Shown here in pieces: positions 1 through 57,854 of a stretch of DNA of 57,854 bases. Within the stretch, counting starts at the first letter, position 1. The number at the start of each line of letters is the position of its first letter. The DNA is from Gammaproteobacteria bacterium (GTDB lineage Bacteria > Pseudomonadota > Gammaproteobacteria > BMS3Bbin11), in assembly GCA_013150915.1 (NCBI GenBank), contig JAADJE010000005.1, positions 1-57,854 of the forward strand, given 5' to 3'. The position numbers and the translations under genes were made by a program. Below the pieces are notes generated by a model, which was given only the letters and a program-made list of their open reading frames with translations, was not told the DNA's origin and searched no databases.

Positions 1-2137
1 CCAAAATATTCGCCTGTGTAGCGACTACTGGGCTCATGACGACAAGCTTATCAAGCTTAGTTAAATATTGATCAATTGCTCGATGCTTTTTGAGCCAGGA
101 TTTCATGGCCTCAATGTTATCCGGTAAGTCTTCTAGAATGATGTCCATCAATCCCGCATTGTATGCGATGGCATGGGTAGTAGTCATTCTTCGCGGTGTT
201 TCGAGGTAACGACAACCATTAATTTTGGCATACGGTTCAGCGTTTATTTCACCCCACTTCATCCCTCCTAGATAAAAAGCATTCCAGTCCAGGTGTTTAA
301 GTTCAACTAGCGAGTTAGAAAGATGTTTTAACGTTTCATCATGAAACATTGCATCATCTTCCAACACCAGAACATTTTGAAAACCTTTTTTCCTTGCATT
401 TTCAATAATATTTCTATGGGATAAAGCGCATCCAATATGATGTGATTCAGGTGTTTCAATAGCACTAAATCGTATTACGCGGTCACGAATCCCTAGCATT
501 TTCAGACGAACTTCCATTTTCTGCCAACGGCCTACTTCTCTATCAAGGTTGATACAATAAATACCATCAAAAAAGTTAAAGGGATCATTTTCTTCATCCT
601 TGATTTGTTGAACAATTTCTTCAACTACTTTTTGACTTGTCACCTCGCAAAAATGTTGTCGTAACTGCTCTATGTCCAGGCCTACTTCTTCGAAACCGAT
701 CAAATAATTACGAATTCTTTCTTCCCACTTATTCGGGTAGTGCACCCCCATTGGACGGGAGAAACGATGCATCCAGCGAAGAAAGGGTAAACATAATGTG
801 CGCGCGCCAGCATTACGAAATTTTTGATGAATATAGCCTTCTTCACCACCGAAACCGCTAAAACGGGGGTTATAGCCCTGCCACGCCTGTTTCCGGCACG
901 CTGCAAGCCCCAGTCCCTGCATGGGAATATCAAAAGGCTCACCCAACACATCCATTCCACGCTCATCTGTACTCCAGAAGCCAAACATCCCCTGTCGCCA
1001 TGCTGGCTCAAAATGCGTACTGATGCTCTTCAAATCATCATAGATCAGTGGCCCCTGAAGCAGATCAGGGGTATCTGGATGCTCATCAAAATAATCGATC
1101 AATTTACGAATTGCACCCGGTTCAATAAAAACGTGTGAGTCAATACACATCACATACTCGGTATTCGCCTTTGTGAAAACGAAATCCCTAACTGCCGTGC
1201 CTCTTATCTCATCGACAGCAATATAACGGTAACCAGAAACGTTCGCCCCCAGATTGCGTAACGCCTCTGCACACGGTCCAGATGGGTTATTATCTATCAC
1301 GAGTATTTCTGTTTCTTCAGTCACTTCCGGGTGATACATGCGGATGGCCTGCACTGAAAAATACACACCATCATAATCATCATAGGTCGCCATACCTATG
1401 GTCAGTTTCTTTGTTGGAGTGACTTCAGCCTTTGCATCAGGAATAGTTGAAGATGGAGTAAGGTTTCCCTCTCCTCCTATCTCGCCCAAAATATTGACAA
1501 GTTTCTCCTGGTCTTCAGACAGAAGTATCGGCAGACTACCGCTTGCAGCCGCCTTGGGCAGCAATAGATTTCTCTCTTGAGAAATACGATCATCCCGCTC
1601 AGGTGTAAATACAAAATCATAACCCTGAGCTGGAACTGCCGCATTCCCTTTTTTAGCCACATAGATCTGTAAAGAAGCTGTATGAACATGCAACTCAGGA
1701 TCAGAAAAATTGATATAAATGTCAGAGCCATCAATACCTTCTACTGCCCGAAGATCAAACCATTGCCCAAGCAGATTAATAAAGAAATGATGACGATCAT
1801 TCAGGTCTCCAGCGTAATTTGAGAAAGAAATGCTTGCAAATGGCTTAAGCATATGAGTCCCGAAATCCAGCAGGCCCTGTGAAAATAAGCGGCACAATGT
1901 ATCTGACACTTCCACCTCGGCAGCTTCATCTGAAGTCTCTTCTGTCTCCTTGACGATAGCTGTGATCTCAGCAATGTTCCTCACACCGTTGCACAATTGC
2001 CAAATATAGGCGGCAGATAGATTAACCCGAAAAGCATCTGCCCCACCCCGTTTGTGGATGACCAGCATTTCACCCCCATTACAGGTAAGGAAAATATCAG
2101 TGACTCGGCATGGCACTAAATTTGACGACAACAGCAT
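1..2137 (-). CDS. PqqD-domain / DxH glycosyltransferase / GT25-type glycosyltransferase fusion (3' end outside window)
   Basis: The frame is open from 2137 to the window edge (712 codons, no stop seen). Residues about 1-92 resemble PqqD, the family of peptide chaperones that bind RiPP leader peptides (ADAFRVNLSAAYIWQLCNG, then a winged-helix-like tail). Residues about 95-215 are unassigned, with a faint likeness to the N-terminal half of GT10 fucosyltransferases. Residues about 243-480 form a GT-A glycosyltransferase (KLTIGMATYDD start) with a D333-S-H335 metal motif and G430-G-E-E433, an arrangement seen in polypeptide GalNAc-transferases. From residue about 522 a GT25-like domain begins (GIYCINLDREVGRW, GCALSHRNI, LVLEDDAMF). 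No hydrophobic segment was seen, so it is probably cytoplasmic. It lies downstream of the exported Thr-rich protein gene on the same strand. Inference: it glycosylates that protein or a peptide. The start at 2137 is chosen because the PqqD similarity begins upstream of the next ATG at 2068. Confidence 0.8.
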   Translation of the reverse strand, partial: MLLSSNLVPCRVTDIFLTCNGGEMLVIHKRGGADAFRVNLSAAYIWQLCNGVRNIAEITAIVKETEETSDEAAEVEVSDTLCRLFSQGLLDFGTHMLKPFASISFSNYAGDLNDRHHFFINLLGQWFDLRAVEGIDGSDIYINFSDPELHVHTASLQIYVAKKGNAAVPAQGYDFVFTPERDDRISQERNLLLPKAAASGSLPILLSEDQEKLVNILGEIGGEGNLTPSSTIPDAKAEVTPTKKLTIGMATYDDYDGVYFSVQAIRMYHPEVTEETEILVIDNNPSGPCAEALRNLGANVSGYRYIAVDEIRGTAVRDFVFTKANTEYVMCIDSHVFIEPGAIRKLIDYFDEHPDTPDLLQGPLIYDDLKSISTHFEPAWRQGMFGFWSTDERGMDVLGEPFDIPMQGLGLAACRKQAWQGYNPRFSGFGGEEGYIHQKFRNAGARTLCLPFLRWMHRFSRPMGVHYPNKWEERIRNYLIGFEEVGLDIEQLRQHFCEVTSQKVVEEIVQQIKDEENDPFNFFDGIYCINLDREVGRWQKMEVRLKMLGIRDRVIRFSAIETPESHHIGCALSHRNIIENARKKGFQNVLVLEDDAMFHDETLKHLSNSLVELKHLDWNAFYLGGMKWGEINAEPYAKINGCRYLETPRRMTTTHAIAYNAGLMDIILEDLPDNIEAMKSWLKKHRAIDQYLTKLDKLVVMSPVVATQANIL

Positions 2138-2172
2138 CCTGAATACTCATAACTATTTGCTAAACATAGTAT

Positions 2173-2204
2173 ATAAAAAAGCCACCCCCGTGTAGAGGCA
2201 GCTT
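2173..2204 (-). terminator. Intergenic hairpin with U-tract (terminator or attenuator)
   Basis: Read on the minus strand, AAGCTGCC pairs with GGTGGCTT (two G-T pairs) around a ten-base loop and is followed by a run of T. It lies between the small exported-protein gene and the glycosyltransferase fusion. It could end most transcripts after the first gene, giving much more substrate than enzyme, as is common in precursor-peptide operons. Confidence 0.5.
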
Positions 2205-2257
2205 CATTATTACCCTGATATATAGTCTTTAAGAAACTGTATTAGCGTTCTTGTTTA

Positions 2258-2854
2258 CTAACTCGGTGTAGGAGGCGTCAACTGACAGGTCACGCTGGAT
2301 TTTGGTGCATTGTATGAAGTAGGCGCATTGCCGGTTACATTCACAACACCAAAAACAGAGCTTCCACCCGGACTTAAGGCACCACTGATACTAACAGACA
2401 CGGTACTGGGTGATGAGGCGGTAAGGGCAGAATCTCCAAATGGCAAAGTAAGATTGCCCGTATAGAGAGAACTTGAGCCCTGTACAGTTACCTGAACTGC
2501 AGCGGTTACCCCAACGACGTTGATACAGATGTTCTTTGTTGTCGGGGCTCCTGTTGTTGTTGGGGCCGCAGTCGTTGATGTAGATTCAGCGTGCGCAGTA
2601 GGGACAAAAAAGTCCAAAAATTTATTCCGTTCCAATAACGCAACCACTGACACCGAGTAACTGGCCACCGATGTCTGCGCATGCGCAGGTAGCACCACTG
2701 ATTCAATGACTGGTTTGGCCCATTTGTCCTGCATGGCGGCAGCACTTACCACAGTACCGCTCCCTGCCAGTATTTTTTTCAACGCCTTACGGCGCTTTTC
2801 CAGCTTCTTATCGCTTGATTCCCTATCCAGTTTCTTATTTTCTCTATCTGTCAT
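2258..2854 (-). CDS. Exported Ala/Ser/Thr-rich protein with twin-arginine-like leader; possible glycosylation substrate
   Basis: The product has 198 residues from the ATG at 2854, chosen because GGGGGA precedes it; a GTG at 2899 would add 15 residues. The charged N-terminus (Lys/Asp/Arg-rich, 1-20) is followed by KRRKALKK (20-27), a short apolar stretch (28-41) and LPAHAQTS with an AxA cleavage-like site at 57-59. This resembles a Tat signal followed by a signal peptidase site. A second AHA site lies at 87-89, directly before a Ser/Thr/Ala/Pro run (91-106). The rest is Ser/Thr/Val/Gly-rich, beta-strand-like, with only two cysteines (C110, C190) that could form a disulfide. I do not recognise a functional family. 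It lies immediately upstream of a PqqD-glycosyltransferase fusion on the same strand, so modification by that enzyme is a reasonable inference, not a demonstration. Confidence 0.75.
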   Translation of the reverse strand: MTDRENKKLDRESSDKKLEKRRKALKKILAGSGTVVSAAAMQDKWAKPVIESVVLPAHAQTSVASYSVSVVALLERNKFLDFFVPTAHAESTSTTAAPTTTGAPTTKNICINVVGVTAAVQVTVQGSSSLYTGNLTLPFGDSALTASSPSTVSVSISGALSPGGSSVFGVVNVTGNAPTSYNAPKSSVTCQLTPPTPS

Positions 2855-3235
2855 GTCTATTCCCCCATTCCCCTGTGAATCACAAATCAACACACCCACT
2901 GCGATGCGGTAATTTTATACTCATCGTACATAAATACGCAACCTCCTGAAAAAAATCCAAATGCCTTCCCTCTGCATCTGTACCCAGGATGCAACACCAC
3001 CCACAGACCAGGTTTACCCTCACTCCACCCCATATCATTCTCTATGGCTATTCTGATTTCTTCCGTTTTTAGCCAGGCATCAATGGTCTACGGGTAAAGC
3101 AGTGCTCCAGTTTCTGCCATGAGACCCGGGTATTCTCCACAGTTAATCTCGTGCAACTATTTGATCAATATCTTCTCTCATTTTTGGATCACCCACTTTG
3201 AGAATCATGGCTCTTTTCTATTTTTTAACTGTTCT
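2855..3235. other. Intergenic region, no supported gene
   Basis: The minus strand is open for about 66 codons (roughly 3087 down to 2889) without a credible start, and the same frame continues upstream through a TAG. This may be a decayed gene fragment, but I recognise no family. The promoter of the exported-protein gene should lie in its left part. Confidence 0.3.
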
Positions 3236-3793
3236 TCATTCAGGCCTTCTTGCATAGGTTTCATCAAAAATAGACTCAAGTCCAGGATGTATGCCACGTA
3301 GTCCATTAATCACAGCCAGCGCCCAGTCAAAATATTCCTGTCGTCTCTGTAAATCCCATCCAGCCGGTGGATTATCAGCCACATCTCGCAGGTTACATAT
3401 TTTATCTGCCAGCTTTACCAGCTTTGCTTCATTACTGAGATCCGATGCGTGTCTGATTTGCTCTTTCTTGCGCTCAGTTTTACATAGATTGCTGTCATCA
3501 GACATTTCGAGAACGATACTGCATATCTGCTGCCCAAAGTATTGTGTCAGCTCAGTAGCAGTCGTTTCTGTGTCTTCCAGTGTGTCATGCAGTCCCGCAG
3601 CACAAAGAACATTTATATTGCTTACGCCCGCTTCATTACACAGTAGATTGACCAGTTGTATAGGGTGATTGATGTAAGGAGACGCACAAACATCTTTGCG
3701 TCGTTGATCACGATGCTTATCCGCAGCAAAAGCTATGGCTTTTATTAAATCACTCAGGGTATCCATATTGAATTCCGGAAATTCCGGGGACAT
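3236..3793 (-). CDS. HD-domain (p)ppGpp hydrolase, MESH1-like
   Basis: The product has 185 residues and reads as a single HD domain of the RelA/SpoT type without synthetase or TGS/ACT domains. Visible are AIAFAADKHRDQRRKD, SPYINHPIQL and HDTLEDT (the HD and ED metal/catalytic pairs), then KLADKICNLRD near the C-terminus. Such small alarmone hydrolases remove the 3'-pyrophosphate of (p)ppGpp or related substrates with a divalent metal. The first codons of the longer version (from 3793) translate part of an inverted repeat, so the ATG at 3766 (MDTLSD) is an equally good start. It is a single gene, convergent with nothing, with a cold-shock gene upstream on the same strand separated by a terminator. 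Confidence 0.8.
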   Translation of the reverse strand: MSPEFPEFNMDTLSDLIKAIAFAADKHRDQRRKDVCASPYINHPIQLVNLLCNEAGVSNINVLCAAGLHDTLEDTETTATELTQYFGQQICSIVLEMSDDSNLCKTERKKEQIRHASDLSNEAKLVKLADKICNLRDVADNPPAGWDLQRRQEYFDWALAVINGLRGIHPGLESIFDETYARRPE

Positions 3794-3921
3794 TATACCA
3801 ATTTATAGCAGCCGTAATCGGTAAGCATTGGCAGAAAGGCTGACTTCAATAACAAAAATTATAGGGGATATCCAGGCCTGATTAATTGACGGTTGAAAAT
3901 TCAGTATACTGTCCCCGGAAT
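3781..3921. repeat. Imperfect inverted repeat, ATTCCGGGGACA ends
   Basis: ATTCCGGGGACATTATAC at 3781-3798 is mirrored by GTATACTGTCCCCGGAAT at 3904-3921 with one mismatch. The arms enclose about 100 bases without a gene. It looks like a small palindromic element or the remnant of a mobile element. Its left arm overlaps the possible start of the HD-domain gene. Confidence 0.6.
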
Positions 3922-3943
3922 ACCGGGAAGAAGAATAGCCATA

Positions 3944-3968
3944 AAAAACCCCGCATTGCGGGGTTTTT
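3944..3968. terminator. Bidirectional rho-independent terminator after cold-shock gene
   Basis: A CCCCGC / GCGGGG stem with a three-base ATT loop is flanked by A5 on the left and T5 on the right. It lies just past the stop codon of the minus-strand cold-shock gene and works in that direction. Confidence 0.85.
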
Positions 3969-3990
3969 ATACAAAGCAGAAATGGATTAT

Positions 3991-4194
3991 TCAGGTAGGG
4001 GTAACATTCGACGCCTGTGGCCCCTTTGGGCCGGTCTCTACGTCATACGAAACTGCCTGCCCTTCCTCGAGTGTCCTGAAACCATCTGAAGCAATAGCAG
4101 AGAAATGTACAAATACATCTGCACTGCCATCATCTGGAGTAATAAAACCAAAACCTTTGGAGTTGTTAAACCACTTTACGGTACCTGTAGCCAT
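3991..4194 (-). CDS. CspA-family cold-shock protein (first copy)
   Basis: The product is 67 residues, the usual size of a one-domain cold-shock protein. The RNA-binding motifs are intact: KGFGFITP (RNP1) and VFVHFSAI (RNP2), and it begins [16 protein letters not shown]. It should bind single-stranded RNA/DNA and act as an RNA chaperone in the cytoplasm. It is monocistronic with its own terminator and shares a conserved leader with the second copy at 37283-37483. The two proteins diverge mainly in the last 15 residues. Confidence 0.95.
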
Positions 4195-4260
4195 GTGTAA
4201 AAAACCTCAATAATTAAATAAAAAATATATTACAAATGTCACCTGGCACAACAGTTTATA
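4195..4260 (-). promoter_or_regulatory. Cold-shock gene leader conserved between both csp copies
   Basis: Upstream of the start is an AT-rich leader with TTGAGGT as ribosome-binding site. It is nearly the same as the leader of the second csp gene (37484-37540): the ACCTCAATAA plus AAATAAAAAATAT pattern (plus-strand reading) is shared. Such leaders commonly carry thermoregulation of csp mRNAs. The remaining stretch to 4491 shows no gene. Confidence 0.5.
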
Positions 4261-4491
4261 GCCGTTACTGGTCCACTGAAACCGTGCTCAACAATATTGT
4301 AATTCTTTTCGATACAGGAAAGATGCATGTGCAGTCAATCCAATATTTCGACCGAGTATATAAGAACAAATTATCATATACAACAGAAAACTTATGATTA
4401 AAATCGCCCTTTTTATTAGCTACGTAGCCACTCAGCAACTCTACACGATGGTAGAATAATTACACTATCAATACGGGTTAGATACAAATCT

Positions 4492-5028
4492 ATGGCACAA
4501 AAGGCAATAATCTACAAAACTGAGTTACAAATAGCCGATATGGATCGCCACCGTTACCGTAACTATTCATTAACTGTAGCCCGCCACCCTTCAGAAACAA
4601 ATGTCCGCATGATGGCGAGGCTGTTGAGCTTTGCGTTAAATGCCAGTGAAGAACTGAAGTTTACTAAAGGTATCAGCACTGATGATGAACCTGACATCTG
4701 GGAAAAAAACCTGACCGATGATATCTTGCTCTGGATAGTCCTTGGGCAACCTGGTGAAAAACACCTGCGTAAGGCATGTGGACGGGCTGATGAAGTTATT
4801 GTTTATACTTATCAACAACGTAGCGCAGAGCTATGGTGGAAACAATTTAAAGACAGTAGCCAACGCTTTGATAATCTCAAGGTTTTCAGTATTAATGAAG
4901 AGGCCTGTAAATCCCTGACACAACTGGTTAATCGCCACATACACTTGCAATGCACTGTACAGGATGGAGAGTGCTGGATTACCCATGGCGAATCAACCGT
5001 TCACGTGATCTTGCAACAGTGGAAGTAA
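4492..5028 (+). CDS. yaeQ: YaeQ family protein
   Basis: The product has 178 residues, the full length of YaeQ, a family with a PD-(D/E)XK nuclease-like fold and no settled biochemical role. Recognisable blocks are YKTELQIADMDRHRYRNYSL at the N-terminus, ARHPSETNVRMMARLLSFAL and EPDIWEKNLTDDILLWIVLG in the middle. The stop is nine bases from the next start, so it is very likely co-transcribed with srkA. This neighbourhood does not itself prove a functional link. Confidence 0.9.
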   Translation: MAQKAIIYKTELQIADMDRHRYRNYSLTVARHPSETNVRMMARLLSFALNASEELKFTKGISTDDEPDIWEKNLTDDILLWIVLGQPGEKHLRKACGRADEVIVYTYQQRSAELWWKQFKDSSQRFDNLKVFSINEEACKSLTQLVNRHIHLQCTVQDGECWITHGESTVHVILQQWK

Positions 5029-5037
5029 GTATTCGCT

Positions 5038-6033
5038 ATGACTGAATCAAATGCCAAAGAAGCCTTTGCACAATTGACACCCGACCATATGCTCGATGCT
5101 ATTGAATCTCTGGGCCTACGATGTGACGGCCGTTTCCTGGCACTTAACAGTTATGAGAACCGGGTGTACCAGATTGGAATCGAAGACCAGTCCCCGCTGG
5201 TGGCGAAATTTTACCGACCCGGCCGATGGTCTGACCAGGCGATCATAGAGGAACACGAGTACACACAGACACTGGCCACACTGGAAATACCGGTCATCGC
5301 ACCCGATAAAGATGATAAAGGCGTGAGCCTGCACCATTATGAATCCTATCGTTTTGCACTTTATCCCTGCCGCGGCGGTAGAGCGCCGGAGCTGGACAAT
5401 CCGGAACACCTTGAGCAGTTGGGACGTTTTATTGCACGCATCCATGCAGAGGGGGCAACGAAAAAGTTCGAATACCGGCCTGAATTGGATATCGAACGTT
5501 TTGCAATAGAACCAAGGAGATATCTTCTGGATCATAATTTTATTCCGGCGCATCTCATTGAGGCCTATCAGGGCCTGACGAAAGACCTTATTGAACAGAT
5601 ACAGCAGTGTTTTGATCGTGCAGGAGAAGTTCACAACATTCGCTTACATGGCGACTGCCACCCAGGTAATATTTTGTGGACAGATAGCGGGCCGCATATT
5701 GTTGATTTTGATGATGCCCGCACTGGTCCAGCGATACAGGATCTGTGGATGTTTCTGTCTGGTGACCGTGCGTATATGGCGGCTCGCCTTGCCGACCTAC
5801 TGGAAGGCTATACGCAGTTTTATGATTTTAATCCCGTTGAGCTGCATCTGCTTGAAGCATTACGAACTATGCGACTGATTCACTACTCAGCATGGCTGGC
5901 ACGACGCTGGGATGACCCGGCCTTTCCACTGGCCTTCCCATGGTTTAACAGCATGAACTACTGGGAGGAGCAGATACTTATTCTGCGTGAGCAGGCCTTC
6001 CTGATGAATGAGCCTGCATTAGTATGGGATTAA
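5038..6033 (+). CDS. srkA: Stress response kinase A (SrkA/YihE)
   Basis: The product has 331 residues and is a cytoplasmic Ser/Thr kinase of the aminoglycoside-phosphotransferase fold, known in E. coli to protect against stress-induced death. The ALNSYENRVYQIG loop and VAKFYRPGRWS lysine region lie near the N-terminus. The catalytic loop is HGDCHPGN at 204-211 and the metal-binding DFDDA starts at D223. Length and motifs match the family across its whole span. It follows yaeQ closely and probably shares its promoter. The product is complete, with no sign of decay. Confidence 0.93.
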   Translation: MTESNAKEAFAQLTPDHMLDAIESLGLRCDGRFLALNSYENRVYQIGIEDQSPLVAKFYRPGRWSDQAIIEEHEYTQTLATLEIPVIAPDKDDKGVSLHHYESYRFALYPCRGGRAPELDNPEHLEQLGRFIARIHAEGATKKFEYRPELDIERFAIEPRRYLLDHNFIPAHLIEAYQGLTKDLIEQIQQCFDRAGEVHNIRLHGDCHPGNILWTDSGPHIVDFDDARTGPAIQDLWMFLSGDRAYMAARLADLLEGYTQFYDFNPVELHLLEALRTMRLIHYSAWLARRWDDPAFPLAFPWFNSMNYWEEQILILREQAFLMNEPALVWD

Positions 6034-6062
6034 AAACAGTGGAAAGCTTTGTAATTTGAAAG

Positions 6063-7502
6063 CTACAATCCATCAACCAGACTTTGTACCCACTGTTCAA
6101 GCTGCTGCATTAACGTTAGCTTGTCTTCATCCCTCTCTTCATCATAAATCTCACGCACCCTTTGATTAAAGGCTTCCAGCGTAAGTGTGCTACCGAAATC
6201 ACCTTCCAACAGTCTGACTCGACAAAAGTTCCTCCACCATTTTTGATTATCTTCAGATAACAGATGCGGCCAGTTGCGTGCGCGATAACGGGGGAAAAGT
6301 TGCTGCAGTCTCTGATCCTCAAAATCCGGCTCCCAGTCCATCAGGTCTTCAGCTTTGGAATTCAGTATTTTATTGCTTATACGACGATCAGCATCACCAA
6401 AAAAACCCCCATACAGTAGTGAATCCACATCCCCCGGTTCGACTGGCGCACGGCCCTCATACACCTCTCTGATGCGCCCTGCAAAGCCCTTGGCCGCTAA
6501 TATCTGATCACGGTGTTTTCTAATGGCTGTAAGATCGATCTTCCAGCGTTTAGCCTCTGTGCCACGTAAGGTAGCCATGGGTGCGACAGCGGGTGACTTG
6601 TTGACATGCAGGCTCTTCACACCAACCCGCTCACTGCCTTCTGGCCGGTCTTCCTTGCGGGTAAATAAATCCCGGCTAATCTCCTTTGAGGACATGGACA
6701 ATAGTTTTTTGGGATCCTGTCTTAGATCTATCACGATTATTTCATTCTTGTTCTGATTATTCCTGAACAGCGGCATTACCGGTGCAATGCGTCCAAACTC
6801 GATCGGATACATGCCTGATACATGCAGTATCGGTGTTGCATCCTTAAAGTCTTTAATGATCTTCAGGACTTCATTCTTGTGTCGTAGTTTTAAGTAATAG
6901 TTAAAAAGATTCGGCTGTTTCTGTTTTATCAGGCGGGCAAGTCCAATGGTTGCATGCACATCAGACAATGCATCATGCGCACCGACATGGGGGATATCAT
7001 TCGCAACAGTCATATCCTCGAGTCGAAAACTGGCAACGCCATCGCCCCGTGTCGGCCAGTTGATGCCTTCCGGTCGCAGAGCATAGGCCATGCGTACCAG
7101 ATCAATAATGTCCCAGCGACTGTTGCCATTTTTCCATTCACGCTCGTAGGGATCAATAAAGTTTCGATAAAAACCAAAACGTGTCACTTCATCATCAAAA
7201 CGCAGATTGTTATAGCCTACCCCACAGGTACCGGGCCGAGAAAAGTGTTTATGTATCTGCCGAAAAAAATCGGCTTCGGGAATACCTCTTTCACTCGCCA
7301 CTTGCGGCAACAGGCCGGTAATCATTACTGAGTCAGGATGCGGTATGAAGTCCTCACTGGGGCGGCAATAAATCATCACCTCTTCGCCAATAATTTCCAG
7401 CTCGGCATTGGTACGGATACCGGCAAACTGAGAGGGCCGGTCAGCGCGAGGGTTCAGTCCCCAGGTTTCGTAGTCGTGCCAGAAAAATGTCATCTCAGAC
7501 AT
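6063..7502 (-). CDS. sbcB: Exodeoxyribonuclease I
   Basis: The product has 479 residues and matches ExoI, the 3'-5' single-strand DNA exonuclease used in recombination and mismatch repair. The DEDD exonuclease fold starts with FFWHDYETWG (D10, E12), continues with PHVGAHDALSDV and ends with the SH3-like and helical C-terminal parts. The family's TGLLPQ and GVGYNNLRFDDEVTR blocks are present. It is convergent with srkA and stands alone on the minus strand. Downstream of it the intergenic base composition is unremarkable. Confidence 0.95.
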   Translation of the reverse strand: MSEMTFFWHDYETWGLNPRADRPSQFAGIRTNAELEIIGEEVMIYCRPSEDFIPHPDSVMITGLLPQVASERGIPEADFFRQIHKHFSRPGTCGVGYNNLRFDDEVTRFGFYRNFIDPYEREWKNGNSRWDIIDLVRMAYALRPEGINWPTRGDGVASFRLEDMTVANDIPHVGAHDALSDVHATIGLARLIKQKQPNLFNYYLKLRHKNEVLKIIKDFKDATPILHVSGMYPIEFGRIAPVMPLFRNNQNKNEIIVIDLRQDPKKLLSMSSKEISRDLFTRKEDRPEGSERVGVKSLHVNKSPAVAPMATLRGTEAKRWKIDLTAIRKHRDQILAAKGFAGRIREVYEGRAPVEPGDVDSLLYGGFFGDADRRISNKILNSKAEDLMDWEPDFEDQRLQQLFPRYRARNWPHLLSEDNQKWWRNFCRVRLLEGDFGSTLTLEAFNQRVREIYDEERDEDKLTLMQQLEQWVQSLVDGL

Positions 7503-7610
7503 AGAAAAATCCTTTTATAATTATGGTTGCGCAATGATATATTAAATTCAGTGTTCAGTGTTCAGCGTTCAAAATATTTTAACTTTTTACTGAGCACCGA
7601 AAACAGAAAA

Positions 7611-8135
7611 CTATGTTTTCCGTAACCCTTTTAAATACTGAAATAACAATCGGGCGGATTTTGGTGGCTTTTCCTGTTGACGTTCTTTACGCGCATTGCG
7701 TACCAGCTGCCTGAGGTACTGGCGGTCTGCCCCTTGAAATCTGTTGACTGCCTGATTAATGACTTCATCATCGCCATCCAGCAACCTGTCCCGCCATTCT
7801 TCAATTTCATGGAAGGCCTTCAGCTCTTCCCGTTGTGGCTGTGATACCTGGCTAAGCAACTGCCAAATGGCAGCATCGTTCTCATCGCGCAGCAGTTTGC
7901 CGATATGCTGTAACTGCCGGCGCCGTGCCTCACGTTTTAGGCCCTGTGCCAGAATAATCGAATCACGCAGAATCTCAGAAAAGTCAAACTTTTTTAGTGA
8001 GGCCCGAGGAAGGTCAACCAGCTCCTCACCAAGGTCTCGCAAGCGCTGCATCTCACGCTTAATCTTGGACTTACTCTTAGGTATTTCGTCATACTTTTCG
8101 TACATCTTTTCGTCATGCATGCTAACCACACTCAC
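7611..8135 (-). CDS. darP: Ribosome biogenesis factor DarP (YjgA, DUF615)
   Basis: The product has 174 residues, highly charged and helical, matching the YjgA/DarP family that associates with the 50S subunit and helps its late assembly. The family's KSKIKREMQRLRDLGEELV block lies near the N-terminus and SLKKFDFSEILRDSI plus REARRRQLQHIGKLL follow. The C-terminus is RLLFQYLKGL. It is divergent from ppk2, with about 85 bases between starts. The intergenic stretch on its downstream side (7520-7610) contains short tandem copies of a GTTCAGTGTTCAG-type sequence. Confidence 0.9.
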   Translation of the reverse strand: MSVVSMHDEKMYEKYDEIPKSKSKIKREMQRLRDLGEELVDLPRASLKKFDFSEILRDSIILAQGLKREARRRQLQHIGKLLRDENDAAIWQLLSQVSQPQREELKAFHEIEEWRDRLLDGDDEVINQAVNRFQGADRQYLRQLVRNARKERQQEKPPKSARLLFQYLKGLRKT

Positions 8136-8220
8136 TAAGTGTCACTTGGCAGGTGCCACACTTTTGAATCTGCGTTATTATAAACCATTAGCCTGCTACA
8201 AAATGCTACAGGAAGTCCTT

Positions 8221-9027
8221 ATGTCAAAAAAATCAAAGGTCATCGGCAAACGTGCCTATGAAAAGGCCTTATTTGAACTTCAACTGGAGCTGGTAAAACT
8301 GCAGGCCTGGGTCAAACATCAGGGACTGAAAGTCATTATTATATTTGAGGGCCGGGATGCAGCTGGGAAAGGAGGTGTAATCAAACGTATCACTCAGCAC
8401 CTGAATCCACGTATTGCTCGCGTTGTTGCCCTGCCCGCACCAACAGAAAGAGAAAAATCACAATGGTATTTCCAGCGATATTCAGCATACCTGCCAGCGG
8501 CTGGTGAAATAGTTCTGCTGGATCGCAGCTGGTACAACCGCGCCGGGGTAGAAAAGGTAATGGGTTTTTGCACAGCGGAGGAACACGAGGAATTCCTGCG
8601 CTCCTGCCCCGAATTTGAGCGGATGTTGGTTCGATCAGGGACTATTCTCATAAAATACTGGTTCTCAGTTTCTGATGATGTACAGGGAAAGCGTTTTCGC
8701 TCACGCCTTGAAGAACCTCACAAACGCTGGAAACTAAGCCCTATTGACCTTGAATCACTCTCTCGCTGGGAGGAATATTCAAAAGCAAAAGATCAGATGT
8801 TTGCTCACACCGATATCAAGCAGGCCCCCTGGTATGTGGTAAATTCTGATATAAAAAAGCATGCCCGCCTGAACTGTATCTCTCATCTTTTAAGCCTTAT
8901 CCCCTATGAAGATCTGACACCTGAGAAAATTGTACTCCCTGAACGAAATAAAACAGTCGGTTATGTGCGCCCACCCATGTCTGATCAAACATTTGTTCCG
9001 GAAATTTATCCCAAAGAGGACGATTAG
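8221..9027 (+). CDS. ppk2: Polyphosphate kinase 2 family protein
   Basis: The product has 268 residues. PPK2 enzymes move phosphate between polyphosphate and nucleoside di- or monophosphates. Walker A is EGRDAAGKGG (43-52), Walker B/lid residues are LLDRSWYNRAG with D101, and the family's RWKLSPIDLESLSRWEEYSKAKD block is present. The longer open frame from 7759 is antisense to darP and is rejected. The ATG at 8221 has AGGAAG upstream and begins where family similarity begins. Substrate class (ADP/GDP or AMP) cannot be settled by eye. Confidence 0.93.
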   Translation: MSKKSKVIGKRAYEKALFELQLELVKLQAWVKHQGLKVIIIFEGRDAAGKGGVIKRITQHLNPRIARVVALPAPTEREKSQWYFQRYSAYLPAAGEIVLLDRSWYNRAGVEKVMGFCTAEEHEEFLRSCPEFERMLVRSGTILIKYWFSVSDDVQGKRFRSRLEEPHKRWKLSPIDLESLSRWEEYSKAKDQMFAHTDIKQAPWYVVNSDIKKHARLNCISHLLSLIPYEDLTPEKIVLPERNKTVGYVRPPMSDQTFVPEIYPKEDD

Positions 9028-9154
9028 AAAGAGGAACGACGTAATCAGCCCAACACAGAAAAGTCAGGAAGCCCCAACGGAAAACTGTGTTTCTAAAACA
9101 CCGGATTCGCCAGCGGTGGAAGGAACTGTTCCTGATCCTACGGCCCCTTCCTTT

Positions 9155-9180
9155 AATAAACTTAAGGAACCTCTGATTCG
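9155..9180 (+). repeat. Isolated end of the TTAAGGAAC repeat family
   Basis: CTTAAGGAACCTCTGATT occurs just downstream of ppk2. It equals one end of the elements at 19966-20156 and 25391-25556. No matching right end was found nearby. Confidence 0.5.
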
Positions 9181-9425
9181 CCCCCGGCCACAGGCCGCTA
9201 AAATAAGCGCTGGAAGCAGTGAATTAAAGCGGGATAATGTCATCCAAACCCCTTATTTAGGATAGGGTTACCCTGGAGTTTTTCAGTAAATTGTCACTAT
9301 TAGAGCCATCTTTGAGATGAATGGATAGGTATAGCCGATGAGACGCACCTCCCCTTCATAGTATTTTAAGAATAACACTCTAAACTTAATACAAAACCTG
9401 ATAGTTCACACGGTGAGGAAAAACA

Positions 9426-9722
9426 ATGTTTGGTCGTAGCAGCAAAGAAACCACTACTGTAAGTGAGTATATTGAGAAAAAAAGCAAGCTCATAAAGAAG
9501 AAAAAGAAAATCTTCCGTGCGAAAATCGATTACGCTCTTCGCGGTGAACACCGACACTATTTCAGCAAACAGGACGTGATGGCCCTGGACAAGAATGCCC
9601 GCTGCAAGATCTGTGGAATGCTACTTTCAGAATTTAGAGTCCAGCATCGAATAGATAACTGGACACCGCATCTTAAGCCCATTCATACAGATGATCATCA
9701 GGAAGAGAAAATAACGGGCTGA
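9426..9722 (+). CDS. Small basic hypothetical protein with CxxC
   Basis: The product has 98 residues. The N-terminal half is very lysine-rich (SKLIKKKKKIFRAKIDYAL). The C-terminal half holds CKICG (a possible half of a metal site; no second CxxC is seen) and several histidines (EHRHYFS, QHRIDN, HLKPIHTDDHQ). It could be a small nucleic-acid- or metal-binding protein, but I do not recognise a family. A GTGAGGA sequence lies just before the ATG as a ribosome-binding site. It stands alone. Confidence 0.6.
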   Translation: MFGRSSKETTTVSEYIEKKSKLIKKKKKIFRAKIDYALRGEHRHYFSKQDVMALDKNARCKICGMLLSEFRVQHRIDNWTPHLKPIHTDDHQEEKITG

Positions 9723-9772
9723 TCTCCCCCCGTCAGACGTCAGAAAAATTTCAACCCGACCCGACGCCTGGG

Positions 9773-9840
9773 GAAGCCCTGATTAATTATAATATCCGTC
9801 ATTACGCCCAACAAGCAATAACAAACAAATCAGGGTTTCA
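9773..9840. repeat. Short inverted repeat related to the TTAAGGAAC family
   Basis: GAAGCCCTGATT at 9773-9784 is mirrored by AATCAGGGTTTC at 9828-9839. The ends resemble the CTGATT part of the dispersed family at 19966 and 25391, with a different centre. Confidence 0.5.
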
Positions 9841-9861
9841 TGGGATATGGGCAGTATTGGT

Positions 9862-10236
9862 TTAGTGTAGCGTAAATTTCACTGCTACCTGATTTGTATA
9901 TTCACGCTCATAATCAAATTCGACGGAGACTTCCCCCGCATGGTCGGTAATCTTTATCTGCTTTAAATCGGGCAACCGGAGTGCAAGATAACTGCACATG
10001 GCACCTGCCACCTGCTCATTGTCTGTTTTTAATGCATGGACAAGGTTCGCCACGACAAACTGGGCACGCTGATTAACATCAGGATTCTTGATTTCTTCAT
10101 CCCCGAGAGTAATCCCCTCGGCCATCTTCTCATCCATCTTATCCAGATAGGTGGCCTGATGATCTGGCAATGGCTTTTCCCTGTCATATTCCAGTTGCGC
10201 CACGCCGTCTAACAGTACTCCCATGATATTACTCAT
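9862..10236 (-). CDS. Hypothetical protein
   Basis: The product has 124 residues, acidic, soluble and without signal or membrane segments. It begins MSNIMGVLLDGVAQLEYDRE and ends in an alternating strand pattern (KQIKITDHAGEVSVEFDYERE). I do not recognise the family. It lies alone between a repeat on one side and a doubtful small frame on the other. Confidence 0.65.
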   Translation of the reverse strand: MSNIMGVLLDGVAQLEYDREKPLPDHQATYLDKMDEKMAEGITLGDEEIKNPDVNQRAQFVVANLVHALKTDNEQVAGAMCSYLALRLPDLKQIKITDHAGEVSVEFDYEREYTNQVAVKFTLH

Positions 10237-10278
10237 ATTTCAGACCCATTCACTTTTCCTGATAAAAAAATAAGAATT

Positions 10279-10488
10279 CTAACGGTACGCCCCGAGTTCA
10301 TCACCCTTTAAATTTAAAGGGGACCTCTTGGCAAGAATTTCTTTAGATTCAATACGATTGATACAACGAACAAACATCTTTGTTTTTTTATGGACACCTG
10401 TAAAGTATTCCTTCATATCAAATTGAAGCGACCCAGCTGTATCAGTAATCATTCTCAATCCACTCCATGAAATCAATAAACCAGCCAT
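10279..10488 (-). CDS. Doubtful small ORF
   Basis: A 69-codon frame that overlaps no other gene. No ribosome-binding site precedes it; an internal ATG would leave 45 basic residues (MKEYFTGVHKKTKMFVRC start). No family is recognised. It may be chance. Confidence 0.25.
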   Translation of the reverse strand: MAGLLISWSGLRMITDTAGSLQFDMKEYFTGVHKKTKMFVRCINRIESKEILAKRSPLNLKGDELGAYR

Positions 10489-10595
10489 CTGAAAACTATC
10501 TATCTAATCAATTTGGACTATAATTTTTTTGTATGATTGGGGGTTATATACCCTTTTTTTAAAAATATAAGAAAAATAAGAAATAAAATATTTAT

Positions 10596-12290
10596 TTGAG
10601 GGTATCGGATATTAAATCCCGAAACGGAAAAAACCGGTCGATTTCCAGACTGGTTATGGTCAGTATCGTGCTCGTGTCTATAGTACCGGTAGGGATTATA
10701 ACGCTCTACCTTTACAAAGCGACATGGGAGGATCAACGTCAGCAACTATTTGAGAAACACCAGTTGCTGGCTCAGAATTTGTCTGAACCCCTTAAAATGT
10801 ATGTCAATAATCACCGCCAGTCCCTGCAGATACTGGCCAGTACATTCAATCAGCTGGAATATCCTTTTTTAAAGCAGTACCAGGAACTAATCGACCAATC
10901 TGTCCGTTTTTTGAAGGGGTTCAATGCGATAGCTGTACTTGATCTCGATGGAACCCTGAAAATACTCTCTGTCAATGACAGCATCCATGACTACAACCCT
11001 GCACCAGACTACAGTCAACTCGCCTGTTTCAGACATATTCTGCTGGATAAAAAGACATCTGATATATCGGATGTTCATCACAGCTTCATCACCGGTGAAC
11101 CAGTCATAGTAATGAGCCAGGCCGTACTGGATTCCAGTGGCCAGCTTAAAGCAATACTTTTCGCTGAACTTGACTTACAACCTCTGGAAGTTATCCGCAG
11201 TAAGGTAGTATTCGGCATAAAAGGCCACAGTGCCATTGTCGACGGTAAGGGCCATGTACTTGCCCATCCGAATCCAGAATGGGTGAAGGAAATACGTGAC
11301 ATCTCAGACTGGCCTATCGTACAAAAAATGATCAAGGGTGAAACTGGCGTTACCGAGTTTTATTCCAGTTATACAAAAACCGATATGGTAGCAGGTTACG
11401 CAGGCATCAAAGACCTGGGTTGGGGGGTTATGGTTCCTCAACCAAAATCCGAAATTGAAGCTGCCGTCAATACCATGATGGCTAAAGTGGTGCTGTGGTC
11501 AGTGTTTGGAATCATTATAGCCATTCTGGCTGCTTATTTTCTGACACTCTGGATCACGAGACCGATTAACACACTCGCTGCTAATGCCAGCAAGCTAGGT
11601 CTGCAGCCAGAATGGGGGTCTCTGGGCAAAGTGCCCGAACATAGTCCAATGGAAGTGCGTCAACTCTGGGAGGCCTTATCCCTGTTGATCAATCGTCTTC
11701 GCTCATCCAATAATGAGAATGTAGAACTTAATAACTCCCTGAAGAAGAAGGTGGAAGAGGCAACCGCAGAACTGAGAAAAGCCAATAAACGTCTGCAGGA
11801 AATAAGTGCAAGAGATTACCTGACAGAAATTGGCAACAGGCGATATTTTGAAAATGCCCTGAGTGAGACGCTAAGCAAACCTCTTGGAGAAAACATTGGT
11901 ATCATGCTTCTGGATGTTGATAATTTCAAACAGATTAATGACAATTATGGGCACGCTGCCGGCGATTATGTTTTGACAAGGGTGGCAGAAGAATTATACA
12001 AGTCCACACGACCCGGCGACATCGTTGCACGCTATGGTGGGGATGAATTTGTCGCACATTTTATCTGTGATGAAGAAACGCTGCTCAGGAGGGCTGAGCA
12101 TCTGAGACTATCGGTGGAGAATACCCCTTTTATATGGAATGAGAAAAAGATACACGTTACTCTTTCAATTGGTGTTCTGAGTCAGAAGTATAGCACCAGT
12201 TTAAGCATCGATGAACTGATGAGCGCCGCAGATCATGCTATGTATCAATCCAAACAGACAGGGAGAAATAAGGTTTCAAAATACAACTAA
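10596..12290 (+). CDS. Membrane diguanylate cyclase: Cache sensor, HAMP, GGDEF
   Basis: The product has about 564 residues. A first membrane helix (about 20-42) precedes a periplasmic double-Cache-like region (about 45-285). A second helix (about 290-312, VLWSVFGIIIAILAAYFLTLW), a HAMP linker, a coiled coil (NNSLKKKVEEATAELRKANK) and a C-terminal GGDEF domain follow. The active site is intact (YGGDEF, G481-F485), and R472-P-G-D475 lies five residues upstream, matching the RxxD product-inhibition site. It should make c-di-GMP under product feedback in response to a periplasmic ligand. The frame starts with a weak TTG at 10596; no ATG lies before residue 21. It sits upstream of pilU on the same strand, linking c-di-GMP with pilus-driven behaviour. 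Confidence 0.9.
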   Translation: MRVSDIKSRNGKNRSISRLVMVSIVLVSIVPVGIITLYLYKATWEDQRQQLFEKHQLLAQNLSEPLKMYVNNHRQSLQILASTFNQLEYPFLKQYQELIDQSVRFLKGFNAIAVLDLDGTLKILSVNDSIHDYNPAPDYSQLACFRHILLDKKTSDISDVHHSFITGEPVIVMSQAVLDSSGQLKAILFAELDLQPLEVIRSKVVFGIKGHSAIVDGKGHVLAHPNPEWVKEIRDISDWPIVQKMIKGETGVTEFYSSYTKTDMVAGYAGIKDLGWGVMVPQPKSEIEAAVNTMMAKVVLWSVFGIIIAILAAYFLTLWITRPINTLAANASKLGLQPEWGSLGKVPEHSPMEVRQLWEALSLLINRLRSSNNENVELNNSLKKKVEEATAELRKANKRLQEISARDYLTEIGNRRYFENALSETLSKPLGENIGIMLLDVDNFKQINDNYGHAAGDYVLTRVAEELYKSTRPGDIVARYGGDEFVAHFICDEETLLRRAEHLRLSVENTPFIWNEKKIHVTLSIGVLSQKYSTSLSIDELMSAADHAMYQSKQTGRNKVSKYN

Positions 12291-12448
12291 ACCGTAAGGG
12301 TTCGAATGAAGGATACCTCTATCTATTCAAATCATTCTTCAGAGCCCCTTCCAGAACCGGCAAAAAACCTCTACAAACACGGAAATCTCATAGACTCCCC
12401 TTCACATACGACTATACTTGACCTACAGGTCAATGTACGGAACATAGA

Positions 12449-13687
12449 ATGAATCACGAACAGGCTATCGAATACCTGAATAATCTTCTCAAAATCATGT
12501 TAGATAAAGAAGCTTCTGACCTTTTCATATCAGAAGACTTTCCTCCCTCAATCAAAGTTCATGGTGAGATGACAGCGGTCTCTGACCAGCGATTAAGCTC
12601 AACACATACTCGTGCCATTGCTTATGCTGCAATGAATGACAAACAACTTGCAGAATTTGAGGAAGAACTGGAATGTAACTTCGCTATACACCCCAAAGAT
12701 ATTGGGCGCTTTCGCGTCAATATTTATCAACAACAGGGCCATGTTGGCATGGTGATGCGTACAATAACCACAGATATACCAGAATTTGATAGTCTGAAAC
12801 TGCCCAATATCCTGAAAGATGTCTGTATGAACAAACGGGGGTTACTCATCGTCGTGGGTGCAACAGGCTCAGGAAAATCAACTTCTCTTGCCGCGATGAT
12901 TAATCATCGAAATGAAAACACCCGGGGTCATATTATTACCATTGAAGACCCGGTTGAATACGTACACAGCAACAAGAACTGCCTGGTCACACAACGAGAG
13001 GTCGGTATCGATACAAAGAACTGGTTTTCTGCTTTAAAAAATACCCTACGCCAGGCACCTGATGTCATCTTGATTGGTGAAATACGTGATCAGGAAACGA
13101 TGGAATACGCCATTGCATTTGCCGAAACCGGGCATCTGTGCATGGCCACACTACACGCCAGCAACACCAATCAGGCAATGGATCGAATCATTAATTTTTT
13201 CCCGGAAGCAAAGCGGGAACAATTGCTGATGGACCTATCACTGAATATGAAATGCATCATGTCACAACGGCTCGTGCCAACGATTGGCCAAAAGGGCCGT
13301 GTTGCCGCAATCGAAATACTTATAAACACACCAATGGTGCGGTCTTTAATATTCAAAGGACATGTCCACGAGCTTAAAGAACAAATGCAAAAGGGGGCTA
13401 AACATGGTATGTGCACCTTTGACCAGGCGCTATTCGAGCTATTCGAATCTGGAAAAATAAGCATTGAAGATACACTAAGGAATGCCGACTCAGTAAATGA
13501 GCTTAAGCTCTTTATTAAACTAAACAGTAAAAGGCGTGATGATTTGGAAGATTCATCATCTAAAACAGACTGGTGTATTCTCGGAGAAGTAGAGGAAAAG
13601 AAAGGGGACGTCGATGGCCCTGCAAACTTTATTCGTAAAAATCCTGTGTCCGCTGATAAATTAATTAACCCGACAGGCGACGAATAA
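12449..13687 (+). CDS. pilU: Type IV pilus retraction ATPase PilU
   Basis: The product has 412 residues of the GspE/PilT secretion ATPase superfamily. The N-terminal PAS-like part (KEASDLFISEDFPPSIKVHG) and the RFRVNIYQQQGHVGMVMR block resemble PilU rather than PilT. Walker A is GATGSGKST (137-145), and IITIEDPVEY, the Asp box and LIGEIRDQETMEYAIAFAETGHL (Walker B region) follow. It energises pilus retraction at the inner membrane, normally together with PilT, which is absent from this window. The last 50 residues are an acidic/basic tail without motif. Confidence 0.88.
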   Translation: MNHEQAIEYLNNLLKIMLDKEASDLFISEDFPPSIKVHGEMTAVSDQRLSSTHTRAIAYAAMNDKQLAEFEEELECNFAIHPKDIGRFRVNIYQQQGHVGMVMRTITTDIPEFDSLKLPNILKDVCMNKRGLLIVVGATGSGKSTSLAAMINHRNENTRGHIITIEDPVEYVHSNKNCLVTQREVGIDTKNWFSALKNTLRQAPDVILIGEIRDQETMEYAIAFAETGHLCMATLHASNTNQAMDRIINFFPEAKREQLLMDLSLNMKCIMSQRLVPTIGQKGRVAAIEILINTPMVRSLIFKGHVHELKEQMQKGAKHGMCTFDQALFELFESGKISIEDTLRNADSVNELKLFIKLNSKRRDDLEDSSSKTDWCILGEVEEKKGDVDGPANFIRKNPVSADKLINPTGDE

Positions 13688-13799
13688 TTCTGTGTAACAA
13701 CCAGGTTCAATCCATCAGAGACTTACGCATAGACCCTGCCTTCCAGGCCTTCTACTAATCATAGCAACTGTAACCAGAGATGCGCTCAGTAAATAAAAC

Positions 13800-14216
13800 T
13801 CACTTGGGATATTCTGAATAAACGGGGAGACCACCGGCCGGACACGACCATTGGGCACGTGAGTCCCAGAAAATGTGCTGTTGTGGTAAGTCCAGTAATT
13901 CATCGTCTATCGATCCTGCAGGAACAAGCACCACATCCAGTTCTTTTACCTCCCTGGGCATTGGGCTACCGCATTTCGCACAAAAACAATTATAGAACCT
14001 GTTCGCCTCTGGCACTTTATAGCGCACCAGTAATGACTCACCACTCGTCCAGGCCAGACTGGTAATTGAGGAAATCAGAATATTGCTTGCATGCCCCGTA
14101 CCTGTTGCCTTCCGGCACCTCTGACAATGACAGTGAGAAAAGCGCACTACTTCACCGGTAATTTCATATTTCACCGAGCCACAGAGGCAACTTCCAGCAA
14201 ACGTTTTATCAGACAT
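13800..14216 (-). CDS. GFA family zinc protein
   Basis: The product has 138 residues of the GFA fold (named for glutathione-dependent formaldehyde-activating enzyme). The zinc ligands are visible as GSCLCGSVKY, SHCHCQRC and FCAKCG. It ends with FWDSRAQW and a short tail, as usual for the group. Most members have no proven substrate, so the name should not be read as a function. An AGGAG ribosome-binding site precedes the ATG. It stands alone, convergent with pilU. Confidence 0.85.
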   Translation of the reverse strand: MSDKTFAGSCLCGSVKYEITGEVVRFSHCHCQRCRKATGTGHASNILISSITSLAWTSGESLLVRYKVPEANRFYNCFCAKCGSPMPREVKELDVVLVPAGSIDDELLDLPQQHIFWDSRAQWSCPAGGLPVYSEYPK

Positions 14217-14242
14217 GATTTCTCCTGTTTATGGATTCCCCG

Positions 14243-14545
14243 TTAAATACTCTTTGATATGACAGCAATAAGGTCTTTCATCCTGCCTTGATCGACCATC
14301 GCCAACAACGGCGTAGTACCCAGAAATATATTTTCCCGGTGAATCCAGTGCGCCATATTTGCAGCGTCTCCGGAAAATTGCTTATCCGAAAGTGCATACA
14401 AATACGCGAAGCGCTTAGCCCGGTATGCAATTTCAGGACCTCACCTCAGCAATAATCCCAACAGCATAAAGTCGGAAACATTGTAACACTTCAGACAAAG
14501 TATGCGTGCCTGCTCTGCCCGATACATCCCCAGGGCATCTGCCGC
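14243..14545 (-). pseudogene. Decayed gene resembling an Xre/MbcA/ParS-type antitoxin C-terminus
   Basis: Minus-strand translation gives EQARILCLKCYNVSDFMLLG, then a TGA stop, then in the same frame EIAYRAKRFAYLYALSDKQ and a tail with LGTTPLLAMVDQGRM ending at TAA (14243). The tail resembles the C-terminal domain of antitoxins with an HTH followed by a DUF2384-like part. The N-terminal part is missing and the internal stop interrupts the frame, so it appears to be a remnant. It directly follows the PGPGW gene. Family assignment is by eye only. Confidence 0.5.
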
Positions 14546-14555
14546 ATAATTGACT

Positions 14556-14996
14556 TCAGCGATCAGAGGAAGCCGGACTGCCATCGTCATTCGTAACCAG
14601 GGAATCACGACCAGCACGCCGGCGCAGCCAGTTAATTGACCTCAGTACCGGGCCACGCTCAACTATCCACCGTTCCAGCTTATACTTACCGGGGAAGTTC
14701 ATCATCATAATGCCAACAATCATGGTAAACAGACCCTGCCCGGGAAGCACCAGCATAAGTATCCCTGCCAACACCAATACCAGACCCATTAAATTCTTAA
14801 GAATCAGGACTATTATCCGTATTGCAGGGGGGTATTTTTCGGGCCTCTTTATATGCCGTTTCTTATGTGTGAAATAATCAGATGGAATACGCACGACCAA
14901 CAATGGGACCAAAACCAGCGATACGAGAAAAGTAGCTGCTGATGATACAACAAGCCACCAGACTATTATCTCATTATTCTGTATCCATTCGATCAT
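14556..14996 (-). CDS. PGPGW-family membrane protein
   Basis: The product has 146 residues. One hydrophobic segment lies at about 12-36 and a second pair at about 62-95, with the family motif LPGQGLFTMIVGIMMMNFPGK between and after them (the usual PGPG core appears here as LPGQG). The C-terminus is basic and cytoplasmic-looking. The role of this inner-membrane family is unknown. A TPR protein gene lies upstream on the same strand at 41 bases, so they may share a transcript. Confidence 0.75.
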   Translation of the reverse strand: MIEWIQNNEIIVWWLVVSSAATFLVSLVLVPLLVVRIPSDYFTHKKRHIKRPEKYPPAIRIIVLILKNLMGLVLVLAGILMLVLPGQGLFTMIVGIMMMNFPGKYKLERWIVERGPVLRSINWLRRRAGRDSLVTNDDGSPASSDR

Positions 14997-15037
14997 TTAC
15001 TGAACAGGTCCATCATTTAGCTGATCCCACTAAAAGT

Positions 15038-15481
15038 TTAGGGGACAGTGGTGATCTGGTTATTCTTTTCCATCACACTGAGGGTGGATAAATATTGAGC
15101 AATTGTTTCTTTTTCAGTATCTTTATCCGCATGTAGCATAAATCGCCTGATTTCCTCCAGGGCTCCATCTGTTTCCTCCAACCGCCATAACGTATTAAAC
15201 AAGGCTATAGAATACAGGCCGACACCGGGATCAATTTTAATCAATTGCTGAAATACCAGCTTTGCCTCCTTAAATTTATTTTCCTCAAAATAAGAACCAC
15301 CCAGCATAAGCAGTGCAGCGACATTATTCTGTTTATCTTTTAATAGATTCAGCAGCCACATCCGTGCCTCCTCCTCCTTTCCTTCCTCCATCAGCGAGCG
15401 TGCCTGCCCCAGTGTCTTTTCAGTATCTATATCTGCCATGTTTCCAGGTTCAAGTGCCGGCATTTGTCTCAATCGGTTCAT
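15038..15481 (-). CDS. Small TPR-repeat protein
   Basis: The product has 147 residues (133 if it starts at the internal ATG at 15439, MADIDTEKTL). It consists almost wholly of helix-turn-helix units of tetratricopeptide type: QARSLMEEGKEEEARMWL, AALLMLGGSYFEENKFKEAK and YSIALFNTLWRLEETDGALE. There is no signal peptide, so it is probably a cytoplasmic protein-interaction module. It may be co-transcribed with the PGPGW membrane protein downstream. Partners cannot be deduced. Confidence 0.7.
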   Translation of the reverse strand: MNRLRQMPALEPGNMADIDTEKTLGQARSLMEEGKEEEARMWLLNLLKDKQNNVAALLMLGGSYFEENKFKEAKLVFQQLIKIDPGVGLYSIALFNTLWRLEETDGALEEIRRFMLHADKDTEKETIAQYLSTLSVMEKNNQITTVP

Positions 15482-15540
15482 TTAAGGGGGAGATATACGG
15501 CACCACAGCCCACTATCAGAATGGCACCATTAAACGGCGT

Positions 15541-15929
15541 TAATATTCGATCACATTCAGAATGAATGCAAGAGGATACTGCTATAAAAGAAGGGAAAAT
15601 ATCTGGGGAAACCTTGTTTTATTCGTTATTGTGCGAGAAATGCCGTGACGAGGCAATCTTTGGGCGCTTGATTAAATGCTATGAGACTGCCGCACCTCGG
15701 TACTCATGGCCGCTAGAAGGATCTGCCCATCCTGCGTGAAATACCCATTGGATGCAGCAATGACGGCTCCTTTAAATTAAACCATGGTTTCCTAAGGATT
15801 AAAAAAAACAATCATCACAATTACTGTACTTTTTTACAATAACTCTGGATCCATCAGGCGCATAGATTGTAAGCAGTAATTCTATTTTTCGCTCAGATTT
15901 CTTCGCAAAGATCACGTAGTATTCAACAG
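15541..15929. other. Intergenic region with a degenerate dispersed repeat
   Basis: No gene is supported. The part 15621-15775 begins TTATTCGTTATTGTGCGAG and ends near CAGCAATGACGGCTCC. This resembles, in degraded form, the common proteobacterial repeat with CGTCATTGCGAG ends. A shorter related piece (TATTCGTCATTATGACGAGG) is found at 17843-17862. Confidence 0.35.
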
Positions 15930-16607
15930 ATGCGATTTGATCCACCTCAAAAAATACTACTACTCATATTCCTGGGCTTTGTGGGTCTGTTTATTTTCTG
16001 GCTATTGTATAGATATAACGTCTTTGAAAAATTCCAGGATGGAACACAAATCAGGATATTAGTGGAGTCATACGGTGCAATAGGGCCGTTCATTATTATC
16101 CTGCTAATGACAATAGCCATATTAGTTAGCCCCCTACCCAGTGCCCCGATAGCTATCGCTGCCGGAGCCGCATACGGCCATTTTTGGGGTGGCTTGTATG
16201 TTTTAATTGGTTCTCTAACTGGCGCCACCGGGGCATTTCTCATAGCCCGATATCTAGGCTTTCAATACGTAGAGAAAATAGCAAAAAATCACTTCCCGGA
16301 AAAATTTATCAATTCTCAGGATGCATTAACAGGCATTGTTCTTATAAGCAGACTAATGCCATTCTTATCGTTCGACATAATTAGCTATGCAGCAGGACTA
16401 ACACCTCTGTTACTCTGGCGTTTCCTGGCGGCGACAATTATTGGTATCCTGCCTGCAAGTTTTTTTCTGGCACACATCGGCAGTGAACTTGCCACAACAG
16501 AACTTGACCGTGTTGCATTAGCCCTGGCCATACTGGCCGGTCTTACCGGACTCTCGTTCATCGTTAATTTTGTTCGCAAGAAAAAAAAAGATCAAGAGAA
16601 AAGATAA
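15930..16607 (+). CDS. TVP38/TMEM64 family (VTT/DedA-like) membrane protein
   Basis: The product has 225 residues with about five membrane segments. The first is at about 8-27 and the others follow FIIILLMTIAILVSPLPSAP, GGLYVLIGSLTGATGAFLIA, PLLLWRFLAATIIGILPASF and ALALAILAGLTGLSFIVNF. The re-entrant motif region SPLPSAPIAIAAGAAYG plus SLTGATGAFLIARYLG and RLMPFLSFDIISYAAGLT are typical of the VTT domain. Family members are proposed to move lipid or participate in membrane homeostasis; the substrate here is unknown. The C-terminus is a Lys/Arg-rich cytoplasmic tail. Confidence 0.85.
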   Translation: MRFDPPQKILLLIFLGFVGLFIFWLLYRYNVFEKFQDGTQIRILVESYGAIGPFIIILLMTIAILVSPLPSAPIAIAAGAAYGHFWGGLYVLIGSLTGATGAFLIARYLGFQYVEKIAKNHFPEKFINSQDALTGIVLISRLMPFLSFDIISYAAGLTPLLLWRFLAATIIGILPASFFLAHIGSELATTELDRVALALAILAGLTGLSFIVNFVRKKKKDQEKR

Positions 16608-16760
16608 AAGATGTGTTACCTGCTCAGTGCCAATAAAGTGTGAGACGATAACGACTTCAATCAAGCCCCTTTAACCCTTACACATTTCCCCCGAAAAATA
16701 ACATCCACAAGCCAGCACAGGCTGTATAATCAACACCCTTGATAATAACACGATAGACCC

Positions 16761-17090
16761 ATGAAGCTACTGATACGCAATTTGGCCCGTACAACCACTG
16801 AAGTGGAACTTCTGAAAATATTTGAGGCCCACGGGCCGGTACAGTCCTGTAGCCTGATAATGGATAAACAAACCGGTAAATCCAAGGGTTTTGCTTTTAT
16901 CGAAATGCCCAGACCGGGCGATGCCAGGGCTGCTGTAAAAACACTCAATGGAAAGAATCTGGCTGGTAATGTGATCCGTGTTAAAAAGGCCTCTCCGAAA
17001 AAGGCCACAGCAGAAAAAGTTTCCCCTGATAAAGCAGAATCCGAAAAAACAAAAGCAGCAAACCAGAACATCTGGTCATCAAATGACTAA
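16761..17090 (+). CDS. RRM-domain RNA-binding protein
   Basis: The product has 109 residues: one RNA-recognition motif (1-77) and a Lys/Ala/Glu/Ser-rich tail. RNP2 is LLIRNL near the N-terminus and RNP1 is KGFAFIEM; both contain the aromatic residues that stack on RNA. Small bacterial RRM proteins of this build are thought to act as RNA chaperones or in cold response. The stop overlaps the start of the following VF530-type gene by eight bases, which suggests translational coupling. Confidence 0.9.
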
Positions 17091-17337
17091 ATCAGGAAGC
17101 AGAGATCCACTGCACGGTGTGACCCTGAAGATGATAATCACCCAACTACAGGAAAGGTACGGCTGGGAAGAGCTGGGTCGCCGAATCAGGATCAAATGCT
17201 TCACCAACGATCCGAGCATAAGCTCAAGCCTGAAATTCCTACGAAAAACGCCCTGGGCACGGAAAAAACTTGAGTCGCTTTACTTGGACACAAAGTACCA
17301 AAACAGCAACATCTGGAAAACTCGTGCCAAATCCTAG
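17083..17337 (+). CDS. VF530-family (DUF2132) small DNA-binding-type protein
   Basis: The product has 84 residues from the ATG at 17083. It contains the family's conserved core [39 protein letters not shown] and [20 protein letters not shown]. The structure-based family is considered DNA-binding, but its biological role is not known. The upstream extension of the frame to 16978 lies within the RRM gene and is rejected. Its start overlaps the RRM gene's end, so both are probably made from one transcript. Confidence 0.87.
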
Positions 17338-17479
17338 TTTATATTGTTTGTACTGTAACGCTATCCCACCGGGCCATCATGCTGACGACTAGCTGAATAC
17401 AGAACACATTCCATTCAGCCAGGGTTCAGGCACCCTGTTATTTAATAACTCTCAAGCTAACTAAAACGAGGGTTTGGCC

Positions 17480-17809
17480 ATGAAAGCAACTACAATACAT
17501 CCTGTTTATAGAACTCACCCGCTGATTAAGACCAGTACCGTACTGTTGGTCACAATCCTGTTTTTCACGGGTGGTACGGCTTATGCTGGTAATCGTCATC
17601 ATGATTTCAATACAGGTACATCCATAATATTCGATTACTTTTATTCCCCAGGGACACGTTTGTATCATGAAGCCTATAGACAGCCACGTCACCATCGTCA
17701 TTACAATAACCATTACTACCGAAATTATTACGGACACTACAGGCCCTGGAAAAATCAGCATGCATACAAACATCGCAGGAATCATTACAATGCCCACCGT
17801 GACGATTAG
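17480..17809 (+). CDS. Secreted His/Tyr/Asn-rich small protein
   Basis: The product has 109 residues. A signal peptide ends at about residue 36 (TVLLVTILFFTGGTAYA, then G). The mature part is strikingly rich in His, Tyr, Asn and Arg (for example YRQPRHHRHYNNHYYRNYYG), with no cysteine. Such a composition suits metal binding or an extended envelope protein, but no family is recognised. The ATG at 17480 is preferred over the TTG two codons earlier because AACGAGGG lies upstream. Confidence 0.65.
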   Translation: MKATTIHPVYRTHPLIKTSTVLLVTILFFTGGTAYAGNRHHDFNTGTSIIFDYFYSPGTRLYHEAYRQPRHHRHYNNHYYRNYYGHYRPWKNQHAYKHRRNHYNAHRDD

Positions 17810-18073
17810 CATCGTGATGATTTGAGTACAAAGAGGCCCTACTTATTCGTCATTATGACGAGGCACTCTCTGAGCACACTGGGAAACTAAAAAGCTGAAA
17901 CCAAAAAGTCGAAAGCGAGAGGTGAAGCAGATATCCCACGGGTCACTGACATATACCAATATAAACAGCAATAAATTCCAGTAGCAGCCGGAATAGCAAG
18001 TTTGTGAGACAGCAGTATTATCAGTCATATAGTTTTCACCTAGTACATAAAACATTCTCTCCATCTTCCCCTC
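17810..18073. other. Intergenic region, no supported gene
   Basis: Only a short piece resembling a dispersed repeat (17843-17862) and a minus-strand frame of 87 codons with a start deep in non-coding-like sequence were seen. Nothing else is supported. Confidence 0.3.
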
Positions 18074-18156
18074 TTGACTAATTAGGACGACTGTATTATT
18101 TTGCATGCATTAATTAGGTCGTTTGCCCTATTTTGATACAATATATTAAATAGAAT
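18074..18156 (+). promoter_or_regulatory. Putative nemA promoter with tandem operator-like repeats
   Basis: TAATTAGGACG (18079-18089) is repeated as TAATTAGGTCG (18111-18121), 32 bases apart, i.e. three helical turns. TTGACT overlaps the first copy, and TACAAT (18137) or TAGAAT (18151) could serve as -10. The TetR regulator encoded downstream is a reasonable ligand. This is inference from spacing only. Confidence 0.4.
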
Positions 18157-18178
18157 ACCTGTCAAACTGGAGAAAATA

Positions 18179-19249
18179 ATGAGCAATGAGCTGTTTAGTT
18201 CAATCACGGTGGGTGATCTCACATTACCCAACCGGATGGTCATGGCACCGATGACACGTAATCGTGCCAACCAGGATAATGCACCGAATAGTCTGAATGT
18301 AAAATACTATCAGCAGCGCGCCAAAGCTGGCTTAATCATTACTGAAGCCTCGCAGGTCTCGGCAGACGGTGTTGGTTACCCAGCCACCCCTGGCATCCAT
18401 AGCGATGCGCAAGTAGCTGGCTGGCGCGAAGTTACCGATGCCGTGCATACTGAAGGTGGACATATCTTTATTCAGCTCTGGTATTGTGGACGTATCTCCC
18501 ACCCGGACTTATTGCCCGACAATCATGCACCGGTCGCGCCTTCCGCAATACAACCGGAAGGTAGTGCCATTACTTTTGAAGGTCTGAAACCCTTCATCAC
18601 CCCACGGGCACTGGAAACCGATGAGATTACGGGCATTGTGGCACAGTACAAATATGCTGCAGATATGGCCCAAAAGGCAGGTTTTGATGGCATTGAAGTG
18701 CATGGTGCAAATGGATATCTCATCGATCAGTTCCTGCGAGATGGATCCAATCATCGCACTGACCGGTATGGTGGCAACGTTGAAAACCGTATGCGCTTTC
18801 TCAATGAGGTACTCGATGCGGTGTGCGAAGTATGGCCTGAGAAACGCGTTGGGCTAAGACTGACACCGGAAAATAGTTTTAACAGCATGTCAGATTCCAA
18901 TCCACAGACGCACTTTGCCTATTTCATTACACAGCTTAACCCACGCAAACTGGCTTATTTACATATACTGGAAGGTGACATGGTGAGTAAGCAACGGCAT
19001 CTCAATTACCGCAGCCTGCGTGATCGCTTTGAGGGTATCTACATAGCCAATAACGCTTACGACAAAACGCGTGCTGAAGAGGCTCTACGTAATGGCGATT
19101 GTGACATGGTCGCTTTCGGTGTTCCCTTTCTGGCCAACCCGGATCTGGTATACCGTTATCAAAACGACCTGGCATTAAATGAAGCGGACCAAGACAGCTT
19201 TTATGGTGGGGATGAACACGGCTACACAGACTACCCCTTTGCCAAATAA
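18179..19249 (+). CDS. nemA: Old-yellow-enzyme-type ene-reductase (NemA-like)
   Basis: The product has 356 residues, a complete FMN-dependent TIM barrel of the old yellow enzyme family. It begins LFSSITVGDLTLPNRMVMAP and carries the substrate-binding and catalytic segment GFDGIEVHGANGYLIDQFLR followed by DRYGGNVENRMRFLNEV. NemA-type enzymes reduce electrophilic alkenes such as N-ethylmaleimide and nitro esters with NAD(P)H. GGAGA precedes the ATG. A TetR-family regulator follows 44 bases downstream, matching the nemR-nemA logic in reversed order. Confidence 0.9.
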   Translation: MSNELFSSITVGDLTLPNRMVMAPMTRNRANQDNAPNSLNVKYYQQRAKAGLIITEASQVSADGVGYPATPGIHSDAQVAGWREVTDAVHTEGGHIFIQLWYCGRISHPDLLPDNHAPVAPSAIQPEGSAITFEGLKPFITPRALETDEITGIVAQYKYAADMAQKAGFDGIEVHGANGYLIDQFLRDGSNHRTDRYGGNVENRMRFLNEVLDAVCEVWPEKRVGLRLTPENSFNSMSDSNPQTHFAYFITQLNPRKLAYLHILEGDMVSKQRHLNYRSLRDRFEGIYIANNAYDKTRAEEALRNGDCDMVAFGVPFLANPDLVYRYQNDLALNEADQDSFYGGDEHGYTDYPFAK

Positions 19250-19293
19250 ACTACTGCCGTATCGGCATAAGGATGTAAGAACAGGAACAACGC

Positions 19294-19887
19294 ATGGGAC
19301 AAAAAGGTGAAGCATTACGGCAACGGATTGTCGTATCAGCCGACCAATTGTTTTACCAGAAAGGTTATGAAAGCACTTCATTCAGCGATATAGCTGATGA
19401 CGTGGGGATCTCGCGTGGTAATTTTTATTATCACTTTAAAAGCAAAGATGAAATTTTAAACGCCGTTATAGAGACTCGGCTTACCGAAATCGAACAGATG
19501 TTAAATGAATGGAGTAAACAATATACAGATCCTAAACAACGCATTGTTGAGCACATCGATATACTGACCAACCATCAGGACAAGATTAAAAATCACGGCT
19601 GCCCTGTCGGCAGCCTGTGTGCCGAGCTGGCGAAACAAAACCACTCCATGCTGCGGGATGCAAATAAGATGTTTGCCGTACAGCGTGACTGGTTAACGGT
19701 ACAACTGAAAGAACTTGGCCTGGGAAAGGAGGCCAGACAAGTGGCGATGCATTTACTGGCCCGATCCCAGGGTATCGCTACCCTCACCAATGCTTTTGAA
19801 GATCAAAACTTCCTGCGTCAGGAAGTAAAACAATTAAAACAATGGCTAGGTGAACAGATCCAGGGCCAGAACAAAAATGGGAATTGA
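19294..19887 (+). CDS. TetR-family transcriptional regulator
   Basis: The product has 197 residues. The N-terminal helix-turn-helix is clear (FYQKGYESTSFSDIADDVG then ISRGNFYYHFKSKDEIL). The ligand-binding half contains a GCPVGSLCAEL segment with two cysteines, which might sense electrophiles as known for NemR-type repressors. It lies just downstream of the ene-reductase gene and probably represses it together with itself. The tandem repeats before nemA are a candidate operator. Calling it NemR outright would go beyond what is visible. Confidence 0.87.
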   Translation: MGQKGEALRQRIVVSADQLFYQKGYESTSFSDIADDVGISRGNFYYHFKSKDEILNAVIETRLTEIEQMLNEWSKQYTDPKQRIVEHIDILTNHQDKIKNHGCPVGSLCAELAKQNHSMLRDANKMFAVQRDWLTVQLKELGLGKEARQVAMHLLARSQGIATLTNAFEDQNFLRQEVKQLKQWLGEQIQGQNKNGN

Positions 19888-19965
19888 GTCCGGGATTTTT
19901 TTGCGAAATCAGCCAGGTCAAATATAAAGCCCGATCTCATTACTCTTTCTTCAATCTGCCTACTG

Positions 19966-20156
19966 TTAAGAAACCTCTGATGTGTCTGGACGAGGTGGAT
20001 TCTGATCTAAACTATTCAGATTTGAAGTGGAAAGCGCACGTAATAGCGGGCTATTGCGAAGAGTTGTGACCATAGGAAGTCCCCCGGGTGCAACGAAAAA
20101 ACTGAATATTTTAAGCGTAGGGTATGTGTGCATAAATTAACCAGATGTTTCCTTAA
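19966..20156. repeat. MITE-like element, TTAAGGAAC family, copy 1
   Basis: Left end TTAAGAAACCTCTGAT, right end (inverted) TTTAAGGAAACATCTGG. The interior matches copy 2 at 25391-25556 almost throughout (shared GTGTCTGGACGA, GCGCACGTAAT and GCAACGAAAAAACTG blocks); copy 1 has about 24 extra bases near 20070. It encodes nothing. Its right end contains the stop codon of the beta-CASP gene at 20153. Confidence 0.8.
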
Positions 20157-21547
20157 AGAGTAAACACCTGGTGCAACTCTGGCATTACGACCTGTCCTCC
20201 TGGCAGTTTTGTGGCAAAGGCCTGCATACTTTCTTTTTCACCGTGTACAAGGAAGGTTTTTTTCGGGTCCCCAGCCTGACCATACCATGCCAGCAATTCT
20301 GCCTGGTCGGCGTGTGCAGAAAAACCTCCAATCGTATAGATACCTGCACGAACCCGCATTTTTTCACCAAAAATACTCACCTCTTCAGCACCATCAATAA
20401 TATGCCTTGCCAATGTTCCATGTGCGGCAAATCCAACAAAGATGATACTGTTTTTTCTATTCCAGATATTGTGCTTTAGATGGTGGCGAACCCGCCCACC
20501 GGTACACATGCCGGAGCCGGCCATGATCACCGCTCCACCGGTCACATTATTGATAGCCATGGATTCCGCCGTTTCCTGAGTGAAGCGCAACCCGGGCAAG
20601 TTGAATGGATCTCCACCATCCTGTGATAGCTTAAGCGTCCTGGTGTTGTAACATTCAGGGTGGCGGGCAAAAATCCTGGTAGCCGAAATTGCCATCGGTG
20701 AATCAAGAAAAACGTTGATGTAATGCTCGATACGCCTGTTTTTTATCCCTTCCCGCAGATAAAACAGCACCTCCTGCGCACGCTCCAGCGCGAAGGTAGG
20801 AATGATTACATTCCCTCCCTGCCCAATGGTTTCATTTATTGCTGTATATAACTCGTCAATAGAGGGTTTTAATTGTTTATGCAGACGATCACCATAGGTT
20901 GTCTCCATCACAACGGTATCGACCTCTGGTGGCGGTGTCGGATCACGTAATATTGCACGATTGCTATATCCAATGTCACCCGAAAAAACAATACGATGCG
21001 ACCGTCCCTCTTCCTCTAGCTCCAGTAGAATACTGGCAGAACCCAGGATATGTCCGGCATCGATAAAAGTTGCACGTATACCCGGAGCAACTAAAATTGC
21101 CTTATTGTAGTTAGCCCTGCGGCCAATAAATTCAAGACAGTTAAGTGCATCCAGCCGGTTATACAATGGCTGGATTATTTTTTTCTGGCGACCACTTTTG
21201 CGATTTGCCCGGCGCTGCTGGTAACGCGCCTCCTCTTCCTGTAGCCCCGCTGAATCAAGCATTACCAGGCGTGCCAGTTCTACCGTTGCCGCCGTTGTTA
21301 TGATCTCACCGGTAAAACCTCGCTTTGCCAACAATGGAACACGCCCACAATGGTCGAGGTGGGCATGCGTTAACAACAGGTAGTCAATGTCAGCCGGATC
21401 GAAACCAAAGGGCGCTGAATTCTCTTCTACGATCTCCCGGCTCCCCTGGTACAGACCACAATCAATCAAAACCTTTTTACCTGCACACTGGATCAGGTGA
21501 CAGGAGCCCGTCACATTCTGATCCGCCCCATGAAATGACAATTTCAT
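20153..21547 (-). CDS. Beta-CASP metallo-beta-lactamase-fold hydrolase (RNA-processing type)
   Basis: The product has 464 residues. The metallo-beta-lactamase domain shows LLLTHAHLDHCGRVP (HxHxDH), DAGHILGSAS and FSGDIGY. The beta-CASP and RMMBL parts show SGMCTGGR, FAAHGTLARHI and GGFSAHADQ. It is close to YciA/CPSF-like exonuclease-type proteins; the likely role is metal-dependent cleavage of RNA, in the cytoplasm. Length and motifs are complete. The stop codon falls inside a repeat end, so the last residues may have been set by that insertion. Confidence 0.88.
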   Translation of the reverse strand: MKLSFHGADQNVTGSCHLIQCAGKKVLIDCGLYQGSREIVEENSAPFGFDPADIDYLLLTHAHLDHCGRVPLLAKRGFTGEIITTAATVELARLVMLDSAGLQEEEARYQQRRANRKSGRQKKIIQPLYNRLDALNCLEFIGRRANYNKAILVAPGIRATFIDAGHILGSASILLELEEEGRSHRIVFSGDIGYSNRAILRDPTPPPEVDTVVMETTYGDRLHKQLKPSIDELYTAINETIGQGGNVIIPTFALERAQEVLFYLREGIKNRRIEHYINVFLDSPMAISATRIFARHPECYNTRTLKLSQDGGDPFNLPGLRFTQETAESMAINNVTGGAVIMAGSGMCTGGRVRHHLKHNIWNRKNSIIFVGFAAHGTLARHIIDGAEEVSIFGEKMRVRAGIYTIGGFSAHADQAELLAWYGQAGDPKKTFLVHGEKESMQAFATKLPGGQVVMPELHQVFTL

Positions 21548-21728
21548 CCACTTCCCTCAATCAGTATTTCACTGTTTTGAGCCTGATCCTGTTCATAAAA
21601 AATGATGCACCACCTCTATGGCCAGTATCAAACATAGCTTTAATCTCCTTCAAACCCATATTGCCATATTACGGCTCCGTATACATGATGAAAAGATCCC
21701 TTCGTATTCGATCTGCTGAGGCCTGGGC

Positions 21729-21872
21729 ATGAGAAGTGGGAAATCAGAAGCTGGCCCAGTTGCCCAAAAACAAGCGGGCAGTGTCAACTGGAAGAAGGAT
21801 AAGAGGCAAAGGTATCTTGACAAAAAGCCTGCCCTTGTACTAGATTTGCACGGGTGGTCGAAAAAATACTGA
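21729..21872 (+). CDS. Possible small basic protein
   Basis: A frame of 47 residues beginning MRSGKSEAGPVAQ, with NWKKDKRQRYLDKKPALVLD in its centre. It ends eight bases before the glutaredoxin-like gene. GCTGAGG lies upstream of the ATG. The spacing suggests an operon, but there is no homology evidence and it could be chance. Confidence 0.3.
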   Translation: MRSGKSEAGPVAQKQAGSVNWKKDKRQRYLDKKPALVLDLHGWSKKY

Positions 21873-21879
21873 GAATAAA

Positions 21880-22104
21880 ATGGAAGTATTGATAATTGCA
21901 ACCAAAGGCTGTAGTCATTGCAGAAACCTGGCTAAGGAGCTGGATGATCTAGGAATAGAACACAGGCTGGTGTTTGCTGAATCCGAACCAGAGTTGGTAG
22001 AAAAATATAGCATTCGTCATTCGCCTAATTTGATCGTAGATAATGAAGTCAGATTTCGACGCCAGCCAACAGAACAGGAATTACGAGACTGTCTGAATTT
22101 ATAA
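21880..22104 (+). CDS. Glutaredoxin/thioredoxin-like small redox protein
   Basis: The product has 74 residues, a complete minimal thioredoxin fold. The redox motif is C11-S-H-C14, and the cis-proline lies in HSPNLIVDN. The sequence ends with REL-type helix QELRDCLNL. It probably reduces or isomerises disulfides in the cytoplasm, or passes electrons; its partner is unknown. No other redox gene is adjacent. Confidence 0.8.
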   Translation: MEVLIIATKGCSHCRNLAKELDDLGIEHRLVFAESEPELVEKYSIRHSPNLIVDNEVRFRRQPTEQELRDCLNL

Positions 22105-22509
22105 TGTTCTCAGATACGTTTTGAACAATTATTACAGCCGCCAGAATCCAGGCCCTGTATTTCACATTTAATCGATTTTGCTGTCCGACCGCCCGCCTCA
22201 AAACTCACACCAAAGTACAGATCTGCTGTACCGGACGCAAAGTCTGTCCTCGATACCCCTGGCGATCATAGATCGCCCTTACGAGAGGTCGATAGACCTC
22301 TAAAGAAAAAGAGAACGACGAGATCAGGATGGAAAGCTATAACATTGCTTCATCAATAATGAATGATTTCCAAAATTCTTGCTGCAGCAATACTCTAGCT
22401 GATCAACACCCTGACCACTTGCAAATACAAGCACATGGCTAACACCTGGCCTCGTTACCCAGAATTCTGCTATATTTGTTCTACAATAAATATCACAAAA
22501 AATGAAAAA
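22105..22509. other. Long intergenic region, no supported gene
   Basis: A small hairpin (GAGGTCGATAGACCTC near 22286-22301) and a 74-codon minus-strand frame without ribosome-binding site were seen. Neither is a gene on present evidence. The FNR-type site begins at its right end. Confidence 0.3.
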
Positions 22510-22523
22510 TTGATCGAGATCAA
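22510..22523 (+). promoter_or_regulatory. Perfect FNR/ANR-type binding site
   Basis: TTGATCGAGATCAA is an exact TTGAT-N4-ATCAA palindrome. Its centre lies about 108 bases before the ATG of the DUF1499 gene. A start point 41-42 bases from the centre would fall at about 22558, preceded by AT-rich TAGTAAATTAAAT. FNR, ANR and Dnr-type regulators recognise this sequence, and a Dnr-like regulator is encoded at 55192-55863. Confidence 0.7.
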
Positions 22524-22624
22524 AGTTATTTATTGTATTTACAAGCACTTAGTAAATTAAATAGTGTCCGATGTCCACAGGTAGCGTTCACAATAAGTAA
22601 AATCATTCTGATAGTGAGGTATTC

Positions 22625-23368
22625 ATGCAAAACCAGTTCAATAATAAATCCACAAATAAAATCGTAGTTACCGGGTTTTTACTCATTATCCTTTCGGTTC
22701 TGGCTGCCATAGCTGCGCCATTAGGGAGCCGGACAGGTTATTGGGATTATACTGCTGCAGTGATGATTCTTGAATGGGCAGCCTATATAGGTGGCGCATC
22801 TGCTTTGATTTGCCTGATTGCTACCTTTGTTATACGACCCAGACGTGGTCGCCTGGGGTTTTTCTTAACCCTGCTCGGCTTAGCAATCATTATTCCGACA
22901 CTTCTGTATTTGATGTATTGGAAGAATGCAGAAGAGAATGCACCGCCCATACAGGACATCACCACAAATACAGAAAATCCACCCGAGTTCTGGAGTGCAC
23001 CAAATGCGCGTGTCTATGGAGGCCCCGCCATAGCGGCCTACCAGGAGAAAGCGTATCCAGATATTCAACCCTTACTGCTGCCCACACCTCCTGACAAGGT
23101 ATTTGATTTTGCAGTAGAGGTGGTTCGGAAAAAAGGCTGGGAATTATTGGAAGCAAACCGTGAGGAAGGACATATTGAAGCCACTGAGTCCACATTTTGG
23201 TTTGGCTTTAGTGATGATGTCATCATACACATCACCCCAACTGATTCCGGCGGCAGCCAGGTAGATATGCGTTCGACATCGCGCTTTGGTGGTGGTGGAG
23301 ATGGCGGGACCAACGCCAGGCGGATTCGATCATTCTTTTCCAGTTTAAAATCCAGGGCTCATAAATGA
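22625..23368 (+). CDS. DUF1499 family membrane protein
   Basis: The product has 247 residues. Three membrane helices (about 14-34, 46-68 and 76-98) precede a soluble DUF1499 domain (about 120-245) with ENPPEFWSAPNARVYGG, FDFAVEVVRKKGWELLEAN and DSGGSQVDMRSTSRFGGGGD. The function of this domain is unknown. GTGAGG precedes the ATG. A perfect FNR-type site upstream suggests it is expressed under low oxygen or nitric oxide. It is convergent with the LtaS-type gene. Confidence 0.85.
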   Translation: MQNQFNNKSTNKIVVTGFLLIILSVLAAIAAPLGSRTGYWDYTAAVMILEWAAYIGGASALICLIATFVIRPRRGRLGFFLTLLGLAIIIPTLLYLMYWKNAEENAPPIQDITTNTENPPEFWSAPNARVYGGPAIAAYQEKAYPDIQPLLLPTPPDKVFDFAVEVVRKKGWELLEANREEGHIEATESTFWFGFSDDVIIHITPTDSGGSQVDMRSTSRFGGGGDGGTNARRIRSFFSSLKSRAHK

Positions 23369-23417
23369 TTTTACCCGGGTACGTTATTCAAGAAAGAAAA
23401 CTAACAACAGCTGTTTA

Positions 23418-23438
23418 TTAAGGTAACCTCTGTTAATT
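23418..23438. repeat. Isolated end of the TTAAGGAAC repeat family at a gene end
   Basis: TTAAGGTAACCTCTGTTAAT overlaps the stop codon of the LtaS-type gene (23437-23439). It is one of several cases in which this repeat end coincides with a stop codon. Confidence 0.5.
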
Positions 23439-25368
23439 ATTGTGTTTCTTGCGACCTTTTACGTAACATATCGGCTGCCATCTCATAATAAGCAATTGCC
23501 TCGTTGATAAGGTATCGTGATTTTACGCTGTCTTTGTTTAGATGTTCACCCGTTAGAGTGTCCAGGACGTTAACACGTTGATTAGGCAATAATTCCACGA
23601 CAACGTTATCTTGCATGTACCCAACAGTCAGGTAATTAGCCATCAATGCACGTTGGTGACGCCCCTGTTCATTTAGTACATCTTCACCAAAAAAATATGA
23701 ATCATAGTTGAAATTAAGCATCCCTAACAGGATAGGCGCCACGTCAATCTGGGACATTAAGTATTGAACTTTTCCTGGCTTAATATTCCCCGGAGAATAA
23801 AATATTAGAGGAATATGATAGTTCTCGGGCGGAAGGTCGGTATGACCTCTGCCATTAGAAGTATGGTCGGAAACAAAAATAAATACGGTATCCTTAAACC
23901 ATGAACGAGAAGATGCTTCCTTAATAAAGTTGCCAATTGCCCAGTCGGTGTACTTGACTGCACCATCACGACCTGTGCCGGAGGGAATATCGATGCGTCC
24001 GGCAGGGTAGCTAAAGGGCCGATGATTTGATGTTGTCATGACGTGAGCAAACACCTTGCGCCCAGTAGCAACCCGTCGGTCAATTTCACGAATAGCCTGG
24101 TGATACAGATCTTCGTCGGCCACACCCCAGATGTTTTCATGGGTGATGTTTTTGTCATCAATATCGGTTCGATCTATGACTTCATAACCGTTCCCTGAGA
24201 AGAAGTCTTTCATGTTGTCAAAGTAGCTGTACCCACCATAGAGGTACAGCACATCGTAGCCCTTGTCTTTGAATATTGAACCGATAGTTTGCAAGCCTTT
24301 GTTTTTCTTACGCTTGAGTACTGCATGGCCCGGTGTCGGTGGGATGGACAGTGATAGTGCCTCAAGACCCCGTACCGTTCGAAGCCCCGTAGCATAGACC
24401 TTTGTCATCATCAGACCCTGCGCTGAGAGCCTGTCAAGATTGGGTGTGAGACCGAGCCTGCCTCCACATGATTCAACATAATCGCAACCCAGACTTTCGA
24501 TCGACACAAGAATAACGTTCAAATATTTTTCAGAACCTTGGCCCCTTATCTTACGTGGAAATACATGTTTAGGACGTTCTGTTGCAGTCAGTTTTTTGCC
24601 GGTACCTTCTTCAAATTCCTCTTGCAATATAGTTTCTGCCTGTTGAATAGGCAGTGTCCGATAGAATGTGAAATAGTCAAGATCGTTGTTGCGGAAGGCG
24701 CGTAGGAAATCATAATAGCCGTTTCCGGCAAGTTCACGGGCAATATTGTCCTGTAAACGCTCACTTGGCCCATCGCCGACCAATGTGTATGAGGCCGTTG
24801 GCAGCAAAACCAGTGCCAACAACAATACAAGTCGAGTTTTACCCAGAGCAGCAGTATCTTTGAGTGTTTTCCACCACTCGTGGCGCAGCAAAAAAATAAT
24901 AACCAGCGTTACAACGCCAATGCCGGTAAATACCCAGCCCACAGGGTAGGACTCACGAATATTTCCCAGCACTTCGCGAGTATAGATGAGGTAATCAACA
25001 GCAATGAAATTAAATCTACTGGTGAATTCATTCCAAAAAATGAACTCCGACACCAACACAAACAACATGGCACTCAGCATCGCCACAAAAAGTACTGAAG
25101 CGAGAATAGTGTGAACCCATCGTCCCCAGGGGCCATTAGTCGTGATGAGTGCTAACAGCAAAAAGGGAATAATGACATAAGCCAGTGCGGCCATATCATA
25201 TATAAATCCGGTAAAAATAATACCCGGGAGGTTTGTAAATGAAATACTCTGTTCAATATTTTCATAGCCGAACAGCGTCAAGCGAGTCATGAAATTGATT
25301 ACAAGAAAGACAACGGCTACTAGAACTATAAATTTAAGTCTACCGTGAAATTGAAGCTGTCTGAACAT
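23437..25368 (-). CDS. LtaS/MdoB-type sulfatase-fold phosphoglycerol transferase
   Basis: The product has 643 residues: five membrane helices in the first 200 residues, then a large periplasmic sulfatase-fold domain. Catalytic features include the metal-binding VSIESLGCDYVES, nucleophile-type Thr in ATGLRTVRGLEAL and the later metal ligands in FIFVSDHTSNGRG. In Gram-negative bacteria such proteins transfer glycerol-1-phosphate from phosphatidylglycerol to periplasmic glucans or other acceptors and leave diacylglycerol. Neighbouring genes for a DAG-glycosylating GT4, a phospholipase-like phosphoesterase and DgkA suit that by-product. Which acceptor is used cannot be seen. Confidence 0.85.
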   Translation of the reverse strand: MFRQLQFHGRLKFIVLVAVVFLVINFMTRLTLFGYENIEQSISFTNLPGIIFTGFIYDMAALAYVIIPFLLLALITTNGPWGRWVHTILASVLFVAMLSAMLFVLVSEFIFWNEFTSRFNFIAVDYLIYTREVLGNIRESYPVGWVFTGIGVVTLVIIFLLRHEWWKTLKDTAALGKTRLVLLLALVLLPTASYTLVGDGPSERLQDNIARELAGNGYYDFLRAFRNNDLDYFTFYRTLPIQQAETILQEEFEEGTGKKLTATERPKHVFPRKIRGQGSEKYLNVILVSIESLGCDYVESCGGRLGLTPNLDRLSAQGLMMTKVYATGLRTVRGLEALSLSIPPTPGHAVLKRKKNKGLQTIGSIFKDKGYDVLYLYGGYSYFDNMKDFFSGNGYEVIDRTDIDDKNITHENIWGVADEDLYHQAIREIDRRVATGRKVFAHVMTTSNHRPFSYPAGRIDIPSGTGRDGAVKYTDWAIGNFIKEASSRSWFKDTVFIFVSDHTSNGRGHTDLPPENYHIPLIFYSPGNIKPGKVQYLMSQIDVAPILLGMLNFNYDSYFFGEDVLNEQGRHQRALMANYLTVGYMQDNVVVELLPNQRVNVLDTLTGEHLNKDSVKSRYLINEAIAYYEMAADMLRKRSQETQ

Positions 25369-25390
25369 GGCCTTCCTGTGTGGATTACAT

Positions 25391-25556
25391 TTAAGGAACC
25401 CCTGATGTGTCTGGACGAAGTAGATTACGATCTAAAATATTCAGGTTTGAGGCGTAAATCGCACGTAATGGCTAGCTATTGCGAAGGGTTGCAACGAAAA
25501 AACTGGATATTTTAGGCGTAAGATACGCGTTCATGAATTGATCAGAGCTTCCTTAG
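25391..25556. repeat. MITE-like element, TTAAGGAAC family, copy 2
   Basis: Left end TTAAGGAACCCCTGATGTG, right end (inverted) TCTAAGGAAGCTCTGAT. The interior is the same as copy 1 at 19966-20156 without the extra 24 bases. It lies immediately upstream of the LtaS-type gene and may separate it from its promoter. Confidence 0.8.
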
Positions 25557-25584
25557 ATTCATTAACATACATGACGCACTCGAC

Positions 25585-25608
25585 GGATCGAACTCACGAC
25601 CTTTCGGT
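25585..25608 (-). other. tRNA-like 3' fragment
   Basis: The minus strand reads ACCGAAAGGTCGTGAGTTCGATCC, which resembles the variable loop, T-stem and T-loop of a tRNA. The bases that should close the T-stem do not pair and no acceptor stem follows. It could be a relic of an attachment site; it is not a functional tRNA. Confidence 0.3.
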
Positions 25609-25953
25609 ACAACCCCATGAGTATACAGTATGATATATCCTTTTATAAAAGGAATCGTCAACAGTCATCAGGAACAAGCCTCATAGTTTACATTCAAGTG
25701 CTTTTACTGCCCGACTGAGCACTGCAAACTTACAGCAAGGTGTAAATCAGATTGGTCACAGTTAAATCCCTATCACTTTTAGGTGTATTTTTTTACTTTT
25801 ATAATGAAATACACCTTCATATTAAATTCATTGAAATATGGGCATGGGGAGAGCATCGCAAGGATTTTATGTTGATAAATAGGCTTGACCCCTTTTTTTT
25901 CTTTGTTCTTCTTATTGTTTTTGTTCTTCTTATTCTTATAAATCTATAACCAC
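25609..25953. other. Intergenic region with a doubtful hydrophobic ORF
   Basis: A TTG-initiated plus-strand frame of 65 codons (25752-25949) ends in a Phe/Val/Leu run produced by T-rich sequence. No ribosome-binding site is visible, so it is not called as a gene. No other feature was recognised. Confidence 0.3.
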
Positions 25954-26997
25954 CTATGAAACTTTGGCTTCAAATGATGGCCGTGTACTGCTCTCTTCAC
26001 TTTTAACAATTACAAGATTTGAAACGAACTGGTTTGTCGCACGTTCCCATGAGTGTTTTTCTGCGTATGATTTACAGCTTTGCGGAGAAACACCAAGTGC
26101 CCGCTCAACCGCATAGGCAAGGTTGTCATCTACCCATCCATTAACACCATTTTTTATGATATCTTTCGGACCCGTCACTGGGTATGCAGCAACTGGCACC
26201 CCACATGCCATAGCCTCCAGCAATACCAGGCCGAAGGTGTCTGTCAGGCTGGGAAAGACCATTACATCTGCAGAAGCGAGATGTGCAACAAGATCCTTGC
26301 CGGTTTTATAGCCAACAAAACGGGTGTCTGGATAACGCACTTTCAGCACGTCCATCTCAGGCCCATCCCCAATAACGTACTTGCTTGCTCTGATATCCAG
26401 ATCTAGATAAGCCTTGATATTTTTTTCAACGGCAACACGGCCAAGATAGACCGCAATAGGTCTGTCTCCAGTGAATCGAGATTCATTCTGCGGTTTAAAC
26501 AGGTCTATATCGACACCTCGGCTCCAGCGTTTCAAATTTGTAAACCCTCTGGCACACAGTTCAGCCTCTAACGATGACGTTGCAACCATCGTTGCACTGG
26601 CAGCGTTGTGGAATCGTCTCATGTAGGCATAGGATAACGAAAAAGGTACCGGTAGCCGCAGGCGTAAATATTCAGGAAAGCGGGTATGGTAGGCCGTTGT
26701 ATAACTTAAACCATGTTTCAGGCAATAGGCTTTTGCTGCCCGACCAAGTGGGCCTTCTGTAGATATATGTATGGCATCGGCCTCAAAAGCATCCAGAATA
26801 CGACCCAGCTTACGGCCGGGCAACCATGACAGGCGTATCTCCGGGTAACCCGGCATCGGAAACGTCCAGAAATCTGATGGGTTGAAAACGGCCACCCGAT
26901 GTCCCATTCTTGTTAGCTGGGCGATGGTCTTCTTAAGTGTAATGACAACACCATTAATTTGCGGTGACCATGCATCGGTCACGATTGCGATCTTCAT
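25954..26997 (-). CDS. GT4 glycosyltransferase, probably diacylglycerol-type (Agt-like)
   Basis: The product has 347 residues from MKIAIVTDAWSPQINGVV at 26997 (an alternative start at 27012 adds five). It is a GT-B enzyme of family GT4: the acceptor domain contains TAYHTRFPEYLRLRLP, and the donor domain SRGVDIDLFKP, VAVEKNIK, and the EX7E-type FPSLTDTFGLVLLEAMACGVP. Similar enzymes glycosylate diacylglycerol when phosphate is scarce (Agt) or mannosylate lipids. The gene overlaps the upstream phosphoesterase gene by 44 bases, so the two are translationally coupled. The pairing with a calcineurin-like phosphoesterase supports the lipid-remodelling reading. Confidence 0.85.
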   Translation of the reverse strand: MKIAIVTDAWSPQINGVVITLKKTIAQLTRMGHRVAVFNPSDFWTFPMPGYPEIRLSWLPGRKLGRILDAFEADAIHISTEGPLGRAAKAYCLKHGLSYTTAYHTRFPEYLRLRLPVPFSLSYAYMRRFHNAASATMVATSSLEAELCARGFTNLKRWSRGVDIDLFKPQNESRFTGDRPIAVYLGRVAVEKNIKAYLDLDIRASKYVIGDGPEMDVLKVRYPDTRFVGYKTGKDLVAHLASADVMVFPSLTDTFGLVLLEAMACGVPVAAYPVTGPKDIIKNGVNGWVDDNLAYAVERALGVSPQSCKSYAEKHSWERATNQFVSNLVIVKSEESSTRPSFEAKVS

Positions 26998-27766
26998 GCT
27001 GCTGTACCCCATCTATTAGATCAGCACTTTCTTCCAGCCAGTGAATCAGGCGCAGTTTGCCATCTTCTTCCTCTGCCAATGCGGTACAACTTTCAACCCA
27101 GTCGCCACAATTTGCATAATTTATTCCATCGTAATCTGTAATTACGGCATGGTGTATATGACCACATACAACGCCATCTGCGTTATGCTGGCGTGCAGCA
27201 TGGGTGACAGCCTCTTCGAAATTGCTGATGTAGTTAACGGCTTCCTTAACCTTGTTCTTGATATGTTTAGACAGTGACCAGTAACCAAAGCCAAGTTTTC
27301 TACGTACCCAATTGAACCAGTGATTCATTATGATCAGCAGGTCATAGGCTTCACTGCCGAGTTTTGCTATCCACTTGTTGTTTAGTGTTATGGCATCAAA
27401 TTCATCTCCATGAAGGATTAAAAGCCTCTTACCGTCTTCCGTAACATGCTCCGCTCTTAACTTTATCTGTATCCCGGAAAAATATAAGTCATTGTAATCA
27501 CGAAAGAATTCATCATGATTACCCGGCACATAGATAACATGTGTTCCCCTACTTGCCTTTTCAAAGACCAGCCGAACAATGCGATTGTTTATTTCCGGCC
27601 AGTACCAACCACGCTTAATTTTCCATATATCAATGATATCGCCTACCAGGTATAGGTATTCTGATTCTGTATGGCTTAGAAAATCGTAAAGGTATTCTGT
27701 ACGGGAAGCTTTAAGTCCGAGATGAGCATCGGATATCCAGATGGAGCGATACGTAACTGGCTTCAT
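26954..27766 (-). CDS. Calcineurin-like metallophosphoesterase, PlcP-like (LpxH-related)
   Basis: The product has 270 residues with the two-metal phosphoesterase motifs ISDAHLG, YLVGDIIDIW, PGNHDEF, LHGDEFDA and CGHIHHAVI. It is related to LpxH but belongs to the subgroup often called UDP-2,3-diacylglucosamine pyrophosphatase in error; phosphate-stress phospholipase C PlcP is of this type. It would release diacylglycerol from phospholipids, which the overlapping GT4 gene could glycosylate. A Pho-box-like array lies about 50-75 bases upstream, supporting control by PhoB. A genuine LpxH role cannot be excluded. Confidence 0.82.
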   Translation of the reverse strand: MKPVTYRSIWISDAHLGLKASRTEYLYDFLSHTESEYLYLVGDIIDIWKIKRGWYWPEINNRIVRLVFEKASRGTHVIYVPGNHDEFFRDYNDLYFSGIQIKLRAEHVTEDGKRLLILHGDEFDAITLNNKWIAKLGSEAYDLLIIMNHWFNWVRRKLGFGYWSLSKHIKNKVKEAVNYISNFEEAVTHAARQHNADGVVCGHIHHAVITDYDGINYANCGDWVESCTALAEEEDGKLRLIHWLEESADLIDGVQQHEDRNRDRCMVTAN

Positions 27767-27813
27767 GGTGTTCTCCGTTTATCGTATTCGCGCCGAATTT
27801 ATACTCTTAAGAT

Positions 27814-27842
27814 ATGACAAAATTATGATGCTTTTATGATGA
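27814..27842 (-). promoter_or_regulatory. Pho-box-like array (three 11-bp units)
   Basis: On the plus strand ATGACAAAATT, ATGATGCTTTT and ATGATGATTAC start at 27814, 27825 and 27836, an exact 11-base period. On the minus strand this reads as 7-base units (TTGTCAT, GCATCAT, TCATCAT) separated by 4-base AT-rich spacers, the build of PhoB sites. The 18 bases 27814-27831 match the consensus CTGTCATAWAWCTGTCAY at 13 positions by hand count. It lies before the phosphoesterase-GT4 pair. Confidence 0.6.
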
Positions 27843-28012
27843 TTACGTTAAACGTATAAAGAACAAGCATGCAGAGAATAATTCATCATCTTGTCATATA
27901 AGCTGTGCATATTTGCAACGATGAATCTTCGCGTTGCATATGATCTTCTTACAGGATTGTTACCCAGAAGATGACTGGGTCTTGATGGCTATAAAAAAGT
28001 GATAAGAGAACT

Positions 28013-28396
28013 ATGGCAAAAGCTGACTACCAGAAACTAAACCAACCCATTCGCAGTATCATGCGCATCATCTATGCAACTCGGTGGTCTATGAAAGGCT
28101 TTGAATCAACGCTGAAAACGGAAGAAGCATTTCGCCAGGAAGTACTGCTTCTGATTATTCTGGCACCACTGGGTATTTGGCTAGGAGATACGGGCATAGA
28201 ACGGACCTTGCTGATTGGCACAGTCTTAATCGTCCTTATCGTTGAACTGCTGAATTCTGCGGTCGAATCTGCGATAGACCGTATCGGTGATGAACATCAC
28301 AAGTTATCAGGCAAGGCAAAAGACCAGGGCTCAGCAGCCGTCTTCATTTCCCTTGTACTCGTCGCTATGACATGGCTCTTTATTCTAATCAAATAG
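28013..28396 (+). CDS. dgkA: Diacylglycerol kinase
   Basis: The product has 127 residues, the classical small integral-membrane DgkA with three helices. The conserved catalytic segment is present (EAFRQEVLLL, then VELLNSAVESAIDRIGDEHH and KLSGKAKDQGSAAVF). It phosphorylates diacylglycerol to phosphatidic acid at the inner membrane and recycles the DAG set free by phosphoglycerol transfer. It is divergent from the phosphoesterase-GT4 pair, with the Pho-box-like array between them. Confidence 0.93.
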   Translation: MAKADYQKLNQPIRSIMRIIYATRWSMKGFESTLKTEEAFRQEVLLLIILAPLGIWLGDTGIERTLLIGTVLIVLIVELLNSAVESAIDRIGDEHHKLSGKAKDQGSAAVFISLVLVAMTWLFILIK

Positions 28397-28537
28397 TCAG
28401 AAGATCAAGTTCCCGTTCTTCAGATATACTTTTTTGATGAAACGCAGCTTCACGTTTGATTCATTGTGGTATGGTCAAAGGAAGCCACATTATAATTGTA
28501 TAATGGTGTAAAACAGGATTGCCCCCTTTGATTATTA

Positions 28538-29362
28538 TCAGTCCACCTGGGCCAGGTCATTCAGTGTCCAGTCATGTCTAAAATAGTCTATTGTTACGGC
28601 GTTTTCATTTAACCAGCCCCGCGTATCCGGATCCAGATAGGGCAGCACGAAACCGAGCACACCGCTTTCTTTATCCTGAAACAGTCGGCCGTCTTTATTT
28701 ATAATCCACGACAGCGTCAGAGTTCGCCCAGCACGATCCAGCCGCAACCCCTTGTCGGGGTTCTTGAAAAGGCTTCGGATATTTTCTTCCAGCTGATTGT
28801 CCAGATGCTCCGCCATATACGGCTTTGCAGTACGATCCGGACAACTGACAGCCGCACAGCTTACGGCGAAAACAATGCGCGGATCATTAAACTCCCTGAG
28901 CAGAATATCCTTTTCGATCTGTGTCAGTGAATAGCGGTTGTTCCCAATTCTGATTGCCTTCTTCGACCAGGGATATTTGATCAGGCTGATACTCAGACTG
29001 CGGATGGAATCTACGGGATAATGATCGATTACCAGGCGCATCGCGGCAAAGTTATAGGCATTAATCCAGAATGCCTTGGCCACGTTCGTACGCTGCAATT
29101 GTGTGGGGTCTACCTGTTCGATGGCCCTCAGCGTTCTATTGAAAAGCGAGTCCGCATTTTCTGCGTCCTGTTTCATCTGCGCATAGTCAAACACAGTGGT
29201 ACTGATACCGTGTATTCTCACCGCCGGACGCAAATACCTGGCAAGCAGGTCACCGTACAGTCTGTTAAATTCTGTGGAATCAGCATAAGCTGGATTTGCT
29301 ATCATTGCTAGCAATACAATAATCCACAGCATCGATATTTTTTGCAAACTAAAGACCTTCAC
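28538..29362 (-). CDS. DUF547 secreted protein
   Basis: The product has 274 residues. A signal peptide (SMLWIIVLLAMIANPAYA, then D) precedes a DUF547 domain with KAFWINAYNFAAMRLVIDHY, PWSKKAIRIGNNRYSLTQIE, DPRIVFAVSCAAVSCPDRT and a Tyr/Asp-rich tail. The family is periplasmic or secreted and its biochemical role is unknown. A pair of cysteines in SCAAVSCP could form a disulfide. It stands alone between dgkA (convergent) and a 380-base gap. Confidence 0.82.
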   Translation of the reverse strand: MKVFSLQKISMLWIIVLLAMIANPAYADSTEFNRLYGDLLARYLRPAVRIHGISTTVFDYAQMKQDAENADSLFNRTLRAIEQVDPTQLQRTNVAKAFWINAYNFAAMRLVIDHYPVDSIRSLSISLIKYPWSKKAIRIGNNRYSLTQIEKDILLREFNDPRIVFAVSCAAVSCPDRTAKPYMAEHLDNQLEENIRSLFKNPDKGLRLDRAGRTLTLSWIINKDGRLFQDKESGVLGFVLPYLDPDTRGWLNENAVTIDYFRHDWTLNDLAQVD

Positions 29363-29745
29363 GTTACGGGCCTGGAAAATGCATTACTTTTTTTCCCGAA
29401 CATGCAGACTCTGCATGCTGGGTATCCAATACGTTTATACCGGTCTACCATTCAACATACTCCCAAAAAGTATTTCATAACACTCGCCACACACCCAGTC
29501 TTGCTATCACTGCTGTTTATGGCACAGCCCTATTGTTCCCCCTGAAAAGCGGCCTATAGGGGATAAACTCTGAAGCTGAATAAGATATAGCACCTATGCC
29601 TAAAACACAGGTCAAGCACCAATCGACCGATAACTACAGCACTAATTCTCTGTATCATAACGCACGGGTAAGCATGACCTGGTTTCAAGAAAATATTATG
29701 GCTAACTTCTATGGGAACTGGGTTTTAATCGTACGCTATCCCCGA
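29363..29745. other. Intergenic region, no supported gene
   Basis: A 51-codon plus-strand frame (29596-29751) beginning MPKTQVKHQSTDNYSTN runs into the end of the next gene and lacks a ribosome-binding site. A small CAGACTCTG palindrome lies near 29404-29419. Nothing else was recognised. Confidence 0.25.
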
Positions 29746-30459
29746 TTATAAAAGTGGGCGCTGAAGTAAATCCACACGAATCGGCATTAAAAAATTTGCA
29801 CCATCTTCACCGATGTATTGTTCAAAACGATCCTTAACCAGCGCATAGACTTTCTCATTGAGATTATGTTCGGAGTGCGTGGCATTGATTATGATATTTT
29901 CAAACTCAGCAAAACTTTCAAATCTCATTGGAGAATTAAAAAACGTTTCTTCAACCAGATTAAATAACCCCTCATCAACCACTTTTTTTACCGTGTGAAA
30001 TGCGGCTTCACGAACTTTTTGCTCATTATGAAATAAACGCAGAATCTCATTAAAATCACCCGCAAAGATGGGCTCGGATATATAAGCAAGACCACAGGGC
30101 TTCAACACACGTCTGATTTCGTGCATCGAAGATTCCATCAGTTCTAACGGTACGTGGTGCAAAGATTTAAACATAAATACCACATCAACTGATTCATCAT
30201 CAAGCGGAATATCCTGTGCACCGGATAGAACAAATGACGCATTGGGTAAATCCGTTATCTGTAAGTTCTTTTTATGCGCAATTTCATCAACTTCTAATGC
30301 GGTAATTTTGCGGTCTGTACCGGATGTAGCAATACTTCGTGTAATTTCAGCGCTACCACAACCTAACTCTAATATGTGTTTGCCATCCAGCGACAGCAGG
30401 CGATTGTATATTTCAGATTCAGGACAGTTAACATCGATTTTCTCAACAGCTATTTTCAT
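29746..30459 (-). CDS. Class I SAM-dependent methyltransferase
   Basis: The product has 237 residues. Motif I is HILELGCGSAEITRSIA, followed by ALEVDEIAHKKN (motif II), DVVFMFKSLHHVPLELMESS (motif IV/V) and RRVLKPCGLAYISEPIF. It is a Rossmann-fold methyltransferase of the UbiE/type-11 group and should be cytoplasmic. The substrate cannot be read from the sequence. It has no close neighbours that suggest a pathway. Confidence 0.85.
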   Translation of the reverse strand: MKIAVEKIDVNCPESEIYNRLLSLDGKHILELGCGSAEITRSIATSGTDRKITALEVDEIAHKKNLQITDLPNASFVLSGAQDIPLDDESVDVVFMFKSLHHVPLELMESSMHEIRRVLKPCGLAYISEPIFAGDFNEILRLFHNEQKVREAAFHTVKKVVDEGLFNLVEETFFNSPMRFESFAEFENIIINATHSEHNLNEKVYALVKDRFEQYIGEDGANFLMPIRVDLLQRPLL

Positions 30460-30726
30460 TTATCACATCCTATCTGTATTTTTTCATGGAAAAATTATGG
30501 CTTCAATTGCCCCAATAAATCGTATTCACCAAACAAGGATATTTCCCCTGTCAGCTTTCTATGCTTCTCGGAATCGTTTGATGTGGATGATTGTTGTCGC
30601 ATTATTTATTCCACTGATTATTTAGAGCAGGTGTATTATCGCAGATTATTGGCGTTAATCAGAAATCCCTTAGGGATTATAAGATAAACATGTTCCTTTT
30701 TGTTGTACTGGACGAATTTCTAGTGC
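30460..30726. other. Intergenic region, no supported gene
   Basis: Short open frames are present on the plus strand but none has a ribosome-binding site or recognisable product. A CAGAAATCCCTTAGGGATT hairpin lies near 30659-30678. Confidence 0.25.
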
Positions 30727-31299
30727 TTATCGAAATACACGCCGCAACAGCAGATGGACAGGCAGGAATAACACCAACGGGTACAAAGCCATCAGGAACA
30801 AAACAAAACCGATGCCCGACAGCAATTGCTGAGGCGGATCTATAAAACCAAATACCCAGTTGATGTTTGCGGTCGGTTTACCCACCAGGTAGCTCAATGG
30901 CAGCACTGTCCAGCCTAGCAGAGTTTGGCCCATCAGGGCCCTGCGATGGTAACCGAGGCGATGGATAGCCCACAGCAGAAATACCGGTAAGATAAGATGG
31001 TACAGGGACAGCGCGCGCACGAACAAAGGAATACCAGAATCAAACATATAGCGGGTTCCACGAAAGCTGACAAACTCCGGCCCAGCAACGAGTCGAACAG
31101 TGAAATCAACGGCCCATCCCAGCTCGGGAATCAATACGGATAGTGCCATCATGCTAACCAGCAACGACGACTCCAGCCAAAGCCCGAGTAGCGTGATCAA
31201 CAGTGCTAGATTCGAACTCCACAAAAAATTAGCCAGACCATACTGCCACCAGTAGGTTGGCACCAGTATGACGACAAACCCCGTGTAGCAGAGCTTCAC
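30727..31299 (-). CDS. Multi-pass membrane protein of unknown function
   Basis: The product has at least 190 residues with five or six membrane segments (for example GFVVILVPTYWWQYG, LALLITLLGLWLESSLLVSM, LILPVFLLWAI and FVLFLMALYPLVLFLPVHLL). I do not recognise a family with known role. The start is a GTG; upstream the frame stays open for 24 codons and reads IGSIPLWVKLCYTGF, which looks like part of the protein, yet it contains no ATG, GTG or TTG. The true start may be a rare codon further upstream. Confidence 0.7.
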   Translation of the reverse strand: MKLCYTGFVVILVPTYWWQYGLANFLWSSNLALLITLLGLWLESSLLVSMMALSVLIPELGWAVDFTVRLVAGPEFVSFRGTRYMFDSGIPLFVRALSLYHLILPVFLLWAIHRLGYHRRALMGQTLLGWTVLPLSYLVGKPTANINWVFGFIDPPQQLLSGIGFVLFLMALYPLVLFLPVHLLLRRVFR

Positions 31300-31687
31300 C
31301 CAAAGTGGGATGCTGCCGATCCGATCGGTAAATATAAATGGAGATTGCTTTTTTCTAACAGTAAAAATAGCTCAACTTCCCCTCATCGTCACAAAATCAC
31401 TGCCGGTTGATACTATGAACCTCCCTGCTCATTCAAAAAAGATTCCAGTTTGGCCGTTTTCCCGGAATTGCAGTTTATCTCCGATTGATCACTGTTTCAT
31501 CCTGCTCAGCCGTTCCAGGCTCATGGGGGCCTCCAGTAGCCCCTATCGTGACCCCACCAGGTCATTTATCGCCCAATCAATAATACTTATTCGTCCATTG
31601 CTGGATTGAATTGTCTTTCCTGTATTAATCCCTCATAGTTGAACGGTTTATAACAACTATAACCAAACTACCCTTGAGGATACTTTT
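31300..31687. other. Intergenic region, no supported gene
   Basis: The left part may hold an N-terminal extension of the preceding minus-strand gene. No ribosome-binding site or motif was found elsewhere except the TTGAGGA leader of the next gene. Confidence 0.25.
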
Positions 31688-31936
31688 ATGAGTGATGAAG
31701 CTGCAACCGAACAGAATGTCGACAACGATGGCCGAATGATGGGCATGCTTTCCATCGCCGCGGCTCCAGGCGCACTATTGATTAGCCCAACCATGTTTCC
31801 GCTGTTAGCGTTCTTTTTTGCATTAATGGGTCTAACTCTGGCAAGCCCCAGAAATCGTTACCTCAGCTTCATTGGAATTTTTGCTTCTGCTGCAGCGGGT
31901 GCAATTGGTTACTACTTTCATACACCTATTATTTAA
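31688..31936 (+). CDS. Small two-helix membrane protein
   Basis: The product has 82 residues. A short acidic N-terminus (MSDEAATEQNVDNDGRM) is followed by two or three hydrophobic segments (MLSIAAAPGALLISPTMFPL, LLAFFFALMGLTLAS, FIGIFASAAAGAIGYYF). TTGAGGA lies eight bases before the ATG. No family is recognised. It is probably an inner-membrane protein of unknown role. Confidence 0.6.
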   Translation: MSDEAATEQNVDNDGRMMGMLSIAAAPGALLISPTMFPLLAFFFALMGLTLASPRNRYLSFIGIFASAAAGAIGYYFHTPII

Positions 31937-32182
31937 CTCCTATAATGGCAGTACTGTAGTTTACAATCCGTTCCCCCATCAACTTAATGGGATCGGAAGG
32001 ACAAGAAGAGTTATCAAGTTCCTCCGATTCCAGTAATTCTCAAACAACCAGAAACAGGGAGCAGCATCTAACTGTTTCTAATATTAGAAAACTGGGTGCT
32101 AATCCTGGTTTTCACACTCCCTTCTCGGCCGCATAATAACCAGGACTCCAGCCTGCCCCCTTTATCTCAGTACCACTTCTTA

Positions 32183-32593
32183 CTACTCGAGATGATATTT
32201 GCGCTTCTTACCATCAACCGAGTGGACAATGGCCTGTGTGGTAATCAGCTTGTCGCCCGATGGGACCACTAAAAAATCAAGATCGTACTTGCGTCCATTC
32301 GAATCCACGAAATCGGCACAGCTCACGTAAAAGTCGCCTTTTTTCACAATTCCGGGATGCAGTTTCTTGAGTTTGACCTTGAGAAGCTCGTCTTCCACCG
32401 GATCATACAGACGAAGTGTGCCGTCTACCGTCTGGTTCTTGATAAACGTATTCATGGTGGCCTGAATACCCGTGCGCAGCCCCCCCTTAATGGAAGGATC
32501 ATCCGCCGCGTATGCCGCAGGCCCTGTTAGCAGGAACAACGCCACCAGCCCCGGAATCATAATCCTTACCGTTTTCTCGATTTGGCTTTTCAT
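32183..32593 (-). CDS. Secreted hypothetical protein
   Basis: The product has 136 residues. A signal peptide (GLVALFLLTGPAAYA, then A) precedes a mature domain with RLYDPVEDELLKVKLKKLHP, FYVSCADFVDSNGRKYDLDF and VDGKKRKYHLE. The mature part is mixed charge, with one cysteine, and looks like a small periplasmic domain. CTGGAGAAAAG precedes the ATG. I do not recognise a named function. Confidence 0.7.
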   Translation of the reverse strand: MKSQIEKTVRIMIPGLVALFLLTGPAAYAADDPSIKGGLRTGIQATMNTFIKNQTVDGTLRLYDPVEDELLKVKLKKLHPGIVKKGDFYVSCADFVDSNGRKYDLDFLVVPSGDKLITTQAIVHSVDGKKRKYHLE

Positions 32594-32791
32594 AATCTTT
32601 TCTCCAGTTAATGACTAAAATACAGATTGGAGCAAACCCTGTTCGGTATCTGCCCTATAGGCAATAACGAATAAGTAGGTGGTTTGATTGCATAAGGGAA
32701 CCCTTCTCCCGCAAATATCCCGGATTGAACAGAAAAAATGTGCTTCTATCAACCAACTGAAAACCGGAGTATCGACATAAAGGACTGGGGG

Positions 32792-32996
32792 CACTGCTGT
32801 CCCGTTAAGCTGATCTTATTTTGCTGTCGTTGTCGTAGTGCTTGGGATGCAGGAAACCCAATGGTGTTGGAGACATGACTATCGATAACATCTCTCTGTC
32901 ATTCCGGCGCAGACCGGAATCTAGCGGTTTCAACGACTTACTGGATACCGGGTCAAGCCCCCGGCATGACGATGTGGCGTTAACGGGACAGCAGTG
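32792..32996. mobile_element. MITE with 17-bp terminal inverted repeats and 9-bp target duplication
   Basis: CACTGCTGTCCCGTTAA at the left is mirrored by TTAACGGGACAGCAGTG at the right; total 205 bases, no coding capacity. GACTGGGGG at 32783-32791 is repeated at 32997-33005 as target-site duplication. A 9-bp duplication is what IS4/IS10-type transposases produce; the parent transposon is not in this window. The interior contains TTCCGGCGCAGACCGGAAT. A second copy starts at 57657. Confidence 0.85.
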
Positions 32997-33102
32997 GACT
33001 GGGGGGGGGAATGTGTTACAACAAAACTTATGATCTGAGCCCAATTTATCCTATACAATACCCATTCACCCTTCGCATCGCAATCAAACCGTATGAGACA
33101 TA

Positions 33103-34881
33103 ATGACAACTGACCAGATACTACTGTTTGGATTACTATTTTTTGTTTTCGTATTCCTGGTCTGGGGACGTTGGCGCTATGATCTCGTTGCCTTTGTCGC
33201 GCTGATTGCAGCGCTGATTATGGGTGTGGTGCCTAAAGAAGAAGCCTTTTCCGGCTTTGGCCATCCCGCCACTATTATCATTGCACTGGTACTGATTATC
33301 AGTAAAGGTCTATCAAACTCCGGTGCTATTGAATTGATCGCCAAACAGGTCAGCCGTTACGCCACCTCACTGCAAACACATATCGCCGCCATGGCGGGGA
33401 TTGCGGCTGCCCTCTCGGCAGTAATGAACAATGTCGCGGCACTGGCCATGCTGATGCCGGTAGATATCCAGGCAGCGATTAAGGCAAAGCGTAGCCCGTC
33501 GCTGACACTAATGCCCCTATCCTTCGCATCGATACTCGGGGGCATGATTACCCTGATTGGTACACCACCAAACATCATCATTGCTGAATTTCGAAAGAGT
33601 TCGACGGGTGAGAGTTTTGGCATGTTCGACTTCGCACCGGTTGGGCTGACCTCTGCTGTGGTCGGCATATTATTTGTGACTCTGGTGGGATGGCGCCTGC
33701 TGCCCAAAAACCGCGTCAGCCACGACTCTGCACAGGAACTGCTTGATACCAGCGGTTACATTGCTGAGCTGCATGTGCCTGAAGGATCACCTGCCATCGA
33801 CAAGCGGGTGCGGGATCTGGATGATATTGCCGATGAAAATGACGTTGCCATCATTGGTCTGGTACGGCGTGGCAAGCGACAGCCAGGGCAGGCAAGACTT
33901 GTAAAAATCCGTAAAGGCGACATTCTGGTCGTCGATGCCGCACCGGAAGACATGGACAAGTTCGTCGGTACACTTAAACTTGATTATTCAGGCAAGGGCA
34001 AGGACAGCAGCCCCCTGAGTAGCGAAGATATGTCACTTTGGGAAGTGGTGGTACCAGAAGGGGCAAGAATAGAGGGACGCACAGCACAATCCCTGCAGTT
34101 GCAGTACCGGCATGGGGTGACGCTGCTGGGCGTATCGCGCCAGGGTGAAAGATTCCGTGAACGCGTACGTCATCTTGTAATCAGGGAAGGTGACGTGCTG
34201 CTATTATACGGTGCCAGTGACATACTGCCTGAGATGAGCTACTGGCTGGGTACCCTGCCGCTGGCGGGTCGAAACACGGATCTAATTAAGCGTCACAAGG
34301 CCTGGTTGGCGGTTGGACTGTTTGCCGCCGCAATCGCGACGGCCAGCTTCGGATTGCTGTACCTGCCGATCGCACTGGCAGCAGTGGTTGCCAGTTACGT
34401 TATGTTCAACATCGTTCCAGCGCGGCATGTTTATGACTCGGTCGAGTGGCCGGTCATCGTGCTGCTCGGTTCGATGATTCCAATTGGCATTGCGCTGGAG
34501 TCCACTGGTGGTACAGCACTGCTCGCCGATGTCATTACCAAACTGTCAGCAGGCTACTCACCGGTAGTAGTACTGACTCTGCTGATGGTCGTCACGATGA
34601 CTCTTTCCGATGTCATGAACAACACCGCAACAGCCGTTATCGCTGCCCCGATTGCCGTCAACATTGCCGACCGCCTGGGTGTTAATGCCGATCCCTTCCT
34701 GATGACCGTCGCCGTCGCCGCATCCTGTGCCTTCCTGACCCCCATCGGGCATAAAAATAATACCCTGATCATGGGCCCCGGCGGTTACCGTTTTGGTGAC
34801 TACTGGCGCATGGGACTGCCACTTGAAATACTGATTATTATGGTATCAATTCCAATGATTCTATGGGTTTGGCCGTTGTAA
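33103..34881 (+). CDS. SLC13/DASS-type transporter with two RCK_C domains
   Basis: The product has 592 residues. Two halves of membrane helices flank a cytoplasmic loop (about 205-395) carrying two TrkA-C-like domains (IAELHVPEGSPAIDKRVRDL and LWEVVVPEGARIEGRTAQSL starts). The first half has MNNVAALAMLMP and IGTPPNIIIAEF; the second DVMNNTATAVIAAPIAV and FLTPIGHKNNTLIMGPGGY. These are the SNT-type sodium and substrate sites of the family. Such proteins carry sulfate, dicarboxylates or other anions; the substrate is not visible. A MITE lies just upstream of its start, possibly carrying regulatory sequence. Confidence 0.9.
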   Translation: MTTDQILLFGLLFFVFVFLVWGRWRYDLVAFVALIAALIMGVVPKEEAFSGFGHPATIIIALVLIISKGLSNSGAIELIAKQVSRYATSLQTHIAAMAGIAAALSAVMNNVAALAMLMPVDIQAAIKAKRSPSLTLMPLSFASILGGMITLIGTPPNIIIAEFRKSSTGESFGMFDFAPVGLTSAVVGILFVTLVGWRLLPKNRVSHDSAQELLDTSGYIAELHVPEGSPAIDKRVRDLDDIADENDVAIIGLVRRGKRQPGQARLVKIRKGDILVVDAAPEDMDKFVGTLKLDYSGKGKDSSPLSSEDMSLWEVVVPEGARIEGRTAQSLQLQYRHGVTLLGVSRQGERFRERVRHLVIREGDVLLLYGASDILPEMSYWLGTLPLAGRNTDLIKRHKAWLAVGLFAAAIATASFGLLYLPIALAAVVASYVMFNIVPARHVYDSVEWPVIVLLGSMIPIGIALESTGGTALLADVITKLSAGYSPVVVLTLLMVVTMTLSDVMNNTATAVIAAPIAVNIADRLGVNADPFLMTVAVAASCAFLTPIGHKNNTLIMGPGGYRFGDYWRMGLPLEILIIMVSIPMILWVWPL

Positions 34882-34936
34882 AAGATCCGGGTTTTTCTTC
34901 TTTAATCCTTAATTCCTCATCCTTAATCTGCTTTTC

Positions 34937-35434
34937 TCAAATCGCCATCTCAAGATCATCGCTAATGGTCTTAAGGCCAGCCGCTGCGCAGGCTTCATCT
35001 GTCTTGCCCGATGGTGCGCCGCTAACACCAATTCCACCGAGGATCGTACTGCCCGCAGTAATCGGGAGACCCCCGGCAGCGATTATCAGGCCATCAATTT
35101 TTGCAGGCCCGAACGGGGAGGTGAAGCGGGTTTCCAGCTCTGACGTTGGGCTATTAAAGTTCATTGCCGCGTAGGCTTTCTGCTTACTGATTGGTACGGT
35201 AATTGGCATCGCCAGGGTATCCCTGAGTGTTACCTGGGTCTGGCCACCGCGATCAATAATGGTAACGGCTACGCTCAGTCCTTCCTTGCGGCAGGCGGCG
35301 ATAGTTGCCTGTGCAGCCTTCACGGCCATATTCATGGCCAGACGCTGGATTGGAAGCATTATGGGCTCTTCAGCCTGTGCGTTAGTGATCGGCAATAATG
35401 CTGCAAGTAGTAACATGATCGTATATTTTTTCAT
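34937..35434 (-). CDS. GlcG/HbpS-family secreted protein
   Basis: The product has 165 residues from the ATG at 35434 (MKKYTIMLLLAALLPITNAQAEE), which gives a proper signal peptide; the frame extends to 35482 without need. The GlcG/HbpS-like domain shows VKAAQATIAACRKEGLSVAV, TIIDRGGQTQVTLRD, KAYAAMNFNSPTSEL, GGLPITAGSTILGGIGVSGA and SGKTDEACAAAGL. Members bind haem or small ligands; periplasmic ones are of unclear role. AGAGAA lies before the ATG. Confidence 0.83.
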   Translation of the reverse strand: MKKYTIMLLLAALLPITNAQAEEPIMLPIQRLAMNMAVKAAQATIAACRKEGLSVAVTIIDRGGQTQVTLRDTLAMPITVPISKQKAYAAMNFNSPTSELETRFTSPFGPAKIDGLIIAAGGLPITAGSTILGGIGVSGAPSGKTDEACAAAGLKTISDDLEMAI

Positions 35435-35527
35435 GATATTCTCTCCCGGTCGGAAAATAGTGAAGTACCTGATGAATGACATAACATGCTTCTGAAAATA
35501 TGATCATACACAAACATACAAAATTAG

Positions 35528-35544
35528 TTAAGGAACCTCTGATT
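35528..35544. repeat. Isolated end of the TTAAGGAAC repeat family
   Basis: TTAAGGAACCTCTGATT lies upstream of arfB. No matching second end was found within 200 bases. Confidence 0.5.
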
Positions 35545-35637
35545 AAATCAGCAACAGTAGAGCATACGTTAATTATCGTTACGTTCTACAAAACACCATC
35601 GCACTGGGGCGACACGATTTTCAGATAAACTAGCATC

Positions 35638-36060
35638 ATGGACTTACACATATCCAACCAGGTCAGCATTCCCGAAAATGAGATAACCCTCAGTGGTATC
35701 CATGCCCAGGGTGCGGGCGGTCAAAACGTCAACAAGGTTTCATCGGCCATCCTCCTGCGCTTCGATATCAATACCTCGTCACTGCCGCAGTTCTACAAGC
35801 AACGACTGCTGTCTCTAAGCGACCGGCGCATCAATAAAGAGGGTGTTATTATCATTAAGGCACAACGGTTTCGTACACAGAAGAAGAACCGTGACGAAGC
35901 CCTGCATCGCCTGGTTGAACTGATTCGTGGTGCTACGGTCATAAAGAAAAAGCGCAGACCTACACAGCCGACGAAATCCTCACAGCAAAAACGCATGAAC
36001 AGTAAAACAAAGCGTGGCAGAACAAAAGACCTACGCCGGAAAGTGGGCTATGAGGAATAA
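35638..36060 (+). CDS. arfB: Alternative ribosome-rescue factor ArfB
   Basis: The product has 140 residues, the size of ArfB (YaeJ). The hydrolytic GGQ lies at residues 27-29 inside GAGGQNVNKVSSAI, and the C-terminal tail is rich in Lys/Arg (IKKKRRPTQPTKSSQQKRM), which enters the empty mRNA channel of stalled ribosomes. It frees peptidyl-tRNA on non-stop complexes. It is complete and stands alone. A tail of this length and charge argues against release factor fragments. Confidence 0.92.
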   Translation: MDLHISNQVSIPENEITLSGIHAQGAGGQNVNKVSSAILLRFDINTSSLPQFYKQRLLSLSDRRINKEGVIIIKAQRFRTQKKNRDEALHRLVELIRGATVIKKKRRPTQPTKSSQQKRMNSKTKRGRTKDLRRKVGYEE

Positions 36061-36148
36061 ACTCCCCCAGCCATAAAAGGACGGGGTATAGTACGTATGT
36101 GAGAAAAAATATTTACCGTAATTTTGAAAATAAAATGAGGGACATTTT

Positions 36149-36709
36149 ATGAGCATGACACCTGCAGCATTCAGAGAGTTATTTCCCGAGATTGCCAGAC
36201 ATTGTGGCCCTGGTGAACTGGATAACCTGCTGGAATCACTGGAAGCTCAAGATGTTCAGGCCGGACAATCGGTCACAACCGATGGTGAATATTCAGATTC
36301 ACTCTTTTTTGTTATCAGTGGAAAACTTGTATCACAGATCACCAGTGACACGGAGACGATTCGTTTAGGGTCGATCAGGAAAGGGGAATGCTTTGGTGAA
36401 GTCAATATTCTTGATCCAGGCCCGTCAACAAGCTCTGTTATCGCAACAGTAGACAGCACAGTCCTTGCGTTATCGCATGATACACTGCGTAAGCTGGACA
36501 AGGTTCATCCCAAAATGACAGGCAATATTCTCCGTATGCTGTCGACAATATTGATTGACCGCTGTCGCGTTGCTGACAAACTTCTGTTCAGTAAATATGC
36601 TCCCATTGAAAGCACCGATAAGACTAAATCCAGACATCACCCAGGACTGGTTGAATGGGGACGTGATATTTTGCAAAAACTACATGGGCACAAAGGGAGA
36701 CAACCATGA
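36149..36709 (+). CDS. Cyclic-nucleotide-binding-domain protein (first of a pair)
   Basis: The product has 186 residues. One CNB beta-roll (about 15-140) is recognisable from LVVISGKLV-like SDSLFFVISGKLVSQITSD, IRKGECFGEVNILDPGPSTSS and STVLALSHDTLRKL. No helix-turn-helix or catalytic domain follows, only a basic tail. It may act through protein contact. GAGGGA precedes the ATG. Its stop overlaps the next start (ATGA), so both are made from one mRNA in fixed proportion. Confidence 0.82.
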   Translation: MSMTPAAFRELFPEIARHCGPGELDNLLESLEAQDVQAGQSVTTDGEYSDSLFFVISGKLVSQITSDTETIRLGSIRKGECFGEVNILDPGPSTSSVIATVDSTVLALSHDTLRKLDKVHPKMTGNILRMLSTILIDRCRVADKLLFSKYAPIESTDKTKSRHHPGLVEWGRDILQKLHGHKGRQP

Positions 36710-37176
36710 ATCTTATTGAATATCTCCAGTCAGTGCCTTTGTTTAGTGAAATGAGTAATGAAGAGCTGAAAGTATTGGAAAAAGTGATGGTGATAAAAGA
36801 TTATTCTGATAGTCACCCGTTCGTCTATGAAGAAAAGAATACCGATAAATTCTATATAATTCTTGAAGGTGAAGTTGAGATCAGTCACGAAAAAGGCACT
36901 GAGCCTGGCACGCAAAGAATTTCAACCATGGGACCAGGCAGCTTGATTGGTTTGCACAGTTTGATCGGTCACTATCGCCCAATAGTATCATGCCACGGGA
37001 TGGGAAACGTGAAAGTTGCCTATCTACCGAGCTCAGCATTTAACCTGCTCTACAATTTTGATACCCATCTGCCACATCATTTTCAGATGGTTGTTGCCAG
37101 ACAACTGGCCACTGATTACCGAAATATCGTTAATGAACTAAGAGAAATGATGCTTGCGGACAGTACTGTCGAGTAA
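36706..37176 (+). CDS. Cyclic-nucleotide-binding-domain protein (second of a pair)
   Basis: The product has 156 residues. The CNB beta-roll spans most of it: VPLFSEMSNEELKVLEKVMV, FYIILEGEVEISHEKG, ISTMGPGSLIGLHSLIGHYR and VKVAYLPSSAFNLL. The usual FGE of the nucleotide pocket is replaced by LIGL and no output domain follows. It could be a partner of the overlapping gene just upstream. A strong bidirectional terminator follows at 37225-37262. The ligand is unknown. Confidence 0.8.
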   Translation: MNLIEYLQSVPLFSEMSNEELKVLEKVMVIKDYSDSHPFVYEEKNTDKFYIILEGEVEISHEKGTEPGTQRISTMGPGSLIGLHSLIGHYRPIVSCHGMGNVKVAYLPSSAFNLLYNFDTHLPHHFQMVVARQLATDYRNIVNELREMMLADSTVE

Positions 37177-37224
37177 AAAAATTTGTGGCAGGCTCTCATC
37201 TCCCTCGTGGATCTGCTCACGGCC

Positions 37225-37262
37225 AAAAAAAAAGCCCCGCGAGTTCGCGGGGCTTTTTTTTT
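37225..37262. terminator. Strong bidirectional rho-independent terminator
   Basis: AGCCCCGCGA / TCGCGGGGCT with a two-base loop (37233-37254) is flanked by A9 and T9 runs. It ends both the convergent CNB-pair transcript and the second csp transcript. Confidence 0.93.
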
Positions 37263-37282
37263 GCTTTGAGTAAAATAAGTAC

Positions 37283-37483
37283 TCAGGTCTGTACGTTTAC
37301 TGCCGTTGGGCCTTTTGCTCCATCTTCGACGTCAAAAGTAACTTCTTGACCTTCTGCGAGTGTACGAAAGCCATCGCTAGCGATAGCAGAAAAATGGACG
37401 AAAACGTCTTTAGTGCCATCTGATGGAGTGATAAAGCCGAAGCCTTTGGATTCGTTAAACCATTTAACGGTTCCTGTTGCCAT
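37283..37483 (-). CDS. CspA-family cold-shock protein (second copy)
   Basis: The product has 66 residues with RNP1 KGFGFITP and RNP2 VFVHFSAI. It differs from the first copy mainly in NESKGFG for NNSKGFG and in the C-terminal [15 protein letters not shown]. It should be a one-domain RNA chaperone. It shares an A/T-rich leader with the first copy and ends at a strong terminator. It is a free-standing gene, convergent with the CNB pair. Confidence 0.95.
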
Positions 37484-37540
37484 GATAAATACCTCAATAA
37501 ATAAAAAAATATGATGTGTTACAAAACCTTACGAGGTAAT
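37484..37540 (-). promoter_or_regulatory. Cold-shock gene leader, second copy
   Basis: TTGAGGTATTTATC before the start and an AT-rich stretch upstream correspond base for base, with few changes, to the leader at 4195-4260. Conservation outside the coding part suggests regulation common to both genes. Confidence 0.5.
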
Positions 37541-37650
37541 CAACAGGAGAAAATTGGATTGAACTTCTGACAAAAACCAGGGAGAGTATGTAGCGAGCGC
37601 GAGTATAACCTTTTTTTTGTAAAGAAAAAAACCCTAAATTCAGCTAAACG

Positions 37651-37811
37651 TTAAGGAAACTCTGATTTATTCGTCACCGCGAAGAATATGGTAACGAATC
37701 AATTGTTTGATTGTAGTGTGGGTGATTGCCGCATTTCGGTGCGGGTAACCGCAGGAAATACTCATAGGGTACAACGACCCATTTTTCTGAAAGAATCACA
37801 GGGGTAGCTTA
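37651..37811. repeat. Degenerate copy of the TTAAGGAAC family
   Basis: Left end TTAAGGAAACTCTGATT; right end (plus strand) AATCACAGGGGTAGCTTAA, a weak mirror image of AATCAGAGGTTCCTTAA. The interior differs from copies 1 and 2. Its right end supplies the TAA that stops the methyltransferase fragment. Confidence 0.45.
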
Positions 37812-37990
37812 AATTCTCTCAACAAAGAAGATCCCAAAAGAAACGTTGATGATATCGAAGTGCTCCCCCGGGAGATCCATACGTTTCATATCCATTTGCT
37901 GCAAGTTTATATTAGACAATCCCAGCATATCGACCCTGACCCAGGCCTTTTCAGGCATCCCTTTGGACAGATCAATGCCCGTCACATACC
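37809..37990 (-). pseudogene. Methyltransferase fragment
   Basis: The minus strand reads VTGIDLSKGMPEKAW, then LGLSNINLQQMDMKRMDLPG and FDIINVSFGIFFVERI before a TAA at 37809. This is the segment from motif I to motif IV of a UbiE-type methyltransferase. Both ends are missing. It lies between a complete but different methyltransferase gene and a repeat end. Confidence 0.65.
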
Positions 37991-37995
37991 CATCC

Positions 37996-38643
37996 CTACA
38001 CAGCTTTCACATATACCTGCGTCAACCATACCAGATTATTATTCTGATATTGCTTGCTGAAACCTTCCCCCGTCACCCAACCTTCGATCTTTTCCGGATC
38101 ATGCACATAAGGCCGGAAATCAGATCCTATGATCTTCAACACCCATGCTGCAATACCCATAACGGTACGGACATACCAGCGGTTTCTCGGGTAGGTCAGG
38201 GCATAAACACGGTGGGTCTTGTTTAACGAGGCATGTACCAGGCCATCAGCATCGGGGTAACAGCAAACTACTTTATCAAGAACAGTAATATCAACCTCAG
38301 GGAGAGACGTGTTGATTTCCATAAAATCGCCCTCGACATATTCCGTTCTGTCAGCAAGCTGGCGCTGTTTTGCCCAATGCCGAGCCTCTTCAATCATTTT
38401 TGATGCCAGATCAACACCGATGGCCGACGACGCTCCCTGCTCCAGCAGGGTCTGGTGTAGATGCCCTACACCACTACCGATCTCAAGGATTTTTGCACCC
38501 TGGTATCCGGCTTGTTTCAGTCCCTCCATCAACTGCTTCTGTGATGGCTCAAAACCCTTCTTCTCAAAGCGTTTACGATACCGTCCAGCAAAAAAGGAGA
38601 AGAAGCGGTTGGCTGAATTTGAATGCGGGCAACAACAACTCAT
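37996..38643 (-). CDS. Class I SAM-dependent methyltransferase
   Basis: The product has 215 residues. The cysteine-rich start (MSCCCPHSNSANRFFSFFAG) precedes motif I KILEIGSGVGHLHQTLLEQG, GVDLASKMIEEARHWAKQ, DITVLDKVVCCYPDADGL and a tail with YVRTVMGIAAWVLKIIGSDF. The layout resembles magnesium-protoporphyrin or small-molecule methyltransferases, but the substrate is unknown. The N-terminal cysteines may bind metal. Its downstream neighbour is a decayed methyltransferase fragment. Confidence 0.83.
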   Translation of the reverse strand: MSCCCPHSNSANRFFSFFAGRYRKRFEKKGFEPSQKQLMEGLKQAGYQGAKILEIGSGVGHLHQTLLEQGASSAIGVDLASKMIEEARHWAKQRQLADRTEYVEGDFMEINTSLPEVDITVLDKVVCCYPDADGLVHASLNKTHRVYALTYPRNRWYVRTVMGIAAWVLKIIGSDFRPYVHDPEKIEGWVTGEGFSKQYQNNNLVWLTQVYVKAV

Positions 38644-38952
38644 GATGACTCCCTGGAATTATTCTGTTGTTGGTTATGGTATCAGATGGGACAGCGTAAA
38701 TACGAATGGGTTCATCAGATGTTTGCCGTATAGCTGAGGACGCTCTGATTAATTTATAGAACCGTGTCATTTCGGTCTTGAATCTAAGGCATAAAGAACG
38801 TTTTCTATATGTCCCAGTGATACGCTATTTTCATCCTCTGTCACCTCCATATCCCCTGTGCTAAATATTTTATTGTTTGATAAGTTATAATGGGTGGCCA
38901 TCCCGTTTCGCGCGATTTTACCGACACCTCTACTCACTCAGGAATCCTTCTC
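38644..38952. other. Intergenic region before rapA
   Basis: Holds a piece of the CTCTGATTAAT repeat family (38742-38756). An ATG at 38890 would extend rapA by 21 residues; otherwise no gene or clear promoter was seen. Confidence 0.35.
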
Positions 38953-41817
38953 GTGTACAATTTTATTCCCGGCCAACGCTGTATCAGCAATGCTGAGCTG
39001 GAAATGGGACTGGGGATCGTAATGAGCGTTGGCGAACGCACGGTCACTGTCGTATTTATGGCCACTGGCGACACCCGCACTTACTCCCGTCAGACAGCCC
39101 CACTCTCTCGCATAGTATTTGCTGCTGGTGATTCCATTCATCGACATGATGGAATCGAAATAGTGATCACAGACGCCCAGGAAGAGCAGGGGCTACTCAC
39201 CTATTACGGAACTGATGAGAAGGGCAAGCACATCGAGTTGCATGAATCTGAACTGGATAACTTTATTCAGCTCAATCGTCCAATTGAACGCCTGTTTAAT
39301 AAGCAGCTTGATCCTGATAAGTGGTTTGAACTGCGTTATCAGACTCTGCAACAGCAGAATCGTCTTGCCCACTGTGATTTGTTTGGCCTTATCGGCTGCC
39401 GAACCAGCCTGATCCCTCATCAGTTATACATTGCACATGAAGTCGCCAACCGTTATGCCCTACGCGTACTGCTGGCCGATGAGGTGGGGCTGGGAAAAAC
39501 CATTGAGGCCGGCCTGATTCTTCATCACCAGTTGCTGACTGGCCGCGCCCAACGTGTATTGATCGTGGTGCCGGAGTCACTGGTGCATCAATGGCTGGTG
39601 GAGATGCTGCGGCGCTTCAATCTGCATTTCCACATCTTCGATGAAGAACGCTGCCATACGGCCACGGATGAAGAAATCTCGGACAATCTGTTTTATGGCG
39701 AACAGCTGGCCCTGTGTAGTGTTGAGTTCCTGATGCAGAACCCAGGCATGCATGACCAGGCGGTGGCAGGCGAATGGGATCTACTGGTTGTTGATGAAGC
39801 CCATCACCTGGCCTGGTCACCGAATCATGCCAGCGATGAATACCTTATGATCGAACAGCTTGCCACCAGGACGCGCGGCTTGCTGCTATTGACGGCAACG
39901 CCCGAGCAACTGGGCAAAGAGAGTCATTTTGCCCGCCTGCGCCTGCTTGATCCGGATCGCTTTCCTGATTTTGAGCATTTTCTTGAAGAAGAAAAAAACT
40001 ACCGGCCTCTGGCCCGGACTATTAAAGACCTGATCAATGACAAAGCATTAACTGAGGCTGACCAGGAATTAATACACAGTACTTTCAACGAAGGCGATAA
40101 CCAGTCCCTGCTTGCGCAACTTGAAACCGCTGGCAAAGAAGACCAGGCAGGTAGCAAGGCCCGCACTGAACTGGTCGAACACCTGCTCGACCGTCATGGC
40201 ACCGGCCGGGTGCTATACCGGAATACACGCTCAGCCGTAAAAGGTTTTCCGAAAAGGATTGTCTGTCCTGTACCGCTGCCATTGCCGAAAATCTATCAAA
40301 ATGATGATGATGACGGTATTGCAGAACGACTCTCGCCAGAACTGAGTCTTATTCACCGCGGCGGGAAGGCGGACTGGACGCAACAAGATCCGCGTATAGA
40401 CTGGCTGACCGAGACACTGGAAAAACTTCAGCCTGACAAGGTGCTGCTGATCACCGCCAACAAAGACACAGTACTTGATATAGCCCAACATTTGAAAAGG
40501 CATTCCGGCATCCACGCTGCCGTATTCTATGAAGGGCTTAGCATCGTCGAGCGCGACCGGGCAGCAGCCTTCTTCGCCGATGAGGAAACCGGTAGCCAGG
40601 TGCTGTTGTGCTCCGAGATCGGCAGTGAGGGAAGAAACTTCCAGTTCGCCCATCACCTGATTCTGTTCGATCTGCCACTAAATCCGGATCTACTGGAGCA
40701 ACGTATTGGACGGCTCGACCGCATCGGCCAGAGTAACACCATTCACATCCATGTGCCTTATCTGCAAGACTCTGCTCAATCGGTGTTGTTCCACTGGTAT
40801 CATGAAGGCCTCAACGCCTTTGAGCAGACCTGCCCGGCTGGTCACTCAGTTTTTGTTCGGATTGAAAATGCGTTAATGAACGCATTACGTCAACCGGATA
40901 AAAACACCACGGCTTTATTAAAAAACACAAAAAATTTATACAGAGAACTAACCACAAACTTACAGGAAGGCCGTGATCGGTTACTTGAATACAATTCATG
41001 TCGCCAGAATCTGGCAGAAGACTTAAAACAACGTGCCGAACAGGCCGACCAGAATGACTCGATTGCGGTATACATGGAGCAGGTCTTTGACTGCCTGAGT
41101 ATAGATTCAGAAATTCATAGTGAAAACTGTCTGGTTATTCGCCCCACAGATGAGATGCTTAACCCGCTACCTGGCCTGCCGGATGACGGTATGACCATTA
41201 CATTTAACAGGCAGACTGCACTGAGTTTTGAGGATGCACAATACCTGACCTGGGAACATCCTTTAGTTCGTACTGCGATGGAGATGATCACCCGCAGCGA
41301 AATGGGCAACGCCACCATGACGGCTGTCAGAAAAACGCACATCAAATCTGGCAGTATATTGCTGGAGTGCGTCTACAGCCTGGAAGTACCCCCAATAAGT
41401 GTGCTGCAGAGTGATCGCTACCTGCCACCGACAAGCCTCCGGGTTCTAATAGATGAACAGGGCAATGATCACCGGCAAGACCTGACACATCCCTTCATCG
41501 AAGAACACAGGGTGCACATTCCTGAGAAAATAGCTAACAAAATTATTCATGCCAAAGGGCAGGAACTGCGCCACCTGTCTTCGTTGTGCGAGAATATTGC
41601 GGAAGAGCAAACACCGGATATTCTAAGCCAGGCTCATCAACAATCTGGCGGGATCCTGATGCGAGAGATAAACCGTCTTAAAGCATTAAAACAGATCAAT
41701 CCGAATATTCGTGATGAAGAGATTGAGTTTTTTGAACGGCAACTGACGGCATTGCATGAGGTACTGGATTCGGCGAGTTTAAGGCTGGATTCATTGCGGG
41801 TGATTATTTCAATTTAG
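38953..41817 (+). CDS. rapA: RNA polymerase-recycling ATPase RapA (HepA)
   Basis: The product has 954 residues from a GTG at 38953 (VYNFIPGQRCIS...), where alignment with E. coli RapA begins; an ATG at 38890 would add 21 residues. It is a Swi2/Snf2 ATPase: N-terminal tandem Tudor-like domains, Walker A VLLADEVGLGKTIEAG, DEAH box VVDEAHHLAWS, GTGRVLYRNTR and motif VI QRIGRLDRIGQSN, then spacer and C-terminal parts ending LRLDSLRVII. It binds RNA polymerase and recycles it after transcription. AGGAATC lies before the GTG. Confidence 0.95.
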   Translation: MYNFIPGQRCISNAELEMGLGIVMSVGERTVTVVFMATGDTRTYSRQTAPLSRIVFAAGDSIHRHDGIEIVITDAQEEQGLLTYYGTDEKGKHIELHESELDNFIQLNRPIERLFNKQLDPDKWFELRYQTLQQQNRLAHCDLFGLIGCRTSLIPHQLYIAHEVANRYALRVLLADEVGLGKTIEAGLILHHQLLTGRAQRVLIVVPESLVHQWLVEMLRRFNLHFHIFDEERCHTATDEEISDNLFYGEQLALCSVEFLMQNPGMHDQAVAGEWDLLVVDEAHHLAWSPNHASDEYLMIEQLATRTRGLLLLTATPEQLGKESHFARLRLLDPDRFPDFEHFLEEEKNYRPLARTIKDLINDKALTEADQELIHSTFNEGDNQSLLAQLETAGKEDQAGSKARTELVEHLLDRHGTGRVLYRNTRSAVKGFPKRIVCPVPLPLPKIYQNDDDDGIAERLSPELSLIHRGGKADWTQQDPRIDWLTETLEKLQPDKVLLITANKDTVLDIAQHLKRHSGIHAAVFYEGLSIVERDRAAAFFADEETGSQVLLCSEIGSEGRNFQFAHHLILFDLPLNPDLLEQRIGRLDRIGQSNTIHIHVPYLQDSAQSVLFHWYHEGLNAFEQTCPAGHSVFVRIENALMNALRQPDKNTTALLKNTKNLYRELTTNLQEGRDRLLEYNSCRQNLAEDLKQRAEQADQNDSIAVYMEQVFDCLSIDSEIHSENCLVIRPTDEMLNPLPGLPDDGMTITFNRQTALSFEDAQYLTWEHPLVRTAMEMITRSEMGNATMTAVRKTHIKSGSILLECVYSLEVPPISVLQSDRYLPPTSLRVLIDEQGNDHRQDLTHPFIEEHRVHIPEKIANKIIHAKGQELRHLSSLCENIAEEQTPDILSQAHQQSGGILMREINRLKALKQINPNIRDEEIEFFERQLTALHEVLDSASLRLDSLRVIISI

Positions 41818-41922
41818 AAAATATTTTATGAACACTTCAACGAATTTGCAAGCATATCGCCCGACACAATTTAGGGGCAGCGAGAGATATGCCTGCAAAT
41901 TACGAACTAACGGCTTATAGGC

Positions 41923-43827
41923 ATGCTGGTATTCACTGACTTATCACTTCGACGTGGAAAAAAATTACTGTTTAAAGAGACGAGCTTTTCACTCCCACCG
42001 GGACAGAAAATCGGCATTACCGGCTCTAATGGTGTGGGCAAATCAAGTTTATTTTCTCTTATTCTGGATGAGCTTGAAGTTGACACCGGGACATTCAGCA
42101 TGCCGCCTGGCTGGGTTATCGCCCACGTTGCGCAACATACTCCCAGCGGCAACAGCCCCGCACTGGATTATGTCCTTCAGGGCGATAAAGAATTTGTCGC
42201 GCTGCAGCAAAAAATTGACCATACCACGGAAAATAAAGACGGTATGGCCCTGGCGGAACTGCATTCACAGATGGACATTATCGACGGTTATACAGCGGAA
42301 AGCCGGGCTGCCACCCTGATGCACGGACTGGGTTTCAAAGCGGAAGAAATCAGGCTGCCAATAGAGTCCTTTTCCGGTGGCTGGCGCATGCGTCTTAATC
42401 TTGCCCAGGCGCTGATGTGCCGCTCTGACCTGTTGCTGCTGGATGAACCGACCAATCATCTCGACCTGGATGCGGTGATCTGGCTGCAGACCTGGCTTAA
42501 TCGTTATGCCGGCACACTGCTGCTGATCTCACATGACCGTGAGTTTCTAGATTCGTTTATCACCCTGATCGCCAATATTGAACATCAGCGGATCACACTG
42601 TATACCGGTCATTACTCGGCGTTTGAGAAAACGCGTGCCGAACAGCTGGCGCAACAACAGACTGCACACGTTAAACAGCAGAAAGAGATCGCCCACATTG
42701 AAAGTTTCGTGCGTCGCTTCGGTGCCAAGGCCACTAAAGCGAAACAGGCACAAAGCCGGGTCAAAGCGCTGGAGCGTATGCAGCTTATCGCCGCTGCCCA
42801 TGTTGATTCACCGTTTCATTTCAGTTTCCGTCAACCGGAAAAGCTGCCCGAGCGTCTGTTCGACAGCCGTGAGGTTGAACTGGGCTATGATGACACGGCT
42901 CTGTTAAAAAATGTCGGTGTCCATCTACATGCTGGTGACCGCATTGGTCTAATCGGTCCGAATGGCGCCGGCAAATCCACCTTGATCAAATTTCTCGCAG
43001 GCGAGCTGAAATCGCTGTCTGGTGAAAGTTGGCAGGCGCAATACCTAAAAATCGGCTATTTTGCCCAGCACCAGCTGGAACAACTGGATGCCGGACAATC
43101 TGCTTTGCAGCACCTGCACTCGCTGGACAAAAAATCGCGTGAATCAGAGCTACGTGCTTATCTTGGTGGTTTCGGCTTCATCGGTGATCGTGTAGAGGAA
43201 CCCGTAGCCCCCTTCTCCGGCGGCGAAAAGGCACGACTGGTACTGGCATTGCTGATCTTCCAGAAACCCAATTTGCTACTGCTCGATGAACCGACCAACC
43301 ATCTTGACCTGGAAATGCGCCACGCCCTGTCTATGGCCCTACAGGACTTTAGCGGTGCCATGGTCATCGTCTCCCATGACCGCCATTTACTAAAGTCTGT
43401 CACAGACCAGCTGATTCTCGTTAACCACGGCAAGGTTGAAGCTTTTGACGGTGATCTCGACGACTACGCCAATCGCCTGCAAGCTCCATCTGAAAAAACC
43501 GGAGCTAAGCCTGTCATTGAAAACGGGCTAAGTAAAAAAGAAACTCGCCGTCTTGAAGCAGATAAAAGAAAGAGGCTCCAACCACTTAAAAAAAGCGTTG
43601 ATCGACTGGAAAGAAAGATTGGAGAACTTAACAGGCAATTAGAAACTGTTGCACAGCAGCTTGCTGACCCCGAACTTTATATTGAAAAAAATACAAAGAA
43701 AATGACCTTGCTTATGCAGGACAAGGCTTATCTGGCAAAGGATATATTAGGCCTTGAAGAACAGTGGATGGTGGCCATGGATAAATATGAAAGGGAGAAA
43801 AGGATTGAGGGGGGAAATAAAGGATGA
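41923..43827 (+). CDS. ABC-F family ATPase (YheS-type)
   Basis: The product has 634 residues with two ABC domains in one chain and no membrane segments. Walker A motifs are GSNGVGKSS and GPNGAGKST, signature motifs SFSGGWRMRL and PFSGGEKARL, and both Walker B regions read LLLDEPTNHLDL. The linker (about 240-290) is basic, and a C-terminal coiled coil (about 545-630) follows. ABC-F proteins act on the ribosome. The closest E. coli counterpart by layout is YheS. It starts 105 bases downstream of rapA. Confidence 0.9.
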   Translation: MLVFTDLSLRRGKKLLFKETSFSLPPGQKIGITGSNGVGKSSLFSLILDELEVDTGTFSMPPGWVIAHVAQHTPSGNSPALDYVLQGDKEFVALQQKIDHTTENKDGMALAELHSQMDIIDGYTAESRAATLMHGLGFKAEEIRLPIESFSGGWRMRLNLAQALMCRSDLLLLDEPTNHLDLDAVIWLQTWLNRYAGTLLLISHDREFLDSFITLIANIEHQRITLYTGHYSAFEKTRAEQLAQQQTAHVKQQKEIAHIESFVRRFGAKATKAKQAQSRVKALERMQLIAAAHVDSPFHFSFRQPEKLPERLFDSREVELGYDDTALLKNVGVHLHAGDRIGLIGPNGAGKSTLIKFLAGELKSLSGESWQAQYLKIGYFAQHQLEQLDAGQSALQHLHSLDKKSRESELRAYLGGFGFIGDRVEEPVAPFSGGEKARLVLALLIFQKPNLLLLDEPTNHLDLEMRHALSMALQDFSGAMVIVSHDRHLLKSVTDQLILVNHGKVEAFDGDLDDYANRLQAPSEKTGAKPVIENGLSKKETRRLEADKRKRLQPLKKSVDRLERKIGELNRQLETVAQQLADPELYIEKNTKKMTLLMQDKAYLAKDILGLEEQWMVAMDKYEREKRIEGGNKG

Positions 43828-43898
43828 AAGAAAACTCGATTTCCCTTTTTGCCCCAGCTGGTGTATTTATAAGGGCAGTTTTATGAGGAACCGTCCTG

Positions 43899-44264
43899 AT
43901 GACTGACACAAGCCATTTTTTTTCGGTTGAAAAACGCCAGAGACGTCGCTGGGAGTTAGTTTTTTATCTGCGTGTATTTGACCAGAGTGATCGTTCGCTG
44001 ATGGGTCATGTGGTCGATATCTCGGAAGATGGCCTGATGCTGCTCAGTGAAGCCCCAATAGAGTTAAACAGGGACTTTGATCTAATACTGGAAATGCCTA
44101 CATCAGATAAAAAAGGCCGAAAGAAAATCTCCCTCAAGGCGCACAGCCTCTGGAAGTCCAGTGATGCAAACCCTGATTTAATCGATACCGGGTTCAGACT
44201 GGTCAACCCTGAAAAAGACTCCATCGATGCCATCAAAATATTGATTAACGAACTGCAGTTTTGA
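43899..44264 (+). CDS. PilZ-domain c-di-GMP-binding-type protein
   Basis: The product has 121 residues. The switch is EKRQRRRWELVFYLRVFD (RxxxR) and DISEDGLMLLSEAPIELN (D/NxSxxG), so the c-di-GMP contacts look intact. The domain occupies nearly all of the protein, which suggests it acts as an adaptor. A diguanylate cyclase is encoded at 10596-12290. It is convergent with aspS. Confidence 0.83.
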   Translation: MTDTSHFFSVEKRQRRRWELVFYLRVFDQSDRSLMGHVVDISEDGLMLLSEAPIELNRDFDLILEMPTSDKKGRKKISLKAHSLWKSSDANPDLIDTGFRLVNPEKDSIDAIKILINELQF

Positions 44265-44406
44265 AAGAATAAAGGTTAAAGGGAAAACCCCGGATCAACA
44301 ACAGATTCAAAATCTGGTTTGTGCAACAGTGATGAAGTTGAATTTCTGTAGTAGCGAACTAATGTGTAGCGACAACCTTACCAGCACCCATTAATAGCCA
44401 GGTGGG

Positions 44407-46197
44407 CTATCCCTGATCACCACCTTCATCTTTCTGCAGTGGTTTACGCAGCTTCAGATTCAATTCCTGTAGCTGAGCCGTATCGACTTCATTCGGTGAA
44501 GAGGTCATCAGACAGGCCGCCTTCTGGGTTTTTGGAAAGGCGATGACATCACGAATAGAGCTGACACCCGCCATCATCGCCGCAATACGATCAATACCAA
44601 AGGCAATGCCGCCATGCGGGGGTGCACCAAACTTCAGTGCATTGAGCAGGAAGCCAAACTTCTCATTTGCCTCTTCATCGTCAATACCCAACGCGGCAAA
44701 AACCTTCTCCTGGACGCCCTTCTTATGAATACGTATTGAACCGCCACCAATTTCAGAACCATTAAGCACCATGTCATAGGAACGAGACAAGGCCGTCGCT
44801 GGATCAATCTCGCCGTCGGTTACCATTGGTGAAGTGAATGGATGATGCAAAGAAACGTTGCGCGCGGCTTTGGTATCATATTCAAACATCGGGAAATCGA
44901 TTACCCACAGCGGCTGCCACTCACCTTCAACCATTCCGAGGTCATGGCCAAGTTTTTCGCGCAGCGCGCCTAAGGCATCATTCACTACTTTGGCTGAATC
45001 CGCGCCAAAGAACAGCAGGTCTCCGTCTTCCGCAGCGGTGCGTTCCAGGATTACAGAGATCACCTCGTCCGGCAGGAATTTGAGTATTGGCGACTGCAGG
45101 CCTTCGCGTCCCTTCGCTACCTCATTCACTTTCACATAGGCAAGGCCGCGCGCACCATAGAGGCCGACAAACTCGGTGTAGGCATCAATCTTCGCCCGTG
45201 ACAGGCGGGTGCCACCCGGCACCCTCATTACTGCCACGCGGCCATCGCTGGCCTTTGCCGGATTGGAGAATACTTTAAATTCAACCGCCTTCATCACATC
45301 ACCCAGATCCACCAGTTCTAATGGAATACGCAGATCCGGCCGATCACTGCCGAAGCGTGACATGGCTTCGTGCCAGCTCATCTGCGGGAAGGGATTTTGT
45401 AATTCAATATCCTGAACCTCAGCAAATAGATTCCGCACCATATCTTCCATCATATTCATGATGTCGGACTGGTCGATGAAGGACATTTCGATATCGAGTT
45501 GAGTAAACTCGGGCTGGCGATCAGCACGAAGGTCTTCATCACGGAAACAACGGGCAATCTGATAATAACGCTCATAGCCAGACACCATCAACAACTGTTT
45601 AAACAACTGTGGTGACTGCGGCAAAGCAAAGAACTCACCGGGATAGGTACGACTGGGCACCAGATAATCACGTGCACCCTCCGGTGTCGAGCGGGTCAAT
45701 ATTGGCGTTTCAATTTCGATGAAATCCCTGCTTTCCAGGTAGCTGCGCAAGGAACGGACGATTGCGTGACGTAACCGCATGTTTTTCTGCATCTGGTCAC
45801 GACGCAGATCAAGAAAACGATAGCGCAGGCGCACCGACTCAGTGGTATCGTCATCATCAATCTGAAAGGGCAACGGCTCAGAGCTGTTCAGTACTTCCAG
45901 ATCAGTGATATAGACTTCAATTTTTCCAGTTGGAATATTCAGATTCACTGTGCCTTCAGGGCGGTGGCGTACGCACCCTTTTACACGCAACACATATTCA
46001 TTGCGCACGTGCTCGGCCTGTTCAAAAGCAGCAACTTCATCCGGGTCGAACACGATCTGGGCAATACCGGTACGGTCACGCAGGTCAATAAATATAACCC
46101 CACCATGATCACGCCGACGGTTGACCCAGCCGCATAATTCAACCGTGTCATCTATGTGTTTTTCTGTGACTTCGCCACAATGGTGTGTACGCATCAT
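44407..46197 (-). CDS. aspS: Aspartyl-tRNA synthetase
   Basis: The product has 596 residues, full length for the bacterial type. The OB-fold anticodon domain (about 1-110) precedes class II motifs ([40 protein letters not shown], and [12 protein letters not shown]) and the bacterial GAD insertion (about 285-420). It charges tRNA-Asp, and possibly tRNA-Asn if a GatCAB system is present, which this window cannot answer. FmdB-type zinc ribbon gene lies upstream on the same strand, as in many gammaproteobacteria. Confidence 0.96.
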
Positions 46198-46295
46198 TTC
46201 AAGATTGCCTGTCTACTGATGGAATAAGAAAACCGCTGACTCGTTAGAATCAGCGGCCTGATGATTTTAATGAAATTTTTCGTAAATACTTATTT

Positions 46296-46565
46296 TTACG
46301 CTTCCTCGTTCGGGCTTGTGCTACTGACAGCCTCCTTTTTCTTCGGTTTGCTCTCCACATCCTTCTTCTTCGGCTTACTGCCTGAATTCTTGAAATCAGT
46401 CTCGTACCAGCCGGTTCCTTTCAAATGAAAAGCCGAAGCAGAAAGCATCTTTTTCAATCCCGCCTTTTTGCACTTGGGGCACTCGGTCAACGGATCATCG
46501 GAAAACTTCTGGATAGCTTCTAGCTGATGACCACATTCCTCACATTTGTATTCATAGATTGGCAT
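46296..46565 (-). CDS. FmdB-family zinc ribbon protein
   Basis: The product has 89 residues. The zinc ribbon is MPIYEYKCEECGHQLEAIQK with a second knuckle CPKCKKAGLKKMLSASAFHL. The tail is a Lys/Pro/Ser-rich stretch (KPKKKDVESKPKKKEAVSS). The family is of unsettled role, though it often sits before aspS. The order fmdB-aspS on one strand suggests a shared transcript. A coupling to translation is possible, not shown. Confidence 0.9.
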   Translation of the reverse strand: MPIYEYKCEECGHQLEAIQKFSDDPLTECPKCKKAGLKKMLSASAFHLKGTGWYETDFKNSGSKPKKKDVESKPKKKEAVSSTSPNEEA

Positions 46566-46925
46566 GTGTCTGTCCTGATTCTATTCTCTCTTTCTTTTGT
46601 GGCTATTTACATTCGATATGGTAACTTTCTCTACCCTTTTCAAGGATAAGCGGTCAATTATATATGGAAATGGGCGCTAACGCACCAGGCTTTATCCGTT
46701 TCCGCCTTCCAGTACTCGAGAGCACAAAAGGGAATGGGCATTCAAAGACCGGTAATGAAAGGGGAAAGGTAAAAATCTGGGTGGAGGTACGCTGATACAT
46801 TCTTCATAAATATCTCTGGCCTTCTTTCGTCCTGCTGGCACAGGCTAGCCCGAAGGGCGAGGACCACGAACAAGCTTCACAAAAGTCACACGCACATGAG
46901 ACACAAAAAACCTGGCGCTAAGCAC
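46566..46925. other. Intergenic region, no supported gene
   Basis: No gene or motif is supported. A GCTAGCCCGAAGGGCGAGG palindromic patch lies near 46847-46865. Confidence 0.25.
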
Positions 46926-47171
46926 CTAGCTCCGTAACTGAATCTCGGCATCTTCATTGATGCTTCCATCGTCCTCCAGTATAGCGAGCTTGGTCCCCTC
47001 AGGGTTTGACAGAACACACATAGGCCGCTGAAACAAAGGTCGTCTGATAAACTTTATATACCAACCGAATCGTTCCACACCATGGTACACTATGAGCTGG
47101 TCTTCATTGAGAAACTTCATCAAGTCATCTGGAACCGGAGCCATCTCGCCCCGCTTGTGTTTGTGCTCCAT
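46926..47171 (-). CDS. Conserved-looking hypothetical protein
   Basis: The product has 81 residues, soluble and without cysteines except one. It includes VPDDLMKFLNEDQLIVYHGV, GWYIKFIRRPLFQRPMCVLS and a C-terminal ILEDDGSINEDAEIQLRS. Composition and codon use look like a true gene. No family is recognised. GGGGGGG upstream of the ATG could serve as ribosome-binding site. Confidence 0.6.
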   Translation of the reverse strand: MEHKHKRGEMAPVPDDLMKFLNEDQLIVYHGVERFGWYIKFIRRPLFQRPMCVLSNPEGTKLAILEDDGSINEDAEIQLRS

Positions 47172-47307
47172 TCCCCCCCCCTGCCCTGATTTAACTGGGT
47201 CGGATGTGCCATCTGTACTCTAATTACCTCAGATACTATTGATGCATAAGTGAATTGTCAATCTTACGTGCTGACACACAGGCCCCTGGTACAGGTGAGA
47301 AAGAAAA

Positions 47308-47790
47308 CTACAACTCAATCTCCCACAATTCCTGTCCGGAAAAATCTCCCTCCTGCCACAGTCGAGAGAAACTCACCCCCAGCTCAGGATGTACATGATC
47401 CGGCACGAGTTGCGACAGGGGTTTCAGAACAAAAGCATAACGGATAATTTCATTACGCGGAATATCATATTCATTATCGTGACGACGCAAATCGCCATAA
47501 ATTAATAAGTCCAGATCCATGGTGCGCGATGTGAACTGTTCTTCACCACGCCTTCGTCCACAGGATTGCTCGATCTGATCAAGTTTATCGGCAAGTTCAG
47601 AAAGAGATAAAGCGGTATCAAAACCTATCACCAGGTTAAGAAAGTTTTCTCCATCAAAACCGATGGCAACCGATTCATACACTGGCGACTGAGCAACAGG
47701 TGAAAATTCTGACTTGATTGCAGCGAGGGCCATGGGGACACACTGCCGAGCCTGCTGGTTACTGCCAACACTAACATAAATCTGTGTCAC
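47308..47790 (-). CDS. folK: 2-amino-4-hydroxy-6-hydroxymethyldihydropteridine pyrophosphokinase
   Basis: The product has 160 residues and matches HPPK, which transfers pyrophosphate from ATP to hydroxymethyl-dihydropterin in folate synthesis. Visible are YVSVGSNQQARQ, SPVYESVAIGFDGENFLN, GRRRGEEQFTSRTMDLDLLI (catalytic/ATP region) and EIIRYAFVLKPLSQLVPD. It starts with GTG overlapping the stop of folB by four bases, which couples their translation. Length is typical. Confidence 0.93.
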   Translation of the reverse strand: MTQIYVSVGSNQQARQCVPMALAAIKSEFSPVAQSPVYESVAIGFDGENFLNLVIGFDTALSLSELADKLDQIEQSCGRRRGEEQFTSRTMDLDLLIYGDLRRHDNEYDIPRNEIIRYAFVLKPLSQLVPDHVHPELGVSFSRLWQEGDFSGQELWEIEL

Positions 47791-48146
47791 CCGGCCTTGC
47801 CCCGCTCAATGATTACGCCGACATCTCGTCCACCATTGATTGCCCCCATTTTGTTCAACTTGATGCGGCACCAGGGGATCTCAAATTCATCCAGCAGAAT
47901 ATCGGCGATCTTTTCCGCCAGTGCTTCGACAAGATTAAAATGATTATCCTCTACAAAACTGATGACACGCTTAGCCACTTCCTTGTAGTTCAAGGTATCT
48001 TGAAGCCGATCACTGACAGCGGCAATTCGGATATCGGCACCCATATCCAGGTCAATCGTCAATCTCTGGGTGATCTGCTTTTCCCAGTCCCAAACACCTA
48101 TCTGCGCATTGACGGCAAGTCCATGCAGGTAAATAATATCCATCAT
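47787..48146 (-). CDS. folB: Dihydroneopterin aldolase
   Basis: The product has 119 residues. The short alpha/beta enzyme shows MDIIYLHGLAVNAQIGVWDW, RLTIDLDMGADI, NYKEVAKRVISFVEDNHFNL (Tyr and Lys region) and VEALAEKIADILLDEFEIPW. It makes hydroxymethyl-dihydropterin, the substrate of the overlapping folK product. It precedes folK on the same strand. Between it and tsaD only 86 bases with no plsY gene are found; in many relatives plsY sits there. Confidence 0.93.
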   Translation of the reverse strand: MMDIIYLHGLAVNAQIGVWDWEKQITQRLTIDLDMGADIRIAAVSDRLQDTLNYKEVAKRVISFVEDNHFNLVEALAEKIADILLDEFEIPWCRIKLNKMGAINGGRDVGVIIERGKAG

Positions 48147-48232
48147 CAGGTCATTTCCTTAATAATACTCAGTAGCATAAGTGCTAAGTTTAAAGTTCAA
48201 AGCCAAAAGTTGAAAGAAACAACCAGAACCTT

Positions 48233-49288
48233 TTAACTTTTAACTTTATGCTTTCTTTCCCCAGGTGGCTTTAAGTCAGAGAGCTTCCACCTTGGCTTAA
48301 CCGCGACGGCCATACCCTCTGACTCGCCTGCCGATAAACGAAGACAGCCGACATACGCAATCATCGCACCATTATCAGTGCAAAATTCCGGTCGCGGGAA
48401 GTACACACTGATGTTCTCCTGTTCGGCCATTTCATTGAGCTTTTGACGAAGCGACTTGTTGGCGCCGACACCGCCGGCGATGACCAGTTGCTCATACCCG
48501 GTCTGTTGCAGTGCCCGCCTCGCCTTTATTAACAGCGTATCGGTAGCAGCTTCCTGAAAGGCCAGAGCAATGTCGGCACGTATCTGATCTGTTAATTGTT
48601 GATTATCATCTTCATGCTCGCGTGCTGTGATCAGGGTAAATGTCTTTAACCCGCTGAAACTGAAATCAAGACCGGGACGGTCTGTCATGGGCCGCGGAAA
48701 CTTGAAGCGGTCCATCCGCCCTTTCTCGGCTTCTTTTGCAACCGACGGCCCCCCAGGATAAGCCAGGCCAAGCAGTTTGGCGGTTTTATCAAAGGCTTCG
48801 CCCACTGCGTCATCCAGTGATTCCCCGAGGATATTATATTCTCCAGGCCCTGCCACATCTACCAGCAAGGTGTGCCCACCGGAGACCAGCAGTGCCAGAA
48901 ACGGGAAATGTGGTCGAGTCTGTTCCAGCATCGGTGCCAGTAAGTGACCTTCCATATGGTGCACACCCACGGCCGGTACGGCCAGCCCGAATGCCAGTGC
49001 CTGCCCCATAGTGGCACCAACCAGTAGAGCGCCCGCAAGACCTGGTCCACGGGTATATGCAACACCATCAATATCCTGCAGACCAAGTCTCGAGTCCTCT
49101 AGCGACTTGCGGATCAGAGGCACCAGCTTACGGATATGATCCCGAGCGGCCAGCTCGGGGACGACGCCACCATACTCAGCGTGGATGGCTATCTGTGAAT
49201 ACAATCGATCAGCCAGTAGCCCCTGTACACTGTCATACAATGCGACCGCCGTCTCGTCACAGGAAGTTTCTATTCCCAGTACCAACAT
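48233..49288 (-). CDS. tsaD: tRNA N6-threonylcarbamoyladenosine synthase subunit TsaD
   Basis: The product has 351 residues. The ASKHA fold is clear from [29 protein letters not shown] (iron-binding histidines), [13 protein letters not shown] and [20 protein letters not shown]. It catalyses transfer of threonylcarbamoyl to A37 of ANN-decoding tRNAs with TsaB and TsaE. The last residues (ERKHKVKS) arise from repeat-like TTTTAACTTTTAACTT sequence. It is encoded divergently from rpsU, as usual in gammaproteobacteria, with a GcvR-like gene between. Confidence 0.95.
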
Positions 49289-49309
49289 CTGTATCAGCCT
49301 GATTGTGGG

Positions 49310-49870
49310 TTATTGACCTAAACCATTATCTCGACCAAATTCGCCGGGCATGCGTGTATAGCTGCACTGCATCTGCAATGCACTGGCGGTATTGCCAATA
49401 GATGCCAGACAGGCACCTTCCCGCCCAACCGGTATCCAGGCGGCAATCTGGATTAGATACTGATCCTGCCCGTCATTATTCAGACGGTCAGCATTCAAAC
49501 GAACGATATTGGCATCAAATTCAATGAATACCTCGGTCAAACGTGCAAGCAGTCCCGGGTGATCACCACCCTGTATCGTAATACGGTGAGTAATTTCAGT
49601 ATTCGCTGCAGGTTCTGCTGAAAATTCAAAATCGACTACCTGTATTTCAGCATTGGCGAGTTCTGGCAATGATCCCAATGTCTCCTCAAGTGCTGCCTTT
49701 GTAATCTCCGGGTTGGATTCGCAAACTGCGGTAAACTTTGCACCGCTACCGAGCACACTGAAGTTGGTGCTGCCCAAATTAATACCAAGATCGAACAAAC
49801 AGCCGCTGATCGCAGAGACCAGGCCTGTTTTGTCCGATGAAAGAACATTAACGAGATAAATATTTTGCAT
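49310..49870 (-). CDS. GcvR-like two-ACT-domain protein
   Basis: The product has 186 residues made of two ACT-type domains: MQNIYLVNVLSSDKTGLVSA (about 1-75) and HRITIQGGDHPGLLARLTEV (about 90-165). GcvR uses this build to restrain GcvA in control of the glycine-cleavage operon. No gcvA gene is in the window, so the role may differ. It lies upstream of tsaD on the same strand, 21 bases away, so the two may be co-transcribed. Confidence 0.82.
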   Translation of the reverse strand: MQNIYLVNVLSSDKTGLVSAISGCLFDLGINLGSTNFSVLGSGAKFTAVCESNPEITKAALEETLGSLPELANAEIQVVDFEFSAEPAANTEITHRITIQGGDHPGLLARLTEVFIEFDANIVRLNADRLNNDGQDQYLIQIAAWIPVGREGACLASIGNTASALQMQCSYTRMPGEFGRDNGLGQ

Positions 49871-49945
49871 TTTTTACTCCGACGGGACAACGTAATGCCC
49901 GATTCTATCCTAAGTACAAGTTTCAGGTTTCAAAGTCAAAAGCTA

Positions 49946-50153
49946 TTTACCACAGAGGGCTCAGAGGTTTTTGGGAAAGCTAAGGGTAACTTTATTATAT
50001 TTGTAGGCGCATCGTCCTCGGCGCGATTATTCTAAAAAAACCTGTTTGCCTCTGAAACAATCGCGCCGAGGACGACGCTCCTACACTCTATTTTGATTAT
50101 CGGTACAAGCATTTCTCTTTTCAATCTTTGCCCTCTGTGTCCTCTGTGGTAAA
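49946..50153. repeat. Nested palindromic repeats before rpsU
   Basis: The inner pair is TGTAGGCGCATCGTCCTCGG plus GCGCGATT (50002-50028) and its mirror ending GACGACGCTCCTACA (50059-50085). The outer pair is TTTACCACAGAGGGC (49946) and CCCTCTGTGTCCTCTGTGG (50131). A piece related to the outer one occurs at 55110-55142. The inner one is a type of REP/MITE common in proteobacteria. Confidence 0.75.
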
Positions 50154-50198
50154 AAGATTTTGATGTTTTTATTTCGTTCACAGCCACATTAAGATAGA

Positions 50199-50227
50199 TG
50201 TACAAAAATAAAAAAGGCGGTTATAAT
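50199..50227 (+). promoter_or_regulatory. Putative sigma-70 promoter of rpsU-yqeY-dnaG-rpoD
   Basis: TGTACA (50199-50204) and a consensus TATAAT (50222-50227) are separated by 17 bases. The start point would be at about 50234, some 37 bases before the rpsU ATG. Confidence 0.65.
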
Positions 50228-50270
50228 GCGCTGCTCTCAAAATTATTGATGTATTTAAAGGAACCATTGC

Positions 50271-50486
50271 ATGCCAAGTGTACGTATCCGCGAAGGTGAA
50301 CCCTTCGATATCGTTCTCCGTAAATTTCGCCGTTCTTGTGAAAAAGCCGGTGTTTTTACCGAAGTCCGCCGTCGCGAGTCCTACGAAAAACCCACCACCG
50401 TCCGTAAACGCAAGATGGCTGCTGCAAAAAAACGTGAAATGAAACGTATCTCACGCGATCGTCAGCGTCTTACCCGCAACTTTTAG
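50271..50486 (+). CDS. rpsU: 30S ribosomal protein S21
   Basis: The product has 71 residues, the normal size of S21, and is highly basic. The start [20 protein letters not shown] and [20 protein letters not shown] are the family's signature. S21 binds near the anti-Shine-Dalgarno region of the 30S subunit and helps translation initiation. AAAGGAA precedes the ATG. It is the first gene of the macromolecular-synthesis operon. Confidence 0.97.
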
Positions 50487-50511
50487 CCTACCGGTTTAGA
50501 ACTTCCCTGCT

Positions 50512-50961
50512 ATGGCTTCCACCAAGGAACGGATAGCCAACGATGCCGTACAGGCAATGCGCGACAAAGACATCGTGCGGAAAGACACCCTGCGCATGTT
50601 GCGTGCCGCTATCCAGCGCCGCGAGGTGGATGAACGCACCGAGCTTGACGAAGTACAGGTACTTGCTGTCATCGAAAAGCAGGTCAAACAGGCACGTGAT
50701 TCCATTTCCCAGTTCCTCAAAGGCGGTCGCCAGGACCTTGCCGACAGGGAAAAAAGTGAACTTGATGTCCTGATCGAATACCTGCCGGAACAGATGTCGG
50801 TGGAAGAAATTAATCAGCACATTAAATCCGTGATCGAGCAGACTGGCGCCAGCAGTATGAAAGACATGGGCAAGGTCATGGGAAGGCTAAAACCATTATT
50901 GCAGGGCAAGGCCGACATGGCTGCAGTCAGCAAAAGCATAAAAGACCAGCTACTAGAGTAG
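50512..50961 (+). CDS. yqeY: GatB/YqeY-domain protein
   Basis: The product has 149 residues. The two-part helical protein begins MASTKERIANDAVQAMRDKD and contains KDTLRMLRAAIQRREVDERT, IEKQVKQARDSISQF and a C-terminal GASSMKDMGKVMGRLKPLL. The C-terminal domain resembles the tail of GatB that binds tRNA. The role is unknown. It lies 25 bases after rpsU. An inverted-repeat element begins right at its stop codon. Confidence 0.9.
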   Translation: MASTKERIANDAVQAMRDKDIVRKDTLRMLRAAIQRREVDERTELDEVQVLAVIEKQVKQARDSISQFLKGGRQDLADREKSELDVLIEYLPEQMSVEEINQHIKSVIEQTGASSMKDMGKVMGRLKPLLQGKADMAAVSKSIKDQLLE

Positions 50962-51137
50962 TGCTTCATATTGTTTAACGATTAAGAGGCCCACAAATGG
51001 TTCAAGACAAGGCGCGGCGAGAAGTTGTCATCTACGGCGTTAGCTTCCTTGCAAAGGGAGCAACCATTTACTGCGAAACCTGCCTTGTAGCTAACAGCTT
51101 CTCGTCGCGCTTATTCATTAAACAATATGAAGCACTA
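50959..51137. repeat. Inverted-repeat element inside the rpsU-dnaG operon
   Basis: TAGTGCTTCATATTGTTTAA at 50959-50978 is mirrored exactly by TTAAACAATATGAAGCACTA at 51118-51137. An inner pair (GCGCGGCGAGAAG and CTTCTCGTCGCGC) lies inside. The 179 bases lie between yqeY and dnaG and contain no gene. If TA is the target, TA on both sides fits a Tc1/mariner-type MITE. The left end contains the stop codon of yqeY. Confidence 0.85.
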
Positions 51138-51164
51138 CACTAGGGTAATGCCCCCGGGGGCCTG

Positions 51165-52913
51165 ATGAGCGGGCGCATACCACCGGAATTTATCGACGAG
51201 CTACTGGCTCGTGCAGATATAGTCGAAATCATCGACAGCCGCGTGCCATTAAAAAAGGCTGGCCGTGAGTACAAGGGCTGCTGCCCGTTTCATGATGAGA
51301 AAACCCCCTCATTTACCGTCAGCCCGAACAAGCAGTTTTATCATTGTTTCGGCTGCGGTGCGCACGGCACAGCCATCGGCTTCCTGATGGATTATGACAA
51401 CCTGGGCTTCCGCGAAACCATCGAGGAGCTGGCCAGACGCTACAGCATGATCATCCCTGAAGCAGCCCGTCAGGGAAATTCTAGCGAGCGACGCAAGCAG
51501 GCCGACCTGTATGGCGTACTGGATTTGGCAAACCAACATTTCCAGCGGCGTTTACGTGAAACTGAATCAGCAAAAAACTACCTGATTGAACGTGGCCTGT
51601 CGGGTGACGTTGCCGCCCACTACGAACTGGGCTTTGCCAGAGACAGCTGGGATGACCTGCTTAATTCTCTGATGGCAAAAGGCATCTCCAGTAAAAACCT
51701 CGAGACGGCGGGACTTATCTCATCCAATGACCAGGGACGTGTTTACGACAAATTTCGCGACCGCATTATCTTTCCTATCCATGACCAACGTGGACGTGTA
51801 ATTGCCTTCGGTGGCCGAATACTCGGTGATGGCGAACCCAAATACCTCAACTCTCCGGAGACGCCTGTCTTTCATAAGGGCAAGGAACTCTACGGCCTGC
51901 ACCAGGCACTCAATGCCATCGGTAAACAAAATCAGTCGCTGGTTGTTGAGGGCTACATGGATGTCATCGCACTGGCACAGGCTGGCATAGAGAATGTGGT
52001 CGCCGCACTGGGAACAGCAACTACATCCACACACATTGAAATGCTGTTCCGCCGATGTGATGAAATCATCTTCTCTTTCGACGGCGACCGTGCAGGACGG
52101 CAGGCAGCCTGGCGTGCGCTGGAAAATGCCCTGCCATCGATGCGTGATGGGAAACAGGCCAGTTTCCTTTTCCTGCCGGATGGCGAAGACCCGGACAGCT
52201 ATGTCAGAAAACTGGGACATGATGTTTTTGTGGAGAAACTGCACGAGAAAGCCCTGCCCCTGCCCGAATACATGTTGAGCCATCTTGCACAAGACATAGA
52301 TCTAAATCGCATGGACGGCAAGGCAAAACTGGCAGCACTGGCCCGGCCATTATTCAACAATCTGCCACGTGGAACACTCAAAGCGCTGTTGATGAAAAAA
52401 CTGGCAGAGATTACCGCCATGGATGAGCAGGGCCTGGCGAACTTGATGCTGGATCAGCCAAAACAACCATCAGGTCGTCTAAAAGTCACCTCGTCTAACA
52501 GCAAAAAGTACAATCTAATAAGCAAAACCCTCACCCTGTTACTCAATCAGCCGAAACTTGGGCATGAAGTCAGTAATCTGGCGTATCTACGTGTACTGGA
52601 GCTGGCTGGCATGGATATTCTCAGTGAGATCATTGATATAATCAAAGGTCGCCCTGATTTGACAAGTAGTGCTATAATCGAACGTTTTCGTCAAACGGTT
52701 TATTACGATCGCCTGTGTGAGCTAGCCAGCTCAGGTATCGAACTTGGAGATGAAGCGCTAAAAACAGAGTTTCTTGATGCGATTAACCGTCTGCATTTAA
52801 TGTCCATCGATCAGGAAACAAAGAAAATAACTACGGGCTCAACTAAACTAAGTGAAGAAGATAAAATGCGACTGCGTAGCCTGCAGCAGGAAAGGCGTGT
52901 ACTAAAAAATTAG
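51165..52913 (+). CDS. dnaG: DNA primase
   Basis: The product has 582 residues. The N-terminal zinc ribbon (CPFHDEKTPSFTVSPNKQFY then HCFGCGAHG) and the RNA polymerase core with VEGYMDVIALAQAG and the TOPRIM acid cluster FSFDGDRAGRQAAWRAL are complete, followed by the C-terminal DnaB-binding helical domain. It makes the RNA primers for replication. The GGGGGCCTG before the ATG may be its ribosome-binding site. An inverted-repeat element separates it from yqeY and may influence read-through. Confidence 0.96.
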   Translation: MSGRIPPEFIDELLARADIVEIIDSRVPLKKAGREYKGCCPFHDEKTPSFTVSPNKQFYHCFGCGAHGTAIGFLMDYDNLGFRETIEELARRYSMIIPEAARQGNSSERRKQADLYGVLDLANQHFQRRLRETESAKNYLIERGLSGDVAAHYELGFARDSWDDLLNSLMAKGISSKNLETAGLISSNDQGRVYDKFRDRIIFPIHDQRGRVIAFGGRILGDGEPKYLNSPETPVFHKGKELYGLHQALNAIGKQNQSLVVEGYMDVIALAQAGIENVVAALGTATTSTHIEMLFRRCDEIIFSFDGDRAGRQAAWRALENALPSMRDGKQASFLFLPDGEDPDSYVRKLGHDVFVEKLHEKALPLPEYMLSHLAQDIDLNRMDGKAKLAALARPLFNNLPRGTLKALLMKKLAEITAMDEQGLANLMLDQPKQPSGRLKVTSSNSKKYNLISKTLTLLLNQPKLGHEVSNLAYLRVLELAGMDILSEIIDIIKGRPDLTSSAIIERFRQTVYYDRLCELASSGIELGDEALKTEFLDAINRLHLMSIDQETKKITTGSTKLSEEDKMRLRSLQQERRVLKN

Positions 52914-53052
52914 AACATAGATGGAATAAGCGCGTTACCATTTCCGTCATTAAAAAAACAGGGTTATTGATATATGGGCATTTAGCTCCATCTTTAGCTG
53001 ATCAGGATTAGATTTATCATCTGCCAACTTTTCTGTCACGAGTCTCATCTGT

Positions 53053-54861
53053 ATGGATCTTGAAACAAAACGATTACAACTGAAAAAGCTGATTCTTAAG
53101 GGTCGCGAGCAGGGTTTTCTAACCTATAGCGAGATCAATGATCATCTACCAGAGGATGTCCACGACACTGATCAGATAGAAAATGTCGTACAGATGATCA
53201 ATGACATGGGTATTGACGTCTACGATCAGCCGCCTGATGCTGACAGCCTTATCATGAAAGCTGAAACAACGGACGAGGCTGTTGTAGAAGAAGCTGAAGC
53301 GGTACTCACCTCCGCAGTGGAAAGTGAATTTGGCCGCACGACTGACCCGGTGCGCATGTACATGCGCGAGATGGGCACCGTCGATCTGTTGACGCGTGCA
53401 GATGAAATTAAGCTGGCCAAACGCATTGAAGAAGGTATTCGCCAAAGCATGGGCGCCTCTGCCACCAGCCCATTTATTATTGAATCCCTGCTGGAAAAAG
53501 TTGCATTGATCGAGAATGAAGAAATGCGGCTGACTGATCTGCTGTTGGGCTACATCGACCCCAACGAACCGGATGTTATTCCCACTCCTGCACAAGTAGC
53601 CATTGGTGCGGAGAAAAAGGATGATGAAGACGACGAACCTACTGGGCCTGACCCTGAAGAGGCCGTCAGACGCTTCAAGAGTCTGAAACGCCTGTATAAC
53701 CGCCTGATAAAAGCAATCGACCAGAAAGGCCCAGGAGCCCCTGCAGTCAAAAAGATTCAGACGAAACTGTCTAAAGAATTTCTGGAAATTCGCTTCACTC
53801 CAAAACAGACCCAGATGTTCATCACCGGTGTAAAAACCATGGTGGGTGAAATTCGTGCTAGCGAACGTGAAATAATGCGCATCGTAGTCAAACAGGGGCG
53901 CATCACCCGGAAAAAATTTATTGAGATATTCCCAGGCCATGAAACTGAAATCAAATGGCTGGATGAGGTCATTGCATCCGGTAAAGGGGATAACGCAGTT
54001 CTGGTTGGCAAACGAGACCGCATTGCCAGCCTGGCGGCCAGACTAACCGCTATTGCGGAAGTGGCCGGTCTGCCCATTCACGAGCTAAAAGAAATTAATC
54101 GTCTGGTATCTATTGGTGAGGCGAAGGCGCGTCGTGCAAAGAAAGAAATGGTTGAAGCCAATCTACGTCTGGTTATTTCTATTGCAAAAAAATATACCAA
54201 CCGTGGGCTGCAGTTTCTTGACCTCATCCAGGAAGGGAACATCGGCCTGATGAAAGCCGTAGACAAGTTTGAATACCGGCGTGGTTATAAGTTTTCCACC
54301 TATGCCACCTGGTGGATAAGACAGGCCATTACGCGATCCATCGCTGACCAGGCACGTACTATTCGTATTCCTGTACACATGATCGAGACCATCAACAAGC
54401 TAAACCGCATATCGCGCCAGATCATGCAGGAACTTGGCCGTGAAGCGACGCCGGAAGAGCTTGCTGAGCGCATGGAAATGCCAGAAGAAAAAATACGCAA
54501 GGTATTAAAAATTGCCAAAGAACCGATCTCCATGGAAACACCCATCGGCGACGACGAAGATTCACATCTCGGTGATTTCATTGAAGATAAAAATATCGAG
54601 GCGCCGATGGATTCAGCGACAGGTTCCGGCCTGAAGTTTGCTACTACTGGTATTCTTGATACCCTGACACAACGTGAAGCCAAGGTACTGCGAATGCGTT
54701 TCGGTATTGGTATGAATACAGACCATACACTGGAAGAAGTGGGCAAGCAGTTTGATGTAACCCGGGAACGCATTCGTCAGATTGAAGCCAAGGCACTGCG
54801 CAAGCTCCGTCACCCTTCACGCTCAGAGCACCTACGCAGCTTCCTTGAGCCAAATCAGTGA
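53053..54861 (+). CDS. rpoD: RNA polymerase sigma factor RpoD (sigma-70)
   Basis: The product has 602 residues, of normal length. Region 1.1 is at the N-terminus, then region 1.2 ([20 protein letters not shown]), a long non-conserved region, region 2 ([20 protein letters not shown] through [20 protein letters not shown]), region 3 and region 4 with the -35 helix-turn-helix ([20 protein letters not shown]). It directs the housekeeping transcription of the cell. The 139 bases before it may hold its own promoter. A tRNA gene follows eleven bases downstream. Confidence 0.97.
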
Positions 54862-54871
54862 TTCACACAAG

Positions 54872-54948
54872 GGGCCTATAGCTCAGTTGGTTAGAGCAGG
54901 AGACTCATAATCTCTTGGTCCGGGGTTCGAGTCCCTGTGGGCCCACCA
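54872..54948 (+). tRNA. tRNA with CAU anticodon, Ile2-like
   Basis: 77 bases with encoded CCA. Acceptor arms GGGCCTA and TGGGCCC pair, the D arm is GCTCAGTTGGTTAGAGC, the anticodon arm GGAGACTCATAATCTCTTG has CAT and the T arm GGGGTTCGAGTCCC is normal. The GCAGGxGACTCATAATC pattern is like tRNA-Ile2 (k2C-modified CAU by TilS) and less like elongator tRNA-Met, so isoleucine identity is favoured. Confidence 0.88.
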
Positions 54949-54953
54949 ACACG

Positions 54954-54983
54954 GGGCCAGGTTTTCTAACCTGGCCCTTTTTT
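54954..54983 (+). terminator. Rho-independent terminator after tRNA
   Basis: GGGCCAGGTT / AACCTGGCCC with a TTCT loop (54954-54977) is followed by TTTTTT. It closes the rpsU-yqeY-dnaG-rpoD-tRNA unit. Confidence 0.92.
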
Positions 54984-55191
54984 CATCTTAGAAGCCAGCC
55001 AATCCCATAGGCCAGACAGGCCACAGAGACATAAGTTATCCTGGCAGTTGTTCGACAGCTAGAGGGTGGAAATAGCAGCAATAGTCCATTCTTTTGTGTA
55101 ACATTTTTTCCTCTGTGCCCCCGTGTCCTCTGCGGTAAAAAAATCCTGATTCCCTTTTCTCTTCTCCCCTTTATCGTTATGATCCATCAGC

Positions 55192-55863
55192 ATGATAAAA
55201 CAATTAAAAGAGAATCTACTCTTTGAGCGCCTTACTCTCGAACAGCTGGAACGGGTTGCTAGACTTGCAGAACACATGCATCTGAAGGAAGGAGCACACC
55301 TGTTTGAACAGGATGATGAAGCAAAACGTTTTTACCTGATCCTAACGGGACAGATTAAACTTTTCCGCCTGTCACCCGATGGAAATGAAAAAGTCATCGA
55401 GATCTTTACGGCAGGGCAAACCTTTGGTGAAGCACTTATGTTTCTTGAACGTCCCCGTTACCCTGTCTGTGCCAGTGCTCTCAATGATACAGAAATTATC
55501 TCTCTGAACTCAAAAGACTTTGTTTCTATGCTGAAGGAATCCATTGACAGTTGCTTTCTGCTAATGGGCGTTATGAGTCTGCGACTCCATGGGCTAATCA
55601 GGGAAATTGATGTCCTCAGCTTACAGAATGGTACCCGCCGAGTAGCCTCATATCTGCTTGAATTAGCCGGTACAGGTCAGGACAGCTTTGATCTCCATAT
55701 ACCCAAGGGCGTAATGGCGTCACGCTTATCACTGAAACCCGAGACCTTCTCACGTATCATTCGAGACCTGCACGACAGGGGGATACTCACTGTTACACGG
55801 CGTAATATTAAAATCCACAAACGAGGAGAATTACAGGCCATCTCGGATGCCTGTAAGATTTAA
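55192..55863 (+). CDS. CRP/FNR-family regulator, Dnr-like
   Basis: The product has 223 residues. The N-terminal beta-roll (about 15-115; FYLILTGQIKLFRLS, TAGQTFGEALMFLERPRYPV), the dimerisation helix (LLMGVMSLRLHGLIREID) and the C-terminal HTH (MASRLSLKPETFSRIIRDLH) are complete. The Fe-S cysteines of FNR are missing, so a haem/NO mode as in Dnr is plausible. Recognition residues E-SR fit the TTGAT-N4-ATCAA site, of which one perfect copy lies at 22510-22523. The gene stands alone after the rpoD unit. Confidence 0.85.
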   Translation: MIKQLKENLLFERLTLEQLERVARLAEHMHLKEGAHLFEQDDEAKRFYLILTGQIKLFRLSPDGNEKVIEIFTAGQTFGEALMFLERPRYPVCASALNDTEIISLNSKDFVSMLKESIDSCFLLMGVMSLRLHGLIREIDVLSLQNGTRRVASYLLELAGTGQDSFDLHIPKGVMASRLSLKPETFSRIIRDLHDRGILTVTRRNIKIHKRGELQAISDACKI

Positions 55864-55940
55864 GGGCCGCTCTCATAAAAGTCACTCGTCCACGAAGAAC
55901 AAATCAACTATTATTGTGCCAACACATATAATAAGAAAAA

Positions 55941-55965
55941 ACCCTGTACCATTACAGTACAGGGT
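55941..55965 (-). terminator. Hairpin, probable minus-strand terminator
   Basis: ACCCTGTAC and GTACAGGGT pair around a seven-base loop. On the minus strand it is followed by TTTTTTC. It would terminate transcripts from the rhodanese gene, 230 bases downstream of that gene's stop. Confidence 0.6.
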
Positions 55966-56197
55966 CCTGTACCGGTAAAGTTTTGGCATCATCCTTGATT
56001 CACGCTATGAGGTTATCGACTCATATGGCAGCATCCGATATCCATATCGGCTCTACTCACTTTTTCTACGGTACAAAAGAATTCTACAAAATAATAATCA
56101 AGAAATATGTGACGTATTCACGTTTTTCACGAAAAAAATTACAGACCCATTTAATTGGAATTAATCAGAATAATTTACAGGGTCAATCAGAGTTTCC
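55966..56197. other. Gap between hairpin and rhodanese gene
   Basis: A 72-codon plus-strand frame starts at 55983 (TTG or similar) but no ribosome-binding site or recognisable product exists. The right end (56185-56200) holds AATCAGAGTTTCCTTA, the mirror of the TTAAGGAAC repeat end, which supplies the rhodanese stop codon. Confidence 0.3.
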
Positions 56198-56683
56198 TTA
56201 GGGTTCAACCGGTGTTTTCTGATCTTTTCTGACCGGCTGATTGAGTATTTCCCATGCATCATCACCATCCAGTTTATTATTGTTGGCATCAAATAGAGGT
56301 TGATCATAATCATTCCAGCCTTTTATCCCTGTCTTAAGCGAAACAACCGAACGATATCCCATCAACTGCATAACCGAGCATGCAAGAACACTGCGGTAAC
56401 CAGACCGACAGATCACGACGATATCCCTGTCACGAGCGACCACAAGATCAGGCACGGTCTCCTCATAATCATAATCACAGGCCGATTCCAGAATACCCCT
56501 CGGCACGTTGAGTGAGTCTTTCATTTGTATTATCTTGAATTCGTCCAACTCTCTTACATCAAGCAGAAAAGGTGCCTTACTCCTCAACAGATCGACTAGA
56601 TCCCACGGCATAATCTCGTTAACTTTATTATTCTTTGAATCCAGGCAGGCCTGAACCAATGATTTATATGACTCTTTTTTCAT
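56198..56683 (-). CDS. Rhodanese-like sulfurtransferase
   Basis: The product has 161 residues from the ATG at 56683 (MKKESYKSLVQ); the longer frame from 56734 runs through a terminator hairpin and is rejected. One rhodanese domain is visible: FLLDVRELDEFKIIQMKDSL, CRSGYRSVLACSVMQLMGYR (active-site Cys in CRSGYRS) and KTGIKGWNDYDQPL. A helical N-terminal part precedes it. Single-domain rhodaneses carry persulfide sulfur; its acceptor is unknown. The stop codon TAA is contributed by a repeat end. Confidence 0.85.
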   Translation of the reverse strand: MKKESYKSLVQACLDSKNNKVNEIMPWDLVDLLRSKAPFLLDVRELDEFKIIQMKDSLNVPRGILESACDYDYEETVPDLVVARDRDIVVICRSGYRSVLACSVMQLMGYRSVVSLKTGIKGWNDYDQPLFDANNNKLDGDDAWEILNQPVRKDQKTPVEP

Positions 56684-56727
56684 CTTACTGACCCGAATCT
56701 TGTTTAGTGTATATCTGGAAAGAAAAA

Positions 56728-56748
56728 CGGGCACCCATTGGGTGCCCG
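56728..56748 (-). terminator. Rho-independent terminator of the histone-like gene
   Basis: CGGGCACCC and GGGTGCCCG pair over a three-base ATT loop, followed on the minus strand by TTTTTCTTT. It closes the histone-H1-like gene, about 37 bases after its stop. Confidence 0.88.
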
Positions 56749-56784
56749 TAATCTTTGTTGACAGGAAACAGCGCTATTAGGACA

Positions 56785-57264
56785 CTATTTCCTCTTACTT
56801 GCCTTCTTCCTTGCCTTTTTCTTCACCGCCTTCTTTTTGATGGACTTCTTAGCGGCCTTTTTCTTCACCGCCTTCTTTTTGGTGGACTTCTTAGCGGCCT
56901 TTTTCTTCACCGCCTTCTTTTTGGTGGACTTCTTGGCGGCCTTTTTCTTCACCGCCTTCTTTTTGATGGACTTCTTGGCGGCCTTTTTCTTCACCACCTT
57001 CTTTTTAACGGATTTCTTAGCGGCCCTTTTCTTTGCCGCCTTCTTTTTGGTGGCCTTCCTGGTTGCTTTCTTTTTAGTCGCCCTTTTCTTAATAGCCTTC
57101 TTTGCAGTTCTTTTCTTTACTGCCCTCTTTTTAGTTGCCTTCTTTGCTGCACGCTTTTTAGTTGTAGCACGTTTCTTTACTGCCTTCTTTTTCGTTACCT
57201 TGCTAGCCACTCTCTTCTTCGTGGCCTTCTTCTTACTCGCCTTTTTCTTTTTTGCTGCTGCCAT
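56785..57264 (-). CDS. Histone-H1-like Lys/Ala-rich protein
   Basis: The product has 159 residues from MAAAKKKKASKKK at 57264 (a longer start at 57282 adds six). Lys and Ala make up most of it. The unit KKKAAKKSxKKKAVK (15 residues) recurs about four times near the C-terminus and corresponds to a 45-base tandem repeat; the N-terminal half is more diverged. Such proteins bind and compact DNA, like bacterial AlgP/HctA or H1 tails. The repeat number is likely to vary between strains by slippage. Confidence 0.88.
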   Translation of the reverse strand: MAAAKKKKASKKKATKKRVASKVTKKKAVKKRATTKKRAAKKATKKRAVKKRTAKKAIKKRATKKKATRKATKKKAAKKRAAKKSVKKKVVKKKAAKKSIKKKAVKKKAAKKSTKKKAVKKKAAKKSTKKKAVKKKAAKKSIKKKAVKKKARKKASKRK

Positions 57265-57656
57265 ATCAACACTCCCGATCATAGATTTGAAATCACTGTA
57301 GTAAAATAATCAAGGCAAGTTTGTTTATGCAAAGACTACTAATAAATGCAGCATGCATGCCACTTATGCCATCCACCTTTGTAATAGAAACTTAAACTTA
57401 TAACTCTATAATAAAAATAGTCTTTGCAAATATAACCTTGTAGTCATAAATGTCAAGACATAGCGTTATAAAAGATCAGTTAAAAGTCTAATTTAAAGAA
57501 AATTGCTTTTACCTGAAAGCTGAAGTTTGAAACTAATATTTAATGGGTCTGCGCGGAATCGTGTGGGCCAAAGACAACCATGAATTGATATAATGTCCTG
57601 CAATAATAGAATATTAAGGGATTCAAAGACAGAATAAAGTGGTTTCATTTTTAGAT
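57265..57656. other. Intergenic region, no supported gene
   Basis: The AT-rich stretch upstream of the histone-like gene should hold its promoter. I see nothing else distinct before the repeat that starts at 57657. Confidence 0.3.
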
Positions 57657-57854
57657 CACTGCTGTCCCGTTAACCTGATCTTATTTTGCTGTCGTTGTCG
57701 CAGTGCTTGGGATGCAGGGAACCCAATGGTGTTGGAGACATGACTATCGATAACATCTCTCCTTCATTCCGGCAAACAATTCCGTCATTCCGGCGCAGGC
57801 CGGAATCCAGCGGTTTCAACGACTTACTGGATACCGGGTCAAGCCCGGCATGAC
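57657..57854. mobile_element. Second copy of the CACTGCTGTCCCGTTAA MITE (cut by window edge)
   Basis: CACTGCTGTCCCGTTAA at 57657-57673 and the following interior match the element at 32792-32996 with few changes. It has an additional TTCATTCCGGCAAACAATT piece before the shared TCATTCCGGCGCAGG block. The right inverted repeat lies outside the window. Confidence 0.85.

Follow-up and report, generated by a model that had tools for sequence, protein, structure and literature searches.

A PqqD-glycosyltransferase fusion gene and its leader-bearing neighbour

The DNA analysed here, which we refer to as the window, comprises positions 1-57,854 of the forward strand of contig JAADJE010000005.1, and "this genome" denotes the assembly to which it belongs (GCA_013150915.1). 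Two genes at the beginning of the window, both on the minus strand, encode a fusion enzyme and a smaller putative substrate protein, with the following features.

2..2137, minus strand: PqqD-GT-A-GT25 fusion enzyme (ORF, Pfam, model; 712 aa, C-terminus cut by the contig end)
1868..2041, minus strand: PqqD (RRE) domain, residues 33-90 of the enzyme (PF05402 above its curated cut-off)
590..1408, minus strand: GT-A domain, GalNAc-T-like, residues 244-516 (PF00535, fold, profile match)
203..613, minus strand: GT25 domain, residues 509-645 by Pfam, with the fold running on to the C-terminus (PF01755)
2178..2205, minus strand: terminator-like hairpin with a T run, between the substrate and enzyme genes (12-pair stem; consensus match only)
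2258..2854, minus strand: leader/substrate protein, 198 aa with the stop included (ORF; leader family)
2669..2854, minus strand: leader, residues 1-62 of the substrate, ending LPAHAQTS (relatives' leaders, 58-leader alignment)
2789..2794, minus strand: twin arginine R21-R22, in a Tat-like RRKALK (RR in 55/58 leaders)
2705..2722, minus strand: WAKPVI, residues 45-50, proposed PqqD-recognition motif WxxPx(I/V/L) (motif in 56/58 leaders)
2588..2620, minus strand: FLDFFVPTAHA, residues 79-89, second PxAHA-like motif past the leader (by eye)
2537..2584, minus strand: Thr tract STSTTAAPTTTGAPTT, residues 91-106, proposed glycosylation site (sequence; TTT counts in relatives)

The first-pass annotation had read the longer gene as a single frame joining a PqqD-like domain, a GT-A domain with DSH and GGEE motifs and a GT25-like domain. 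Profile searches bore this out, all three domains scoring above the curated Pfam cut-offs: PqqD (PF05402) over residues 33-90, with 31.5 bits against 23.4; Glycos_transf_2 (PF00535) over residues 247-369, with 39.5 against 23.3; and Glyco_transf_25 (PF01755) over residues 509-645, with 38.1 against 24. The EDD motif of the GT25 domain corresponds to residues 593-595. The closest relative, at locus L069 (714 aa), stops about 13 residues further, indicating that the gene in the window is nearly complete and lacks some 13 C-terminal residues. Between PqqD and GT-A, some 147 residues (window 1430-1870) matched no Pfam family, even at a threshold of E 10, and were modelled poorly. No recognised kinase domain was present in the fusion enzyme, and the Pfam search returned no lectin match, the GT25 domain occupying the position after GT-A. 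The hairpin between the genes, a consensus match only, could keep the substrate ahead of the enzyme.

The pair presents the arrangement seen in RiPPs, with a leader-core precursor adjoining an RRE-bearing modifying enzyme, as judged from ORF and Pfam evidence. The substrate had been described as an exported, Ser/Thr-rich protein with a charged leader, upstream of the enzyme. The charged N-terminus is evident (RRKALKK and ...WAKPVIESVVLPAHAQTS), and the Thr run does exist, though it is short: the tract STSTTAAPTTTGAPTT holds 8 Thr in 16 residues and the best 30-residue window contains 9. The relative at L069 has little beyond PPPPTTPR as a Thr tract, and this decrease from an already modest tract suggests that glycosylated sites may be few in this sub-branch. 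Export is inferred from the RR/AHA signal; four leader relatives (L071, L083, L107, L110) pass the Tat model TIGR01409 (NCBIfam), but the window protein itself had no match to curated signal models. TatC is encoded in this genome. Possible cleavage at AHA|QTS would yield a protein of about 139 residues. The second PxAHA-like motif was also seen by eye in L050, L069, L123 and L133, and marks perhaps a second processing site.

Fold and catalytic residues of the GT-A domain

A structure model was built on a 63-sequence alignment, the single-sequence AlphaFold model having a mean pLDDT of 32. Most of both glycosyltransferase domains reached pLDDT above 90 in the 63-sequence model. The PqqD part was poor, with a strand-strand-strand-helix-helix-helix order modelled at a pLDDT of only about 54. 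Fold comparison of the GT-A domain placed GalNAc-T2 at the top of the list (Z 24.2, rmsd 2.8 A, 251 residues), with polypeptide GalNAc-transferases at Z 20-24 and other single-domain GT-A enzymes at about 18.6 and lower. In addition, a profile of the GT-A domain alone matched GalNAc-T10 (E 3.5e-5) with the DSH, the GGE and a third His in register; a GT2 enzyme (6h1j) scored equally in this profile match, but over the N-terminal half only. The residues concerned are as follows.

1133..1141, minus strand: DSH motif, residues 333-335, putative metal ligands (aligned to the GalNAc-T10 DSH)
839..850, minus strand: GGEE motif, residues 430-433 (GGE aligned to the GalNAc-T10 GGE)
767..769, minus strand: H457, putative third metal ligand, in HRF (invariant; aligned to the GalNAc-T10 His)

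Among the 63 sequences, D333, H335, E433 and H457 are invariant and E432 is conserved in at least 90%. H457 sits 25 residues past the GGE glutamate, a spacing of 25 found in 56 of 60 domain matches. The metal ligands of GalNAc-T2, D224, H226 and H359, fit the conserved DSH and third His of the window domain. Both its predicted fold and the profile alignment of its catalytic residues put the GT-A domain nearest to the polypeptide GalNAc-transferases, in line with the initial hint of a likeness to these enzymes. Given that a GT25 domain stands in place of the C-terminal ricin-type lectin domain usual in eukaryotic GT27 members, we consider that it would at most work like a GalNAc-transferase, and do not file it as a member of that family.

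Gene pairing, leader family and PqqD placement

A scan of bacterial and archaeal genomes identified 68 contigs with the GT-A domain (64 non-redundant loci), from the Pseudomonadota, Thermodesulfobacteriota, Acidobacteriota, Actinomycetota, Planctomycetota, one archaeon and others. Thr-rich ORFs, defined by 11 or more Thr within 30 residues, were present within 3 kb of the glycosyltransferase in 35 of the 64 loci, or about 32 after dropping artefacts, and their rate was 1.24 per 10 kb near the gene versus 0.034 elsewhere on the same contigs, a 36-fold enrichment. By this threshold, about half of the 64 loci lacked a Thr-rich neighbour. The Thr-rich ORFs of L086, L087 and L093 look like frame artefacts, and the antisense ones of L123 were likewise set aside as artefacts of frame or strand. 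A TTT was found in 32/40 leader proteins linked to the glycosyltransferase and in 3/19 unlinked ones (p 3.6e-6, an optimistic value, the sequences being related). At the extreme, the leader is followed by a nearly pure Thr tail (L071, L107, L113). In a class sample of 369 genomes the glycosyltransferase module was present in three, all of them among the six with a genuine leader protein. The co-occurrence whose absence, according to the first-pass annotation, would have refuted its reading thus held both in the class sample and across phyla. Several alphaproteobacterial homologues (L101, L108, L119, L132, L097, L122) have no RR-leader protein beside them but an exported protein, porin-like or of another type, whose tail contains Thr.

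The domain is also encoded in uncultivated viral contigs, of which 80 were kept (L137-L216; 47 non-redundant loci). The viral GT-A domain usually stands alone, one contig also carrying a GT25-like ORF, and no PqqD and no leader were found in the 80 contigs kept. A poly-Thr ORF lies within 3 kb of the GT-A in 29 of the 47 loci. The persistence of this pairing where PqqD and leader are missing points to GT-A plus a Thr-rich protein as the constant element, and to PqqD and leader as a cellular addition. No tblastn match to the window GT-A domain was obtained in 50,697 isolate phage genomes, and no GT-A match in PHROGs.

The bacterial proteins linked to the enzyme share the leader pattern RR...WxxPx(I/V/L)...PAHA. 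Genuine members of this leader family occur in 6 of the 369 genomes of the class sample, this genome included, with up to ten per genome; here, leaders 54% identical to that of the window are found on contigs C74 and C95. Two further matches were discarded for want of the W motif: the G346 hit, and the L068 match, dismissed as chance. Alignment of 58 distinct leaders revealed WxxPx(hydrophobic) in 56, RR in 55 and a P-x-(H/Q)-A end in nearly all, counts that are partly circular because the leaders were collected with a profile of such leaders. Free of this circularity are short RR proteins picked by position only, which carry YTAPAV or YTPPAM; they lie next to two homologues from the Thiotrichaceae (L074, L092) and, in this genome, next to a PqqD-bearing protein of contig C93. 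We propose (W/Y)xxPx(I/L/V/M) as the putative element read by PqqD in these systems; it resembles YxxP, the lasso-leader motif read by RREs according to PMC12710340.

Other genes were observed in the vicinity of leader-family members. On C74 (L020:9759-11804) the paralogous leader protein adjoins a TTL-type ATP-grasp gene, so that a different type of modification may also rely on this leader. On C95 (L021:9075-11856) the gene of the paralogous leader protein converges on one for a GMC oxidoreductase and on a small gene with an RR signal. The C93 group (L014:453-3065) consists of a 71-aa RR peptide with YTPPAM, followed by a protein of 414 aa that bears PqqD and by an NTP_transf_5 gene, and is possibly a separate leader-guided system. 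Several leader proteins are encoded near an AraC-type regulator with a fused PqqD (L096:5720-7192), which perhaps senses the leader.

The position of PqqD varies among loci. It is N-terminal on the enzyme in the window, L069, L089, L090, L092, L126 and L134, C-terminal in L072, a separate neighbouring gene in others (e.g. L071, L087, L099, L107, L115) and fused to the Thr-rich protein in L076, L077, L085 and L105, several changes being required on the tree to account for these placements. Thr-rich substrates with a fused PqqD lack the W motif. No WxxP leader protein was found near three of the enzymes bearing PqqD (L089, L090, L092); L092 has the YTAPAV leader. PqqD is present in 126 of the 369 class-sample genomes and in five of the six leader-bearing ones, which makes it a weak genome-wide predictor of the leader. 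At L069:7365-13668, four PqqD-tagged sugar enzymes surround one leader protein: GT2_4-like, PIG-L-like and GT32-like proteins, each with its own PqqD, and the PqqD-GT-A-GT25 enzyme. The PIG-L match is under the Pfam cut-off; a de-N-acetylase of this type would fit an N-acetylhexosamine glycan. L134 and L051 combine GT32-like, PqqD, GT-A and GT25 parts in a single chain.

These placements bear on an unlikely alternative, in which the glycosyltransferases modify the Thr-rich proteins while PqqD is a scaffold joining the enzymes of the cluster and the leader a Tat signal only. PqqD on four L069 enzymes is what a scaffold might look like, leader relatives do pass the Tat model, and PqqD is found in 0/80 viral loci and is absent from many bacterial loci that still pair the glycosyltransferase with Thr-rich proteins. 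However, WxxPx(I/V/L) and PAHA are kept far beyond the needs of a Tat signal, the W motif is missing from substrates that carry a fused PqqD, and PqqD-type domains bind leader peptides in known cases.

An HprK-like kinase precedes the glycosyltransferase in many other relatives, and on contig C1 of this genome a PqqD gene adjoins an HprK-like gene. Sugar added to phosphate has been reported for some lasso peptides, and such a kinase might phosphorylate Ser/Thr, with the sugar joined to the phosphate and no simple Thr O-glycan formed. The fusion of kinase and glycosyltransferase in relatives, the C1 pair and the C93 PqqD-bearing protein with its NTP_transf_5 neighbour favour this reading; against it, the window gene encodes no recognised kinase domain, viral versions are mostly the glycosyltransferase domain alone, and the GT-A domain resembles enzymes acting directly on Thr. 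We regard it as very improbable. Least probable of all is that the enzyme makes a cell-surface polysaccharide or lipid glycan beside an unrelated exported protein: LPS and capsule pathways often employ GT2 and GT25 domains, and some neighbours (GT32-like, GT4-like) resemble enzymes of those pathways, but the 36-fold local enrichment over many phyla, the same pairing in viral contigs, the direct fusion of PqqD to Thr-rich proteins and the GalNAc-T-like active site all speak against it.

A putative leader-guided glycosylation system and its known counterparts

A two-gene, leader-guided protein O-glycosylation system, a reading that we consider probable, best explains how the genes are paired, which domains they encode, how well the leader is conserved and how the fold and catalytic residues match known enzymes. 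In the sequence of steps that we infer, the 198-aa protein would be made with a Tat-type signal doubling as a docking leader, which the PqqD domain of the fusion enzyme would bind, most likely through WxxPx(I/V). Bound PqqD would keep the substrate beside the GT-A domain, the presumed bacterial counterpart of polypeptide GalNAc-transferases, which would put a first sugar on Thr of the PTTT tract while the protein is still in the cytoplasm; this sugar would probably be an N-acetylhexosamine, with a UDP-sugar as donor. The glycan would then be lengthened by the GT25 domain, Tat would export the protein and signal peptidase would cut at AHA|QTS. No gene for a transporter or protease dedicated to the system was recognised.

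The repetition of the pairing across phyla suggests an undescribed route of sugar-coating proteins before export. A broader proposal, tentative and in our view somewhat short of likely, is that bacteria and their viruses share a widespread GalNAc-T-like family starting mucin-type glycans on poly-Thr, which bacteria would have organised into leader-guided assembly lines with a PqqD grip for each sugar enzyme, acting before Tat export. If the leader-guided system is real, RiPP-style leader guidance would reach beyond small peptides to whole exported proteins, and bacteria would gain a cytoplasmic mucin-like O-glycosylation route begun by a GalNAc-T-type enzyme. The origin of such enzymes would become testable, as would the reason why uncultivated viruses carry GT-A beside poly-Thr proteins and the ability of a short leader to steer sugars to a chosen protein in laboratory strains.

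The first-pass annotation knew no such system by name. RRE-glycosyltransferase fusions are already in print, mentioned as uncharacterised architectures in RRE-Finder (PMC7470986) and its 2025 update (PMC12710340); the accessible text of both gives no substrate, Thr-rich Tat protein, WxxP leader or GalNAc-T likeness for them. Neither the substrate family nor the leader nor the GalNAc-T likeness was found described in the open-access literature searched.

Comparison with other systems reveals partial likenesses. The combination of a PqqD-type domain with a leader peptide is shared with the PqqD-like B1 proteins of lasso peptide systems, and the addition of sugar to a ribosomal product with glycocin glycosyltransferases; unlike in these systems, the window encodes an entire exported protein as substrate rather than a small bacteriocin, and no lasso cyclase or glycocin genes lie beside the window genes. 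The HPr-rel-A systems (TIGR04352/TIGR04353, NCBIfam) recall the relatives with HprK-related kinase A and PqqD_rel_X-like domains, which match below cut-off, but no kinase domain was recognised in the window enzyme. Phage-encoded enzymes glycosylating virion proteins are represented by the mycobacteriophage glycosyltransferases Che8 gp110 and Corndog gp38, as cited in PMC12363180, whereas the window GT-A found no tblastn match among the isolate phage genomes. The procollagen galactosyltransferase COLGALT1 has the same tandem of GT-A and GT25, the GT25 part being matched by Foldseek and by sequence, but it has no PqqD, its domain placement differs (rmsd about 21 A over both domains), and the window has no collagen-like substrate. 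From the GalNAc-transferases (GT27) the window enzyme differs in its low identity (about 16%), in having PqqD and no lectin domain, in its presumably cytoplasmic location and in the filing of its GT-A domain by Pfam as Glycos_transf_2, while sharing with them the GT-A fold, the DSH, GGE and third His in register, and presumed Thr-rich targets.
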